This document shows positions 1 to 64,000 of a DNA stretch of 64,000 nucleotides, in pieces. The position numbers and the translations under genes are program-made. Under the pieces are notes generated by a model. The model did not search any database and was not told the DNA's origin. It was given only the letters and a program-made list of their open reading frames with translations. Source of the stretch: Collimonas sp. OK412 (GTDB taxonomy: Bacteria; Pseudomonadota; Gammaproteobacteria; Burkholderiales; Burkholderiaceae_D); NCBI RefSeq assembly GCF_900112135.1, contig NZ_FOLC01000007.1:186001-250000 (forward strand), written 5' to 3'. Every line of letters begins with the position of its first letter. The stretch's first letter is position 1.

Positions 1-176
1 ACCTAAATTTTATTTTTCTTTCTAAGAAACCCTTGGAAATCAATGCAATTTTTGTATGGATAGGTATTATCTAGGCCGTTCAGCTTGTAACAATTAGTAA
101 CATCGCTAATGCACGTTGCCAAAATATTCAGGCAGGACACCGGGATAAGACAACTTACATATTACAAAGGGTAGAA

Positions 177-1289
177 ATGAAAAAGACCGTATTCGCACTG
201 GCCGCCCTCGGCCTGATCGGCGCCAATGCGCAAGCACAAACCAACGTCACCATTTATGGCGTGATCGATGCCGGCCTTACTTACACCAGCAAAGTCGGAC
301 CAAAAAACGATAGCCGCATCAGCCTGGATTCCGGCGACATGGCGACTTCCCGCATCGGCTTCCGGGGGACGGAAGACCTGGGCGGCGGCCTGAAGGCGGT
401 TTTCCAGCTGGAAAACGGTTTCAATGCGGACGACGGCTCGCTCGCAACCGCCAATACATTGTTTGACCGTAAAGCGGTAGTCGGCCTGTCCGGCAGTTTC
501 GGCACCGTCACCCTCGGCCGCCAGACCGATTACCTGGACGACATCGGCAGCAAATATACTTCGGTGCAGACATTCGGCAGCAACGGCATCAAAGCCGGCC
601 ATTTCAATAACCTGGACCGTGTCGGCGGCGTCCGCGCCAATAACTCGATCCGCTATGACAGCGCGAACCTGAGCGGCTTCACCGGCAGCCTGTTCTACGG
701 TTTCGGCGAAGTCGCCGGCCAAACCTCGGCAGGCCAATCGTTCGGCCTGGCAGGCAACTATGCGAACGGCCCGTTCGGCGTCGGCCTCGGTTACTTCCAG
801 ACCAAACTGGCTGCCGATGCGCTGCCAAGCAAGGCTGGCGATACCGACCTCAAGACTTTCACCCTCGGCGCCAGCTACCAGGCCGGCCCGGCCAAGATCT
901 ACGGCGCATGGTCGCAAACCAAGCGTCCGCTGGCTTCGGCGCTGGCAGCGACCGGCCTGGTCAACATCACTACCGCGACCAAGGCCAACATTTTCGACCT
1001 GGGCGTCGATTATTCGCTGACCGGCAACCTGCACCTGCTGGCCAGCGTGATCTATGACCGCGCTGACCTCAGCCGCAAGACTACCGGTCCGACCAAGGGC
1101 AAGACTACCCAGCTGAACCTGGGCGTGGATTACTTCCTGTCGAAACGCACTGACGTGTACGCTTTGTACACCAACCAGCGCGCCAACGATGTCAACAACC
1201 CAGGCGTGATCAATGCTGCATACAGCAGCGCGCCAGCGGACGACAGCAGCCAGAACGTATTGCGCGTGGGCCTGCGCCACAAGTTCTGA
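177..1289 (+). CDS. Gram-negative general porin (trimeric, Burkholderiales type)
   Basis: A 370-residue outer-membrane porin for passive diffusion of small hydrophilic solutes. It opens with a Sec signal peptide (MKKTVFALAALGLIGANAQA), followed by the family's hallmark mature start QTNVTIYGVIDAGL. The PEFRGTEDLGGGL-like segment appears here as GFRGTEDLGGGLKAVFQLE, and the chain ends in Phe after an LRHKF strand, the usual beta-barrel C-terminal signal. The ATG is preceded by AAAGGG at a proper distance. It is a single-gene unit closed by the terminator at 1333-1367. Substrate preference cannot be read from the sequence. A paralogue lies at 15284-16357. Confidence 0.95.
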   Translation: MKKTVFALAALGLIGANAQAQTNVTIYGVIDAGLTYTSKVGPKNDSRISLDSGDMATSRIGFRGTEDLGGGLKAVFQLENGFNADDGSLATANTLFDRKAVVGLSGSFGTVTLGRQTDYLDDIGSKYTSVQTFGSNGIKAGHFNNLDRVGGVRANNSIRYDSANLSGFTGSLFYGFGEVAGQTSAGQSFGLAGNYANGPFGVGLGYFQTKLAADALPSKAGDTDLKTFTLGASYQAGPAKIYGAWSQTKRPLASALAATGLVNITTATKANIFDLGVDYSLTGNLHLLASVIYDRADLSRKTTGPTKGKTTQLNLGVDYFLSKRTDVYALYTNQRANDVNNPGVINAAYSSAPADDSSQNVLRVGLRHKF

Positions 1290-1332
1290 TCGTTGGCAAA
1301 TGATCGGCTGAGCAGCAATGGCTGACAGCATG

Positions 1333-1367
1333 GGCGGGGAGGCGAGTGCGCTTCCCCGCCTTTTTTT
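1333..1367 (+). terminator. Intrinsic terminator after the porin gene
   Basis: GGCGGGGA (1333-1340) pairs with TCCCCGCC (1353-1360) around a 12-nt loop and is followed by seven T residues. It lies between the convergent porin and yeiH-like genes and serves the porin transcript. Confidence 0.9.
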
Positions 1368-1368
1368 A

Positions 1369-2451
1369 TCAGGCCAGCCAGCGCAGCACCAGCATGTTGA
1401 TCATGGCGCCGCCGGCGATCAGCCAGCCGAACAGTACCGCGGCGAAAACCAGCGGCTTGACTCCTGCGGTGCGCAGCGAGGAAAAATGGGTGGATATGCC
1501 GAGCGCTGCCATCGCCATTGCCAGCAATACGTTGTCGGCATCGTTGACATGCGACACCAGCGCAGCCGGCAGCAGGCTCAGCGAATTGAACGCCACGATC
1601 GCCACAAAGCCGAAGGCAAACCAGGGAATCGCCAGGCCGCGGCCTTTTGCGGCGCCGCCTGCCTTGCCTTTCCTGGATAGATAGGCCGACAGCAGCATCA
1701 GGAACGGCGCCAGCATCATCACCCTCACCATCTTGGTGATCACCGCTGTATTGGCCGCATCGGGGCTGATAGCGCGGGCCGCGGCCACCACCTGGGCGAC
1801 TTCGTGCACGGTCGAGCCGGTATAGATGCCGTAGGCTTGCGGCGAAGCGGCCAGGAATTGCCAATGCAGATTCAGCTGGTACAGCAGCGGATAAAGAAAG
1901 ATCGCCAGCGAACCGAACACCACCACGGTCGCCACGGCCACTGTCACCTGGGCCGGCCTGGCTCGCAGCACCGGCTCGGTAGCCATCACGGCGGCCGCGC
2001 CGCAGATCGAGCTGCCGGCGCCGATCAGCATGGCGGTCTCGCGATCCAGCTTGAACACGCGGGTGCCGAGCAGCAGCGCCATGCCGAAGGTGGAGCACAG
2101 GACCATCGCGTCGATCAGCACGCCGCTCAGCCCGACGTGGCCGATATCCTGGAACGTCAGCCGGAAACCGTACAGGATGATGCCCAGCCGCAGCAGGTTT
2201 TGCTTGGAAAAATTGACGCCGGCGGCGCAGGAGGGGGCGATCCGCTGGTAGCCGAGGTTACCGGCCAGCATGCCGAGCACAATGGCCAGGGTCAATGCGC
2301 TGAAGCCGTGCGCCTGCAGCCAGTCGATCCTGGCGGCGGCGATCGCTGCTGCTGCAATCAGGGCGCTCAGGGCCAGTCCAGCGAGCAGGGGCAACGACGT
2401 TCTGGCCGGGCGGGTTGCGGTTAATGTAGGGGTATTCACCAGGATGTCCAA
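1369..2451 (-). CDS. yeiH: YeiH family putative sulfate exporter / UPF0324 membrane protein
   Basis: A 360-residue polytopic inner-membrane protein with about ten hydrophobic segments from residue 20 to the C-terminus. Family markers are visible: the segment GIILYGFRLTFQDIG near residue 90, GAGSSICGAAAVMAT near residue 145 and YTGSTVHEVAQVVAA near residue 210. The family is annotated as a putative sulfate/sulfite exporter by homology and context, and transport has been little tested. It is divergent from a YeiE-type LysR gene, the classic yeiH/yeiE arrangement, so control by that regulator is likely. The stop codon lies just beyond the porin terminator. Confidence 0.9.
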   Translation of the reverse strand: MDILVNTPTLTATRPARTSLPLLAGLALSALIAAAAIAAARIDWLQAHGFSALTLAIVLGMLAGNLGYQRIAPSCAAGVNFSKQNLLRLGIILYGFRLTFQDIGHVGLSGVLIDAMVLCSTFGMALLLGTRVFKLDRETAMLIGAGSSICGAAAVMATEPVLRARPAQVTVAVATVVVFGSLAIFLYPLLYQLNLHWQFLAASPQAYGIYTGSTVHEVAQVVAAARAISPDAANTAVITKMVRVMMLAPFLMLLSAYLSRKGKAGGAAKGRGLAIPWFAFGFVAIVAFNSLSLLPAALVSHVNDADNVLLAMAMAALGISTHFSSLRTAGVKPLVFAAVLFGWLIAGGAMINMLVLRWLA

Positions 2452-2510
2452 TTCAGATGCGGCCGTGCCGCCATGGAAACCACTATAGCGATTTGATATC
2501 TAAAAGAAAA

Positions 2511-2550
2511 ACAGATTAATTTTGTATAATCTACCTGTTTTATAAGTAGA
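2511..2550. promoter_or_regulatory. Candidate YeiE-type operator/promoter in the yeiH-yeiE divergent region
   Basis: The 162-bp divergent spacer contains two inverted repeats in tandem: AGATTA (2513-2518) with TAATCT (2527-2532), and TCTAC (2530-2534) with GTAGA (2546-2550). A perfect -10 hexamer TATAAT sits at 2525-2530 inside the first repeat, with no good -35. LysR regulators usually bind AT-rich interrupted dyads like these beside their own gene. The assignment to YeiE is inference. Confidence 0.5.
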
Positions 2551-2613
2551 TAACAGATTGGTTGATATTTCCCCTCAGCGATACTCGCTGTTCCAGACAA
2601 AGGCTGGTCCAAG

Positions 2614-3504
2614 ATGCGCCTCACCATCAGGCAGTTGCAGATTTTCCTGGCGATAGCCCAGTCCGGCAGCACCACTGCCGCCGCCGAACAGGTCGCGTTG
2701 TCGCAGTCGGCGGCCAGCGCCGCCCTGAACGAGCTGGAAAACCTGCTGGACTGCCGTCTGTTCGACCGCGTCGGCAAACGCCTGATCCTGAATGACAACG
2801 GGCGCCTGCTGTTGCCGCAGGCGGGGCAGGTGGTGGATGCCGCCAAGACCATAGAACAGCAGTTCCTGACGCCAGGCATGGCGCAGGGCGGCAGCCTGCA
2901 GATCGGCTCCAGCACCACCATCGGCAGTTATCTGCTGCCCTCGCTGGTCGCGGCTTACCGCCAGCAGCATGGCGAGCTGCAAGTGCGGGTGACGATCGCC
3001 AATACCGCCGACATCGTCGCCGCCGTGGTCAATTTTGAAGTCGACGTCGGCCTGATCGAAGGCCCCAGCCACGCCGCCGACCTGCAGGTGGAGCCGTGGA
3101 TGGTGGATGAATTGCTGGTGGTCGCTTCGCCGCAGCATGCCTTGGCCGTCAGCGACAAGAAAGCCGGCGTGGCGCAGTTGCGCGAGGCCGAATGGCTGTT
3201 GCGCGAGCCGGGCTCCGGCACGCGCGAAGCGGTCGAGCAAGCCTTGCTGCCGCATTTGCACTACTTGCGTCAAAGTTACGAATTCGGCAATTCGGAAGCC
3301 ATCAAGCACGCAACCGCCGCCGGCCTCGGCATCAGCTGCCTGTCGCATGCCGTGGTGGCCGATTTCCTGCAAAGCGGACGACTGGTGGAGCTGAAGACAT
3401 CGCTGCCGAGATTGCACCGGCATTTCTACCTGGTCCACAGCAAGCACAAGATCCTGTCGCTGCGGCTGATGCAGTTCCTGGCTTACTGCCGCAGCTGGTC
3501 CTGA
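2614..3504 (+). CDS. LysR-family transcriptional regulator, YeiE-like
   Basis: A 296-residue LysR regulator. The N-terminal winged HTH (MRLTIRQLQIFLAIAQSGST, then AAEQVALSQSAASAALNELE) spans residues 1-65, and the remainder is a periplasmic-binding-type effector domain. TSSTTIGSYLLP-type sequence near residue 100 and EPGSGTRE near residue 200 match the CysB/YeiE/CysL branch, which often senses sulfur oxyanions. The divergent yeiH-like gene supports YeiE function. The ATG at 2614 begins exactly at the usual LysR N-terminus, though no strong ribosome site precedes it. The effector is not determinable here. Confidence 0.87.
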   Translation: MRLTIRQLQIFLAIAQSGSTTAAAEQVALSQSAASAALNELENLLDCRLFDRVGKRLILNDNGRLLLPQAGQVVDAAKTIEQQFLTPGMAQGGSLQIGSSTTIGSYLLPSLVAAYRQQHGELQVRVTIANTADIVAAVVNFEVDVGLIEGPSHAADLQVEPWMVDELLVVASPQHALAVSDKKAGVAQLREAEWLLREPGSGTREAVEQALLPHLHYLRQSYEFGNSEAIKHATAAGLGISCLSHAVVADFLQSGRLVELKTSLPRLHRHFYLVHSKHKILSLRLMQFLAYCRSWS

Positions 3505-3874
3505 ATAAGTACTGCTTGCAGCTGCCGCTGCCGGCCATCTTCCTGTCACTGATATCTAAATGGATATCGGTTGTGATAAAAAAGTGATTAGTAAGACTAG
3601 CCAAGTGTTTTTACACTGGCTTCGGTATTTATTCTCTTGGGATTGGTGGCGGAAAGCCTTCGATACAATTTTCGTCCACATCGTATTAATATCTAAAGCG
3701 ATATCGAAAATACGAAAAAATTCATTTGTTTGATATCGATGATGTTCGTAAGATAGTGAGGAATTTCATCAGGAAAGGTCTATATTGACTGTTACCCGGC
3801 AACGGCGCAGGCAGTCAATGCAGGTGCATCACAATGTTTAGGCGCAAGATCAAAATAACTAAAGGAGACAAGCT
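3505..3874 (+). promoter_or_regulatory. 370-bp regulatory region upstream of the chvE operon
   Basis: No gene is visible here. The region holds three AT-rich dyads. ATATCTAAA followed two bases later by GATATCG occurs at about 3550-3568 and again at about 3690-3706, and TTGATATCGAT occurs at 3730-3740. The last is repeated exactly, on the other strand, in the gbpR/porin spacer at 15168-15178. A -10-like TATATT lies at 3781-3786 with no clear -35, as expected of an activator-dependent promoter. The most likely bound regulator is the GbpR-like protein encoded at 14107-15048. Confidence 0.6.
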
Positions 3875-4939
3875 GTGAAATTGATTAAAACAACGGTTGT
3901 TGGATTGTTGATTGGCGCGTTCGGCCTGGTGTCCCAGGCAGGCGCACAGGAAAAAGGTCCGATCGGCATTTCGATGCCGACCAAATCTTCCGCGCGCTGG
4001 ATCGCCGACGGCGACAATATGGTCAAGGTGTTCAAGGAAAAAGGCTACAAGACCGACCTGCAATACGCTGAAGACGACATTCCAAACCAGCTGGCGCAGA
4101 TCGAGAACATGGTGACCAAGGGCGTCAAGGTGCTGGTGATCGCTGCGATTGACGGCACTACCTTGTCCAACGCTCTGCAAAAAGCCGCCGACAAGGGCAT
4201 CAAGGTCATCGCTTATGACCGCCTGATCCGCGGCTCCAAGAACGTCGACTACTATGCCACCTTCGACAATTTCCAGGTCGGCGTGCTGCAAGCCGGCTAT
4301 ATCGAAAAGACACTGGGCCTGAAGGAAGGCAAAGGACCGTTCAATATCGAACTGTTCGGCGGTTCGGCCGATGACAACAATGCTTTCTTCTTCTACAACG
4401 GCGCGATGTCGGTGCTGCAGCCGTATATCGATAAAGGCAAGCTGGTGGTGCGCAGCAAGCAGACCGGCATGGACAAGGTCTCGACCTTGCGCTGGGATGG
4501 CGCGGTAGCCCAGGCGCGCATGGACAACCTGCTCAGCGCCTACTACGGCAACGCCCATGTGGATGCAGTGCTGTCGCCGTATGACGGCATCAGCATCGGC
4601 ATCCTGTCGTCGCTCAAGGGTGTCGGCTACGGCACGCCGAAGTCGCCGATGCCGGTGGTGACCGGGCAGGACGCTGAAGTGCCGTCGGTGAAATCCATCG
4701 TGCGCGGCGAACAGCGCCAGACCGTGTTCAAGGACACCCGTGAACTGGCCAAAGTGACGGTCGGCATGGTGGACGCCATGTTGAGCGGTAAAACGCCCGC
4801 CATCAACGATACCAAGACGTATAACAACGGCGTCAAGATTGTGCCTTCCTACCTGTTGAAGCCAGTCAGCGTCGATGCCTCCAACTGGAAGCAGGTGCTG
4901 GTCGGCAGCGGTTATTACACCGAAGCCCAGATCAAATAA
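3875..4939 (+). CDS. chvE: ChvE-like sugar ABC transporter substrate-binding protein
   Basis: A 354-residue periplasmic sugar-binding protein (type I fold, ribose/xylose-binding class). The GTG start at 3875 is supported by AAAGGAG eight bases upstream. A Sec signal peptide ends near residue 24 ([11 protein letters not shown]). [23 protein letters not shown] and [14 protein letters not shown] match Agrobacterium ChvE, which binds aldoses such as L-arabinose, D-galactose, D-fucose and D-xylose. It is first in the operon with gguA and gguB, and downstream genes for oxidative pentose breakdown point to L-arabinose/D-galactose. A hairpin at 4988-5028 separates it from gguA and may raise its mRNA level above that of the transporter genes. 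Confidence 0.93.
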
Positions 4940-4987
4940 GCGTCGGCTGGGACGTAGCGATACACAGCGATAAAGAGTCTTGTTTGG

Positions 4988-5028
4988 CCGGGCCTTGCAA
5001 TGCGGATGAGCGCGTTGCAAGGTCCCGG
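4988..5028 (+). other. Long intercistronic hairpin between chvE and gguA
   Basis: CCGGG (4988-4992) pairs with CCCGG (5024-5028), and CCTTGCAA (4993-5000) pairs with TTGCAAGG (5015-5022), with one bulged T. The stem continues with TGCG (5001-5004) against CGCG (5011-5014), closing on a six-base loop. About 17 pairs are formed. No U-tract follows, so it is not a standard terminator. It is better read as a 3' stabiliser for the chvE message, as known in binding-protein operons. Confidence 0.75.
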
Positions 5029-5071
5029 AGTCAGGCGCTGGCGAAGTTTGAAGTAAGCGAGGTAACAACAG

Positions 5072-6610
5072 ATGGAAACCATCCTGGAAATGCGCGGGAT
5101 CGGGAAGACATTCCCGGGAGTCAAAGCATTAGACAATGTCAACCTGGCAGTCCGTAACGGCGAGATCCACGCCGTGGTCGGCGAAAACGGCGCCGGAAAA
5201 TCCACCTTGATGAAAGTGCTGAGCGGGGTTTATCCGCATGGTTCCTATACCGGCGAGATCCGCTTCGAGGGAATGGCGCGGCAATTCGACGGCATCGCCG
5301 ACAGTGAAAAAATCGGCATCATCATCATCCACCAGGAGCTGGCGCTGGTGCCGCTGCTGTCGATTACAGAGAATATTTTCCTCGGCAACGAGCAAGCGAC
5401 AAACGGCGTGATCGATTGGGAAATCTCCTACGCCAAGACCAAGGAACTGCTGGCCAAGGTCGGCCTGAAGGAATCTCCCAGCACGCTGATCACCAACCTC
5501 GGCGTCGGCAAGCAGCAGCTGATCGAGATCGCCAAGGCGCTGTCGAAACAGGTCAAGCTGCTGATCCTCGACGAGCCGACCGCAAGCCTGAACGAAAGCG
5601 ATAGCGACGCCTTGCTGGACTTGCTGCTGGAGCTCAAGGTGCAAGGCATTTCCTCGATCCTGATTTCCCACAAGCTCAATGAAATTTCCAAGGTCGCCGA
5701 TTCGATCACGATCCTGCGCGACGGCTCCACGGTCGATACCCTGGATTGCCACAAGGAAGTGATCAGCGAAGACCGCATCATCCAGAACATGGTCGGACGC
5801 GAGATGGCGGACCGTTATCCGAAACGCCAGCCAGACATCGGCGAGACCATTTTCGAGGTCAGGCAATGGCAGGTGCATCACCCGATACACCCGGAACGGC
5901 AGGTCATCAAGGGCGTCGACTTCAATGTCAGGAAGGGCGAGATCGTCGGCATCGCCGGTTTGATGGGCGCCGGCCGCACCGAACTGGCGATGAGCATTTT
6001 CGGCCGCGCATACGGCCAGCGCATCAGCGGCAAGGTGTTCTTGCGCGGCAAGGAAATCGACGTCAGCACGGTGCAGAAAGCCATCGACAACGGCATCGCC
6101 TATGTCACCGAAGACCGGAAAGGCTACGGCCTGATCCTGGACCAGGACATCAAGAAGAACATTACGCTGGCCAACCTCGACGGCGTGGCCGACAAGACCG
6201 TGATCGACGAAGGGCGCGAATATTCGGTTGCCGCCGATTACCGGCGCCAGCTGAAGATCCGCTGCTCGAACGTGTTCCAGAAAGTGCTGAACCTGTCCGG
6301 CGGCAACCAGCAGAAAGTGGTGCTCAGCAAATGGCTGTTTTCCAATCCCGATGTGCTGATCCTGGACGAACCGACGCGCGGCATCGACGTCGGCGCCAAG
6401 TACGAGATCTACACCATCATCGACCAGCTGGCCCGCGAAGGAAAATGCATCATCATGATTTCATCGGAAATGCCTGAACTGCTGGGCATGTGCGACCGCA
6501 TCTATGTCATGAACGAGGGGAAATTCGTCGGCGAAATGACGGCGGCGGAAGCATCCCAGGAAAAAATCATGCGCGCGATAGTGCGGAATGTGAAGAACGG
6601 AGACAACTGA
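5072..6610 (+). CDS. gguA: Sugar ABC transporter ATP-binding protein, GguA/XylG-like (two ATPase domains)
   Basis: A 512-residue cytoplasmic ATPase with two fused ABC cassettes, typical of the ribose/xylose/galactose importer class. Domain 1 has Walker [10 protein letters not shown] near residue 36 and Walker [12 protein letters not shown] near residue 165, with the divergent signature LGVGKQQ. Domain 2 has the degenerate P-loop GLMGAGRTE near residue 298, a proper signature LSGGNQQK and Walker [12 protein letters not shown]. This asymmetry is normal for the family. One base separates it from gguB, so the two are cotranscribed. It powers uptake of the ChvE-bound sugar. Confidence 0.94.
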
Positions 6611-6611
6611 A

Positions 6612-7829
6612 ATGAACCACGATATAACCGCGCCGGCAGCAAGCGAAAACCGGCCCCAGCCCGCAGCCGAAAAGAAGGAATACAACGGCTTCCTGAAGCA
6701 CAATATGCGCGAATACGGCATGCTGATGTCGCTGATCGCGATCATGGCGTTTTTCCAGTACATGACCAGCGGCACCTTGATGCAGCCGCTGAACCTGACC
6801 AACCTGGTGCTGCAGAACAGCTACATCGTCATCATGGCGCTGGGCATGCTGATGGTCATCGTGGCCGGGCATATCGACTTGTCGGTGGGGTCGGTTGTGG
6901 GATTCATCGGCGCGCTGGCGGCGGTGCTGATCGTCAACCTGCACATGAATTTCGTACTGGCCAGCATCCTCTGCATCCTGGCCGGCGCCGTGATCGGCGC
7001 GGCCCAGGGCTATTGGGTAGCGTTTTTCAAGATCCCGTCATTCATCGTTACCCTGGCCGGCATGCTGGTGTTCAAGGGATTGACGCTGGCGTTGCTGCAG
7101 GGGCAATCGATTGGACCGTTCCCTGACGATTTCCAGATGCTGAGCTCGGGTTTCATCCCGGATCTCTTCAGCGCCACCGATTTGCGCATCACTTCCCTGC
7201 TGGTAGGCGTCGTGGTCGCGGCCATCATGATTTTCGTCAAGGTGCGCGCCCGCAACAAGCAGGCCAAGCACGGCATGGAGGATGAGCCTTATGTATTCTT
7301 CATCTTGAAGAACGCCGTGTTTGCCGCTGTCATCATTTTCTTCAGCTATCTGCTGGCATCCTATAAAGGCATGCCGAATGTGCTGATCATCATGTTCCTG
7401 CTGATGGTGGTGTATACCTTCGTCGCCAACCGCACCACGATCGGCCGCCGCATCTATGCGGTCGGCGGTAACGAGAAGGCGGCCAAGCTGTCCGGCATCA
7501 AGACCTCGCGCGTCTCGTTCTACACTTTCATCAACATGGGCATGCTGGCTGCGCTGGCAGGATTGATTTTCGCAGCCCGCCTCAACACTGCCACACCGAA
7601 GGCCGGCACCGGTTTTGAGCTGGACGTGATTGCGGCCTGCTTCATCGGCGGCGCTTCGGCTTCCGGCGGCGTCGGCAAGGTCATGGGAGCGGTGATCGGC
7701 GCTTTCGTGATGGGCGTGATGAACAACGGCATGTCGATCATGGGTATCGGCATCGACTACCAGCAGGTGATCAAGGGCCTGGTGCTGCTGGCCGCGGTAT
7801 TTGTCGACGTCTACAACAAGAACAAATAG
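6612..7829 (+). CDS. gguB: Sugar ABC transporter permease, GguB/XylH-like
   Basis: A 405-residue inner-membrane permease of the BPD_transp_2 family with about ten or eleven transmembrane helices. The first about 30 residues are hydrophilic and cytosolic. Conserved sequences include MVIVAGHIDLSVGSVVGF near residue 85 and AVGGNEKAAKLSGI near residue 285, the EAA-like loop that contacts the ATPase. The start follows the gguA stop by one base, with GGAG inside the gguA end as ribosome site. It forms the channel for the ChvE-GguA importer. Confidence 0.93.
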   Translation: MNHDITAPAASENRPQPAAEKKEYNGFLKHNMREYGMLMSLIAIMAFFQYMTSGTLMQPLNLTNLVLQNSYIVIMALGMLMVIVAGHIDLSVGSVVGFIGALAAVLIVNLHMNFVLASILCILAGAVIGAAQGYWVAFFKIPSFIVTLAGMLVFKGLTLALLQGQSIGPFPDDFQMLSSGFIPDLFSATDLRITSLLVGVVVAAIMIFVKVRARNKQAKHGMEDEPYVFFILKNAVFAAVIIFFSYLLASYKGMPNVLIIMFLLMVVYTFVANRTTIGRRIYAVGGNEKAAKLSGIKTSRVSFYTFINMGMLAALAGLIFAARLNTATPKAGTGFELDVIAACFIGGASASGGVGKVMGAVIGAFVMGVMNNGMSIMGIGIDYQQVIKGLVLLAAVFVDVYNKNK

Positions 7830-7834
7830 CAAGG

Positions 7835-7860
7835 CGGCTGCGGGTCATTAACCGCGGCCG
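7835..7860 (+). other. Intercistronic hairpin after gguB
   Basis: CGGCTGCGGGT (7835-7845) folds on ACCGCGGCCG (7851-7860) around the loop CATTA, with one bulged G and one G-U pair, giving ten pairs. No U-tract follows. It separates the transport genes from the catabolic genes and could act as an mRNA decay boundary. Confidence 0.5.
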
Positions 7861-7946
7861 GCGATTTTCCAGATTCCAATTTTATAGCAGGCGTCCGTCT
7901 CGATGCGGATGGATGCCGCCCCGACAATTTCAAGAGGAAGCCAAAG

Positions 7947-9692
7947 ATGACTGTCGATAAAAAGCGTCCACTCCGTTCCGCCGAATGGTTCGGCAGCAAC
8001 GACAAGAACGGCATGATGTACCGCAGCTGGATGAAGAACCAGGGGATTCCCGACCACGAGTTCCAGGGCAAGCCCATCATCGGCATCTGCAATACCTGGT
8101 CGGAGCTGACGCCATGCAATGCGCATTTCCGCAAGATCGCGGAACACGTCAAGCGCGGCATTTCGGAAGCGGGCGGGTTCCCGGTGGAATTCCCTGTATT
8201 TTCCAACGGCGAATCGAACCTGCGGCCGACCGCCATGCTGACCCGCAACCTGGCCAGCATGGATGTGGAAGAATCGATCCGCGGCAATCCGATGGATGCG
8301 GTGGTGCTGCTGGTCGGTTGCGACAAGACTACGCCGGCCTTGCTGATGGGCGCCGCCAGCTGCGACATCCCGGCGATCGTGGTGACCGGCGGCCCTATGC
8401 TGAACGGCAAGCACGAAGGCAAGGACCTCGGTTCCGGCACCGCCGTCTGGCAACTGAGCGAAGCAGTCAAGGGCGGCGAAATCAGCATGCACCAGTTCCT
8501 GGCAGCCGAAGCCGGCATGTCGCGCTCCGCCGGCACCTGCAACACCATGGGCACGGCTTCCACCATGGCCTGCATGGCCGAGGCGCTGGGCACATCGTTG
8601 CCGCACAACGCGGCGATTCCGGCGGTCGATGCGCGCCGTTACGTGCTGGCGCACATGTCGGGCATGCGGATTGTCGACATGGTGTGGGAAGACTTGCGGT
8701 TGTCAAAGATCCTGACCCGCGAGGCATTTGAAAATGCGATACGGGTCAATGCTGCGATCGGCGGCTCGACCAACGCTGTGATCCATCTGAAGGCTATCGC
8801 CGCCCGCATCGGCGTGCCGCTGGAACTGGAGGACTGGACCCGCATCGGCCGCGGCACGCCGACCCTGGTCGACCTGCAGCCGTCCGGCCGTTTCCTGATG
8901 GAAGAATTTTATTACGCCGGCGGTTTGCCTGGCGTGCTGCGCCGCCTGGGCGAAGCCGGCCTGCTGCCGCACAAGGATGCATTGACGGTGAACGGCAAGT
9001 CGCTGTGGGAAAACAACCAGGATGCGCCTATCTACAATGACGAAGTGATCCGCGTCATCGACAAGCCTTTGATCGCCGACGGCGGCATCTGCATCTTGCG
9101 CGGCAACCTGGCGCCGCGCGGCGCCGTGCTCAAGCCCTCTGCCGCCACGCCCGAACTGATGCAGCACCGCGGCAAGGCGGTGGTGTTCGAGGACTTCGCG
9201 CATTACAAGGCGCGTATCAACGATCCCGAACTGGAGGTCGACGCCAGCTCGGTGCTGGTGATGAAGAATTGCGGCCCCAAGGGTTATCCCGGCATGGCCG
9301 AAGTCGGCAACATGGGCTTGCCGCCGAAGCTGCTGGCGCAAGGCATCAAGGACATGGTGCGCATTTCCGACGCCCGCATGAGCGGCACCGCCTACGGCAC
9401 CGTGGTGCTGCACGTGGCGCCGGAAGCCGCTGCCGGCGGCCCGCTGGGGATCGTGCAGGACGGCGACTGGATAGAACTGGATTGCGCGGGCGGGCGTTTG
9501 CATCTCGATATCAGCGATGCTGAAATGGCGCAGCGCCAGGTGGCAAGGGAGGCGGTGAACGCCGCAGCGGTGACGGCGCACAGCGGATACCAGCGCCTGT
9601 ACATAGATCGCGTATTGCAGGCCGACGAAGGCTGCGATTTCGATTTCCTGGTCGGCTGCCGCGGTTCGGCCGTACCTAAGCATTCCCACTAA
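7947..9692 (+). CDS. araC: IlvD/Edd-family sugar-acid dehydratase, probable L-arabonate dehydratase
   Basis: A 581-residue cytoplasmic iron-sulfur dehydratase. It would convert L-arabonate to 2-keto-3-deoxy-L-arabonate (EC 4.2.1.25); related enzymes also take D-fuconate or D-xylonate. Cysteines expected to bind the cluster are visible at C57 (ELTPCN), C125 (VGCDK) and C198 (GTCNT), with K127 as the Mg-binding lysine. The start region RSAEWFGSNDKNGMMYRSWM is typical of the pentonate dehydratase subgroup rather than of IlvD (dihydroxy-acid) or Edd. AGAGGAAG lies just upstream of the ATG. The name araC here is the Azospirillum/Rhizobium pathway name, not the E. coli regulator. Substrate identity is inferred from neighbours. 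Confidence 0.85.
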   Translation: MTVDKKRPLRSAEWFGSNDKNGMMYRSWMKNQGIPDHEFQGKPIIGICNTWSELTPCNAHFRKIAEHVKRGISEAGGFPVEFPVFSNGESNLRPTAMLTRNLASMDVEESIRGNPMDAVVLLVGCDKTTPALLMGAASCDIPAIVVTGGPMLNGKHEGKDLGSGTAVWQLSEAVKGGEISMHQFLAAEAGMSRSAGTCNTMGTASTMACMAEALGTSLPHNAAIPAVDARRYVLAHMSGMRIVDMVWEDLRLSKILTREAFENAIRVNAAIGGSTNAVIHLKAIAARIGVPLELEDWTRIGRGTPTLVDLQPSGRFLMEEFYYAGGLPGVLRRLGEAGLLPHKDALTVNGKSLWENNQDAPIYNDEVIRVIDKPLIADGGICILRGNLAPRGAVLKPSAATPELMQHRGKAVVFEDFAHYKARINDPELEVDASSVLVMKNCGPKGYPGMAEVGNMGLPPKLLAQGIKDMVRISDARMSGTAYGTVVLHVAPEAAAGGPLGIVQDGDWIELDCAGGRLHLDISDAEMAQRQVAREAVNAAAVTAHSGYQRLYIDRVLQADEGCDFDFLVGCRGSAVPKHSH

Positions 9693-9731
9693 GCATTATC
9701 ACCAAGTGCAGTTCAGTCACCGGAGAAACAC

Positions 9732-10727
9732 ATGTTGTTGATTCAATTCAAGCAGGCCGACGGCCAGCGCCGGATCGGCGTACTGGAAGACGAGGGCCGT
9801 AAAATCCATGTGGTGGAAGGCTTTGCCTCGACTTATGCGCTGGCGCAAGCGGCGATTGCCGGCGGCCGGTCATTGCAAGAGCTTGCCGCTGCCGCGCTTG
9901 GCGGCGCCGTGCTGGATTACGCCGAGGTAGCGCAAGCGGGGCGCCTGCTGCCGCCGCTGGACCACAGCGACAGCGCCCACTGCTATGTCACCGGCACCGG
10001 CCTGACCCACCTGGGCAGCGCCGACGGCCGCGACGCCATGCACAAGAAAATCAGCGATGTCGACAGCCTCACCGACAGCATGAAAATGTTCCGCATGGGC
10101 CTGGAAGGCGGCAAGCCGCAGCCGGGGCAGGCGGGTGTGCAGCCGGAATGGTTCTACAAAGGCGACGGCAGCATCGTCTGCGCCGGCGAACAGGCGCTGG
10201 CGATGCCGCATTTTGCGCTGGACGGCGGCGAAGAGCCGGAGATCGCCGCGCTGTATGTGATTGCGGCGGACGGCACGCCATGCCGGCTCGGTTTTGCGAT
10301 CGGCAACGAGTTTTCCGATCACGTCACCGAACGCCAGAATTACCTGTACCTGGCGCATTCCAAGCTGCGGATGTGCGCAGTCGGCCCGGCTTTGCTGCTG
10401 GGCGATTTGCCGCCGCATGTGGAAGGCATGTCGCGCATCCGTGACATCAGCGGCCGGGTCCGCTGGGAAAAACCGTTTGTCAGCGGCGAAGAAAACATGT
10501 CGCACACGGTGGCTAACCTGGAGTACCACCATTTCAAATATCCGCTGTTCCGCCGTCCTGGCGATGTGCATATCCATTTCTTCGGCACCGCGACCCTGAG
10601 CTGTTCGGATGGGATCCAGGTCGCACCCGGAGAAACATTCGAGATCGATGTCGCTGCCTTCGGGCCGCCGCTGCGCAACCGGCTGGCGGTCGAGACCTTG
10701 CCGGCGCCATCGATTCGCCAGCTGTAG
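9732..10727 (+). CDS. gguC: GguC / AraD1-family protein (fumarylacetoacetate hydrolase-like fold)
   Basis: A 331-residue protein of the GguC family, whose founder lies next to chvE-gguAB in Agrobacterium. The C-terminal part contains an FAH-like domain: [20 protein letters not shown] near residue 195 and [17 protein letters not shown] near residue 275. No DapA-type 2-keto-3-deoxyarabonate dehydratase is present in this operon. This gene sits in its place between the arabonate dehydratase and the semialdehyde dehydrogenase, so it probably acts on 2-keto-3-deoxy-L-arabonate. That role is inferred from position and FAH-fold chemistry on 2-keto acids. GGAG precedes the ATG. Confidence 0.78.
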
Positions 10728-10734
10728 ACTATCC

Positions 10735-10774
10735 GCTGCGGCTCCGCATCCCGGAACCGCAGCCTTTCATTTTT
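10735..10774 (+). terminator. Possible weak terminator between gguC and the dioxovalerate dehydrogenase gene
   Basis: GCTGCGG (10735-10741) pairs with CCGCAGC (10757-10763) around a 15-nt loop, followed by CTTTCATTTTT. The loop is long and the T-run interrupted, so termination would be partial at most. It lies within what looks like one operon. Confidence 0.45.
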
Positions 10775-10783
10775 AGGAAAAGC

Positions 10784-12361
10784 ATGGACATTACAGGCGA
10801 ATCCCTGATTGGCGCATCTCGCATCAAAGGCGGCGGCGCTGCCTTTTTTGCTTTCAATCCCACTACCGCAAGCGACATCGAACCGAAGTTCCATACCGCC
10901 GGCAAAGCCGAAATCGATTGCGCCTGCGATCTTGCGCGCATCGCTTTCGATTCTTATCGTGCCACCGATCCGGAAACGCGCGCCCGTTTCCTGGAAAGCA
11001 TCGCTGCCAATATCCTGGCGCTCGGCGACCAGCTGATTGAACGTGCGATGAGTGAAAGCGGCTTGCCGCGCGCCCGGCTGGAAGGCGAACGCGGCCGCAC
11101 CATGGGCCAGCTCAAGCTGTTTGCCGAAGTGCTGCGCGAAGGTTCCTGGCAGGATGCGCGCATCGATCCGGCGCTGCCGGAGCGCCAGCCTCTGCCGCGT
11201 GTCGACCTGCGCCTGCGCATGATCGCCCTGGGACCGGTCGCGGTGTTCGGCGCCAGCAATTTTCCGTTGGCGTTTTCAGTTGCCGGCGGCGATACCGCAG
11301 CAGCGCTGGCGGCAGGCTGTCCAGTTGTGGTCAAGGCGCACCCGGCACATCCCGGCACCTCGGAACTGGTTGGCCGCGCGATCCAGCAAGCGGTAGCGGC
11401 AGCGGGTTTGCCGGAAGGCGTGTTTTCGCTGCTGACCGGCGTCGGCAACGAACTCGGCATCGCACTGGTCAGGCAGCCGGCGATCCAGGCAGTCGGTTTT
11501 ACCGGCTCGCGCCAGGGCGGCCTGGCCTTGATGGCCGCCGCCGCTGCACGGCCGCAGCCGATCCCGGTGTATGCCGAAATGAGCAGCATCAATCCCGTGT
11601 TCCTGCTGCCGCAGGCACTGGCCGGCAAGGCTGAAGCGCTGGCCGCGGCGTTTGTTGATTCGCTGGTGCTGGGCGTCGGCCAGTTCTGCACCAATCCCGG
11701 CCTGGTGCTGGCGCTGCAAGGACCGGATCTTGAACGCTTCAGCGCCGCGGCCGCAGCACAGCTGGCGCAGCGCAATGCCGCTACCATGCTGACGGCCGGC
11801 ATCCATCATGCATATCAGAATGGCGTCAGCCGGCTGTCCGCCAATTCCCGGGTACGCCAGCTGAGCCAGGGCGTTGCCGGCGATGCCGCCGGCAGCGGCG
11901 TGCCGGCCTTGTTCAGCACCAGCGCCCAGGATTTCCTGGCCGATCCGCATTTGTCGGAAGAGATATTCGGGCCGGCATCGTTGCTGGTCGCCTGCCGCGA
12001 CATGGGCGAGATGTTTGCCGTGGCGGAGCACCTGGAAGGACAGCTGACCGCGACCTTGCAGATGGCGGACGGCGACCATGAAACCGTGCGCCGGTTGCTG
12101 CCCGTCCTGGAGCGCAAGGTCGGCCGGATCCTGGCCAACGGTTTTCCGACCGGGGTCGAGGTATCGTATTCGATGGTCCACGGCGGACCGTTCCCGGCGA
12201 CATCGGACAGCCGCGCCACCTCGGTCGGCACGGCGGCAATCCAGCGTTTCCTGCGCCCGGTTTCCTACCAGAACCTGCCGCAAGACTTGTTGCCGGCGGC
12301 AGTCCAGGACAGCAATCCGCTGGCGATCTGGCAGCGCATCAACGGTCAATTGAAAAAATAA
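10784..12361 (+). CDS. 2,5-dioxovalerate (alpha-ketoglutaric semialdehyde) dehydrogenase
   Basis: A 525-residue NADP(+)-type aldehyde dehydrogenase that would oxidise 2-oxoglutarate semialdehyde to 2-oxoglutarate (EC 1.2.1.26), the final step of oxidative L-arabinose breakdown. Catalytic residues of the ALDH superfamily are in place: N159 in GASNFP, E265 in [10 protein letters not shown] and C302 in GQFCTNPG. The about 525-residue length and the [11 protein letters not shown] segment fit the KGSADH group found in pentose and hexarate operons rather than shorter betaine- or succinate-semialdehyde enzymes. It follows gguC and precedes an SDR gene by 32 bases. Confidence 0.88.
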
Positions 12362-12393
12362 GCCGGGTTCATCGGCATAACTCAGGAGTTGGC

Positions 12394-13176
12394 ATGTCCG
12401 CAGTAAAAGATACGCAGCTGGCGCATTTTCCCAGCCTGAAAGACAAGAATATATTCATCACCGGCGGCGGCAGCGGCATCGGCGCGGCGATTGTCAGCGC
12501 GTTTGCCGGACAGGGCGCGCGCGTGGCTTTCGTCGATATCGAGACCGCTGCCAGCGAAGCCTTGTGCGAGCAGCTGTCCGCCGCAGGCTTGCCCAGGCCG
12601 CTGTTCCGCCATTGCGATATCCGCGACATCGCGGCATTGCAGTCGACCATGCAGGAGCTGGCGCAAGAACTGGGCGATTTCGATGTGCTGGTCAACAATG
12701 CGGCCAACGACCAGCGCCACCAGTGGCAGGACGTCACCGTCGATTACTGGAACGACCGTATCGCCATCAACCAGCGTCCGATGTTCTTTACCTGCCAGGC
12801 CGTAGCGCCCGGCATGCAGAAAAAAGGCGGTGGTTCAATCATCAACCTCAGCTCGATCAGCTGGCATCTGTCGAACGGCGGTTATCCGGTGTACACCACG
12901 GCCAAGGCCGCAGTGGTCGGCCTGACGCGCGGCCTGGCGCGCGACCTCGGGCCGCACAATATCCGCGTCAATACCGTGTCGCCGGGCTGGGTCATGACGG
13001 AAAGACAGATCGCCTTGTGGCTCGACGCCGCGGGCGAGGAAGACATCAAGCGCAACCAGTGCCTGCCTGGCAAGCTGCAGCCTTGGCACCTGGCGCGCAT
13101 GGTGCTGTTCCTGGCGGCGGATGACAGTGCGATGTGCACTGCGCAGGAATTCATCGTTGATGCTGGTTGGGCCTGA
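12394..13176 (+). CDS. SDR-family sugar dehydrogenase, probable L-arabinose/D-galactose 1-dehydrogenase
   Basis: A 260-residue classical short-chain dehydrogenase with a Rossmann fold. The cofactor motif TGGGSGIG spans residues 23-30, the NNAA motif 101-104, and the catalytic Ser154-Tyr167-Lys171 set is complete (YTTAK). An acidic residue after strand 2 (VDIE, D48) favours NAD+. As last gene of the operon it would carry out the first step, oxidising the imported aldose to its lactone, which the SMP-30 protein at 16446-17342 could hydrolyse. Substrate is inferred from context; close SDRs use L-arabinose, D-galactose or L-rhamnose. It converges on the cytochrome gene at 13191. Confidence 0.82.
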   Translation: MSAVKDTQLAHFPSLKDKNIFITGGGSGIGAAIVSAFAGQGARVAFVDIETAASEALCEQLSAAGLPRPLFRHCDIRDIAALQSTMQELAQELGDFDVLVNNAANDQRHQWQDVTVDYWNDRIAINQRPMFFTCQAVAPGMQKKGGGSIINLSSISWHLSNGGYPVYTTAKAAVVGLTRGLARDLGPHNIRVNTVSPGWVMTERQIALWLDAAGEEDIKRNQCLPGKLQPWHLARMVLFLAADDSAMCTAQEFIVDAGWA

Positions 13177-13190
13177 GTGGGCCCGGCTGC

Positions 13191-14027
13191 TTAGCTGCGC
13201 GCATCCTTAGGCTTGTCGCCTAGCGGCCAGTCATGTGATTTTCCTTGGTAGACCGGGCGCGGCTGATGGGTGAAAAATGCCGATACATCCACGGCCTCCT
13301 GGTCCGTCAGGGTGCCGCCTTGGCCCAGCGGCATATTGTGCTTGACGAACGCCGCTGCCGTGTAGGTGCGGGCCATGCCGGCGCCGTCGTTGAAGGAGTC
13401 TGCTCCCCATAGCGGCGGGAAGGCATAACCGTGTTCGCCGTTTTTCATGCCAGATCCGTCCGCGCCATGACAGCTGGCGCATTTGTCTGCGTACACCTGC
13501 TTGCCATGGTTTGCATCCGCCTCGAGCTTCTGGTCGATCGCTCCGAAACCTCGTCCCGTCACGCTCACGCCAGTCGGCACGCCGGTCGACAGCCACTGCA
13601 TGTATGCCAGGATATTCGTCATTTCTGTCGACGTATATGGCAGCGGCTTGCCATTCATCGAGCGTTCGAAGCAATCGTTGATCCGTTCCTGCAAGGAGAT
13701 CAGCTTGCCGCTGCGCGAGCGGTATTCCGGGAAAACTCCCCAGATGCCGACCCAGGGCGAGGCATTCGCCGTGGCGCCGCCGGCCAAATGGCAATTGGTG
13801 CAATTGAGGCCGTTCCCGACATTTTTGGGGAGGCGCTGATGCGTCTCGTTCATCAGTTTCCGGCCTTCCTGAATCGCGCTGCCCCTGGGGCCGGCCGGAA
13901 TGCTGGATTCCGCTGGCGGCCGTACCTCTGGCACGACCGTCTGTGCGCCCACATCACACACAAAGAAGGCGGCTGCGACAAACGCCGGAAATCGGTATTG
14001 TTCCAATTTGCTTAATTTGCCTGACAT
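13191..14027 (-). CDS. tsdA: Dihaem c-type cytochrome, thiosulfate dehydrogenase (TsdA)-like
   Basis: A 278-residue periplasmic cytochrome with a hydrophobic export signal at residues 12-29. It has two haem sites, CTNCH (C76-H80) and CASCH (C183-H187). The stretch PWVGIWGVFPEYR...LQERINDCFERSMNG, with Cys119 in the TsdA CFxRSxNG motif, fits the TsdA family, where that Cys is an unusual axial ligand of haem 1. Met232 in HNMPLG could ligate haem 2. TsdA oxidises thiosulfate to tetrathionate or the reverse. It interrupts the sugar module, downstream of gbpR on the same strand with a 79-bp gap. Direction of catalysis and electron partner are unknown. Confidence 0.8.
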   Translation of the reverse strand: MSGKLSKLEQYRFPAFVAAAFFVCDVGAQTVVPEVRPPAESSIPAGPRGSAIQEGRKLMNETHQRLPKNVGNGLNCTNCHLAGGATANASPWVGIWGVFPEYRSRSGKLISLQERINDCFERSMNGKPLPYTSTEMTNILAYMQWLSTGVPTGVSVTGRGFGAIDQKLEADANHGKQVYADKCASCHGADGSGMKNGEHGYAFPPLWGADSFNDGAGMARTYTAAAFVKHNMPLGQGGTLTDQEAVDVSAFFTHQPRPVYQGKSHDWPLGDKPKDARS

Positions 14028-14106
14028 TGAGCACCCCCGTTTTTTCTGATTTTTATCGATGGCAGCAAATCACGATGCTTGTTGCCGCCTTCAAGGTTAC
14101 GGTCGG

Positions 14107-15048
14107 CTAGTAGATTTGCGCCGCGACATCCCGAATCGTTTGCTGCAGTATTTTCGCGCCCGGGGAAAGTATCTGCAAGCGCCGGGTGATGATGCCGAAA
14201 CCATCCATCTTGCACGGCAATTCTATCGGCAATATCGCCAGCACATTGACCTGGGCGTAAAAGCGCGCCACTTCGGCCGGCATCACGTGCAGGAAATCGG
14301 TTTGCTGCAGCAGGCTGCTGATCACCAGGATGGCGGTGGTGTCGACCACGTTGGCCGGCGGCGCCAGGCCATCCTTGTGGAACATCATGTCGACCCGGTG
14401 GCGCAGGATGCTGCCCTTGGGCGGCAGGATCCAGCCGGCGTCGGCGATATCCTTCAACTGCAGGCTGGAGACGTGGCGCAAGGGATGGTCGACCCGCGCC
14501 ACCGCGCATACCGGCTCGTCCGACAACTCTTCGTATTCGAGGTTGCGGTTGTCTTCCTGGTCCAGGATGCGCGCCACCAGGAAATCGAGCGAGCCGCGCT
14601 GCAGCCGTTCCAGCAAGATGTTGCTGCTCTCGACCTCGACCCCGATGCGCAGCATCGGCGCCTGCTGCTTGAGCCGCGCAATCGCCGGCGGCAGCAGCAC
14701 CATGCCCGGCGACAGGATCGCACCGACATTGACCTGGCCCGAGAGTCCCGACTTCAACGCGGTGATGTCGTCGTGCGCGTGCGACAGGCTGGTCAGGGCC
14801 ATGCGTGAATGGCGGATCATCGCTTCGCCGTAGATGGTCGGACGCATGCCGCGCGGCAGCCGTTCGAACAGCTGCACATCGAGCATGTCTTCCAGGTCCT
14901 TGAGCTGTTTGGAGGCGGCCGGCTGCGTCATGTTGAGCGCTTCCGCCGCACGGTGGATATTGCGTTCTTCGTCGAGCGCGATCAGCAAGAGCAGCTGGCG
15001 GGTTTTCAGTCGCGCGCGCAGAAACCAGTTGGTGTCGTTGGTGGGCAT
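14107..15048 (-). CDS. gbpR: LysR-family regulator, GbpR-like (control of sugar-binding protein operon)
   Basis: A LysR regulator of 313 residues from the chosen ATG at 15048 (MPTNDTNWFLRARLK). The open frame extends to 15123, with an alternative ATG at 15090, but GAGACGACA before 15048 resembles other ribosome sites here. The HTH covers residues about 10-75 (RNIHRAAEALNMTQPAASKQ) and the effector domain the rest. It resembles Agrobacterium GbpR, which controls chvE in response to sugars that ChvE binds. The shared motif TTGATATCGAT upstream of chvE and in its own spacer supports that role. It is divergent from porin gene 15284. Confidence 0.82.
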   Translation of the reverse strand: MPTNDTNWFLRARLKTRQLLLLIALDEERNIHRAAEALNMTQPAASKQLKDLEDMLDVQLFERLPRGMRPTIYGEAMIRHSRMALTSLSHAHDDITALKSGLSGQVNVGAILSPGMVLLPPAIARLKQQAPMLRIGVEVESSNILLERLQRGSLDFLVARILDQEDNRNLEYEELSDEPVCAVARVDHPLRHVSSLQLKDIADAGWILPPKGSILRHRVDMMFHKDGLAPPANVVDTTAILVISSLLQQTDFLHVMPAEVARFYAQVNVLAILPIELPCKMDGFGIITRRLQILSPGAKILQQTIRDVAAQIY

Positions 15049-15165
15049 TGTCGTCTCGCTGGTTTGTTTTTTTATACGCTGCTTGCTCATTACCGGATTT
15101 TCCCGATTTGGCAGAGCTCTCAAAATGATACCAAATACAGTATTGATGTAGTGGAAAAATTCATT

Positions 15166-15186
15166 GGATCGATATCAATCGAATCC
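15166..15186. promoter_or_regulatory. Candidate GbpR operator in the gbpR-porin divergent spacer
   Basis: An imperfect palindrome with GGAT at the left edge and ATCC at the right edge, centred on GATATC. The reverse strand contains TTGATATCGAT (15178-15168), an exact 11-bp match to 3730-3740 upstream of chvE. Its position about 120 bp from both start codons suits divergent control of gbpR and the porin. Confidence 0.6.
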
Positions 15187-15283
15187 TTACTATGAGGCCA
15201 CATTCACGCAGGCCTGCGATTCCCGGATACGGAGGGCAGGCCGGCAGTGGATGAATTCATAATAATTTCAAGGAGACGACAAC

Positions 15284-16357
15284 ATGATTCTTTCCAAAAA
15301 CCTCGCCGCAGCGGGCCTGTTCGGCCTGATCGCCGCCGCCTGCGGTCAAGCGCAAGCGCAGACCAACGTCACCATTTACGGGCGCGTCGATGCCGGCCTC
15401 GATTTCCAGAGCAACGTTGCATTGAAGGACGCCAACGGCAACCAGACCGGCGCCACCGGCAGCAAGTTCGGCACCTCCGGCAACCAATGGGGCACCAGCA
15501 TGTTCGGTTTCAAAGGCACCGAAGACCTGGGCGGCGGGCTGGGCGCTTTCTTCCTGCTGGAGTCCGGCTTCAATGCGCCGACCGGGCAGACCAACGGCAG
15601 CGCATTGTTCAACCGCCGTTCCTACGTCGGCCTGAGCGGCAGCGCCGGTTCCATCAAGTTCGGCAAGAACCTGTTCATCGTCAACGATGTCTGGTACCTG
15701 GATCCGACCGGCCAGCAATTCATCGGCACCGCCAACCTGGTCAAGGGCCGCAACTGGCCGGGCGCCAACAATGTGATCGAATACCAGACCCCGACCTGGA
15801 GCGGTTTTAACGCTACCGTGCAAACCAGCCTGGGCGAGCAGGCAGGCTCGACCCGCAACGGCCGCAGCGACGGCGTGTCGCTGGTGTACACCAACGCCGG
15901 GCTGGAACTGCGCGCCATCTATGACGTGATCCGCGACGTCAATGGCAAGTACAGCGATATCTATGCGGCGTCCAAGGACTTGATCGTGGGCGGCACTTAC
16001 ACTATCGACGCCTTGAAGCTGTTCGCTGCCTACGAAAACGTTTCGGCGCCGGACAGCGTCGCCGGCAGTCCCGACAAGATCCAGCATTACTGGATCGGCG
16101 CCAACTACGTGCTGACGCCGGCGCTGACCCTGATCGGCGGCGCCTTCCACGCCAAGCTCAATAACGACGGCGGCAGCGGCAACCTGTTCATGCTGGGCGC
16201 CAACTACAATCTGTCCAAGCGCACCTTGCTGTACGCCAGCGTGGGCACCGTGCGCAACAAGGGCAACGCCAATTTCTCGGTCGAAATGAGCGGCGACAAT
16301 CCGCTGGCCGGACATAGCCAGAATGGCGGCTACCTGGGCGTCAGCCATTCTTTCTAG
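15284..16357 (+). CDS. Gram-negative general porin, paralogue linked to sugar uptake genes
   Basis: A 357-residue outer-membrane porin with a signal peptide ending near residue 25 (CGQAQA/QTNVTIYGRV). It has the family segment GFKGTEDLGGGLGAFFLLESG near residue 80 and a terminal VSHSF strand. AAGGAGACGAC precedes the ATG. It shares architecture and the mature N-terminus with the porin at 177-1289. Its divergent pairing with the GbpR-like regulator and position before a lactonase gene suggest it is the outer-membrane entry route for the pentoses that ChvE binds; that is inference. Confidence 0.94.
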   Translation: MILSKNLAAAGLFGLIAAACGQAQAQTNVTIYGRVDAGLDFQSNVALKDANGNQTGATGSKFGTSGNQWGTSMFGFKGTEDLGGGLGAFFLLESGFNAPTGQTNGSALFNRRSYVGLSGSAGSIKFGKNLFIVNDVWYLDPTGQQFIGTANLVKGRNWPGANNVIEYQTPTWSGFNATVQTSLGEQAGSTRNGRSDGVSLVYTNAGLELRAIYDVIRDVNGKYSDIYAASKDLIVGGTYTIDALKLFAAYENVSAPDSVAGSPDKIQHYWIGANYVLTPALTLIGGAFHAKLNNDGGSGNLFMLGANYNLSKRTLLYASVGTVRNKGNANFSVEMSGDNPLAGHSQNGGYLGVSHSF

Positions 16358-16445
16358 GGCGCGGCTTTGAGGTAAGCTATCGGTTCTGCGTAGTATCGCA
16401 ACGGGGTCTTCAAGACCTCGTTTGCATTTCAAGGAGGATGGAGAC

Positions 16446-17342
16446 ATGACCACCGAGATAGCCGCCGCCAGCCTGCTGTTCGACGGCAAGCATCTGCTGG
16501 GAGAGGGCGTGCTGTGGTGCGACCGCACGCAACGCTTGTTCTGGACCGATATCCTCGGCGCCAGCCTGTGGTGCCACGATCCGGCCGCCGGCGCCACCCG
16601 CAGCTGGCCGATGCCGGAGCGGCTGGCGACGTTTGCCTTGACCGAAGACGACGACCGCCTGCTGCTGGGGCTGGCCTCGCAGCTGGCCTGGTTCAGTTTT
16701 TCCAATAATGCAGTGACGCCGATTTGCGCGGTCGAAGCCGACCTGCCGCACACGCGGCTGAACGACGGCCGCTGCGATCGCTTCGGGCGCTTCGTGTTCG
16801 GCACCAAGAACGATGCTCCCGGCCTGGCGCGCTGCTGCAGTTTCTACCGGCTCAACGCCGACCTGACGCTGGAACGCCTGGCGTTGCCGCAGGTGGCGAT
16901 CAGCAACAGCATATGCTTCAGCCCCGACGGCCGCACCATGTATTACTGCGATTCGCCGAGCAAGACGATACGCTGCTGCGACTACGACACCGCGGCCGGC
17001 ACGATCAGCAATGACCGCCAGTTCGCCAGCCTGCACCAGCAGCCGGGCGAGCCTGACGGTTCAACCGTCGATAGCGAGGGTTACCTGTGGAATGCCCAAT
17101 GGGGCGGCCATCGTGTGCTGCGTTTTGCGCCGGACGGCAGCATTGAGCGCATGGTGCGGGTCCCGGTAGCGCAGCCCAGTTGCGTAGCGTTCGGCGGAGC
17201 AGGCCTGGATACCCTGTACGTGACCAGCGCGCGCGAATCGCTGTCGGCGGCAGCCTTGCTGGCCGAGCCGGCAGCGGGCGGCGTATTCCAGCTGCGCTTG
17301 CCCGGTGTGCGCGGCTTGCCGGAAGCCCGCTTCGGCGGCTGA
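16446..17342 (+). CDS. SMP-30/gluconolactonase-family sugar lactonase, probable L-arabinolactonase
   Basis: A 298-residue six-bladed beta-propeller lactonase. The start at 16446 is chosen because AAGGAGG lies eight bases upstream; an ATG at 16422 is upstream of that site. Probable metal ligands sit in LGEGVLWCD (Glu near residue 21), RLNDGRCDRFG (Asn near 106), SNSICFSPDG and DGSTVDSEGYLW (Asp near 205). The family hydrolyses aldonolactones with a divalent metal. With the SDR dehydrogenase it would supply L-arabonate (or D-galactonate) to the dehydratase at 7947. It follows the porin by 88 bp and ends two bases before the convergent fimbrial-type gene. Confidence 0.86.
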   Translation: MTTEIAAASLLFDGKHLLGEGVLWCDRTQRLFWTDILGASLWCHDPAAGATRSWPMPERLATFALTEDDDRLLLGLASQLAWFSFSNNAVTPICAVEADLPHTRLNDGRCDRFGRFVFGTKNDAPGLARCCSFYRLNADLTLERLALPQVAISNSICFSPDGRTMYYCDSPSKTIRCCDYDTAAGTISNDRQFASLHQQPGEPDGSTVDSEGYLWNAQWGGHRVLRFAPDGSIERMVRVPVAQPSCVAFGGAGLDTLYVTSARESLSAAALLAEPAAGGVFQLRLPGVRGLPEARFGG

Positions 17343-17344
17343 CT

Positions 17345-17734
17345 TTACAGATAGCTGATGGTCATGAGCACCGGGCTGATGATGGCGCCGGCGGCCTGGG
17401 GCGCAACGCGCAGGCCGAGCTGGCTGTTGCCTTGCAAGGCCATGCGGTAGGCGGTGGCTTCCTGGCTTCCCAGCACCTTGCCGTCGCGCGTCAAGGTAAC
17501 AATGGCGGCAGCCGAATTGGCAGCGGGACCGACGCGCTGGAATGAAACTGCAACGGCGCTGGATTTATCGCAGTGAATGTTGATTTTTCCGGCATCGAAG
17601 CTGCCGGTGCTGCAAGGCGGCTCGACGATGTTGCCGGTGAAGTGGATGACGCCGCCGTTGGCGCTGGCCATGGCGCCTGAGGCCAGGGACAGCAGGGCGG
17701 ATGCGGCGGCGAGTTTTAACAGGAGAATGTTCAT
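17345..17734 (-). CDS. Small type 1 fimbrial-subunit-like secreted protein (orphan)
   Basis: A 129-residue protein with a signal peptide ending near residue 24 (SGAMA/SANGG). The mature start GGVIHFTGNIVEPPC, a Cys pair about 15 residues apart (PPCS...IHC) and the closing MTISYL strand fit the fimbrial FimA-like fold. It is shorter than typical pilins of 150-180 residues, and no chaperone or usher gene is nearby, so it may be a stand-alone secreted protein. AAAAAGG precedes the ATG. The function is unknown; classification is by pattern. Confidence 0.65.
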   Translation of the reverse strand: MNILLLKLAAASALLSLASGAMASANGGVIHFTGNIVEPPCSTGSFDAGKINIHCDKSSAVAVSFQRVGPAANSAAAIVTLTRDGKVLGSQEATAYRMALQGNSQLGLRVAPQAAGAIISPVLMTISYL

Positions 17735-17857
17735 TGTTACCTTTTTAAAGATAGTAAAACCCGCAAATAAATTTCCATGAAGAAATGGTGCTACATGGAA
17801 ATATCAGTTGCCAGTGTTTAACTTGTCTTTATTGAGAGAAACAATAAATCTTGTCTT

Positions 17858-17891
17858 GAAAATTCCCTGCCGGAAGAATGCCGCATCCGGC
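17858..17891 (-). terminator. Possible terminator after the FUSC gene
   Basis: On the minus strand, GCCGGA (17891-17886) pairs with TCCGGC (17874-17869) over an 11-nt loop, with AGGGAATTTTC following. The T-run is short and offset, so it is a weak candidate. Confidence 0.35.
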
Positions 17892-17899
17892 ATCTGCCG

Positions 17900-20092
17900 T
17901 CACGCGGCCAGGATGCGTCCGATCGCCGCGCTGTTGACGGCGATTTTTTCACTGTCCTCGTAAAGCAGTTCCACCCGCTGCTGCAACGGTTGCCAGGCCG
18001 GCCATTGCTCTGCCCGGTTGCCCTCCGCTGCCGGCGCAGTGGCTGGCGCGGTAGCCGGTGCGGTAGCCCTTGCCGCCTCGGAAGGCGGCAAGGGCGCGTT
18101 CGGATCGAGCACCTGTTCCGCCAATCCCAGCGTCTTGCTGACGCGCGCGGTGGCGGCATCCAGTTCACCGTTGACCGCTGCCTGCGGCAAGCCTTCGGCA
18201 TTGCGCCGCAACAGCATCCGCAGCGCCGCGACGTGGGCGATCACCAGGTAGTTATGCACGATGAACTGGTTCAGGTTTTCCACCGCGCGATGCTTGCTGG
18301 CCGGCTCGTCGAGCATGCGCACCAGGGTCGACACCAGTTCCGAAATGCTGTCGAGGAAACGCTTGCGGCAGACGCGGTAGATAAAGTCGTCGCGCACCTT
18401 GCCTTGCAACAGGTTGTTGCCGGCTTCCAGGAAGCGCTGGTTGCTTTTCAAGACATTGCGGATCAGCTGCGGCAGCGTGCGGTATTCCCAGCTCGGCAGG
18501 ACGAAGCTGAATGCGGTGGCGATGGCGGCGCCGATCAGGGTGTCGATCAGGCGCTCGCCGATGACGTGGCCGCTGCTCGGGATCACCAGGTTGATCTGCA
18601 GCAGGATCTGCATGCTGGCGGCAATCGCCGTGTAGCGGTACTTGACGTAGATGAAGGCCGGCGCCGCCACGGTCGCCATGAACAGGAAGCCGAGCAGGGC
18701 CACCGGTTCGTGCACGAAACGCAGGATCAGCGCGGTCGCCACGCAGCCTATCAGGGTGCCTACCAGGCGGTCGCTGCGGCGCTGCTTGGTCTGGCTGAAG
18801 CTGGGCTTGAGGATGATGGCGATGGTGAGCACGATCCAGTAGCCGTGGCCGGCATACGGCAAGGCATCCGCCGCCAGCAGGCCGCAGGAAATCGCCAGCG
18901 CCGCGCGCACCGCAAAACGGAAAGTCGGCGATTGCCAGCGCAGGTTGGAGACCAGCACGCCCAGCTGGTATTTCTGCTGGGTCAGGAACGGCGTCATGTC
19001 CTTGCCCATCAGCACCGGCAGCGGCCCCTGCACGCTCTGGGTGGCGTGGTGCAGCTGGCCGATCATGTCGATCGCATCGCAGATCTTGGTATACGTGGCG
19101 CGCAGGATATCCAGGGCTTCCTCGGACACCTTGCCGGCCAGGCTGTCTTGCTGCAGCTGCTGCAGTTCGCTTTCGATGGAACGCATCTCGGCCTTGTAGC
19201 TGATGCTAGCGAACGAAGCGCGCTTGCGGGTGATGGCGTAGGCGATGGTTTCGATATCCTTGGCCGCCTTGCTGACCATGTCGCGCAGGTAGGTCAGGAC
19301 TTCGGCGTCGGCCAGGTGGCGGCGCAGGATGACGTAGTCGGTATGGGTCGACAGGATGTGCTCATACAGGTCGAACATGCCGAAGTGGACCTGCACCAGG
19401 ATCGCATCTTCCTGGTTTTTCGGGTCGCGCAGGATCAGGTCGCGCGAAGCCTGCTGCTTCTCGGCCAGCACGATCTGCTGGCGCACCAACGTATTGAACT
19501 GGCTGTTGAGGTCGACGTGCATGTCGTAGAAATCGGCCTTGATGTTGATATAGCGCGCCAGCTCGAACAAGGCTTCGGCCAGCACCTGCTGCTTGATGCG
19601 GCTGCGCAGGAACCACGACACGGTCATCGAATAAGCCAGGTAAGCCAGGCCGCCGCCCAGGAACAGGCCGGTATGGAAAAACGCCTGCTCCACGTTCATC
19701 GCGTTTTCCATCGACAGGGTCATCACGAACAGCGCGGAAAACTGCAGGGGCATGGCTTTTTTGCCATACACCACCATCATGCTGGCGAGGAAGGTGACCA
19801 CCACCAGCATCAGGCTCAGCAGCCAGTGGAACGGCGCGCACAGGCTGATCACCAGGGTGACCACGGTGCACAGCAGCACGCTGGACAGCATTTCGTTGAA
19901 CTTGTGGCGCAGCGTGCTCGGCAGGTCCATCAGGCTGGTCGACAGGGCGCCGATGCAGACCGTCATCGCGGTCGGCAGGTCGCTGAACTGCAGCACCAGC
20001 AAGGTCAGCCCCACCACGCCCGTGGCGATCCGCAAACCCGTATAGAAATAATGACTAAAAATAAAGGTGCGCAGATCTAGAGCGTAGTGCAT
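17900..20092 (-). CDS. FUSC-family inner-membrane protein (YccS/YhfK-like)
   Basis: A 730-residue membrane protein from ATG 20092 (MHYALDLRTFIFSHYFYTG). A TTG nine codons upstream is also open, but the MHYAL start fits the family. There are two hydrophobic blocks, residues about 20-170 and 390-530, each of about six helices, with cytoplasmic regions of about 200 residues after each. Sequences such as GYWIVLTIAIILKPSFSQTK and RSDRLVGTLIGC are diagnostic of the FUSC domain. Relatives are linked to export of aromatic acids (AaeB type) or are uncharacterised (YccS). No membrane-fusion partner is adjacent, so the substrate is unknown. Confidence 0.85.
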   Translation of the reverse strand: MHYALDLRTFIFSHYFYTGLRIATGVVGLTLLVLQFSDLPTAMTVCIGALSTSLMDLPSTLRHKFNEMLSSVLLCTVVTLVISLCAPFHWLLSLMLVVVTFLASMMVVYGKKAMPLQFSALFVMTLSMENAMNVEQAFFHTGLFLGGGLAYLAYSMTVSWFLRSRIKQQVLAEALFELARYINIKADFYDMHVDLNSQFNTLVRQQIVLAEKQQASRDLILRDPKNQEDAILVQVHFGMFDLYEHILSTHTDYVILRRHLADAEVLTYLRDMVSKAAKDIETIAYAITRKRASFASISYKAEMRSIESELQQLQQDSLAGKVSEEALDILRATYTKICDAIDMIGQLHHATQSVQGPLPVLMGKDMTPFLTQQKYQLGVLVSNLRWQSPTFRFAVRAALAISCGLLAADALPYAGHGYWIVLTIAIILKPSFSQTKQRRSDRLVGTLIGCVATALILRFVHEPVALLGFLFMATVAAPAFIYVKYRYTAIAASMQILLQINLVIPSSGHVIGERLIDTLIGAAIATAFSFVLPSWEYRTLPQLIRNVLKSNQRFLEAGNNLLQGKVRDDFIYRVCRKRFLDSISELVSTLVRMLDEPASKHRAVENLNQFIVHNYLVIAHVAALRMLLRRNAEGLPQAAVNGELDAATARVSKTLGLAEQVLDPNAPLPPSEAARATAPATAPATAPAAEGNRAEQWPAWQPLQQRVELLYEDSEKIAVNSAAIGRILAA

Positions 20093-20232
20093 GAGGAGTG
20101 TCTTTGCGGTAGCCGGCAAGGCTGAAAGTGTACCGCGTTTGCAACAGGAAATCGGGCTGGAAGGTGCAAAAAAGGCATGAGGCCGGGCAGGGCTCCGGGC
20201 GCCAGGGTTTTCCTGCGGATTTTTACGGCTTT

Positions 20233-20295
20233 TTTACACTTTGTTTACACCCCCGCCACGTCTCTTTACGACATTTTTAGAAGCTTCTCTATAGC
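20233..20295 (+). promoter_or_regulatory. KdpE operator and kdp promoter
   Basis: Positions 20233-20257 hold two TTTACAC repeats (20233-20239 and 20244-20250), 11 bp or one helical turn apart, then CCCCCGCC. This closely resembles the E. coli KdpE box, also a T-rich run, TTTACACCCCGCC. Downstream are a -35-like TTACGA (20266-20271) and -10 TATAGC (20290-20295), 18 bp apart, placing the start of transcription near 20302. The layout of box directly upstream of -35 suits activation by phosphorylated KdpE under potassium limitation. Confidence 0.82.
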
Positions 20296-20329
20296 CTGTC
20301 GGTACCGCAACTAATCTGTAACGAGGGTA

Positions 20330-20437
20330 ATGATGGAGCTGGTAATGGATGGAATTTATGTCGGCGCGGTGGTGGCGATGTTTGTCGTCACCTGGGCGCT
20401 GGCGGTGGGATGCAAGAAGCTGGAGGATAAGCAATGA
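20330..20437 (+). CDS. 35-residue small membrane protein at the head of the kdp operon
   Basis: A short ORF that begins ATGATG at 20330, preceded by ACGAGGGTA as ribosome site. It reads MMELVMDGIYVGAVVAMFVV then [15 protein letters not shown]. One hydrophobic helix (residues about 9-27) is followed by a lysine-rich tail. Its stop overlaps the kdpF start as ATGA, so translation is probably coupled. It is not KdpF, which follows. Comparable tiny ORFs sit before kdpF in other bacteria and are usually left unannotated; I know of no tested function. Coding status rests on ribosome site, overlap and helix pattern. Confidence 0.7.
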   Translation: MMELVMDGIYVGAVVAMFVVTWALAVGCKKLEDKQ

Positions 20438-20523
20438 ACCCGTTTTATGTACTCGGTGCGCTGGTCACCGTGGCGCTGCTGGTGTACCTGGTGGTGGCCT
20501 TGATAAAAGCGGAGGACTTCTGA
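20434..20523 (+). CDS. kdpF: KdpF, small subunit of the potassium-transporting ATPase
   Basis: A 29-residue single-helix peptide, [20 protein letters not shown] then VALIKAEDF. The C-terminal [12 protein letters not shown] matches KdpF of many bacteria (LVYALIRPEKF-like). KdpF stabilises the KdpABC complex in the inner membrane. GGAGGATAAGCA before the ATG supplies the ribosome site from within the upstream ORF. Its stop is separated by one base from the kdpA start. Confidence 0.9.
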
Positions 20524-20524
20524 C

Positions 20525-22354
20525 ATGACCTCCCAATCCACCATGTTGCTGGTCGCTTTCCTGGCCGTGCTGCTGTTGCTGAGCTATCCGCTCGGCAAAT
20601 TCATCGTGCAGGTCGCCGCCGGGTCATCCGACCATGCCCCGGTGCCTGGCTTCGGCTGGTTCAACCGGATCGAGCAATGGCTGTACCGTTGCGCCGGCAT
20701 CAAAGCCAAGTCCGAAATGAACTGGAAGCATTACGCGCTGGCGCTGCTGTTGTTCAACACCATCGGCGCGCTGGCGACCTATGGCTTGCAGCGCTTGCAG
20801 GTCTGGCTGCCGCTGAATCCGCAGCATTTTGCCAACGTCAGTCCCGACTCGTCATTCAACACCGCGGTCAGTTTCATCTCCAATACCAACTGGCAGGGAT
20901 ATTCGGGCGAAAGCACGATGAGCTACCTGACCCAGATGCTGGTGCTGGCAGTGCAGAATTTCTTTTCCGCAGCGACCGGCATCGCAGTTGCGTTTGCCCT
21001 GATCCGCGGCTTTTCGCGTCATTCGGTGCAGTCTATCGGCAATTTCTGGACCGACATCACGCGTTCCACCGTGTATGTATTGCTGCCGCTGTCGGTGATT
21101 TTCTCGGTATTCCTGATCAGCCAGGGCGTGATCCAGAACTTTGACTCCTATAAAGACGCCAACATCGTGCAGTCGCTGGACTATCAGCAGCCGAAAGTCG
21201 GCGCCGACGGCCAGCCGGTCATGGGAACCACCGGCGACGCAGCAGGCAAGCCCGTGATGGAAGCCGCCAACACCAAGGTGCAGACTTTGGCGATGGGCCC
21301 GGTGGCGTCGCAGGAAGCGATCAAGATGATAGGCACCAACGGCGGCGGTTTCTTCAACGCCAACTCGGCCCATCCTTATGAAAATCCGACACCGCTGTCG
21401 AATTTCATGCAGATGCTGGCGATCTTCCTGATCCCGGCGGCGCTGTGCTTCACGTTCGGCTTCATGGTCGGCGACATCCGCCAGGGCTGGGCGGTGCTGG
21501 CGGCGATGACGATCATCTTCGTCATCATGACCGCGGTAGTCATGTATGCGGAACAGCAGTCGCACCCCGGCCTGACCGCGATGGGCATCGACCAGGGCCA
21601 CAGCCTGCTGCAGTCCGGCGGCAACATGGAAGGCAAGGAAACCCGCTTCGGCATCAGCGCTTCGGCCCTGTTTGCAGCAATCACCACGGCGGCGTCCTGC
21701 GGCGCGGTCAACGCCATGCACGATTCGTTTACGGCATTGGGCGGCATGGTGCCGATGGCCTTGATACAAATGGGTGAAGTGGTGTTCGGCGGCGTCGGTT
21801 CCGGCCTGTACGGCATGCTGGTGTTCGCGATCATGGCGGTGTTCATCGCCGGCTTGATGATCGGCCGCACTCCGGAATACCTGGGCAAGAAGATCCAGTC
21901 GTTCGAGATGAAGATGACTTCGATCGCGATCCTGGCGACGCCGATGCTGGTATTGGGCGGCACTGCGATTGCGGTGATGGCGACGGCCGGCGTGGCGGGC
22001 ATCCTGAATCCCGGCGCCCATGGTTTCAGCGAAATCCTGTATGCGTTTTCTTCTGCTGCCAACAACAACGGCAGTGCGTTCGGCGGCCTGTCAGCCAACA
22101 CGCCGTTCTATAACGTGATGCTGGCGATAGCCATGTGGTTCGGGCGTTTCATCATCATCGTCACGATCCTGGCGATGGCCGGTTCGTTTGCAGCTAAAAA
22201 ACGGTTGGAACCGAACTCTGGAACCATGCCTACCCATGGCCCGCTGTTCATCGTATTGCTGATTGGTGTTGTGGTGCTGGTGGGCGTGCTGAACTATGTA
22301 CCGGCCCTGGCGCTTGGCCCTGTTGTTGAGCACTTGCAAATGTTTGCACATTAA
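20525..22354 (+). CDS. kdpA: KdpA, potassium-binding/translocating subunit
   Basis: A 609-residue inner-membrane protein with ten helices, related to Trk/Ktr-type potassium channels. Selectivity-filter-like loops are visible: [14 protein letters not shown] near residue 118, [19 protein letters not shown] near residue 270, and [18 protein letters not shown] near residue 390. The fourth repeat lies near residue 505 ([14 protein letters not shown]). KdpA binds periplasmic K+ and is coupled to the P-type ATPase KdpB. The length is slightly above the E. coli protein because of an insertion near residue 225 ([15 protein letters not shown]). GGAGGACTTCTGAC precedes the start. Confidence 0.96.
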
Positions 22355-22363
22355 ACTACTTGT

Positions 22364-22410
22364 GGGACAGAGTTTAAGAGCCACCGTAGCGTGGCGAATT
22401 ACTCTGTCCT
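22364..22410 (+). other. Two-tier hairpin between kdpA and kdpB
   Basis: The outer stem GGACAGAGT (22365-22373) pairs perfectly with ACTCTGTCC (22401-22409). The inner stem GCCAC (22380-22384) pairs with GTGGC (22391-22395) around CGTAGC. It fills most of the 77-bp spacer, and no U-tract follows. It may tune the KdpA:KdpB ratio by mRNA processing or partial pausing. Confidence 0.75.
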
Positions 22411-22431
22411 CAACTGATCAGAAGGATCATC

Positions 22432-24534
22432 ATGTCTCGCACTAATCTGACGCTCTTCGATTCCGCGCTCATGGGCCCGGCCATCGTCGCATCGTTCAAA
22501 AAACTGGCGCCGCAAACGCAATTGCGCAACCCGGTCATGTTCGTGGTTTATGTCGGCAGCATCCTGACCACCTTGCTGTATTTCCAGGCCCTGGCCGGCA
22601 AGGGCGAAGCCAGCCCGGCTTTCATCCTGGCGATCTCGGTCTGGCTCTGGTTCACCGTGCTGTTCGCCAATTTCGCCGAAGCGCTGGCGGAAGGACGCAG
22701 CAAGGCGCAGGCGGAATCGCTGCGCGCCCTGAAGCAAACCGTATCCGCCAAAAAGCTGAACGGCAACGGCAAGCCCGATGGCCAGCTCAGCAAATGGTCG
22801 GCCACCCCGGCCGGCAACCTGCGCAAGGGCGACATCGTGCTGGTGGAAGCCGGCGACGTGATCCCGGTCGACGGCGAAGTCATCGAAGGCGTGGCCTCGG
22901 TTGACGAGAGCGCCATCACCGGCGAATCGGCGCCCGTAATCCGCGAATCCGGCGGCGATTTTTCTGCCGTCACCGGCGGCACCCGGGTGCTGTCCGACTG
23001 GCTGGTGGTGCGGGTCTCGGTCAATCCGGGCGAAGCCTTCCTTGACCGCATGATCTCGATGGTGGAAAGCGCCAAGCGGCAAAAGACGCCGAACGAGATC
23101 GCGCTGACCATCCTGCTGGTGGCGCTGACCATCGTGTTCTTGCTGGTGACCGTGACCTTGCTGCCGTTCTCGCTGTTCAGCGTGAGCGCCGCCAAAAGCG
23201 GCATGCCGATCACCATCACGGTGCTGGTGGCCTTGCTGGTGTGCCTGATCCCGACCACCATCGGCGCCTTGCTGTCCGCCATCGGCGTGGCCGGCATGAG
23301 CCGCATGATGCAGGCCAATGTGATCGCCACTTCCGGCCGCGCGGTGGAAGCGGCCGGCGACGTCGACGTGCTGTTGCTGGACAAGACCGGCACCATCACG
23401 CTCGGCAACCGCCAGGCTTCGGCATTCATTCCGGCGCCTGGCATCACCGAACAGCAATTGGCTGACGTGGCGCAGCTGGCGTCGCTGGCGGATGAAACGC
23501 CGGAAGGGCGCAGCATCGTGGTGCTGGCCAAGCAGCGTTTCAATATCCGTGAACGCGAGATGAATTCGCTGCACGCTACCTTTGTGCCGTTCACCGCGCA
23601 GACCCGCATGAGCGGCATCGATATCGGCGAAGCCGGCAACGCAGCCGGCAAAATTCGCGCGATCCGCAAAGGTTCGTCCGAGGCGCTCAAGAACTACCTG
23701 CAGGAACTGGGGCAGCCGTTCCCGGCCGAAGTCGCGCACAACGTCGACGACGTCGCCCGCCGCGGCAGCACGCCGCTGGTGGTGGTGGACGACGGCGTGG
23801 TGATGGGCGTGGTCGAGCTGAAGGATATCGTCAAGGGCGGCATCAAGGAGCGTTTTGCCGAGTTGCGCCGGATGGGCATCAAGACCGTCATGATCACCGG
23901 CGACAACCGCCTGACAGCGGCGTCGATCGCCGCCGAAGCCGGCGTCGACGACTTCCTGGCGGAGGCGACGCCGGAAGACAAGCTCAAGCTGATCCGCAGC
24001 TACCAGTCGGAAGGCCGGCTGGTGGCGATGACCGGCGACGGCACCAACGACGCGCCGGCGCTGGCCCAGGCCGACGTCGCGGTGGCGATGAACAGCGGCA
24101 CGCAGGCGGCGAAGGAAGCCGGCAACATGGTCGACCTCGATTCGAACCCGACCAAGCTGCTGGAGATCGTCGAGATCGGCAAGCAGATGCTGATGACGCG
24201 CGGCGCCTTGTCGACCTTTTCGATCGCCAACGATATCGCCAAGTATTTCGCGATTATCCCGGCCGCCTTCATCACCACTTATCCGCAGCTCGCAGCGCTT
24301 AACGTGATGCACCTGGCCAGCCCGTCGTCGGCCATCATGTCGGCAGTCATCTTCAATGCCCTGATCATCGTGGTGCTGATTCCGCTGGCGTTGAAAGGGG
24401 TGCGCTACCGCGCAGTCGGCGCCGCTTCGCTGCTGCGCCGCAACCTGCTGATCTACGGCCTGGGCGGCATCATATTGCCCTTTATCGGCATCAAACTGAT
24501 CGACATGATTTTGTCAGTCATGCACCTGGTGTAA
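22432..24534 (+). CDS. kdpB: KdpB, P-type ATPase subunit
   Basis: A 700-residue P-type ATPase of the Kdp class that hydrolyses ATP to drive K+ uptake through KdpA. The phosphorylation motif DKTGTIT places the aspartate at D317. TGES (actuator domain) is near residue 164, [15 protein letters not shown] near residue 485 and [20 protein letters not shown] near residue 535. About seven transmembrane helices lie at residues 40-90, 225-295 and 590-700. A conserved serine in the actuator loop (SAITGES) is the site at which E. coli KdpB is inhibited. AGAAGGATC precedes the ATG. Confidence 0.97.
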
Positions 24535-24548
24535 ATAGGAGTATAGAA

Positions 24549-25211
24549 ATGAAATCCGCATCCACAACAACGCTGCCGCCGGCAAAACTGACGGTCAATT
24601 CAAAAACGGCTTCGTCGCAAGCGGCTTCGCAAGGCGTATTGCGTCCGGCACTGGTGCTGTTCGCCAGCCTGACAGTCTTGTGCGGCGTGATCTATCCGTT
24701 GGCAGTGACCGGCATCGGCAAGGCCGTCTTCCCTGACCAGGCGTCTGGCAGCCTGATCGTGCAAAACGGCAAGCTGGTCGGTTCGCGCCTGATCGGCCAG
24801 GAATTTTCCGCTCCCAACTATTTCTGGGGACGCCTGTCGGCCACCAGCCCGATGCCATATAACGCCCAGTCTTCCGGCGGCTCCAATTTCGGGCCTGGCA
24901 ACCCGGCTTTGATCGACGCGGTCAAGGGCAGGGTCGATGCCTTGAAAGCTGCCGATCCCGGCAATACGCTGCCGATCCCGGTGGACCTGGTGACTGCTTC
25001 GGGCAGCGGCCTGGACCCGGAAATCAGCCTGGCGGCCGCCTACTACCAGGCCGGACGCATTGCGCGCGAGCGCAAGCTCAATGTCGATACGGTGCATGCC
25101 CTGATCGACAGCCTGCAGCTGCAGCGCAGCCTGGGCTTCTTCGGCGAGCCGCGCGTCAACGTCCTGGCGTTGAACCTGGCGCTGGACCGGCAGCATCCGG
25201 CCGCAAACTGA
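24549..25211 (+). CDS. kdpC: KdpC, potassium ATPase subunit
   Basis: A 220-residue subunit with one transmembrane helix (residues about 30-52, [20 protein letters not shown]) and a periplasmic domain. Hallmarks include [38 protein letters not shown] and [19 protein letters not shown]. KdpC stabilises the KdpA-KdpB complex and promotes K+ affinity. The N-terminus carries about 25 extra hydrophilic residues compared with E. coli, and an internal start cannot be excluded. It follows kdpB by 14 bp, with AGGAG in the gap. Confidence 0.95.
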
Positions 25212-25254
25212 GTTTCACCACCCATTTCATTCCAGAGGGGATAGTGCCTGCAGG

Positions 25255-25282
25255 GCTGGCCGTACGGCGTGCGGCCAGCTTT
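25255..25282 (+). terminator. Possible terminator or processing hairpin after kdpC
   Basis: GCTGGCCG (25255-25262) pairs perfectly with CGGCCAGC (25272-25279) around a nine-base loop and is followed by only three T residues. Its position after kdpC suggests reduced read-through into the TorF-like gene. Confidence 0.45.
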
Positions 25283-25345
25283 CACACGTCCATGTTTCGT
25301 CTGGTTTGAAATACACCACCTCACGCTGTTTTTGTCTTGGAAAAC

Positions 25346-26092
25346 ATGAAGAAAATCATCTATTTTGCTGGCTTGCTCACCGTCATCGGCGTTACCGCCT
25401 TCACTGCAAACTGTTCGCAGGCTGAAGAAGCGGTCCCGGACAATTCCCTGACGTTCAATGCCAGTGTCGTCTCCGACTATCGCTTCCGCGGCATTTCCCA
25501 GACACGCCTGAAACCGGCCCTGCAAGGCGGCGCCGACTATAGCAACAATCCTACCGGACTGTATGCGGGCACCTGGCTGTCGACGCTCAAATGGGTCAAG
25601 GACGGCGGCGGCGACGGCAATATCGAATGGGATATCTATGCCGGCAAGAAAGGTAACTTCACCCAGGACCTGAGCTACGATTTCGGCGTGCTGTCGTATG
25701 TCTATCCATCCAACGGCCTGCATCCGGATGCCAATACGACGGAGCTGTATGGCCAGCTGGGTTATGGTCCGGCATACATCAAGTATTCGCAGTCGCTGAC
25801 CAATCTGTTCGGCGCCGCCGACAGCAAGAACAGCGGCTACCTGGACATCGGCGCCAATATCGATGTCAGCAACGGCTATACGGTCAACCTGCATGCCGGC
25901 CACCAGACTGTCAAAAACAATTCGTCGTTGAGCTATAACGACTGGAAAGTCGGCTTGACCAAGGATTTCGGCTTCCTGTCCGGCAGCGTGGCCGTGATCG
26001 GCACCGACACCAAGAATTATGTGGGCCCAGCGCCGGATCGGAAGAACCTGGGGAAAACCGCGCTGGTAGTATCGGCGACCAAGACATTCTAA
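25346..26092 (+). CDS. TorF-family putative outer-membrane porin/channel
   Basis: A 248-residue outer-membrane protein (TIGR02001-type, Gcw_chp domain). A signal peptide ends near residue 27 (ANCSQAEEA). The family hallmark FNASVVSDYRFRGISQTR is at residues about 37-54, followed by alternating beta-strands and a closing ALVVSATKTF with terminal Phe. The ATG at 25346 is chosen over an in-frame TTG at 25337 because MKK starts a normal signal peptide. Members lie in varied transport operons and are poorly characterised. Here it lies between kdpC and kdpD, so it may be an outer-membrane component induced with the Kdp system. Confidence 0.8.
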   Translation: MKKIIYFAGLLTVIGVTAFTANCSQAEEAVPDNSLTFNASVVSDYRFRGISQTRLKPALQGGADYSNNPTGLYAGTWLSTLKWVKDGGGDGNIEWDIYAGKKGNFTQDLSYDFGVLSYVYPSNGLHPDANTTELYGQLGYGPAYIKYSQSLTNLFGAADSKNSGYLDIGANIDVSNGYTVNLHAGHQTVKNNSSLSYNDWKVGLTKDFGFLSGSVAVIGTDTKNYVGPAPDRKNLGKTALVVSATKTF

Positions 26093-26122
26093 GGATTGCC
26101 GACCGGCGGTTCCAATAGTACG

Positions 26123-26149
26123 GGTCGGAAGGCGCAGAGCCTTCCGGCC
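26123..26149 (+). other. Intergenic hairpin upstream of kdpD
   Basis: An 11-pair stem, 26123-26133 with 26139-26149 (AAGGC against GCCTT near the loop GCAGA), containing one G-U pair. No U-tract follows. The rest of the 167-bp TorF-kdpD gap shows no clear promoter. Confidence 0.45.
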
Positions 26150-26259
26150 TGTCTGCCATTGCGGGTCCGGCAGTGATTCCAAGTGGATTCCGGTATATCG
26201 TGACGATAACTGGATTCCATCTACAATTAGCGCTACGATTTTACACAACCGTCTTATCG

Positions 26260-29049
26260 ATGGCTTTCACAAGGCAACCAGTGTCTTCACCCTATTCAAA
26301 CGATAACCTGCGCCCCGATCCGGATGCTTTGCTGGCGCAGCTGCAGGTACAGGAAAGCCTGGCGGGGCGGGGCAAACTGCGCATCTATTTCGGCGCCTCG
26401 GCCGGCGTCGGCAAGACCTACGCCATGCTCAGCGCCGCGCACAAGTTGCATAGCGAAGGGCGCGAGGTGCTGGCCGGCGTGATCGAGAGCCACGGCCGGG
26501 CGGAAACGGCGGCACTGCTGAACGGACTGGAAGTGCTGCCTTTGAAGCAGGTCAGCTACCGCGACAAGCAATTGCCGGAATTCGACCTGGACGCCGCCCT
26601 GCGGCGCAAGCCATCGCTGATACTGGTCGATGAACTCGCGCATTCGAATGCCTCCGGCTCACGCCATCCGAAGCGCTGGCAGGATGTGGAAGAATTGCTG
26701 AACGCCGGCATCGATGTCTTCACCACGCTCAATGTCCAGCACCTGGAAAGCCTGAACGACGTCGTCGGCGGCATCACCGGCATCCGCGTCGCAGAAACCT
26801 TGCCGGACACCGTCTTCGACGCCGCCGATGAAGTGGTGCTGGTAGACCTGCCTGCCGATGAATTGCTGAACCGGCTGAAACTCGGCAAGGTCTACAAGCT
26901 GCCGCAAGCCGAGCGCGCCTCGCGCAATTTTTTCCGCAAAGGCAACCTGATCGCGCTGCGCGAACTGGCTTTGCGGCGCACCGCGGATCGCCTGCAGGGC
27001 GATGTCCAGGCATACCGGATCGAAAAATCCATCGGCGCGGTATGGCAGACCGACGCCGCCTTGCTGGCCTGCGTCGGTCCGTCGCCCGGCGCGGAACACG
27101 TCATCCGCAGCACTGCGCGGCTGGCGACCCAGCTCAATGCCGAATGGCATGCGGTGTATGTCGAGACGCCGAAACTGCAGCGCCTTCCGTCCGCCAAACG
27201 CGAACGCATCCTGAAGACGCTCAAGCTGGCGCAGGACCTGGGAGCGACTACCGCCGTGCTGGCCGGCAGCGAAGTGGGCGAGGTTGTGGCCGGTTATGCC
27301 CGCAGCCACAATTTCTCGAAGATCATCATCGGCCGCAGCCAGCGCCGCTTTCCATGGCAAGCCAGCCATTCCGCGCGGATCGCGGCGCATGCCCGCGACA
27401 TCGACCTGATCGCCATCGGCGCAAATTCGGCCAGCGCCGCGGAAAAAGCGGAAGAGGCCGGCTCCATCCTGCCGCGCCATTTGCCGATGCAGAGCCGGGT
27501 CGAATGGTGGGGTTATGCCTGGGCGCTGGCGGTGTGCGTGCTGGTGACGCTGCTGGCGACGCCGATATTGCCGTTTTTCGACCTGGCCAACATCGTCATG
27601 CTGTACCTGCTGGCGGAAGTCCTGATCGCTATCCGCTACGGCCGCGGGCCGGCGATCTTTGTCGCCTTGCTAAGCATCGCTTCCTTCGATTTCTTTTTCG
27701 TGCCGCCGCGCTTTTCGTTTGCCGTCAGCGATTTCCAGTACCTGCTGACCTTCGGCGTGATGCTGGCGGTCGGCTTGACCATTACCCACCTGACCTCCGG
27801 CCTGCGCTACCAGGCCCGGATCGCCTCGGACCGTGAAGCGCGCTCGCGCGCCCTGTTTGAATTTGCCCGTGCCTTGTCGGGGGTGCTGCAGACGGAACAG
27901 ATCTTCGAGACCAGCGGGCTGTTCCTGCAGCGCAGCTTCCAGGCCAAGACCTTGCTCCTGATACCTGACGACGCCGGCCGGCTGCACCTGCCTGGCGTGA
28001 TACCGGACGACGTGGCCCATGTCGCCGCGGCGCTCGACATGGGCATCGCCCAGTGGGCTTTCGACAATGCCAGCAGCGCCGGCATCGGCACCGATACCCT
28101 GCCGGCCAGCAATTACCTGTACCTGCCTTTGGTGGCGCCGATGCGCACCCGGGGCGTGCTGGTGATCCTGCCGCACAACCGGCGCTGGATCCTTATCCCG
28201 GAGCAGCAGCAACAGTTGTATACCTTCGCTACCCTGACTGCGATTGCGCTGGAGCGCGTGCACTATGTCGAAGTGGCGCAAGACGCCCTGGTGCGCATGG
28301 AGTCGGAGCGTTTGCGCAATTCCCTGCTGTCGGCGCTGTCGCACGATTTGCGCACGCCGCTGACCGCCTTGATCGGCTTGTCCGAGTCGCTGGTGCTGTC
28401 GAAACCGCCGTTGCAGCAGAACCAGCAGGCGCTGGCCGCCGCGCTGCACGGCGAGATGCTGCGCATGAGCGCGCTGGTGACCAATCTGCTGGACATGGCG
28501 CGCATCCAGAGCGGCGAGGTCAAGCTGAACCTGCAGTGGCAGCCGTTCGAAGAAGTAGTCGGCAGTGCATTGCGCGCCAGCGGCTCGGCGCTGCATGGAC
28601 ACCAGGTCGAGATAAAGGTAGCGCACGAATTGCCGCTGATTCATTTTGACGCGGTGCTGATCGAACGCGTGCTGTGCAACCTGCTGGAGAATGCCGCCAA
28701 ATACACGCCGGCCGGTTCCCACATCGTCCTGGCCGCGGTGGCGAACACGCGCGTCCTGACGGTCACCATCGCCGATGACGGCCCGGGGCTGCCGAGCGGC
28801 ATGGAAGACACGATATTTGAAAAATTCACGCGCGGCGAGCGCGAATCGGCCAAGCCCGGCGTCGGGCTCGGGCTGGCGATCTGCCGCGCCATCGTGGAAG
28901 CCCATGGCGGCAGCATCCATGCCCGCAGCGGCCACCATGGCGAAAGCGGCGCTGAATTCATCTTCACCATTCCGCTCGGCGCGCCGCCCAGCATGCCGGA
29001 CCTGGAAGAACATGAAGCAGGCGCCGGCGACGATACGGAGCAAGCATGA
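26260..29049 (+). CDS. kdpD: KdpD, sensor histidine kinase for potassium limitation/osmotic stress
   Basis: A membrane sensor kinase of about 929 residues from ATG 26260. A GTG at 26281 has AAGG seven bases upstream and may be the true start; the frame is open back to 26173. Domains: KdpD domain with Walker A GASAGVGKTYAM (about residues 42-53), USP-like domain (about 230-370), four-helix DUF4118 region (about 415-520), GAF-like region, HisKA with HDLRTPLT (His near 695) and HATPase with NLLENAAKY and DDGPGLPSG. KdpD phosphorylates KdpE, which activates the kdp promoter at 20233. It overlaps kdpE by four bases. Confidence 0.95.
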   Translation: MAFTRQPVSSPYSNDNLRPDPDALLAQLQVQESLAGRGKLRIYFGASAGVGKTYAMLSAAHKLHSEGREVLAGVIESHGRAETAALLNGLEVLPLKQVSYRDKQLPEFDLDAALRRKPSLILVDELAHSNASGSRHPKRWQDVEELLNAGIDVFTTLNVQHLESLNDVVGGITGIRVAETLPDTVFDAADEVVLVDLPADELLNRLKLGKVYKLPQAERASRNFFRKGNLIALRELALRRTADRLQGDVQAYRIEKSIGAVWQTDAALLACVGPSPGAEHVIRSTARLATQLNAEWHAVYVETPKLQRLPSAKRERILKTLKLAQDLGATTAVLAGSEVGEVVAGYARSHNFSKIIIGRSQRRFPWQASHSARIAAHARDIDLIAIGANSASAAEKAEEAGSILPRHLPMQSRVEWWGYAWALAVCVLVTLLATPILPFFDLANIVMLYLLAEVLIAIRYGRGPAIFVALLSIASFDFFFVPPRFSFAVSDFQYLLTFGVMLAVGLTITHLTSGLRYQARIASDREARSRALFEFARALSGVLQTEQIFETSGLFLQRSFQAKTLLLIPDDAGRLHLPGVIPDDVAHVAAALDMGIAQWAFDNASSAGIGTDTLPASNYLYLPLVAPMRTRGVLVILPHNRRWILIPEQQQQLYTFATLTAIALERVHYVEVAQDALVRMESERLRNSLLSALSHDLRTPLTALIGLSESLVLSKPPLQQNQQALAAALHGEMLRMSALVTNLLDMARIQSGEVKLNLQWQPFEEVVGSALRASGSALHGHQVEIKVAHELPLIHFDAVLIERVLCNLLENAAKYTPAGSHIVLAAVANTRVLTVTIADDGPGLPSGMEDTIFEKFTRGERESAKPGVGLGLAICRAIVEAHGGSIHARSGHHGESGAEFIFTIPLGAPPSMPDLEEHEAGAGDDTEQA

Positions 29050-29747
29050 CGATACAACCCACACCCATAGCGCTGCTGGTCGAGGACGAACCGCAGATCC
29101 GCCGTTTTGTACGCGCCGCCCTGGAGGATGAGGGCTGGCAGATTTTTGAAGCGGCCACCATGCAGCGCGGCCTGATCGATTGCGGCACCCGCAAGCCGAA
29201 CCTGGTGATCCTCGATCTCGGCCTGCCTGATGGCGACGGCGTCGATTTCATCCTGGATGTCAGGAAGTGGTCGCGGGTGCCGATCATCGTGCTGTCGGCG
29301 CGCGTCAATGAAACCGACAAGATCAAGGCGCTCGACGCCGGCGCCGACGATTACCTGAGCAAACCTTTCGGCGTCGGCGAGCTGCTGGCGCGGGTACGCG
29401 CCACGCTGCGCCGCCAGCACCAGCCGCTGGCCGGCGATGACGGCCTGATCCGCTTCGGCGACGTCACGCTGGACCTGCAGGCGCGGCTGGTCACCAAGGC
29501 GCAGCAGCAGGTGCACCTGACGCCGACCGAGTATCGGCTGCTGTCGGTGCTGGTGGCCAATGCCGGGCGGGTGGTGACCAATCCGCAGCTGCTCAAGGAA
29601 GTGTGGGGGCCGTCGCATTCGGAGAGCGGCCACTATTTACGGATTTACATGGGGCACTTGCGGCAGAAGCTGGAAGACGATCCGGCCCAGCCCAAGCACT
29701 TGCTGACCGAGACCGCGGTCGGCTACCGGATCCTGCTGTCCCAATAA
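29046..29747 (+). CDS. kdpE: KdpE, OmpR-family response regulator
   Basis: A 233-residue response regulator. The receiver domain spans residues 1-120 with acidic pocket E13-D14, phosphoacceptor D57 (VILDLGLPDGDG) and K107 (LSKPFG). The winged-helix DNA-binding domain at 135-233 ends with HLLTETAVGYRIL, typical of KdpE. The ATG overlaps the kdpD stop (ATGA), so the two are translationally coupled. Its target is the box at 20233-20257. Confidence 0.96.
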   Translation: MTIQPTPIALLVEDEPQIRRFVRAALEDEGWQIFEAATMQRGLIDCGTRKPNLVILDLGLPDGDGVDFILDVRKWSRVPIIVLSARVNETDKIKALDAGADDYLSKPFGVGELLARVRATLRRQHQPLAGDDGLIRFGDVTLDLQARLVTKAQQQVHLTPTEYRLLSVLVANAGRVVTNPQLLKEVWGPSHSESGHYLRIYMGHLRQKLEDDPAQPKHLLTETAVGYRILLSQ

Positions 29748-29769
29748 AATCCAGCAAGAGGAGAAGAGC

Positions 29770-30282
29770 ATGACCAGGCCAGACTGCATCAAGCATTGGC
29801 AAGAGATTCAAGGCGCGGACGATTCCAGTTATCCCGGCAGCGCCGAGCTGATGTCCATAGGTTCGCCGTTCGGCCGCGTTTTCGGCCTGAACCGGCTCGG
29901 CATCCATCATGAACTGCTGCCGCCGGGACGGCGCACGTCCTGGCCGCATGCGGAGAAGACCGAGGAAGAATTCGTCTACGTCATCGAAGGCACGCCGGAT
30001 GTCTGGCTGGATGGCCGCCTGCACCGGCTGGCGCCGGGAGACGGCGTCGGCTTTGCGCCCGGCACCGGCCTTGCCCATACCTTCATCAACAATACCGAGA
30101 CCGATGTGCGGCTGCTGGTGGTGGGCGACCGCTTCCGCGCCGACAACCAGGTTTATTACGCCTTGCATGCGCAGCGCAACGCCGAGATCGGCGAGCAGCT
30201 TTGGCTGGATGCGCCGAAACAGCCGCTTGGTCCGCACGACGGCTTGCCGGACAAATTGCGGGCGTCCAACGGACCGTTCTGA
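29770..30282 (+). CDS. Cupin-domain protein
   Basis: A 170-residue single-domain cupin, possibly a sugar-related or stress enzyme of unknown substrate. The cupin core is at residues about 45-120: motif 1 includes GRRTSWPHAEKTEEEFVYV and motif 2 PGDGVGFAPGTGLAHTFIN. A His and the Glu pair of the metal site are present, and the C-terminus DAPKQPLGPHDGLPD is conserved in close relatives. It has a strong ribosome site (AAGAGGAGAAG) and begins 22 bases after kdpE, so it may be read through from kdpDE. No specific activity can be assigned. Confidence 0.75.
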   Translation: MTRPDCIKHWQEIQGADDSSYPGSAELMSIGSPFGRVFGLNRLGIHHELLPPGRRTSWPHAEKTEEEFVYVIEGTPDVWLDGRLHRLAPGDGVGFAPGTGLAHTFINNTETDVRLLVVGDRFRADNQVYYALHAQRNAEIGEQLWLDAPKQPLGPHDGLPDKLRASNGPF

Positions 30283-30328
30283 AGGCGGGTATAGTCTTCA
30301 TTCCTATCCACGCATACAGGACCGATCC

Positions 30329-30697
30329 ATGCCAAGTCGAGAACACGTTGAAAGTTTTATCGCGCTGGTTGTGCAAGGGAAGTACGTAGAGGCAATCCAG
30401 GAGTTTTATACGGAAGATGCATCCATGCAGGAAAACCTGGAGCCGCCGCGCACCGGGCTGCAGGCGCTGGTGGCCGGAGAAGAAAAGGCGCTGGCGGCGT
30501 TCAAGGAAATCCGCACCGTGGCCGCCAAGTCCTTCCTGGTTGACGGCGACCGGGTCGCCATCAACTGGCTGTTCGAAATGGTCGCCCACGACGGCCGCAG
30601 TTTCCAGCTGGACGAAATCGCCTATCAGCTTTGGCGCGGCGACAAGATAAGCGAAGAACGTTTTTATTACGATCCTGGACAACGCAAGCTGGCCTGA
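30329..30697 (+). CDS. SnoaL/NTF2-like small protein
   Basis: A 122-residue protein of the NTF2-like superfamily, starting at ATG 30329 (MPSREHVESFIALV) with AGGA upstream. A longer reading frame in the same phase reaches back into the cupin gene, but the MPSREHV start fits the alpha-helical opening. ALVVQGKYVEAIQEFYTEDA and RVAINWLFEMVAHDGR show the usual helix-sheet cone. Such proteins may be isomerases, hydrolases or ligand binders, and no catalytic set can be recognised. The strong terminator at 30757 follows. Confidence 0.7.
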   Translation: MPSREHVESFIALVVQGKYVEAIQEFYTEDASMQENLEPPRTGLQALVAGEEKALAAFKEIRTVAAKSFLVDGDRVAINWLFEMVAHDGRSFQLDEIAYQLWRGDKISEERFYYDPGQRKLA

Positions 30698-30756
30698 AAA
30701 CAGGGCGGTCGTCGTACCTCCTGCCAAGTTCCAGGAATAGGTGTAAACTAGCGGGC

Positions 30757-30794
30757 AGACAGATGCAACACTGCGTGCATCTGTCTTTTTGTTT
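30757..30794 (+). terminator. Strong intrinsic terminator or attenuator directly before the MFS gene
   Basis: AGACAGATGCA (30757-30767) pairs perfectly over 11 bp with TGCATCTGTCT (30776-30786) around an eight-base loop and runs into TTTTTGTTT. It ends 19 bases before the MFS start. A CTGCCA/TAAACT pair with a 17-bp spacer (30721-30749) would start RNA just before the stem, so it could be an attenuator for the efflux gene as well as terminator of the NTF2-like gene. Confidence 0.85.
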
Positions 30795-30812
30795 ACCCTA
30801 CGGTTATCGGCA

Positions 30813-32201
30813 GTGCCACGTACTCTTCTCATTCCGCTCATTGTCGCCTGCGCGCTGTTCATGGAAAACATGGACGCGACGGTGATTGCCACCTCGCTGC
30901 CGGTACTGGCGCGCGACCTCGGCCAAGATCCCCTTACCCTTAAGCTGGCGTTGACCTCGTATGTGGTCGGCCTCGGCGTGTTCATCCCGATCAGCGGCTG
31001 GGTCGCTGACCGTTTCGGCGCGCGCACCGTGTTCCGTACCGCCATCCTGGTGTTCCTGACCGGCTCGCTGATGTGCGCAGCCTCGAGCTCGCTGGCGGCT
31101 TTTGTCGCGGCGCGCTTCTTGCAAGGCATAGGCGGCGCCATGATGGTGCCGGTAGGGCGTATCGTCATTTTCCGCTCGGTGCCGCGCACCGAGCTGGTCA
31201 AAGCCATCAGCTACCTGACCATTCCCTCCCAGCTGGGACCGGTGATCGGGCCGCCGCTGGGCGGCTTCATCACGACTTATTTCCACTGGCGCTGGATTTT
31301 CCTGATCAATGTTCCTATCAGCATCCTCGGCATGTACCTGGCCAGCCGCTACATAGAAAACTACCGTTCCGACGAATTGCAGCCGCTGGACATGAAGGGT
31401 TTCTTCTTGTCGGCCATCGGCAGCACCTTGCTGATGCTTGGCTTGTCGCTGATCGACGGCGAGCTGCTGGCGCCGGGTTGGGCGTTCGCCATGTGCTTGC
31501 TGGGCGGCCTGACCTTGTATGTGTATCTGCTGCATGCAAGGCGCGAACCGTTCCCGCTGCTGGACTTGCGCCTGCTGCGGATCCCGACTTTCCGCGCCAG
31601 CGTCATCGGCGGTTCGCTGTTCCGCATCGGCCTGGGGGCGGTGCCGTTCCTGCTGCCGCTGGCGCTGCAGGTGGGGTTTGGCATGAATGCCTTCCATGCC
31701 GGCACCATCACTTGCGCCTCGGCCTTCGGCGCGATCTTCATGAAAGCCATCGGCACTTCGGTCCTGCGCCGCTATGGTTTCCGTTCGGTGCTGGTCTGGA
31801 ATGCTTTGCTGGCCGGATTGGCGCTGGCCTCGTATGGCTTGTTCACGCCGACCACGCCCTACCTGGTGATGATGGCGGTGGTGCTGCTGGGCGGGTTTTT
31901 CCCTTCTATGCAGTTTACCTGCCTCAATACCATGGCTTACGCTGACCTCGACAGCGCCGACGTCAGCCGGGCTACCAGCCTGGCCAGCGTGGTGCAGCAG
32001 ATTTCCTTGGGTTTGGGAGTGACTATCGGCGGCCTGGCGGTGCATCTGTCGAGCCGCCTGCAGGGACACTCGACTATCGTGGCGGGGGACTTCTGGCCGG
32101 CCTTCATTGTCATCGGCTTGTTTTCGCTGGCGTCGATCCCGGTGACGCGGCGCCTGCCGCTGAATGCCGGCGCGGCCTTGACCGGGCACAAGCCGGCTTA
32201 A
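30813..32201 (+). CDS. MFS transporter, DHA2 (drug:H+ antiporter) family
   Basis: A 462-residue inner-membrane transporter from GTG 30813 (VPRTLLIPLIVACALFMENM). The TTG at 30789 lies within a terminator tail and is unlikely. Family features are the TM1 motif LFMENMDATVIATSLP, motif A GWVADRFGARTVFR near residue 62, and motif C-like LTIPSQLGPVIGPPLGGF near residue 140. About 13-14 helices are predicted. Substrates of DHA2 pumps are diverse (dyes, antibiotics, acids) and none can be named. No regulator or membrane-fusion gene is adjacent. Confidence 0.88.
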   Translation: MPRTLLIPLIVACALFMENMDATVIATSLPVLARDLGQDPLTLKLALTSYVVGLGVFIPISGWVADRFGARTVFRTAILVFLTGSLMCAASSSLAAFVAARFLQGIGGAMMVPVGRIVIFRSVPRTELVKAISYLTIPSQLGPVIGPPLGGFITTYFHWRWIFLINVPISILGMYLASRYIENYRSDELQPLDMKGFFLSAIGSTLLMLGLSLIDGELLAPGWAFAMCLLGGLTLYVYLLHARREPFPLLDLRLLRIPTFRASVIGGSLFRIGLGAVPFLLPLALQVGFGMNAFHAGTITCASAFGAIFMKAIGTSVLRRYGFRSVLVWNALLAGLALASYGLFTPTTPYLVMMAVVLLGGFFPSMQFTCLNTMAYADLDSADVSRATSLASVVQQISLGLGVTIGGLAVHLSSRLQGHSTIVAGDFWPAFIVIGLFSLASIPVTRRLPLNAGAALTGHKPA

Positions 32202-32203
32202 GC

Positions 32204-32248
32204 CCGCCGCCGCTGCCGGGATACCGAGGTATCCGATAGCGGCGGCGG
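32204..32248. terminator. Large hairpin between convergent MFS and cphA genes
   Basis: An outer 11-pair GC stem (32204-32214 with 32238-32248) and an inner stem GGATAC (32219-32224) with GTATCC (32229-32234) on the loop CGAG. There is no T-run on either strand, so it may act as a 3' end stabiliser or a Rho-assisted stop for both genes. Confidence 0.55.
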
Positions 32249-32255
32249 CTCTACA

Positions 32256-34826
32256 TCAAACTTCAGCAATACGCTTGGCGATATGCGCCAGCGCTTCTTC
32301 CACCTGGTCGACCAGGATCAGGCAAAGATCTCCCGGCTCCAGGTGCGACAGCGCAGTATCGATGGCGACGAATTCGCCGTTGATTTCCGCGGTCGATGTG
32401 GTGCGGCGGGCGTTCTGCAAACCTTCGCGCAGCAAGCCCAGCACTTCGCCGTCGGCGCGGCCGCGCTGGCACTGGTCCTGGTACAGGATCACCTGGTCGA
32501 ATGCATCGCCCAGGATTTCGGTCTGGTGGCGGATGTCGATATCGCGCCGGTCGCCGGCGCCGCTGATGACCACCGAACGGCGTTTGGCGGGCATGCTGTC
32601 GATAGCCTTAACCAGCGCCTTGATCGCATCCGGGTTGTGGCCGTAGTCGGCAATCAGGGTCGCGCCGCGATAATCGAATACATTGAAGCGGCCTGGCGCG
32701 GTGGCGGCATCGTTGACGAAGCTGCCGAGGCCGGCGCGGATCACGTCCCAGTCCAGGTCCAAAGCCCAGGCCGCGGCGATCGAAGCCATGGCGTTTTCGA
32801 CCTGGAAGCCGATGGCGCCGTTGCGTGTCAGGGGGATGTCCTGCAGCAGGATCCGATGTTCCTGCTTGCCCTTGGCGGCGACGATGGCGTTGCCGTCCTG
32901 GTACACCACCCGGTGGCCTTGCGCGCGATGGGTGGTCATCAGCGGGTGATGGAAATCGTGGGCGAAAAAGGTCACTGAGCCCGGGCAGGATTTGGCCATG
33001 CTGGCGACCATCGGATCTGCCGCGTTGAGGACCGCATGGCCGCCCGGGGCGACGTTTTCGACGATCACGCGTTTGACCACGCTCAAGTCTTCCACCGTGC
33101 TGATATAGCTCAGGCCGAGATGGTCGCCCATGCCGATATTGGTGACCACGGCAACGTCGCAGCGGTCGAAGCCGAGGCCCTCGCGCAAGATGCCGCCGCG
33201 CGCGGTTTCAAACACGGCCGCATCGACGTCCGGATGCATCAAGACATTGCGCGCGCTGCGCGGGCCGCTGCAATCACCGGTATCGATGCGCTGTTTTTCG
33301 ATATAGACGCCATCGGAATTGGTCATGCCGACGCGCAGTCCCTTGCGGCCCAGCAGGTGGGCGATCAGGCGCACGGTAGTGGTCTTGCCGTTGGTGCCGG
33401 CCACCGCTACCAGCGGGATGCGGCCGTTGTCGCCGCTGGCGAACATGGTCGACATGATGGCGGCGCCGACCGCGCGGCCCTTGCCGTAAGAAGGGCTGAT
33501 GTGCATGCGCAAGCCAGGTGCTGCATTGACTTCGACCACGCCGCCTTCCTGTTCTTCCAGCGGCTGGTGGACGTTGTTGCAGACGACGTCGACGCCGCAG
33601 ATATCGAGCCCGACCATTTGCGCCGCGGCTACCGCGCGCGCCGCCAGTTCAGGATGGACATCTTCGGTGACATCGGTGGCGGTGCCGCCGGTGCTCAGGT
33701 TGGCGTTGTTGCGCAACACCACGCGCACGCCTTGCTGCGGGATCGAATCCGCGGCGTAATTCTGCTTGGACAGCGTCGCCAGGGCAATCGCATCGAAGCG
33801 GATCTTGGTCAGCGTGGTGGCATGGCCGTCGCCGCGCAGCGGGTCGCTGTTGACCTGGTCCACCAGCTGGCGGATGGTGCGCACGCCGTCGCCGATGACT
33901 TGCGGCGGATCGCGGCGGGCAGCGGCGATCAGCTGGTTGCCGACCACCAGCAGGCGGAAGTCATGCCCCGGCAGGTAGCGCTCGACGATCACTTCCGAAC
34001 AGATCTTGGCGGCCACTTCGAACGCCGCCATGACCTGCTCGCGGGCGGTGATGTTGACCGCCACGCCCTTGCCCTGGTTGCCGTCGCGCGGCTTGAGCAC
34101 CACCGGTCCGGCGATTTCCTGGGTCGCGGCCCAGGCTTCTTCCGCGCTGGAGACCACCCGGCCCATCGGCACCGGGACCCCGGCCGCGTTCAGCAGTTTC
34201 TTGGTCAGGTCCTTGTCCTGGGCGATCGATTCCGCGATCGCGCTGGTGTGGTTGGTTTCCGCGGCCTGGATGCGGCGCTGGCGGCTGCCCCAGCCGAACT
34301 GCACCATGCTGCCGCTGGTCAGGCGCCGGAACGGAATCCCGCGCATGACCGCCGCCTGCACGATGGAGCCGGTGCTGGGTCCGAGACGGATGTCTTCATC
34401 CAGTTCATGCAGGCTGGCCAGTGCGCCGGCGAGATCGAAGGGCTTGTCTTCCAGCGCTGCCTGGCACAGTTTCTGCGCCAGCTGGAACGCCATCCTGCCG
34501 ACTTCTTCCTCGGTGTATTCAACGATGACCTGGTAGACGCCGCCTTCCAGGGTCGGCACGGTGCGGCTGAAGGTGACTGGGCAACCGGCTTCCGATTGCA
34601 GGCCGAGCGCCGCTATCTCGAGCGCGTGCGCCATCGACACCACGTCGTTCTTGCTGCCGGCTTCCAGGAAGCCGATTTTTGGAAAGCGTTCACGCAACCT
34701 GGCTTCGAAACCGGCGATGCCTGCAATGGCGCGTTCGGCATCGGTGCAAGACACGATGGCTTCGATAGCGGTATGTCGACTCCACAGATTGGGGCCGCGA
34801 AGTACTCGGATACGTGATACGTCCAT
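32256..34826 (-). CDS. cphA: Cyanophycin synthetase CphA (full-length)
   Basis: About 856 residues from ATG 34826. CphA polymerises L-aspartate and L-arginine into cyanophycin, a nitrogen/carbon reserve. Domains: N-domain (1-160), ATP-grasp G-domain (about 200-460, with GLDICGVDVVCNN and VEVNAAPGLRMH), and Mur-ligase-like M-domain with P-loop GTNGKTTT near 480, FETARGGILREGL, DHLG near 568 and a complete C-terminal lobe (PGRFNVF, ADYGHNPD, GDRRD). The ligase core looks active. The N-domain is aberrant: where canonical CphA has EHVxLELQ, this has EIAALGLQ, losing the HxxxE metal motif. It lies 22 bases beyond the terminator after cphA'. Confidence 0.92.
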   Translation of the reverse strand: MDVSRIRVLRGPNLWSRHTAIEAIVSCTDAERAIAGIAGFEARLRERFPKIGFLEAGSKNDVVSMAHALEIAALGLQSEAGCPVTFSRTVPTLEGGVYQVIVEYTEEEVGRMAFQLAQKLCQAALEDKPFDLAGALASLHELDEDIRLGPSTGSIVQAAVMRGIPFRRLTSGSMVQFGWGSRQRRIQAAETNHTSAIAESIAQDKDLTKKLLNAAGVPVPMGRVVSSAEEAWAATQEIAGPVVLKPRDGNQGKGVAVNITAREQVMAAFEVAAKICSEVIVERYLPGHDFRLLVVGNQLIAAARRDPPQVIGDGVRTIRQLVDQVNSDPLRGDGHATTLTKIRFDAIALATLSKQNYAADSIPQQGVRVVLRNNANLSTGGTATDVTEDVHPELAARAVAAAQMVGLDICGVDVVCNNVHQPLEEQEGGVVEVNAAPGLRMHISPSYGKGRAVGAAIMSTMFASGDNGRIPLVAVAGTNGKTTTVRLIAHLLGRKGLRVGMTNSDGVYIEKQRIDTGDCSGPRSARNVLMHPDVDAAVFETARGGILREGLGFDRCDVAVVTNIGMGDHLGLSYISTVEDLSVVKRVIVENVAPGGHAVLNAADPMVASMAKSCPGSVTFFAHDFHHPLMTTHRAQGHRVVYQDGNAIVAAKGKQEHRILLQDIPLTRNGAIGFQVENAMASIAAAWALDLDWDVIRAGLGSFVNDAATAPGRFNVFDYRGATLIADYGHNPDAIKALVKAIDSMPAKRRSVVISGAGDRRDIDIRHQTEILGDAFDQVILYQDQCQRGRADGEVLGLLREGLQNARRTTSTAEINGEFVAIDTALSHLEPGDLCLILVDQVEEALAHIAKRIAEV

Positions 34827-34849
34827 CAACAGGTTTTCCTATTATTACT

Positions 34850-34886
34850 GATAAAAAAAGCAGGAGGGCAGCCGCCCGTCCTGCTT
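34850..34886 (-). terminator. Intrinsic terminator between cphA' and cphA
   Basis: On the minus strand AAGCAGGA and GGGC pair with their complements across a four-base loop (34886-34858): 12 pairs with one bulged base, followed by seven T residues. It begins seven bases after the cphA' stop and leaves about 22 bases before the cphA start, so cphA depends on read-through or on a promoter inside cphA'. Confidence 0.9.
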
Positions 34887-34893
34887 AGATTTT

Positions 34894-37050
34894 TTAAGCC
34901 ATCTCGAACGTTTCTATCCCTGCACGCATCAGGTCGTGAGAGATGTCCAGCGCCCAGGCGGCGGCAACCGCCGCCAACACGTTTTCAACCTGGAAACTGT
35001 CCTTGCTGCGGGCAATCAGCGGCACGGTGGTGATGTCTGCCAGCAGCATTTCGTTTTTGCCGATCGCCAGCATGATCTGGTCGTTGCGCACGAACACGGC
35101 GCGGCGGTCTTGTTCCAGCTGTTCGGCGATCACCGGCAGGGTAGGGGAGAGGCCAAAAAAGATCACTTCGCCGTCGCACAGCGGCGCCATGCCCGCCACC
35201 AGCGAATCGGCGGCATTCAGCACGGCGACGCCGCTAGGCAGCACGACGTCGACCTGGGTGCGCGTGACCTTGACCATTTCCTCGGCATCGCCGATGTAGT
35301 ACTGCGGCGAGCTGTCGGCAGGATCGATATTGGTGACGACGCCGACCTGGCAACGGTCATAGACCAGGCCTTCCGAGAGGATGGTGTCGTGGCTGTTCTC
35401 GAATACCGCCGCCTGGACCGCGCGGTTGATCAGCACCCGTTGCGCCGACTCCCAATTGGCGCGGTCGCCCTTTTCAACCCGGCGCTGGGCAAAATAAAGA
35501 CCGTCGCCGCAAGCCAGGCCGACATGGTTGCCGCTCAAATGCAGCTGCCAGGCGATCAGGCGCGAGACGGTGGTCTTGCCGTGGGTGCCGGTGACGCCGA
35601 CGATGGGGATGCGGCCATTGTCGGCAGCGGCGAACAGGTGTTCGATGATGGCGCGGCCGACCGGGCGCGGCCTGCCTTCGGCCGGCTTGAGATGCATCAG
35701 CAGGCCGGGGCCGGCGTTGACTTCGACGATCGCCCCGCGCTGCTCTTCCAGCGGACGGGAAATATCCTCGGCCACCAGGTCGACGCCGGCGATATCCAGG
35801 CCCACCACGCGCGCGGCGAGCGAGGCCGCTGCGGCGACGCTGGGATGGACCAGGTCGGTGACGTCGATGGAAACGTTGCCGTTGCGCTGGATCAGCACTT
35901 GCTTGCCTGCAGGCGGGATCGATTCGCCGTTGAAGCCTTGCCGTTCCAGCTCTACCCGCACCACCGGTTCTTCATCCAGCAGCACCAGGCTCAGCGGGCA
36001 CTCTTCGAGTTCGCCGCGGCGCGGGTCGGAATTGATCTGGCTGTCTATCAGCTGGCGGATGGTCGATTTGCCATCGGCGCTGATCGACAGCGGCTCGCCG
36101 CGCGCGGCAGCCGCCAGGCGGCCGCCGACAATCAGCAGCCGGTGTTCGTTGCCGCGGATGAAACGTTCGACGATGACGCTGCTGCCTTCTTCCAGCGCCA
36201 GGGCGTAGGCGGTTTCGATTTCAGCCTGGGTATTGAGGTCGATGAAGACGCCGCGTCCATGGTTCGCATCGGAAGGCTTGACCACCACCGGCAAGCCGAT
36301 ATCTTCAGCGGCTTCCCAGGCTTCGGCGGCGCTTTCCACCAGTTGTCCTTCCGGCACCGGCACGCCGCAAGCCTGCAGCAGGCTCTTGGTCAGGTCCTTG
36401 TCGCTGGAGATGCTTTCGGCGATGGCGCTGGTCTGGTCGGTTTCCGCGGTCCAGATGCGGCGCTGGCGGATACCGTGGCCGAGCTGCACCAGGTTGCCTT
36501 CGGTGAGGCGGAACGAGGGGATGCGCCGTTCTTCCGCGGCTTCCACGATACAGGCCGTGCTCGGCCCCAGACAGCGCGAATCCACCATGCTGCGCAGTTC
36601 GACGATAGTGGCAGGGACGTCGAACGGCTTGTCTTCGATCGCCGCCATGACCAGGTCGCGTGCGGCATGCAGGGCGGCGCGGGTAACCTGCTCGTGGCGC
36701 GCGCGCACCGCAACCTTGTAGACGCCGCGCACTGAAGTGCTGCGCGCCTTGCCGAAACCGCCGGGCATGCCGGCCAGGTTTTGCAGTTCCAGGGTGACGT
36801 GTTCGAGGATGTGGCCGGGCCAGGTGCCGTCTTGCAGGCGTTGGACAAAACCGCCGCGTTCGCCATAGCTGCAGCGGTGCTCGATCAGGGTAGGCAGCCA
36901 GCTGGTCAGGCGCTGGTTGAAGCCGGGCAATGTATTCGACGGGAAATCTTCCAGTTCGCCAATATCGATCCACGCCTCAAGGGTTGACCGGTACGTCCAG
37001 ATGTTTGGTCCGCGTAGCGACATGATGCGGAGAATTTCAATGTTTTTCAT
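34894..37050 (-). CDS. cphA': Short cyanophycin synthetase homologue CphA' (C-terminal ligase lobe absent)
   Basis: 718 residues, first gene of the minus-strand pair. The N-domain is canonical (GGFVQRLQDGTWPGHILEH, then VTLELQNLAG; HxxxE near residue 84) and the ATP-grasp domain is mostly conserved (IVEVNAGPGLLMH). In the M-domain the P-loop GTHGKTT (about 487) is kept, but ETARGGI is replaced by ENSHDTI and DHLG by DSSP (near 579). The chain stops at about the point where the C-terminal ligase lobe starts in CphA. Arginine ligation is therefore doubtful. Betaproteobacteria often carry such a cphA' beside cphA, and cyanobacterial CphA2 is another short form. No frameshift remnant follows the stop. 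Confidence 0.88.
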   Translation of the reverse strand: MKNIEILRIMSLRGPNIWTYRSTLEAWIDIGELEDFPSNTLPGFNQRLTSWLPTLIEHRCSYGERGGFVQRLQDGTWPGHILEHVTLELQNLAGMPGGFGKARSTSVRGVYKVAVRARHEQVTRAALHAARDLVMAAIEDKPFDVPATIVELRSMVDSRCLGPSTACIVEAAEERRIPSFRLTEGNLVQLGHGIRQRRIWTAETDQTSAIAESISSDKDLTKSLLQACGVPVPEGQLVESAAEAWEAAEDIGLPVVVKPSDANHGRGVFIDLNTQAEIETAYALALEEGSSVIVERFIRGNEHRLLIVGGRLAAAARGEPLSISADGKSTIRQLIDSQINSDPRRGELEECPLSLVLLDEEPVVRVELERQGFNGESIPPAGKQVLIQRNGNVSIDVTDLVHPSVAAAASLAARVVGLDIAGVDLVAEDISRPLEEQRGAIVEVNAGPGLLMHLKPAEGRPRPVGRAIIEHLFAAADNGRIPIVGVTGTHGKTTVSRLIAWQLHLSGNHVGLACGDGLYFAQRRVEKGDRANWESAQRVLINRAVQAAVFENSHDTILSEGLVYDRCQVGVVTNIDPADSSPQYYIGDAEEMVKVTRTQVDVVLPSGVAVLNAADSLVAGMAPLCDGEVIFFGLSPTLPVIAEQLEQDRRAVFVRNDQIMLAIGKNEMLLADITTVPLIARSKDSFQVENVLAAVAAAWALDISHDLMRAGIETFEMA

Positions 37051-37342
37051 GAGTGAGCAATGAGGCTATGCAATAGGGCTGCGTTCGTGCTGAAAATTTT
37101 TTTCTTGTTTTCTGGTGCCGGTTCAACACCCTGCAACTATCTGTAACGCGCTAATGCACGAATCGGTTTACAGAAGCTCACTTAAAATAGCAAAATGATA
37201 GGGTTATGGTAACGAAATGTAACGTTTCCGAAAAACACGATAGGATATAATACTTGCGGCAGACGATGTGCGCCATTTGAGGCGATTTCACACAAAATTC
37301 AATCCGATCCGTGCATGCATGCGGACACACCATGCCGTTTAG
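37051..37342. promoter_or_regulatory. Divergent promoter region of the cyanophycin locus
   Basis: 292 bp with no gene. A perfect -10 hexamer TATAAT (37246-37251) points toward the ABC gene, about 90 bp upstream of its start, without a clear -35. GTAAC plus the 12-mer CGCTAATGCACG (37143-37160) recurs upstream of the first porin at 97-115. An A/T-rich stretch near 37097-37115 lies upstream of cphA'. No operator can be assigned with confidence. Confidence 0.5.
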
Positions 37343-39655
37343 ATGAAAAGCAACCCTTTATCCCCTGTGCCTACTCCCGGTAATTATTTATCCCATATCC
37401 TGCCCGCCGATTTGCGTGCTGAAGTGATAACACTGCTTGCCCCGACTGAAGAAATATTGGCCTCGCTGCAGGTCGATCTTAACGCTTCACTGCATTTTGC
37501 GCGCGGCACGGTATTGCTCACCAATCGCCGCCTGCTGGCCAAGATGGAGCAGGACAGCAGCTGGCGCGAATGGGCTTACCGGCCCGGCCTGACGCTGGGC
37601 CACCACGACCATGCCGGCGTCGGCAGCCTGGAGCTGTGCGACGAGCAGCGGCAGCTGGCTTGCTGGCGCTACACGCTTGGCCTCAACCTGGAAGCGCTGC
37701 GCCTGATCAAGCTCTTCGAGCAGCAGCGCGACGATTACCTGGCCGGGCGTTCCGCCGCGCGCCAGGAGCAGGCGCTTTGCCCGCAATGCCAAGCGCCGCT
37801 GCCGCCGGGCAGCGACGAATGCCTGATCTGCCCGGAAAAAGGGGAAGCACCGTCCTCAACCTGGGCCTTGTTCCGGCTGGCGCGTTTCGCCACGCCGTAC
37901 AAGGGCATGCTGCTGCTCGGTTTTATCCTGATGCTGATCTCGACCGCCGCCACCCTGGTGCCGCCGTACCTGATGGGCCCGCTGATGGACAATGTGCTGA
38001 TTCCTTATCAGAACGGCAAGCCGATCAACCATGACCTGGTCAAGCTCTACCTGTCCGGCCTGCTGGCTTCCGCCCTGGTGGCGTGGAGCCTGGGCTGGGC
38101 CCGCACCTATATCCTGGCCTTGGTCAGCGAGCGCATCGGCGCCAATTTGCGCACTACTACCTATGAACATCTGCTGCGCCTGTCGCAGGAATATTTCGGC
38201 GGCAAGCGCACCGGCGACCTGATGGCGCGCATCGGCTCGGAAAGCGACCGCATCTGCGTGTTCCTGTCCTTGCACCTGCTGGATTTCGCGATCGACGTGC
38301 TGATGATCGTCATGACCGCGGTGATCCTGTTCTCGATCAATCCCTGGCTGGCGCTGGTGACCCTGGTGCCGCTGCCGTTCATTGCCTGGATGATCCACCT
38401 GGTGCGTGACCGGCTGAAGCACGGCTTTGAAAAGATCGACCGCATCTGGGCCGAAGTGACCAATGTCCTGGCCGACACCATCCCGGGGATCCGCGTAGTC
38501 AAGGCGTTTGCCCAGGAAAAGCGCGAAGCCGGGCGTTTCCGCGACGCCAACCAGCACAACCTGCTGGTCAACGACCGCGTCAACAAGATCTGGTCCCTGT
38601 TCTCGCCGACGGTCACCTTGCTGACCGAAGTCGGGCTGCTGGTGGTCTGGGTGTTCGGCATCTGGCAGGTCTCGAAAAACGAAATCACGGTCGGTGTGCT
38701 GGCCTCGTTCCTGGCTTACATCAGCCGCTTCTATACCCGCCTCGATTCGATGAGCCGTATCGTGTCGGTGACGCAAAAAGCCGCGGTCGGCGCCAAGCGC
38801 ATCTTTGAAATCCTGGACCACGTATCGAGCGTGCCGGAACCGGCCAACCCGGTGCACCTGGAGCATGTGAAAGGCGCCATCGAATTGCGCAACATCGGTT
38901 TCCGCTACGGCAACCGGGCGGTCATGCGCGAGGTCAACCTGACCATTGCGCCGGGCGAGATGATCGGCCTGGTGGGCCATAGCGGCTCCGGCAAGAGCAC
39001 GCTGGTCAACCTGATCTGCCGTTTCTACGACGTGTCGGAAGGATCGATACGGATCGACGGCGTCGATATCCGTTCCATGCCGATCTCGGAATACCGCCGC
39101 AATATCGGCCTGGTGCTGCAAGAGCCGTTCCTGTTCTTCGGCACCATTGCGGAGAACATCTGCTACGGCAAGCCGGAAGCCACGCGCGAAGAAATCGTCG
39201 CCGCCGCGCGCGCCGCCCATGCCCATGAATTCATCCTGCGCCTGCCGCAAGGCTACGACTCGCTGGTAGGCGAACGCGGCCAGGCGTTGTCCGGCGGCGA
39301 GCGCCAGCGCATCTCGATTGCGCGCGCCTTGCTGATCGATCCGCGTATCCTGATCATGGACGAGGCTACCTCGTCGGTCGACACCACCACCGAAAAGGAA
39401 ATCCAGAAAGCGCTGGATAACCTGGTGCAGGGCCGCACCACGATTGCTATCGCGCACCGTTTGTCGACCTTGCGCAAGGCCGACCGGCTGGTGGTGCTGG
39501 ACCGCGGCCAGATCGTCGAAGTCGGCAGCCATGACGAACTGATGCTGCGCGAAGGCGCTTATTACCGCCTCTACCAGGCGCAGCTGCGCAATGCGGATAC
39601 CGAGCCGACCCTGGTCGATGAAGACAGCGAAGACAGTGACGAGAGGGCAGCATGA
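37343..39655 (+). CDS. Cyanophycin-locus ABC transporter (fused membrane and ATPase) with zinc ribbon
   Basis: A 770-residue ABC half-transporter of exporter architecture with an unusual N-terminus. Residues about 15-110 resemble a bacterial PH-like domain (ARGTVLLTNRRLLAKM). Next is a zinc ribbon, C146-x2-C149-x10-C160-x2-C163. Six helices span about 185-460. The ATPase follows, with Walker A GHSGSGKST at about 545-553, signature LSGGERQRISIARALL and Walker B LIMDEATSSVD. The same type occurs beside cphA in many betaproteobacteria and is known as cyanophycin metabolism-associated. It overlaps the DUF1854 gene by four bases. The substrate is unknown; cyanophycin dipeptides or a granule-related factor are possibilities. 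Confidence 0.85.
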   Translation: MKSNPLSPVPTPGNYLSHILPADLRAEVITLLAPTEEILASLQVDLNASLHFARGTVLLTNRRLLAKMEQDSSWREWAYRPGLTLGHHDHAGVGSLELCDEQRQLACWRYTLGLNLEALRLIKLFEQQRDDYLAGRSAARQEQALCPQCQAPLPPGSDECLICPEKGEAPSSTWALFRLARFATPYKGMLLLGFILMLISTAATLVPPYLMGPLMDNVLIPYQNGKPINHDLVKLYLSGLLASALVAWSLGWARTYILALVSERIGANLRTTTYEHLLRLSQEYFGGKRTGDLMARIGSESDRICVFLSLHLLDFAIDVLMIVMTAVILFSINPWLALVTLVPLPFIAWMIHLVRDRLKHGFEKIDRIWAEVTNVLADTIPGIRVVKAFAQEKREAGRFRDANQHNLLVNDRVNKIWSLFSPTVTLLTEVGLLVVWVFGIWQVSKNEITVGVLASFLAYISRFYTRLDSMSRIVSVTQKAAVGAKRIFEILDHVSSVPEPANPVHLEHVKGAIELRNIGFRYGNRAVMREVNLTIAPGEMIGLVGHSGSGKSTLVNLICRFYDVSEGSIRIDGVDIRSMPISEYRRNIGLVLQEPFLFFGTIAENICYGKPEATREEIVAAARAAHAHEFILRLPQGYDSLVGERGQALSGGERQRISIARALLIDPRILIMDEATSSVDTTTEKEIQKALDNLVQGRTTIAIAHRLSTLRKADRLVVLDRGQIVEVGSHDELMLREGAYYRLYQAQLRNADTEPTLVDEDSEDSDERAA

Positions 39656-40122
39656 CAAGCCATGATTTCAAACTCAGCCGCAATGCCTTCGGCCGCCTGG
39701 TGTACACCGCGGTCAACGGCGAAGTGCATGAAGGCGTGGTGCCGGTGCGGGCCTTTCCTATCGGCGCGCCGGACGACGGCATTTCGCTGGTGAACGGCGA
39801 CGGTCAGGAACTGGCCTGGATTTCACGCTTGAGCGATTTGCCCGGCGAAACCCGGGCGATGGTTGAAAAAGAATTGGCGAGCCGCGAATTCATGCCGGAA
39901 ATCCGGCGTATCCAGCGGGTTTCCAGTTTCACCGCGCCGAGCACGTGGTATGTGGAAACCAATCGCGGCGATGCTTCTTTCACGCTGAAAGGCGAAGAGG
40001 ACATCCGGCGCATCGTGGCGACCAGCCTGCTGATCGCCGACAGCCATGGCGTGCAGTTCCTGATCCGCGACACCCAGGCGCTGGACAAGGCCAGCCGCAA
40101 GATCCTGGATCGTTTCCTGTAA
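39652..40122 (+). CDS. DUF1854 protein associated with cyanophycin metabolism
   Basis: A 156-residue soluble protein with no signal peptide or membrane segment. Features are FGRLVYTAVNGEVHEGVVPV near residue 14, the conserved AWISRLSDLPGETRAMVEKE near residue 55, and STWYVETNRGDASFTLKGEE near residue 97. The alternating short strands and one C-terminal helix (TQALDKASRKILDRFL) are compatible with a small PH-like fold, but that is a guess. Its ATG overlaps the ABC gene stop (ATGA), so the two products are made together and likely interact. The molecular role is unknown. Confidence 0.82.
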   Translation: MTSHDFKLSRNAFGRLVYTAVNGEVHEGVVPVRAFPIGAPDDGISLVNGDGQELAWISRLSDLPGETRAMVEKELASREFMPEIRRIQRVSSFTAPSTWYVETNRGDASFTLKGEEDIRRIVATSLLIADSHGVQFLIRDTQALDKASRKILDRFL

Positions 40123-40129
40123 CCGGCAG

Positions 40130-40145
40130 CGGCCCTCGCGGGCCG
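40130..40145. terminator. Short GC hairpin between convergent DUF1854 and pseudouridine synthase genes
   Basis: CGGCCC and GGGCCG form a perfect six-pair stem on the tetraloop TCGC, followed by TATTCCTTC on the plus strand. The weak U-content means termination is possible but uncertain. Confidence 0.45.
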
Positions 40146-40152
40146 TATTCCT

Positions 40153-40899
40153 TCAGAACTGTTCGTCCGCGCCCAGGTAGCGCCATTGCCCTTCAGGCAA
40201 ATGCCCCAGCTTCACGCCGCCGATACGCACCCGTTTCAATCCCAGCACCTTGAGGCCGACCATGTCGCACATGCGGCGGATCTGGCGTTTTTTGCCTTCC
40301 CGCAAAGTAAAGCTCAGCTGGTCGTCGTTTTGCCATTTGACGATGGCTGGCTTGAGCTTCTTGCCGTCCAGCGTCAGGCCGTGGTTGAGGCGGCGCAGTT
40401 CGGCGTCGGGCAGCTTGTCGCCCTTGGTGTAGCGCACCCGCACCAGGTATTCCTTGTCGACGCTGGTTTCTTCGCCGATCAGGTGCTTGGCGATGCGGCC
40501 GTCCTGGGTCAGCACCAGCAAGCCGACCGAGTCGATGTCGAGGCGGCCGGCCGGCACCAGGCTGCGCAGCTGGGTCGGATGGAACAAGGTCGGCGAGCGG
40601 TCCTCGCTCCAGCGGTTGGCTTCCTTGACCAGCGCCACCGCCGGCTGGTAGCCGTCTTCGGCCTGGCCGCTGACGTAGCCGACCGGCTTGTTGATCAGGA
40701 TGGTGACGCGTTTCGATTGTTCGGCCGCGGCCTGGCGCTCCACGCTGATGCGCTGGCTGGGCAGGACTTTGCTGCCGAGTTCCGATACGACCACGCCGTC
40801 GACCCGGACCCAGCCGCGCGCGATCCATTCATCGGCTTCGCGGCGCGAGCATAGCCCGAGTTCTGACATGCGTTTGGAAAGGCGTAATGGTTCGGTCAT
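40153..40899 (-). CDS. RsuA/RluB/RluF-family rRNA pseudouridine synthase
   Basis: 248 residues from ATG 40899. An S4 RNA-binding domain covers residues about 5-50 (LSKRMSELGLCSRREADEWI), and the pseudouridine synthase domain follows. NKPVGYVSG marks motif I, AGRLDIDSVGLLVLT holds the catalytic Asp (GRLD), and GKKRQIRRMCDMVG is the conserved RNA-contact segment. It isomerises a specific uridine in rRNA; length and the VSGQAEDGYQ segment sit between RluF (23S) and RsuA (16S), so the site is not assigned. It is downstream of glnD on the same strand with a 44-base gap. Confidence 0.87.
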   Translation of the reverse strand: MTEPLRLSKRMSELGLCSRREADEWIARGWVRVDGVVVSELGSKVLPSQRISVERQAAAEQSKRVTILINKPVGYVSGQAEDGYQPAVALVKEANRWSEDRSPTLFHPTQLRSLVPAGRLDIDSVGLLVLTQDGRIAKHLIGEETSVDKEYLVRVRYTKGDKLPDAELRRLNHGLTLDGKKLKPAIVKWQNDDQLSFTLREGKKRQIRRMCDMVGLKVLGLKRVRIGGVKLGHLPEGQWRYLGADEQF

Positions 40900-40943
40900 G
40901 AGAGGCAAGAAATAAAAAGGATAAAAAACAAAAACAGGATGGA

Positions 40944-43496
40944 TCAGATATGCAGCGCATCCAGCAGGTCGGTTTCAAGCTGGATCTGCAAGCGCGCGTG
41001 GTTGAGCGCGTTGCCGTCGACCAGGAATACGTCTTCGACCCGTTCGCCGAGCGTCATGATCTTGGCCGTATGTAAATTGATCTTGTGCTTGGCCAGTACG
41101 CTGGCGACGGAAAACAGCAGCCCGGTGCGGTCGTTGGCTGTAATCGACAGCAGGTAATACTGGCCGCGCTCGTCGGGGCGCAGGTCGACCGTCGGTGTCA
41201 CCGGGAAGGTGCGCGACAGGCGCGACAGGCGTCCCTTGGACGGCGCCGGCAGGGGACTGTCGGCTTGCAGCAGCAGGGTCAGTTCATGCTCGATCAGGTT
41301 GATGATGTCGCGGTAGTGCTTGGCGAACAGCGGCGCGCTGATCAGGAAAGAATCGAGCGCGTAGCCTTGCTTGGTCGTCTGGATCTTGGCATCCAGGATG
41401 CTGAAATTCTTGCTGTCGAAATAGCTGCAGATGCGGATGAACAGGTCGCTCCGGTCCTTGGTGTAGACCGCGACCTGCAGGCCCTCGCCGATCGGCGCCA
41501 GGCGGCATTTGACGATCGGGCTTGCGCTGTCGGTCTGGTTGTAGAAGGAACGGGTTTGCCAGGCGATGTCGGAGGCGTCGTGGCGCAGGAAATAGGCAAC
41601 GTCGAGCTGGCGCCACAGGGTTTCATGGGCGTCTTCCGCCAGGCCGTACAGGCGCAGCGTTTTCAGCGCTTCTTCCTGGCGGTTTTTCAGCTCGCGGTCA
41701 GCCGACGGCGCTTCGCCGCCGAGCACGCGCAAGGTCATGCGGTACAGGTCTTCCAGCAGCTTGCCTTTCCAGGCGTTCCATACCTTGGGACTGGTGCCGC
41801 GGATGTCGGCCACGGTCAGCAGGTAGAGCGCGGTCAGGTGCCGTTCGTCCTTGACCGTATTGGCAAAATTGAGGATGACTTCGGGATCCGACAGGTCCTG
41901 TTTCTGCGCTACCTGCGACATGGTCAGGTGGTGCTCGACCAGGAACACCACCAGCGCGGTATCCGCCGGCGGCAAGCCGTGCTGCTGGCAGAAATGCAGG
42001 GCGTCGGTCATGCCCAGCTTGGAGTGGTCGCCGCCGCGGCCTTTGGCGATGTCGTGGAACAGGGCGGCGACATACAGCAGCCAGGAGCGCGGGAAGTTGG
42101 CGATCAGCTGGCTGCAGAACGGATATTCATGCGCATGCTCGCTCATCGTGAAGCGGCGCACATTGCGCACCACCATCAGGATGTGCTGGTCCACGGTGTA
42201 GACATGGAACAGGTCGTGCTGCATCTGGCCGACGATGCGGCGGAAGTTCGGCAGGTAGCGGCCGAGGATGCTGGTCTGGTTCATGCCGCGCAGCGCATGG
42301 GTAATCCCTTGCGGTGCCTGGATGATCTGGATGAACAGCGAGCGGTTGTGCGGATCGCGGCGAAAGCTGTTGTCGATCTTAACGCGGGCGTGCCACAAGG
42401 CGCGCCTGGTGCGCGCGGTCATGTCCTTCAGCTCGCTGTGCTGGGCCAGCAGCAGGAACAATTCCAGCATCGCCGACGGCGTGGTCTTGAACAGGTCGTC
42501 GTGGGCGATGTCGATCAGGCGGTTCAGGTGGTTGAAGCGGTCGTTGATGCGTTGCGGCACCATCGGTTGCGGGAACAGCTGCACTTCGATGTTCTGCAGC
42601 AGGATGGTGTTGAGCTGGGTTACCGCCTTGGCCGCCCAGTAATAACGCTGCATCAGGTATTCGCTGGCGCGCCGGGTTTCCGTGGTCTGGAAGCCGAGCG
42701 CTTCGGCGATCGGGGTCTGGACGTCAAACACCAGCCGGTCTTCGCGGCGGTTGGTATAGATGTGCAGGCGAATCCGGATATCCTTGAAAGCGCGCTCCTG
42801 GCGCGCCAGCTGGCGCGCCTCGGCGGCCGTGATCAGGCCGCGCTGGGCCAGCTTGGGCCAGGATTCGCCAAGGCCGGCAGCCTTCGCCACCCACAGGATC
42901 ACTTGCAGGTCGCGCAGGCCGCCCGGGCTTTCCTTGCAGTTCGGCTCCAGGCTGTAGGGCGTATCTTCATATTTCACGTGGCGCTGCTGCATTTCCAGGA
43001 TCTTTCCCTGGAAAAAGGCGCAGGCATCCATGGCCGCGCTGCAGCGTTCCTGCAGCTGCAGGAACAGCGGGTGGCTGCCGCTCACCAGCCGTGCTTCCAG
43101 CAGGCTGGTCTGGACCGTGATATCGGCGGCGGATTCGCTCAGGCACTCATCCACGGTGCGGATGCTGTGGCCGATTTCGAGTCCGATATCCCAGAACAGC
43201 TGCACCAGCTGCTCCAGCGTGGCTTTCAGCGCGGCGTCCGGGCTGGCCTCCAGCAGGATCAGGACGTCGACGTCGGAATGCGGAAACAGTTCGCCGCGGC
43301 CGTAACCGCCGACCGCCACCAGCGCTGCGCTGGACGGCAGTTCCAGCATTTTCCAGGCCTGCGTCAGGGCGATGTCGACGCTGCGCCGCAGCGCGGTCAG
43401 CAGTTCGCCGGGTTTACCGTCCGCCAGAAAGGCTGAGATGATGGTTTGCCGCTCGGTCCTAAGCTGTTTTTTGAGTGTGGCGGCAAGTGTCGTCAT
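40944..43496 (-). CDS. glnD: GlnD, bifunctional [protein-PII] uridylyltransferase/uridylyl-removing enzyme
   Basis: An 850-residue sensor of glutamine that uridylylates PII proteins when nitrogen is short and removes UMP when glutamine is plentiful. The nucleotidyltransferase motif [18 protein letters not shown] is at residues 63-80 with D75 and D77. A GlnE-like helical segment follows, then an HD hydrolase domain ([15 protein letters not shown] near residue 480). Two C-terminal ACT domains cover about 680-760 and 785-850 ([18 protein letters not shown]). It starts three bases after map, so it is cotranscribed. The position close to the cyanophycin genes may be chance, though both concern nitrogen. 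Confidence 0.96.
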
Positions 43497-43499
43497 GTC

Positions 43500-44321
43500 T
43501 TAAGCGGCGGCAGTCGCTTGCTGGATAAAGGCGGGCGGGGGCGGAGTGTCCTTGGAGACGGTCAATACTTCGTAGCCGGTTTCGGTCACCAGTACGGTAT
43601 GTTCCCATTGGGCGGACAGGCTGCGATCCTTGGTCTTGATGGTCCAGCCGTCGCCCATTTCGCGGATATCGCGGCGGCCGGCGTTGATCATCGGCTCGAC
43701 CGTGAAAATCATGCCCGCTTCCAGCCGCTCCAGCGTGCCTGGACGGCCGTAATGCAATACTTGCGGCTCTTCATGGAACACCTTGCCGATGCCATGGCCG
43801 CAGAATTCGCGGACCACGCTGTAGCCGGCTTTTTCGGCGTGCTGCTGGATCACATGGCCGATATCGCCCAGGTGCGCGCCGGGTTTGATCTTGGCAATGC
43901 CCAGCCACATGCACTCATAGGTGATGTCGCCCAGGCGCTTGGCCATGATCGACGGTTCGCCGACATAAAACATGCGGCTGGTGTCGCCATGGTAGCCATT
44001 CTTGATGACGGTAATGTCGAGATTGACCACGTCGCCGTTTTTCAGCACCTTGTCGCCCGGGATGCCGTGGCAGATGACGTCGTTGACCGAGGTGCAGATG
44101 GCTTTCGGGTACGGCGTATAACCAGGCGGGCAATAATTCAGCGGGGCAGGGATGGTGTCTTGCACATTTGTCATGTACTCGTGGCACAGGCGGTCCAGCT
44201 CGCCGGTGGTGACGCCGGCCTTGACGAATGGCGTGATGTAATCGAGTACTTCCGAGGCCAGCCTGCCGGCGACGCGCATGCCGGCGATATCCTCGGCGGT
44301 TTTAATGGAGATGGAGGTCAT
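43500..44321 (-). CDS. map: Type I methionine aminopeptidase
   Basis: 273 residues from ATG 44321 (MTSISIKTAEDIAGMRVAGR). The open frame continues 52 codons upstream, but the added sequence lies across the divergent promoter region and has no family similarity. The metalloprotease core has the expected ligands: Asp in NLDITVIKNGYHGDTSR (two Asp), His in CGHGIGKVFHEEP, and Glu in FTVEPMIN and WEHTVLVTETGYE. It removes the initiator Met from new proteins. Its divergent placement next to rpsB is the usual arrangement in proteobacteria. Confidence 0.95.
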   Translation of the reverse strand: MTSISIKTAEDIAGMRVAGRLASEVLDYITPFVKAGVTTGELDRLCHEYMTNVQDTIPAPLNYCPPGYTPYPKAICTSVNDVICHGIPGDKVLKNGDVVNLDITVIKNGYHGDTSRMFYVGEPSIMAKRLGDITYECMWLGIAKIKPGAHLGDIGHVIQQHAEKAGYSVVREFCGHGIGKVFHEEPQVLHYGRPGTLERLEAGMIFTVEPMINAGRRDIREMGDGWTIKTKDRSLSAQWEHTVLVTETGYEVLTVSKDTPPPPAFIQQATAAA

Positions 44322-44652
44322 AAGATAGGAAAAATCGAGAAAATTCGGTGAATTCTTTAGCAAAAGGCGCAAAAAACGCCCGGATTCAGTTAGATGTCGA
44401 TTATAAACGAGGCCACGCAGATGCGCTGAAAGATATGCCTCGCGGCGCTTGAAGAAGTCAGGGGTTTTGGGGTACAATCTTGGGTTAGCTCGAATTGCTA
44501 TTCGGCTATGTCGATGTTTGTGTAGTTTATTTGATGTTTAAATTGGTTTTAAAAGCGCGAATCCGCTCGAAAAGGGTGCTGTTTTTTGCCTGGCTGCAAT
44601 GCTGGCGTCAACGGTGACTGAGCGGGTTCCAGACCTAACCCTGGAGAAAATT
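44322..44652 (+). promoter_or_regulatory. map-rpsB divergent region with the rpsB promoter and leader
   Basis: 331 bp with no gene. A sigma70-type promoter is visible: TTGAAG (44449-44454), an 18-bp spacer, and TACAAT (44473-44478). RNA would start near 44485, giving a leader of about 168 nt before rpsB. In other bacteria S2 represses its own operon through the leader, so this long leader may be the S2 target; I cannot derive its fold by eye. CTGGAGAAAATT provides the rpsB ribosome site. Confidence 0.65.
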
Positions 44653-45405
44653 ATGTCCGTAACAATGCGTGAAATGCTGGAAGCCGGTGTCCATTTCGGT
44701 CACCAAACCCGTTTCTGGAACCCAAAGATGGCGCCGTTCATCTTCGGTCACCGCAACAAGATTCATATCGTCAACCTGGAAAAGACCCTGGGCATGTACC
44801 AGGAGGCGATGAAGTACATCCGCCAACTGTCGTCCAACCGCGGCAACATCCTGTTTGTCGGCACCAAGCGCCAAGCGCGCGAAATCGTGGCAGCTGAAGC
44901 AGCACGTTCGGGTTCGCCTTTCGTCGACCAGCGTTGGTTGGGCGGCATGCTGACCAACTTCAAGACCATCAAGACCTCGATCAAGCGCCTGAAAGAAATG
45001 GAAGCTTCGATCGAAGACGGTTCGGTTGAGAAGCTGAGCAAAAAAGAAGGCCTGATGTTCCAGCGTGAGCTGATCAAGCTGCAAAAAGCTATCGGCGGCA
45101 TCAAGGACATGGGCGGCATTCCTGACGCCATCTTCGTGATCGACGTCGGTTACCACAAGGGCGCCATCACTGAAGCCGCCAAGCTGGGCATCCCGGTTAT
45201 CGGCGTGGTTGACACCAACCACTCGCCAGACGGCGTGACTTACGTCATCCCTGGCAACGACGACTCGTCCAAGGCAATCGCCCTGTACGCTCGCGGTGTT
45301 GCCGATGCAATCCTGGAAGGCCGCGCCAATGCAGTGAACGACGTGGTTGAAGCAATCAAAGGCGCAGCCGGCGATGAATTCGTTGAAGTCAACGACCAGG
45401 CTTAA
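44653..45405 (+). CDS. rpsB: 30S ribosomal protein S2
   Basis: A 250-residue protein from ATG 44653 ([20 protein letters not shown]). The [15 protein letters not shown] start and [20 protein letters not shown] are universal S2 features. The frame extends 18 codons upstream, but the GGAGAAAA site directly before 44653 and the family N-terminus decide the start. S2 joins the 30S head late, together with S1. It is followed by a strong terminator and then tsf. Confidence 0.97.
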
Positions 45406-45436
45406 GCCCTGAATCTGAGGTCTCATACTTCAGAAT

Positions 45437-45465
45437 AAAAAGGGGGCGTGGTTGCCCCTTTTTTT
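45437..45465 (+). terminator. Terminator between rpsB and tsf
   Basis: AAAAAGGGG (45437-45445) pairs with CCCCTTTTT (45455-45463) on a nine-base loop, with further T residues. Partial read-through into tsf is known for this gene pair in E. coli. Confidence 0.88.
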
Positions 45466-45622
45466 GTATCACTTTTTGTATCACTTGCATGTGTTTTACC
45501 CGAATTTATACCTGGATATATTTTGAATGATGGCGCTGGAAGGCTGGTTGCCGACTGGGCTGCGCTTGCACCGCAAGGCGGCCGCGGATCACCGGCACGG
45601 CGTCAACTGTTAGGAGAATAGT

Positions 45623-46504
45623 ATGGCGGCAATTACAGCAGCACTGGTAGGCGAACTGCGCGCAAAGACTGATGCGCCGATGATGGAATGCAAGAAGGCG
45701 CTGACCGAAGCCGGCGGCGACATGGACAAGGCGGAAGAAATCCTGCGCGTGAAACTGGGCGGCAAGGCTTCCAAGGCCGCTTCCCGCGTGACCGCCGAAG
45801 GCGTGGTTGCAGCTTATATCGCCGGCGGCGTTGGCGCCCTGGTGGAAGTCAACTGCGAAACCGACTTCGTGACCAAGAACGACGATTTCCTGGCCCTGGC
45901 GAATGCCTGCGCCAAGCTGGTGGCGGAAAACAATCCGGCCGACGTCGCCGCCTTGTCGGCCCTGCCGCTCGACGGCAGCACCGTTGAAGCGACCCGCGCT
46001 GCCCTGATCGGCCGTATCGGCGAAAACATGTCGATCCGCCGTTTCACACGTTTCGATACTGCCGCCAAGCTGGTTTCCTACCTGCATGGCACACGCATCG
46101 GCGTGATGGTCGAGTTCGACGGCGCTGACGAACAAGTCGGTAAAGACGTGGCGATGCACATTGCCGCGATGAAGCCGGTTTCCCTGTCTTCGGACCAGGT
46201 GCCTGCCGACCTGATCGAGAAAGAGCGTTCGGTAGCGACCCTGAAGGCGGCCGAATCCGGCAAGCCTGCCGATATCGCGACCAAGATGATCGAAGGTTCG
46301 GTACAGAAATTCCTGAAGGAAGTTTCCCTGCTGAACCAGACTTTCGTCAAGAACGACAAGCAAACCGTTGAACAGATGCTGAAGGCAACCAATACCAGCG
46401 TCAAATCGTTCACCATGTTCGTGGTCGGCGAAGGCATCGAGAAGAAACAGGATGACTTTGCTGCAGAAGTTGCAGCAACAGTTGCTGCGGCCAAGCAGGC
46501 GTAA
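45623..46504 (+). CDS. tsf: Elongation factor Ts
   Basis: A 293-residue nucleotide exchange factor for EF-Tu. The N-terminal UBA-like segment has [21 protein letters not shown], followed by [20 protein letters not shown]. The core has the hallmark [15 protein letters not shown] near residue 76, which contacts EF-Tu, and [16 protein letters not shown] near residue 175. TTAGGAGAATAGT precedes the ATG. The 217-bp upstream gap contains the rpsB terminator and may hold a secondary promoter near 45490-45530. Confidence 0.97.
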
Positions 46505-46512
46505 GCAAGAAT

Positions 46513-46536
46513 ACGGGCCGAAAGGCCCGTTTTTTT
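46513..46536 (+). terminator. Terminator after tsf
   Basis: ACGGGCC (46513-46519) and GGCCCGT (46524-46530) close on a GAAA tetraloop, followed by seven T residues, so pyrH must start its own transcript. Confidence 0.93.
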
Positions 46537-46775
46537 GGCTCTGAGGAATTTTCTTCCCAAGCCACGGACTAAGGGATGCCTTGCTGAATTGCTGCCTCGT
46601 ATCCAGGGGCAGGGAAAAGTCGCAGGAACCGGCGCCGCGTATTCTCGCTGTGTATGCTAAATAGCGCCGGTAGTGGATTTTGCTGCGGTTTGGCCTGACA
46701 ATGGCGCTGCAGTCCTTCAGCCAGGCATTGACCAATATTTATATATCAATCGGAAAGCCATAAGGGGCCCAGACC

Positions 46776-47492
46776 ATGACAAAACCAGCTTATAAGCGTG
46801 TTCTCCTGAAACTCTCCGGTGAGGCCCTGATGGGCGATGACGCCTACGGCATCAATCGTGCAACGATTGAACGCATGGTGGCCGATGTTGCCGAAGTGGC
46901 CAAGTTGGGCGTTGAACTGGCGATCGTGATCGGCGGCGGCAATATTTTCCGTGGCGTGGCGCCGGGCGCCCAGGGCATGGACCGCGCTACTGCTGACTAT
47001 ATGGGGATGCTGGCAACGGTGATGAACTCGCTGGCGCTGGCAGACGCCATGCGCCAGGTTGGCATCACGGCCCGCGTGATGTCGGCCATCAGCATCGAAC
47101 AGGTAGTCGAACCATACGTGCGGCCTAAGGCGCTGCAATACCTGGAAGAAGACAAGATTGTCATTTTCGCAGCAGGTACCGGCAATCCGTTTTTCACTAC
47201 CGACACTGCAGCGGCGTTGCGCGGTTCGGAAATCGGTGCGGAAATCGTCCTCAAGGCGACCAAGGTTGACGGCGTCTACAGCGCAGACCCAAATAAAGAT
47301 CCAACGGCGACACGTTATTCGCACATCACTTTCGATGAAGCGATCACCAAGCATCTGCAAGTCATGGATGCTACCGCGTTTGCCTTGTGCCGCGACCAGA
47401 AACTGCCGATCAAGGTGTTTTCCATCATCAAGCCGGGTGCGCTGAGGCGCGTCATCCTGGGTGAAGATGAAGGCACTTTGGTACACGTTTAA
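46776..47492 (+). CDS. pyrH: UMP kinase
   Basis: A 238-residue hexameric amino-acid-kinase-fold enzyme that phosphorylates UMP to [22 protein letters not shown] at the N-terminus, [10 protein letters not shown] near residue 50, [12 protein letters not shown] near residue 138 and [14 protein letters not shown] near residue 162 are diagnostic. AAGGGG lies ten bases before the ATG. The 239-bp gap after the tsf terminator has an AT-rich stretch (TTTATATATC near 46738-46748) likely to contribute to its promoter. frr follows after 120 bp. Confidence 0.96.
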
Positions 47493-47612
47493 ATTATTTG
47501 CCTGATTTGCAATGTTTGTGCAGACGGCTTGCACAAATTGCTGGCGCAAATCGCAGGTATAAATAATTATTACTTAATTTAAAAAACACCCGTTTTCGAA
47601 GAGGAGAACAGC

Positions 47613-48173
47613 ATGAGCATTGCTGACGTTAAAAAGAATACCGATCTGAGAATGCAAAAGTCGCTTGAGACTTTGCGCGCCGACCTGGCGAAAGTACGTA
47701 CCGGCCGCGCCCACACCGGGATTCTCGACCACATCATGGTGGAATACTACGGTAGCCCGACCAACCTGAGCCAGGTTGCCAATGTGACCCTGATCGACGC
47801 GCGCACCATCGGCGTGCAGCCGTTTGAAAAGAAAATGATTGCAGTGGTCGAGAAGGCTATCCGTGAATCCGACCTCGGCCTTAACCCATCCACCCAGGGC
47901 GAAATGATCCGGGTGCCGACGCCGCCGCTGACGGAAGAGCGCCGCAAGGAAATGGTAAAGCTGGTCAAGGGCGAAGCGGAAGATGCGAAAATTGCAATCC
48001 GCAATATCCGCCGCGACGCCAACGAAGGCTTGAAGAAACTGGTCAAGGACAAGGAATGCTCGGAAGACGACGAGCGTCGTGCCCAGGACGAGATCCAGAA
48101 GCTGACCGACAAGTTCGTGGCTGAAATCGACAAGCAAGTGATCGATAAAGAAAAAGAGATCCTGACGGTATAG
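47613..48173 (+). CDS. frr: Ribosome recycling factor
   Basis: A 186-residue factor that, with EF-G, splits the post-termination ribosome. It is almost all helical apart from the small beta domain at residues about 31-105. Hallmarks are [14 protein letters not shown]-type sequence ([12 protein letters not shown] near residue 28), [16 protein letters not shown], and [15 protein letters not shown] near residue 128. GAAGAGGAGAACA precedes the ATG. The length is standard. Confidence 0.97.
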
Positions 48174-48216
48174 TCGGGGCCGGTCTGTCGCTCTTCCTTT
48201 CCTTATTTCATTATCT

Positions 48217-48993
48217 ATGGCCCATACAAGTTCCACGCAAACGCTACCAGCAATTCCGACGGTGCCGCGGCACGTTGCCATCATCATGGACGGCAACGGC
48301 CGCTGGGCGACCAAGCGCTTTTTGCCGCGTGTCGCCGGCCATGGCAAGGGCGTTGAAGCAGTGCGGGCAGTGGTCGAAGCCTGCGTTGTGCGTGGCGTCG
48401 AATACCTGACGCTGTTTGCCTTCAGCTCGGAAAACTGGCGCCGGCCGGCGGATGAGGTGTCCTTGCTGATGCGTTTGTTCGTGGTGGCGCTGGAACGTGA
48501 AGTCAGCAAGATGCACGCCAACGGCATCCGCCTGAAAGTTGTCGGCGACCTGAGCCGCTTCGACGCCAAGCTGCAGCAAATGATCGACAGCGCCGAGCGC
48601 AAGACGGCCGGCAATTCGACCCTGACCGTGACCATCTGCGCCAACTACGGCGGCCGCTGGGACGTGATGCAGGCGGTACAGAAAATGATGGCGGCGCGCA
48701 GCGCGGCGGGCGCAGGCGCCGTGCAGGATCCGGCGGCATTTTCCGAAGACGAGCTGGCGCAGTACCTGGCGATGGCCTATGCGCCCGAGCCGGACCTGTT
48801 CATCCGCACCGGCGGCGAGCAGCGCATCTCGAATTTCCTGCTCTGGCAGCTGGCGTATAGCGAACTCTATTTCACCGACACCTATTGGCCGGACTTCGGC
48901 GCCGACGAGCTGGACCAGGCGATTGCCTCCTACCAGCAGCGAGAGCGCCGTTTCGGGCGCACCAGCGCGCAGCTGCTGGAACAGGCTTCCTGA
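48217..48993 (+). CDS. uppS: Undecaprenyl diphosphate synthase
   Basis: A 258-residue cis-prenyltransferase that builds the C55 lipid carrier for peptidoglycan and O-antigen. Motif [13 protein letters not shown] has catalytic Asp25, [11 protein letters not shown] lies near residue 70 and [20 protein letters not shown] near residue 197. [16 protein letters not shown] is conserved at the C-terminus. Its stop overlaps the cdsA start by one base (TGATG), giving coupled translation. Confidence 0.96.
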
Positions 48994-49817
48994 TGTTAAG
49001 GACGCGTGTCATCACAGCCTTGCTGTTGCTGGCAGTCTTGCTGCCGATCCTGTACTTCAATTATTTCCCCGCATTCGCCGTCGTCTCGACGCTCTTTTTT
49101 GCCGCCGCCATCTGGGAAAGCGCCAGGATCTTCGGCGCCGGCTCTAAAGCGGCCTTGGCCTGGGGACTGCTTGCACTGATCCTGTTTGCCGCTATCATGT
49201 ATTTCGGTAGCGGCCCTGATATCCGCCTGCTGTTCATGTTGTGCGTGGCAATCTGGGGTTTGCGGTTCGTGCCGGCGCTGGGTTTTGGCTTGCCGCCGCT
49301 GGCCAGCTTCGCCAACCGCATGGTCGCCGGCACCTACGCCATTGCCATTTTCGGCTGTTTCCTGGCGATCGTGGTGCTGTTCCATCACTCTCCTTTGTAT
49401 CTGCTGTCGGTCCTGGTGATCGTCTGGGTGGCGGACATAGGGGCTTATTTTTCCGGCAAGGCGTTCGGCCGCCATAAGCTTGCGCCGTCGATTTCTCCCG
49501 GCAAGTCCTGGGAGGGCGCGCTTGGTGGCTGGATCCTGGTGCTGGCCATGATGTTCGGGTTCAGCCTGGCGCCGGCGCTGGCCGAGACTTTCCCGGCGCG
49601 CCTGCTGGCAAGCTGGGGTTGGGCCGGGTTGCTGGCGGCGACGACGGTGCTGGTAGCCGCCAGCGTGGCCGGCGATTTGTTCGAGTCGCTGCTGAAGCGG
49701 CGCGCGGGCATCAAGGACAGCAGCAACCTGCTGCCTGGCCACGGTGGTGTACTGGATCGCGTCGATGCGCTGATCCCGGTATTGCCGCTGGCTGCATTAT
49801 TGAGTTTCTGGTTCTAG
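48993..49817 (+). CDS. cdsA: Phosphatidate cytidylyltransferase (CDP-diglyceride synthase)
   Basis: A 274-residue inner-membrane enzyme making CDP-diacylglycerol from CTP and phosphatidate. Start ATG 48993 overlaps the uppS stop; the longer open frame lies inside uppS. Seven or eight helices are visible. The catalytic region includes [20 protein letters not shown] and [12 protein letters not shown], then the CdsA signature [20 protein letters not shown] and [14 protein letters not shown] near the C-terminus with its metal-binding aspartates. Confidence 0.95.
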
Positions 49818-49822
49818 GTCGT

Positions 49823-50995
49823 ATGCAAAATATTACTATTCTCGGTTCTACTGGTTCGATCGGCATGTCGACGCTGGATGTGCTGGCGCGCCATCCGGAA
49901 CGTTATTCCGTCTACGCCCTGACCGCGCACAGCCGGGTCGAACAGCTGGCTGAGCAGTGCCTGCGCTTCAAGCCGCAGCTGGCCGTGGTCGGCAGCGCGG
50001 CAGCGGCGCAGCAGCTGAGCGCCTTGCTGCAAGACAAGGCCCCTGCGATCGAAGTGCTGTACGGCGACGCCGCGCTGTGCCAGGTGGCCAGCGCCGAGGC
50101 TTGCCATACCGTGATGGCCGCCATCGTTGGCGCTGCCGGGCTGGCGCCAAGCCTGGCCGCCGCCAGGGCGGGCAAGAAAATCCTGCTGGCGAACAAGGAA
50201 GCCCTGGTCATGTCCGGCCAGCTGTTCATCGATGCAGTGAAGCAGAGCGGCGCTGTGCTGCTGCCTATCGATAGCGAACACAATGCGGTTTTCCAGTGCC
50301 TGCCGCATAACTATCAACGCCAGCCGGCTGCGCTTGGCGTCGAGAAAATCCTGCTGACAGCGTCGGGCGGCCCATTCCTGCACAGGGCGGTTGAAACGCT
50401 CGATTCAGTCACCCCCGAAGAAGCGGTTGCCCATCCGAACTGGGTCATGGGGCGCAAGATTTCGGTCGATTCCGCGACCATGATGAACAAGGGCCTGGAA
50501 GTCATCGAGGCGCACTGGCTGTTCGGCGCCTCGGCCAGCCAGATCGAAGTAGTGATCCACCCGCAAAGCGTGATCCACTCCATGGTGTCTTACATAGACG
50601 GATCGGTCCTGGCGCAGCTGGGCAATCCCGATATGCGCACGCCGATTGCCTACGCGCTGGCGTACCCCGAGCGGATTGCGTCCGGCGTCAGTCCGCTGGA
50701 CCTGACGGTGGTGGGGCAGTTACAGTTTACCCGGCCCGACCTGCAACGTTTTCCCTGCCTGAAACTCGCGTATGATGCATTGTTGGCAGGCGGTTCGGCT
50801 GCTGCAATATTGAACGCCGCGAATGAAGTGGCTGTCCAAGCTTTCCTAGACGGAAAAATCGGGTTTCGCATGATTGACCAACTGATAGCGCGCACCATGG
50901 ACAAGTTGCCGCTGTGCGCTGTAAGCGATATCGATTTGTTGCTTGAGCAGGATCTTCTTGCGCGCCAGACGGTTCACTCTTTCCTGAACGCATAA
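49823..50995 (+). CDS. dxr: 1-deoxy-D-xylulose 5-phosphate reductoisomerase
   Basis: A 390-residue enzyme, the second step of the MEP isoprenoid pathway. The ATG at 49823 ([17 protein letters not shown]) is chosen because NADPH-site GSTGSIG must lie near the N-terminus; the open frame extends upstream within cds[13 protein letters not shown] near residue 123, [12 protein letters not shown] near residue 150 with metal-binding Asp and Glu, and LTASGGPF near residue 180 are catalytic features. It supplies isoprenoid precursors that UppS, encoded upstream, eventually uses. Confidence 0.96.
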
Positions 50996-51004
50996 ATCGT
51001 ACAA

Positions 51005-52387
51005 ATGGCCTTCCTGCAAACCATCCTCGCTTTTGTCGTCGCCCTCGGCTCCCTGGTCATCATCCACGAGCTTGGCCACTATGTTGTCGCCCGCTTGTGC
51101 GGGGTCAAGGTGCTGCGTTTTTCGGTGGGGATGGGCAAGGTCGTCTTCTCGCGCAAGTTCGGCCCGGACCAGACCGAATGGGCGATTTCCATCTTGCCGT
51201 TGGGCGGCTACGTCAAGATGCTCGACGCTCGCGAGCAAGACGTAAGCGGCTTGTCGCCGCAAGAACTGAAGCGCGAATTCACCGGCCAGTCGGTCTGGCG
51301 GCGCATGGCCATCGTGGCGGCCGGCCCCCTGGCCAATTTTGCTCTTGCCATTTTGTTATTTGCCGGCTTGTACATCCATGGCGAGATGGAGCCGACGCCA
51401 AGGGTGCGCGCCGTCGCCGAGCATACCGCGGCCTACCAGGGCGGCTTGCGCGGCAACGAATTGATTACCGCGGTGAACGGCGAAGCGATCCTGACCTGGT
51501 CCGAGCTGCGCTGGAAAGTGCTGCAAGGGGTCATCGACAAGACGCCGATCAGGCTCGACGTGCGCCGGTCGGATCCCGGCACGGCGGGCGGCGAACCGTC
51601 GGGCGGCAAACTGCTCGATACAGTGAATTTGCCGATAGACAGCCTGACGACCAAGGATCTCGAAGGTGACTACCTTGCCAAGCTAGGCATCAAGCTGGCG
51701 CGCGCCAAGCCTATCCTGGGCACGGTCATGCCGGGCGGCCCAGGCATGCTGGCCGGCTTGCATGAAGGCGACCTGATCACCAGCATCGACGGCGAGCCGA
51801 TGGCTGACAGCGGCGCTTTCGTCGACAAGATCAAGGCCTCCCCGGGCAAGCCGCTGAGCCTGACGGGTTTGCGTAACGGCAATAGTTTCACCGTGAGCGT
51901 GACACCGCAGGCGGAAGCCGGCAAAGACGGGCAGGTCGGCCTGATCAAAGTTGTCATGTCGGGCATGCCGGAAATGGTCCTGGCCAGCAGCCCGCCGCTG
52001 GAAGCGCTCGCCAAGGGCGCCAGGCGGACCTGGGACAGCAGCATCATGACCCTCAAGATGCTGGGTAAAATGGTGATCGGCGAGGTTTCCTGGAAAAATA
52101 TCACCGGCCCCATCACCATTGCCGACTACGCAGGCCAGACCGCGCGTATCGGCGCATTCAGCTACCTGAGCTTTATTGCCTTCATCAGCATCAGCCTTGG
52201 CGTCATGAATTTGCTGCCCATTCCGGTTCTAGACGGTGGCCATTTGCTGTATTATTCGCTGGAAGTTTTGACTGGACGTCCCATTCCCGAGCGAGTTGGT
52301 GCAATTGCACAGCGCGCGGGCATCGGCATTCTGATGACGTTGATGATGGTCGCCATGTTTAACGACGTCGTTCGGCTCATATTTTAG
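51005..52387 (+). CDS. rseP: RseP, site-2 intramembrane zinc metalloprotease
   Basis: A 460-residue inner-membrane protease with the catalytic HELGH motif at H21-H25 in the first helix and the second metal-site motif VLDGGHLLYY near residue 408. Two periplasmic PDZ domains occupy about residues 125-315. The first PDZ contains an insertion-like Gly/Ser-rich stretch (SDPGTAGGEPSGGKLLD near residue 190). RseP cleaves anti-sigma factor RseA after DegS and also clears signal peptides. It stands just before bamA, as in most proteobacteria. Confidence 0.95.
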   Translation: MAFLQTILAFVVALGSLVIIHELGHYVVARLCGVKVLRFSVGMGKVVFSRKFGPDQTEWAISILPLGGYVKMLDAREQDVSGLSPQELKREFTGQSVWRRMAIVAAGPLANFALAILLFAGLYIHGEMEPTPRVRAVAEHTAAYQGGLRGNELITAVNGEAILTWSELRWKVLQGVIDKTPIRLDVRRSDPGTAGGEPSGGKLLDTVNLPIDSLTTKDLEGDYLAKLGIKLARAKPILGTVMPGGPGMLAGLHEGDLITSIDGEPMADSGAFVDKIKASPGKPLSLTGLRNGNSFTVSVTPQAEAGKDGQVGLIKVVMSGMPEMVLASSPPLEALAKGARRTWDSSIMTLKMLGKMVIGEVSWKNITGPITIADYAGQTARIGAFSYLSFIAFISISLGVMNLLPIPVLDGGHLLYYSLEVLTGRPIPERVGAIAQRAGIGILMTLMMVAMFNDVVRLIF

Positions 52388-52446
52388 GTTTTCTCTCTTG
52401 TCTGACAATCGTGGCAGGCAAGGACATTGATAAAAAACGATCGCTA

Positions 52447-54828
52447 ATGAAATTACATTCTGAGCACTTCCCTTTGTCGATTCTTCCCCGTCGTTTGATT
52501 GCTGCTGCCGCCTTTGCCCTGTGTTCGGGCCAAGCGCTGGCGGTGCAGCCGTTTGTGGTCAAGGATATCCGCATCGAAGGTATTCAACGTACCGAAGCCG
52601 GCACCGTTTTCAGTTACCTGCCTGTGCGCGTCGGTGAAACCTTCACCGATGAAAAAGGCACGGCGGCGATCAAGGCCTTGTACGCGACCGGCTTCTTCAA
52701 GGATGTGCGGGTCGAGTCCGAAGGCGACGTGCTGGTGGTCATGGTGGAAGAGCGGCCGTCGATTGCCGGCGTCGATTTTTCCGGCATCAAGGAATTCGAC
52801 AAAGACCAGCTGACCAAGGCCCTGAAGGAAATCGGCGTCGGCGAATCGCGCATTTTCGACAAAGCCCAGGTTGATCGCGCAGAACAGGAATTGAAGAAAC
52901 AATACCTGTCGCGCGGCCTGTACGGCATGAAGGTGACCACGACCGTTACGCCGATCGAGCGCAACCGGGTCAATGTGACGTTTGCGGTGGATGAAGGCGA
53001 AGTATCGCGCATCAAGGAAATCCGTTTCGTCGGCAACAAGGCGTTTTCCGACGGCAAGCTGCGCGACCAGATCAAGCTGCGTTCGCCGGGCTGGTTTACC
53101 TGGTACACCAAGGCTGACCAGTATGCAAAAGAGAAGCTGTCGGGCGACATCGAAACCCTGCGTTCGTATTACCTGAACCGCGGCTATATCGAGATGCAGG
53201 TAGAGTCGACCCAGGTCTCGATCACGCCGGACAAGAAAGACATCTACATCACCATCAATATCAATGAAGGTGAAAAATACACGGTTTCCGATATCAAGAT
53301 GGAAGGCGAGATGTTTGGCCGCGAGGATGAACTGCGGTCGTTGATGGAGCTGAAAAAAGGCGAAATATTCAACGGCGAGAAGCTCAACAACAGCACCAAG
53401 AAGATGTCGGAGCGGCTGGGCAATTTCGGTTATGCGTTCGCCAACGTCAACGCCAATCCTGAATTGAACCGGGAAAAGAAAGAAGTGGCGTTTACCATCA
53501 TGGTCGATCCAGGCAAGCGCGTTTACGTGCGCCATGTCAACGTCACCGGCAACACCAAGACGCGCGACGAAGTGGTGCGCCGCGAATTCCGCCAGTTTGA
53601 AGATTCCTGGTACGACGGTTCGAAGATCAAGCTGTCGCGCGACCGGGTTGACCGCCTGGGCTATTTCAAGGACGTCGGCATCGAAACGCCGGAAGTGCCG
53701 AACACGTCCGACCAGGTTGATATCAACATGGCCGTTACCGAGAAACCTACCGGCAACATCCAGGTCGGCGCCGGCTTCTCGCAGCAGGACAAGCTGAGCC
53801 TGTCCGGCTCGATCCAGCAGCAGAACGCTTTCGGCAGCGGCAACACCATCGGCCTCGACGTCAACACCAGCAGCTATTCGCGGGTGATTGCGCTGTCCCA
53901 GACCAATCCTTATTTCACGGATGACGGCATCAGCCGCACCTACGACCTGTACTACCGTACCGTGCGTCCATCGCAGTACACCACCGGCGACTACAAGGTG
54001 CGGACCATCGGTAGCGATATCAAGTTCGGCGTGCCGTTCTCGGAACTGGATACGGTGTTCTTTGGCATCGGCGTGGAAAACACCGCCGTTTCGGCCGATG
54101 CTTCCAGCCCGCTGCTGTACCAGCAATATGTTTCGGACTTCGGCAACGGCAGCCGGTCGGTCGATACCGGCCTCGGTTATAACGTGCTGGCCAACCCGGC
54201 GACGGCAACCACCAACAGTTTCCCGCTGACCGCAGCCTGGCAGCGCGATAGCCGCGACAGCGCCCTGGTCCCGACCAAGGGCCGCTACCAGCGCGCCAGC
54301 CTTGAACTTTCCGCGGTCGGCACCTTGCGCTACTACCGTGCAAGCTACCAGCACCAATACTTCCAGCCTTTGTTCAGCAATGCGGTGACGCTGGCCATGA
54401 ACGGCGAAATCGACTATGGCCGCGGCATTGGCGGCAAGCCGTACCCTGTGTTCAAGAACTACTATGCCGGCGGTATCGGCACCGTGCGCGGTTTTGAAGG
54501 CTCGACCCTGGGCGTCGGCACCAACGTCGACCAGTACGGCGATTCGATGGGCGGCGCGTCGCGCGTGTTCGGCAACCTGGAAGCGCAGTTCCCGTTCCCC
54601 GGTTCCGGCAGCGACCGTACCCTGCGCTGGTTCACCTTCCTCGACGGCGGCCAGGTATACGCCGACAAGAAGCCGATGCAACTCAGCGAGTTGCGTTATT
54701 CTACGGGCATCGGCCTGAGCTGGGTATCGCCTATCGGCCCGCTGAAAATCAGCTACGGCAAACCGCTGAACGCGAAGCCGACCGACAAGCAGCAGTCCTT
54801 CCAGTTCCAGCTGGGCACAGGCTTCTAA
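52447..54828 (+). CDS. bamA: BamA, outer-membrane protein assembly factor
   Basis: 793 residues from ATG 52447 (MKLHSEHFPLSILPRRLIAA); a GTG at 52411 would add 12 residues before the signal peptide. The signal peptide ends near residue 32 (QALA/VQPF). Five POTRA domains span about 33-435, each ending in VxVxVxEG-like strands. The 16-stranded Omp85 barrel follows, with GTVRGFEGSTLG (the VRGF/Y loop) near residue 680 and a final FQFQLGTGF ending in Phe. It inserts barrel proteins such as the porins in this window. Confidence 0.96.
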   Translation: MKLHSEHFPLSILPRRLIAAAAFALCSGQALAVQPFVVKDIRIEGIQRTEAGTVFSYLPVRVGETFTDEKGTAAIKALYATGFFKDVRVESEGDVLVVMVEERPSIAGVDFSGIKEFDKDQLTKALKEIGVGESRIFDKAQVDRAEQELKKQYLSRGLYGMKVTTTVTPIERNRVNVTFAVDEGEVSRIKEIRFVGNKAFSDGKLRDQIKLRSPGWFTWYTKADQYAKEKLSGDIETLRSYYLNRGYIEMQVESTQVSITPDKKDIYITININEGEKYTVSDIKMEGEMFGREDELRSLMELKKGEIFNGEKLNNSTKKMSERLGNFGYAFANVNANPELNREKKEVAFTIMVDPGKRVYVRHVNVTGNTKTRDEVVRREFRQFEDSWYDGSKIKLSRDRVDRLGYFKDVGIETPEVPNTSDQVDINMAVTEKPTGNIQVGAGFSQQDKLSLSGSIQQQNAFGSGNTIGLDVNTSSYSRVIALSQTNPYFTDDGISRTYDLYYRTVRPSQYTTGDYKVRTIGSDIKFGVPFSELDTVFFGIGVENTAVSADASSPLLYQQYVSDFGNGSRSVDTGLGYNVLANPATATTNSFPLTAAWQRDSRDSALVPTKGRYQRASLELSAVGTLRYYRASYQHQYFQPLFSNAVTLAMNGEIDYGRGIGGKPYPVFKNYYAGGIGTVRGFEGSTLGVGTNVDQYGDSMGGASRVFGNLEAQFPFPGSGSDRTLRWFTFLDGGQVYADKKPMQLSELRYSTGIGLSWVSPIGPLKISYGKPLNAKPTDKQQSFQFQLGTGF

Positions 54829-54912
54829 AAAACCATAAGGATGGTGCACAATTGCAGATTCTGACAAGAGTGGCATAATGCACAAGTTGCATCATTTGAA
54901 TTGCGGAGAATA

Positions 54913-55440
54913 GTGTTGAAATCTCTAATTAAAACCTTTACATCATTGCCCACCGCCGGCTTGCTGGCGGCGTGCTTATTGTCGGCAGCCCCGGCGCATG
55001 CTGATGAAGGTTCGAAAATCGCCTTCGTCAGCAGCGAGCGCATCTTGCGCGAGGCGACCCCGGCCAAGACCGCGCAATCCAAGATCGAAGCCGAGTTTTC
55101 CAAGCGCGACAAGGATTTGCAAGACCAGGCCACCCGCCTGAAAAACATGGCAGACAAGCTGGACAAGGATTCAGCCGTGATTTCGGAATCCGAGCGGGTC
55201 AGGCGCCAGCGCGAGCTGAGCGACCTGGACAAGGATTTCCAGCGCAAGCAGCGTGAGTTCCGCGAAGACCTGAACCAGCGCCGCAACGAAGAGCTGGCGA
55301 TCGTGCTGGAGCGCTCGACCAAGGCGATCAAGCAGATCGCCGAAGCGGAAAAATACGATATGGTGTTCCAGGAAGGCGGCGTGTATGTCAGCCCGCGCAT
55401 CGACATCACCGATAAAGTATTGAAAATCCTCAATAAGTAA
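54913..55440 (+). CDS. skp: OmpH/Skp-family periplasmic chaperone
   Basis: A periplasmic chaperone of about 175 residues that carries unfolded outer-membrane proteins to BamA. The signal peptide ends near [11 protein letters not shown]. The body is a long coiled coil with a heptad pattern, from [20 protein letters not shown] to [17 protein letters not shown]. The start is non-ATG: GCGGAG at 54903-54908 favours GTG 54913 or TTG 54916 over the TTG at 54901. The bamA-skp-lpxD order is conserved. Confidence 0.92.
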
Positions 55441-55462
55441 CCCATTCTGTCAAGGCCACTAT

Positions 55463-56542
55463 ATGAGCATTCGGCTAAAAGAACTGGTCGAAAGCTTGGG
55501 TGGCCAACTGATCGGTGATGCGGATACCCGGGTATCCGGCATCGCGCCGTTGAGCGACGCCAGCGCATCACAGATCACCTTCTTGTCCAATCCCAAGTTT
55601 CGGCCCCAGGCCGCGCAAACGCAGGCGGCCGCCATTATCCTGTCCGCGGCGGACGATGCGGCGATCGGCGCCGATTATCGCGGTGCACGGATTGTCGCCG
55701 CCAATCCTTATGCGTATTTCGCGCTGGCGGCGCAGTTTTTTGCTGCAAAAAACGCTATTCCGGTGGCGCCTGGAATCCATCCGGCAGCCAGCGTCGATCC
55801 TGCCGCCCAGGTCGCGGCGACCGCCTATGTCGGCGCCAACGCGGTCGTCGGCGCCGGCGCCACGATCGGCGAACATGTGAGCCTGGGAGCCGGCTGCGTG
55901 ATCGGCCGCGGGGTCAGCATCGGCGCGGGCAGCCTGCTGCATCCCAACGTCACGGTTTATGACGCCTGCCAGATCGGCCAGCGCGCCATTATCCATTCTG
56001 GCGTTGTCATCGGCGCCGACGGTTTCGGTTTTGCCAATGACGGCGGGACCTGGGTCAAGATTCCCCAGACCGGCCGGGTGCTGATCGGCGACGACGTCGA
56101 AATCGGCGCCAACACCACCATCGACCGCGGCGCCCTGGCCGACACCGTGATAGAAGAAGGGGTCAAGCTGGACAACCAGATCCAGATCGCCCATAACTGC
56201 CATATCGGCGCCCATACCGCGATTGCAGCTTGCGCCGGGATTGCCGGCAGCGCCAGGATCGGCAAATTTTGCTCGATAGGCGGGGCGGCGATGATCCACG
56301 GCCACATTACCATCGTCGATCATGTGCATGTGTCAGCGGGTACGCTGGCGTTGCGCTCGATCTCCGAGCCAGGCCAATACACCGGTTTCTACCCGATTGC
56401 CAAGCATGGCGAATGGGAAAAATCTGCTGCCTTGGTGCGCAATCTGAATACAATGCGTGAGAAAATCCGGGCTCTGGAAAAATCCATTAAACAGCTCATC
56501 GAACAGTTACCGCAACAGGTTACCCAAAAAGATAATGAATAG
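55463..56542 (+). CDS. lpxD: LpxD, UDP-3-O-(3-hydroxyacyl)glucosamine N-acyltransferase
   Basis: A 359-residue trimeric acyltransferase, third step of lipid A synthesis. The N-terminal uridine-binding domain covers about 1-100, the left-handed beta-helix of hexapeptide repeats about 105-310, and a C-terminal helix with coiled-coil character ([20 protein letters not shown]) completes it. [17 protein letters not shown] and [14 protein letters not shown] contain the catalytic-region histidine. Its end overlaps the fabZ start by eight bases. Confidence 0.95.
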
Positions 56543-57041
56543 TCCAAACCAAACGCTAGACATCAACCAGATCAAGACCTACCTGCCGCACCGTTATCCG
56601 CTGCTGCTGGTTGACCGCGTATTGAATTGGGAAAGCGGCAAGTCGATCACGGCGATCAAGAATGTCACCATCAATGAAGAATTCTTCAATGGCCATTTTC
56701 CCAACAAGCCGGTGATGCCTGGCGTCCTGACCATCGAAGCGCTGGCGCAAACCGCTGCCTTGCTGTCGTTCCTGACCGAAGGCCGCAAGCCGGATGAAAA
56801 TACCGTGGTGTACTTCCTCGGCATCGACAAGGCCCGTTTCCGCCGCCCGGTCGAACCAGGCGACCAGATCAAGCTGGAAGTCGAGATCGTGCGCGTCGTG
56901 CGTGGCATCTGGAAATACAAGGCTGTCGCCAGCGTCGACGGCGAGATGGCGGTAGAAGCCGAATTCATGTGCACCATGCGCACCGCGGTCAGTCCCGGCG
57001 CTGCTGCGACTGTGGTGGTGGATGCCAGCCCGTCAGAGTGA
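56535..57041 (+). CDS. fabZ: FabZ, (3R)-hydroxyacyl-ACP dehydratase
   Basis: A 168-residue hotdog-fold dehydratase of fatty acid synthesis. The ATG at 56535 ([20 protein letters not shown]) overlaps lpxD by eight bases. Catalytic His54 lies in [14 protein letters not shown] and Glu68 in LTIEALAQ. The C-terminus is about 15 residues longer than in E. coli ([18 protein letters not shown]). FabZ competes with LpxA/LpxD for hydroxyacyl-ACP, which explains the shared operon. Confidence 0.96.
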
Positions 57042-57045
57042 TCCC

Positions 57046-57834
57046 ATGACGCGCATTCACCCTACAGCTGTCATCGATCCCAAGGCATCCCTCGACAGTT
57101 CGGTGGAAGTCGGCGCCTATGCGGTGATCGGCCCCCATGTAACCATCGGCGCCGGCAGCAAGATCGGTCCGCATGCCGTGATCGAAGGGCATACCGCGAT
57201 CGGCCGCGATAACGCGATTTTCCAGTTCGGTTCGATCGGCGCCGTGCCGCAAGACAAGAAGTACGCCGGCGAGCCGACCCGGCTGGAGATCGGCGACCGC
57301 AACACCATCCGCGAATTCGTCACCCTCAATCTCGGCACCGTCCAGGATGGCGGCGTCACCCGTATCGGCGACGACAACTGGGTGATGGCCTATGTCCACG
57401 TGGCGCATGACTGCCAGATCGGCAGCAATACCACGATCGCCAATAACGCGACGCTGGCGGGCCATGTGCACATTGGCGACTGGGTGCTGCTTGGCGGTTT
57501 TACCACCGTACACCAGTTTTGCCGCATCGGCGCCCATGCGATGACGGCTTTCACCGCTGCCGTCAGCCAGGATGTTCCGCCGTTCGTGACCGCCGCCGGC
57601 AATCGCGCCGAACCCGCGGGCATCAACAGCGAAGGTTTGCGGCGGCGCGGTTTCAGCAGCGAGCAGATCATGGCGATCAAGCGCGCCTACCGCACCATTT
57701 ACCGCTCCGGCCTGGCGCTGGAAGACGCCATGGCGGCGCTGGAACAGGAAGAGTCGAAAGCGCCGGCATCTGCTGCAGACCTGAAGTTGATGCGTGATTT
57801 CATTGCCGGCTCTACGCGTGGCATCATCCGCTGA
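57046..57834 (+). CDS. lpxA: LpxA, UDP-N-acetylglucosamine acyltransferase
   Basis: A 262-residue enzyme for the first step of lipid A synthesis. ATG 57046 ([20 protein letters not shown]) is the family N-terminus. A beta-helix of hexapeptide repeats covers residues 1-190, with catalytic His in [12 protein letters not shown] near residue 124 and [17 protein letters not shown] near residue 160. A helical C-terminal domain follows ([18 protein letters not shown]). It is four bases after fabZ and two before lpxB. Confidence 0.96.
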
Positions 57835-57836
57835 AC

Positions 57837-59024
57837 ATGGCGGACGCTGACGCCAACGTAGCCATCGCCATGGTCGCCGGAGAAACCTCCGGCGATTTGC
57901 TTGCCAGCCGCCTGTTGTCCGGCCTGCGTCCGCACCTGCCGGATGCGCGCATGTACGGCATCGGCGGCGCCAAGATGGCGGAGTACGGTTTTGTCAGCGA
58001 CTGGCCGATGGAAAAGCTGTCGGTCAACGGTTTGTTCGAAGTGCTGGCCCACTACCGCGAGCTCAAGGGCATCCAGGTCGCGTTGCGCGACCGCCTGCTG
58101 GCGGAGAAGCCGAATGTATTCATCGGCGTCGACGCCCCGGATTTCAATTTCGGCCTGGAAGCGCAACTGCGCCAGGCCGGCATTCCCACCGTGCATTTCA
58201 TCGGCCCGTCGATCTGGGCCTGGCGCGGCGGACGCATCAAGAAGATTGCGCGTGCGGCGTCGCACATGCTGGTCATCTTCCCGTTTGAAGAAGAAATCTA
58301 TCGCAAGGCCGGCATCCCGGTGACCTACGTCGGCCATCCGCTGGCGCAAGTGATCCCGATGGTGCCCGATGTCGCCGCGGCCCGCAGCGCGCTCGGCCTG
58401 CCGGCCGCCGGCCGGGTAGTGGCGATCATGCCCGGCAGCCGCATGGGTGAGCTGAAACATAACACGATAGCTTTTGTGCAAGCTGCCGCGATACTGGCGC
58501 AGCGCGATCCCGGCATGCGCTTCATCGCGCCAATGGCTGGAGAAAAGCAGAGCAAGCTGTTTAGCGAACTGGTCAGCCAGGCCGGTCTGCAAGACTTGCC
58601 TATCCAGTTGCTGGACGGGCAATCGCATACGGCAATGGCGGCCGCCGATGCGGTGCTGGTGGCCTCCGGCACCGCATCGCTGGAAGTCGCCTTGTACAAG
58701 AAACCTATGGTGATCGCCTATAAAATGATGCGCGCCACCTGGGAAATCCTGCGCCACATGAGCTACCAGCCGTGGATAGGTTTGCCGAATATCCTGGCGC
58801 GCGAATTCCTGGTGCCGGAACTGCTGCAGCATAATGCGACACCGCAGGCGCTGGCGGACGCGCTCTGGCAGCAGCTGGAGGATCCGGCGCGCCAGGAGAT
58901 GCTGCGGCAGCGCTTCACCGACATGCATCACACCCTGCTGCGCGATACCGCCGGCGAAAGCGCGCAAGCCGTGCTGCAAGTGATTGAACAACATAAACGT
59001 CCATCCGGACTTTCGCCGGCCTGA
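57837..59024 (+). CDS. lpxB: LpxB, lipid-A-disaccharide synthase
   Basis: A 395-residue GT-B (family GT19) glycosyltransferase that joins UDP-2,3-diacylglucosamine with lipid [21 protein letters not shown] near residue 10, [13 protein letters not shown] near residue 95, [14 protein letters not shown] near residue 122 and the late [11 protein letters not shown] near residue 278 are family landmarks. It lies two bases after lpxA. Confidence 0.95.
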
Positions 59025-59052
59025 TCCGGCGTACTACTTGGTACTGAACGCC

Positions 59053-59682
59053 GTGAGCCCATCCGACCAGAATCTCTCTCTCTTCACCTACGACGGCGAA
59101 ACCATTTGCGGCGTCGACGAGGCCGGCCGCGGCCCCTTGGCCGGACCGGTGTTTGCCGCCGCCGTGATACTCGATCCGGCGCGGCCGATCAGCGGCTTGC
59201 GCGATTCGAAGAAACTGACCGCCGAACGGCGTGAACTGCTGGCGGTGGAAATCAAGGCCAATGCACTAGCGTGGGCCATCGCCGAATGCTCCGAAGCGGA
59301 GATCGATAAGCTCAACATATTGCAGGCAACCATGCTGGCGATGCGGCGCGCGGTGGAAGGACTGTCCATGCAGCCGACGCTGGCGCTGATCGACGGCAAC
59401 CGCTGTCCGCAGCTCAGCATCCGCTCCGAGGCCATCGTCAAGGGCGACGACAAGGTGCAGGCCATTTCGGCAGCCTCGATTCTCGCCAAGACCGCGCGCG
59501 ACGCCGCGCTGCAGGTGTTGCACGCGCAATATCCGCACTACGCTTTCGACCAGCACAAAGGTTATCCGACGGCGCTGCACATGGAACGGCTGCGCCTGCA
59601 TGGCGTGTCGCCGGTGCACCGCAAATCCTATGCGCCGGTGCGGGCTCTGCTGGCGCTGGATATCGATGGGGCGGCGGCATGA
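59053..59682 (+). CDS. rnhB: Ribonuclease HII
   Basis: A 209-residue enzyme from GTG 59053 ([20 protein letters not shown]); earlier in-frame starts would fall inside or beside the lpxB end. The [19 protein letters not shown] motif holds the first catalytic Asp-Glu pair. LIDGNRCP carries the next Asp, and [13 protein letters not shown] plus DQHKGYPT are also typical. It removes ribonucleotides and RNA primers from RNA:DNA hybrids. The lpxB-rnhB order is conserved. Confidence 0.93.
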
Positions 59683-60464
59683 AAAGCATCACCTCGTCCG
59701 CCAATCCTTTGTACAAGGAACTGAAGCAGCTGGCGACCAGCGCCCAGGCCAGGCGCAAGGCGGGCCGTACGCTGCTGGACGGGATCCACCTGGCCGAAGC
59801 GTATTTGCAGAGCGGCGCCAGGCCGGTGTTGTGCGTCGCCAGCGAAACCGCGCTGACGCATGCCGAAGCGGCTGCGGTGATCCGGCAATGCCAGGCCGAG
59901 GCGGTGCAATGCGTGCTGCTGCCGGACGGCCAGTACCAGGCGCTGAGCCAGGTCGAGCACGGCGTCGGCCTGCTGTTTGTGGTTGAAACGCCGAAAGCGG
60001 CGGCGCCGGCCGCATTGACCCAGTCGGCCGTGCTGCTCGACAACCTGCAGGACCCGGGCAACCTCGGTTCCATCCTGCGCAGCGCTGCGGCCGCAGGCAT
60101 CCGGCAGATCTATTGTTCAGAAGGCAGCGCATCTGCCTGGTCGCCCAAGGTGCTGCGGGCGGGCATGGGCGCGCATTTCATCCTGGACATCTTCGAAGGC
60201 GTTGACCTGGCGGCCCTGATGGCGACAGCGCAGATACCGGTGCTTGCCACCAGTTCGTATGCGACGCAAAGCATCTACCAGGCTGACCTGCACGGAGAAC
60301 TGGCGTGGCTGTTCGGCCATGAAGGGCAGGGCGTCGCGGAAGATTTGCTGCAACTGGCCAGCCAGCAAGTCGTGATTCCGCATCGCGGGCAGATGGAGTC
60401 GCTGAATGTTGCCGCTGCGGCGGCGGTATGTTTTTTCGAGCAGCTGCGCCAGGCGCTGGATTGA
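59679..60464 (+). CDS. SpoU/TrmH-family RNA 2'-O-methyltransferase
   Basis: A 261-residue SPOUT methyltransferase. An N-terminal substrate-binding domain covers about 1-95 ([16 protein letters not shown]). The three SpoU motifs are visible: [20 protein letters not shown] near residue 115, [11 protein letters not shown] near residue 208 and [20 protein letters not shown] near residue 230, which forms the knot that binds S-adenosylmethionine. The N-terminal type resembles 23S rRNA (RlmB/TsnR-like) enzymes, but the modified base is not certain. It overlaps rnhB by four bases and converges on ppsR. Confidence 0.88.
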
Positions 60465-60489
60465 GCAGGCCGGCTGTCCCGGCCCCTGC

Positions 60490-61338
60490 TTAGAAAGTCC
60501 GCATATCCGGCTTGATGTCCTGCAGGATCGTCGCCGCGATTTCTTCGATCGATTTGGTGGTCGACGACATCCAGCGTATCCCTTCGCGCCGCATGATTTT
60601 TTCCGCTTCATTCACTTCATAACGGCAATTTGCCAGCGCGGCGTATTTGCTGCCCGGACGGCGTTCATTGCGGATTTCCGACAGGCGGTCGGCCGCGATG
60701 GTCAGGCCGAAAATCTTTTGCTTGAATGGCAACAGGCCGCTGGGAAGCTTGTCGCGCTCGAAATCCTCTGGGATCAAAGGATAGTTGGCGGCCTTGACGC
60801 CGAACTGCATCGCCAGGTACAGGCTGGTAGGAGTCTTGCCTGAACGGGAGACGCCGACCAGGATAACGTCGGCGTCGGCCAGGTTCTTGTGCGACTGGCC
60901 ATCGTCATGCGCCAGCGAAAAATTGATGGCTTCGATCCGGTTCTTGTATTCGTCGGTATTGGCCGTGTTATGGCTGCGGCCGATGGTGTGGGTGGACTTG
61001 ACGCCCAGCTCCCGCTCCAGCGGTTCGACAAAAGTCTGGAACAGGTCCATATGCATGGCTTTGGCCTGCTGGATGACTTTTGACAAGTCGGCCTTGACCA
61101 GCGTTGAAAACACGATAGGCAATTTGCCGTCCGCCACGCATGCTTCATTGATCTTGCGGGTGGCGTCGTAGGCTTTGTCCAGGGTGTCGATGAAGGGCAG
61201 GCGCACCTGCTTGAAGCGCAGCTCGAACTGGGTCAGCACCGAATGGCCGAAGGTTTCGGCGGTGATGCCGGTGCCGTCGGAAACAAAGAAGACGGTGCGG
61301 TGGGCAGGAACCAGCGGTGCAGGAGCGGCATCTAGCAT
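60490..61338 (-). CDS. ppsR: PpsR, PEP synthase regulatory kinase/phosphorylase (DUF299)
   Basis: 282 residues from ATG 61338 ([20 protein letters not shown]); the frame extends 17 hydrophobic codons upstream, without a plausible ribosome site. The N-terminal [20 protein letters not shown] is a family signature, and the P-loop [15 protein letters not shown] is near residue 155. The family inactivates PEP synthase by ADP-dependent phosphorylation and reactivates it by Pi-dependent dephosphorylation. It is divergent from its target gene ppsA, which supports the assignment. Confidence 0.95.
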
Positions 61339-61601
61339 AATGTTGTCGAAAATAAAGTAAAAAATAAAAAGCAAGGCGTTGCCCGGCAACTGCGGCGGCG
61401 CCCGTGGGGCCGCCGAACTTTTAACTGAACACGGACTCTAGCCTGCTGACGGCTACGTGCTGCCTTGTGCGCCTGTGAACGCTAAATTGGCATAAAATGG
61501 CAGCCAACTGAATATTTGAAGCTACCTGACGAAGAATAACAAAAAGCCAAGGGCGGCGAAGGCAATTGTGAAGATTTCTTATCATCAAACTAGAGGTTGT
61601 T
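61339..61601. promoter_or_regulatory. ppsR-ppsA divergent spacer with two tandem hairpins
   Basis: 263 bp with no gene. A small hairpin GTTGC/GCAAC (61378-61390) is followed by CGGCGGC (61393-61399) pairing with GCCGCCG (61409-61415) on a nine-base loop, then AACTTTTAACT. These lie 40-80 bases upstream of ppsR on its leader side. AGAGG before 61602 is the ppsA ribosome site. No confident -10/-35 pair was found. Confidence 0.4.

Positions 61602-64000
<2,399 letters not shown>

Follow-up and report, generated by a model that had tools for sequence, protein, structure and literature searches.

The window (the whole stretch of 64,000 nucleotides that was analysed) carries two adjacent genes for synthetases of the nitrogen-storage polymer cyanophycin on its minus strand, cphA' first and cphA second, with 64 bases between them (Table 1). 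The start codon of cphA is TTG and the next ATG lies at position 34826; the hairpin in the spacer is visible in 8 of 13 loci of the genus, including that of the window's own genome. CphA scores above the equivalog cut-off of TIGR02068 (NCBIfam; 985.1 vs. 850 bits) and CphA' below it (767.7 bits); the cut-off of the cyanophycin synthetase subfamily NF010623 is passed by both proteins (CphA' 1087.7 vs. 877). The AlphaFold models are confident (mean pLDDT 91.0 for CphA and 93.1 for CphA', the latter with a pLDDT of at least 90 at 590 of its 718 residues) and match CphA1 structures along their full length. Divergently oriented upstream of cphA' are two genes for which NCBI already uses the name "cyanophycin metabolism-associated"; a homologue of the ABC transporter (>40% identical) was found in 77 of 100 fetched loci. 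Residues are numbered as in SuCphA1, whose reference chain was checked against the published residues, and statements cited by PMC number are those of the available parts of these papers.

Table 1. Genes, spacer and diagnostic motifs of the cphA'/cphA locus (positions within the window)
Feature	Position	Strand	Remarks
cphA'	34894..37050	-	718 aa; primer-site motif complete (N domain), no aspartate pocket (G domain), no lid on M core
cphA	32256..34829	-	857 aa; no metal site (N domain), aspartate pocket present and Gln267 (G domain), M domain complete
spacer cphA'/cphA, 64 bases	34830..34893	-	terminator-like hairpin and T7
ABC transporter, cyanophycin metabolism-associated (NF052233)	37343..39655	+	divergent neighbour upstream of cphA'
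DUF1854 protein, cyanophycin metabolism-associated (NF052234)	39652..40122	+	divergently upstream
CphA' residues 60-88, Cx19HxxEH...E	36787..36873	-	C60, H80, E83, H84, E88 = SuCphA1 C59, H79, E82, H83, E87; exact x19 spacing
CphA MAHALEIAALGLQ	34596..34634	-	H79 and E82 retained; Ile for H83, Gly for E87; no C59 upstream
CphA' G-domain P-loop NHGRG	36250..36264	-	H267 equivalent kept
CphA' RGEP	36091..36102	-	R323 (substrate aspartate) to Gly
CphA' RNGNVSID	35863..35886	-	STGG of aspartate loop (S396-G399) deleted
CphA' GPGLLMH	35692..35712	-	R458 (substrate aspartate) to Leu
CphA G-domain P-loop NQGKG	34065..34079	-	H267 to Gln252, R269 to Lys
CphA ANLSTGG	33684..33704	-	aspartate-binding loop intact
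CphA' DSSP at M-domain DHLG site	35305..35316	-	D585 kept, H586 to Ser
CphA M-domain DHLG	33114..33125	-	intact (residue table and sequence)

CphA' was searched for in 195 genomes of the family, and CphA in 276 genomes of the class, 249 of the phylum and 200 of the order. Within the order, presumably Burkholderiales, 76 of the 200 genomes gave a match at E 1e-80 or better: (i) 69 with pair-type CphA, (ii) six with only a distant solo CphA1, and (iii) one (G726) with only CphA', near a contig end. CphA' was also matched in all 69 genomes with pair-type CphA and, except in G705 and G743, the two genes lie on one contig. The gap between them has a median of 62 nt (79 loci); the outliers L050 and L054 are apparently artefactual (start finding and a frameshift, respectively), L054 being the one checked. 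The fetched loci comprised 40 pair loci from the family list and, from the wider lists, 39 pair loci, the double locus L080 and 20 others; solo matches were fetched for 8 of 10 in the class, all in the phylum and 4 of 6 in the order, together with 5 of 20 plasmid matches. The residue table derived from these loci holds rows of at least 600 aa (81 for each protein) from genomes picked for diversity rather than at random, and all 81 rows per side stem from one duplicated clade, so that its counts are not independent events and speak of long retention, not of repeated origin. Shorter sequences were dropped (a CphA' fragment of L092, both CphA pieces of L131 and Mur-ligase-like neighbours).

The primer-making site in the N domain of SuCphA1 has the motif Cx19HxxEH, in which C59, H79 and H83 hold the metal and E82 is the general base, with H57, F67, R70 and E87 around it; the full motif is present in 83% of CphA1s at 70% redundancy (PMC9262961). 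In CphA' the N-domain segment reads GHILEHVTLELQ and in CphA it reads AHALEIAALGLQ. An earlier note on this DNA had called the former canonical and had seen the loss of an H and an E in the latter. Both observations hold: CphA' has the full motif plus the E87 equivalent, and the residues lost from CphA are H83 and E87, C59 being gone too. The HxxxE given there as the N motif was right in substance, but incomplete, the published motif being Cx19HxxEH plus E87 (PMC9262961). About ten residues are missing in CphA around the position of C59 and, with H83 also replaced, only one of the three metal ligands (H79) is left. Alignment to CphA1 revealed no other intact set of metal ligands in the N domain of CphA, and any Cys at approximately residues 50-71 of the aligned region occurs in only 4 of 80 CphA proteins (in L054 the N domain of CphA lies outside the frame due to a frameshift).

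The same division runs through the residue table. The N site (C59, H79, E82 and H83) is intact in 81/81 CphA' vs. 0/81 CphA, a contrast beyond chance, and H57, F67, R70 and E87, all present in CphA' of the window, are each found in 81/81 CphA'; thus the loss of the site from one partner and its retention in the other go together across the pairs, as had been predicted. Among solo CphA1s from the whole-protein searches, 20 of 24 have the N site, the misses being both L080 genes, L130 and L137. A further 80 solo loci were found with patterns that included the N motif and the STGG loop, and their counts (77/80) are consequently biased and were kept apart. In the comparison with solo rows, the aligned ends of short CphA' proteins are alignment artefacts and were not used.

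The M domain is distributed in the opposite way. The alignment of CphA' to SuCphA1 stops at residue 716 (SuCphA1 722), at the Mcore/Mlid boundary, which bears out the noted absence of a C-terminal ligase lobe; the Mlid corresponds to residues 724-876 in TeCphA1, and its loss reduces activity (PMC9427784). The contrast between DSSP in CphA' and DHLG in CphA is likewise confirmed in the sequence, and CphA of the window has the M-domain catalytic residues as well as the lid. Residues K499, T500, E558, D585 and H586 are intact in 81/81 CphA vs. 8/81 CphA', and two M-lid residues in 81/81 vs. 4/81. The eight CphA' proteins with the five M residues are exactly those of at least 800 aa, and four of them also retain R731 and H748, so these four could still own a partly working M domain. 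Their M site is marked as changed only by R561 and a few other residues. R561 is present in 81/81 CphA and 104/104 solo rows and in 0/81 CphA'; its absence even from full-length CphA' suggests that it was lost before the lid.

In the G domain, the substrate aspartate is bound by R323, N394, S396 and R458, the acyl-phosphate residues are H267 and R309, and ATP and Mg are handled by K220, K261, D431 and E450 (PMC9427784). The aspartate site is intact in 81/81 CphA vs. 0/81 CphA', R323, S396 and R458 each being kept in none of the latter. The ATP/Mg site is intact in 81/81 CphA and 79/81 CphA', and H267 is present in 78/81 CphA' but in only 3/81 CphA, the other 78 having Gln. The G domain is therefore also divided: CphA' keeps the ATP site without the aspartate pocket, and CphA keeps the pocket without H267. 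This division was overlooked in the earlier note, whose statement that CphA has every ligase motif is correct for the M domain but not for the G domain, in which H267 is Gln, R269 is Lys and the position of H308 is occupied by Phe.

The H267A exchange is an inactivating G mutation in SuCphA1, and with Gln at this position it is not certain that CphA itself ligates Asp. A dead G domain in CphA was nevertheless not accepted as the meaning of Gln267, since four solo-class rows (L113, both L080 genes and L137) share it and three paired CphA proteins have His; on these grounds the G site of CphA is presumed, rather than proven, to work, and the residue at 267 may not be defining for CphA1. Three CphA' proteins depart from the common pattern. 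In L111 the G domain has decayed (H267 and E450 are gone) and L112 lacks, in frame, some 80 residues around the Gw module, both with a complete N site; L111 and L112 belong to one family outside the order. In L083, H267 is replaced by Arg, and K220, K261, D431 and E450 are kept. The survival of the N site beside a decayed G domain in L111 and L112 suggests that CphA' is retained for the function of its N site.

The residues conserved in the CphA' G domain could indicate a second activity besides N-domain cutting, namely that of an ATP-grasp enzyme ligating some nucleophile other than free Asp, for example a dipeptide or the end of an oligomer. K220, K261, D431 and E450 are present in 79/81 CphA' and H267 in 78/81, all without R323, S396 and R458, and R458 is lost also in 10/10 CphA2s, which use beta-Asp-Arg (PMC10206079). 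This conservation counts against a pure primer maker, which would have no need of these residues. The pockets of the ten cyanobacterial CphA2s differ, however, as they have no N motif, carry Lys at 267 and keep R323 and the NLSAGG loop, and L111 and L112 demonstrate that the G function of CphA' can be lost; we consider a second activity unlikely. The suggestion of the earlier note that CphA' adds dipeptides in the manner of CphA2 found no support, the features shared with the ten CphA2s being only two, absence of the M lid and loss of R458. With the other key residues opposite, a CphA2-like role is not the default reading; a ligase using another nucleophile would still be compatible with them.

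Phylogenetic trees (one quick, one careful) were built from the G and M-core columns after exclusion of the trait columns. The CphA proteins form a single group, as do the CphA' proteins (support 99 and 100 in the quick tree; 97/98 and 100/100 in the careful tree), and together they constitute a clade apart from other CphA1s. The simplest history suggested by these trees would be that a three-site enzyme was duplicated and that the copies then lost sites reciprocally. One gene from another class (L113) joins the pair clade, with an unsettled position in the quick tree and beside CphA' at 96/87 in the careful tree. It has the N, aspartate and M sites together, with Gln at 267, and adjoins the same ABC transporter and DUF1854 genes; there is one match in that genome. 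We do not claim this single gene as a proven ancestor, since its contig ends within the gene and the tree placements differ. No second case of this kind was found among 48 genomes of its class.

Constraint on the two proteins follows the same lines. In 76 loci with both genes (without L112, L054, L132 and L083), identity in the N strip (SuCphA1 50-105) is 72.7% among CphA' and 56.5% among CphA, in the M core 47.8 and 70.1%, and in the G domain 67.5 and 72.6%, respectively. Median dN/dS of CphA' in 13 members of the genus is 0.043 for the N domain, 0.021 for the N strip, 0.055 for the G domain and 0.074 for the M core; for CphA (12 partial genes of the genus) it is 0.112 for the N domain, 0.044 for the N strip and 0.049 for part of the G domain, so constraint on the CphA N domain is relaxed only, not absent. 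The low values for CphA' indicate that it is not decaying and that selection still acts on its M core, perhaps to preserve folding or assembly. They bear on the idea that CphA' is a functionless, decaying leftover of the duplication. The lost M lid and the M residues degraded in most rows would fit such a leftover, but CphA' is present in every genome with pair-type CphA, its N site is never lost in the 81 rows, its N strip has a dN/dS of 0.021 and its model is well folded. A leftover is thus extremely improbable, and a pseudogene was rejected on the co-occurrence, the conserved residues and dN/dS.

Our favoured reading, which we regard as probable on this comparative evidence, is that the pair is a subfunctionalised synthetase in which CphA elongates the polymer and the chief part of CphA' is to provide the N-domain endo-cyanophycinase in trans. 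After duplication, CphA would have retained elongation (G adding Asp, M adding Arg) and lost the N-domain peptidase; CphA' would have retained the endo-cyanophycinase, with loss of the aspartate pocket and, in most members, of the M ligase. On its own, CphA would need a primer, as TmCphA1 does. CphA', either by itself or as part of a mixed oligomer, would cut the few long chains into primers of roughly four units, and this would make the whole system primer-independent. Such trans action has precedents, as SuCphA1 with inactive G and M domains, or its N domain alone, turns TmCphA1 primer-independent, and an N-G+M+/N+G-M- SuCphA1 heterodimer works a little less well than a protein with all sites in one protomer, cis cleavage being somewhat better than trans (PMC9262961). 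The complementary pair proposed in the earlier note, with CphA' as putative primer maker and CphA as the main ligase, is well supported by the comparative data. Against the plain assumption that every such pair produces polymer stands wild-type R. eutropha, with two homologues, in which no cyanophycin was seen (PMC11362209, citing Adames 2013).

The partners might be tied more closely, in an obligate mixed oligomer with three kinds of site in which neither protein is active alone. The division of the G domain fits this, as do the closely adjacent genes and a CphA' M core that is folded and selected despite mostly lost ligase residues; in TeCphA1 the M core touches three G cores (PMC9427784), and Accumulibacter expresses both copies evenly (PMC10687191). 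By contrast W672, a residue that when mutated leaves SuCphA1 dimeric (PMC9262961), is found in 0/81 CphA and 0/81 CphA', so the known tetramer may not apply, and in Tetrasphaera the longer copy is expressed above the shorter (PMC10687191). We judge an obligate mixed oligomer possible, its chances lying somewhat below even. A fuller version, in which CphA ligates Asp and Arg, CphA' cuts primers and acts as an ATP-grasp enzyme with a changed nucleophile, neither gene suffices and, with no cyanophycinase found in the genome, the same CphA' site may also open the polymer for use, is rather doubtful.

The N domain of CphA' might instead serve mainly to mobilise the polymer, as an endo-cyanophycinase replacing a missing cyanophycinase. 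Searches with TIGR02069 and PF03575 found no S51 cyanophycinase in the window's genome, so that CphA' is predicted to be possibly the sole recognised polymer cutter there; an IaaA-type (PF01112) peptidase is present. Among 59 family genomes, some of which do not have the pair, 43 are without a TIGR02069 match. The available part of PMC5178258 states that Betaproteobacteria had so far yielded no cyanophycinase and already calls for an alternative degradation route. On the other side, the N domain of SuCphA1 is slow and yields mainly four-unit pieces, not dipeptides (PMC9262961), and a TIGR02069 match does exist in 16 of the 59 genomes, exceeding the cut-off in 14. Mobilisation as the main role is quite improbable.

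If the subfunctionalised synthetase is real, it would explain why the sampled genomes of the order that carry this cphA have retained a second, dissimilar cphA gene beside it, and the pair would be the natural form of an experiment so far known, from the available text, in engineered mutants (PMC9262961). Both genes would have to be co-expressed for cyanophycin to be made without added primer, a need that may bear on the negative R. eutropha result, and CphA' would be a candidate cutter where cyanophycinase is not found. No description of the reciprocal split was found in the open-access literature, judged by titles and abstract openings among the matches listed. The short copy may already be described by Krehenbrink 2002, Fuser and Steinbuchel 2007 and Adames 2013.

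Adjacent cphA pairs as such are already known. Neighbouring copies have been reported for Accumulibacter, for Tetrasphaera and for a cluster with an ABC transporter (PMC10687191), and those of Sideroxydans and Gallionella were termed "CphA1, CphA2" (PMC5178258). The "Group 1" cluster of Accumulibacter and others likewise has two cphA genes and an ABC transporter gene and no cphB but, unlike the window pair, is flanked by insertion sequences; domain loss is not discussed in the available part of that report (PMC10687191). Cyanobacterial CphA2 (PDB 7TA5, 8FXH) resembles CphA' in having no M lid and in the loss of R458. An assignment of CphA' to CphA2 was rejected, as the two are opposite at the N motif, at position 267, at R323 and in the aspartate loop: CphA2 has no N site, carries Lys at position 267 and retains R323 and the NLSAGG loop. 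The primer-dependent TmCphA1 (PDB 7LGN) has, like CphA, an N domain without a metal site; it is without all four motif residues (PMC9262961), of which CphA of the window keeps two, and the available part of its description mentions no partner protein. In SuCphA1 (PDB 7LG5/7TXV), with its active N domain, three sites are combined in one chain, whereas in the window they are split over two genes. The engineered N-G+M+/N+G-M- heterodimer of SuCphA1 (PMC9262961) has the same division of N vs. G and M between protomers, but consists of artificial point mutants, whereas the window pair occurs naturally and is retained throughout the genomes sampled, and its CphA', unlike the engineered partner, has a G domain that has lost the aspartate pocket and kept the ATP site.

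Predicted elements between and beside the cyanophycin synthetase sister genes cphA' and cphA in the window
Feature	Coordinates	Position or orientation	Remarks
Terminator-like hairpin and T run	34830-34893	Between cphA' and cphA	-20.5 kcal/mol with T7
ABC transporter (NF052233) and DUF1854 protein (NF052234)	37343-40122	Divergent	NCBI naming: cyanophycin-associated

Hairpins were recognized by eye in the cphA'-cphA spacer of 8 of the 13 genus loci (L003-L010, including the window's own genome), with stems that are altered yet still pair; the T run is absent from that of L009. In a wider set of spacers, the check for terminator-like hairpins placed 4 of 64 over the threshold, the window being one of the four. 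The spacer hairpin could reduce the level of CphA relative to CphA' in the window's subclade.

Within the limits of the fetched flanks, which bound both counts, homologues of the divergently oriented ABC transporter and DUF1854 genes were found in 77 and 44 of 100 fetched loci, respectively.

In two loci from a family outside the order, L112 (G272:C45) and L111 (G383:C2), the G domain of CphA' has decayed and its N site is intact. In L054 (G178:C1; same genus, one-contig genome), cphA contains a frameshift between the N and G domains, which may be either genuine or a sequencing error. Locus L080 (G016:C1:5337500-5347500) is a divergent second pair, adjoined by a cyanophycinase match, in which both CphA-like genes are full-length and have damaged N motifs and Gln267. 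An open frame of approximately 560-620 aa with Mur-ligase-like M residues adjoins the solo (unpaired) cphA1 in L116-L121 and L126-L129, and such a neighbor in Ruegeria (L135) is annotated as "Mur ligase family protein."

According to PMC9262961, mutation of W672 renders the reference enzyme SuCphA1 dimeric. Comparison of SuCphA1-numbered residues showed this Trp to be kept in 78 of 104 solo CphA1 proteins, and in none of the 81 CphA and 81 CphA' proteins sampled. Since it is absent from all sampled members of both groups, the assembly of CphA and CphA' may differ from that of SuCphA1.
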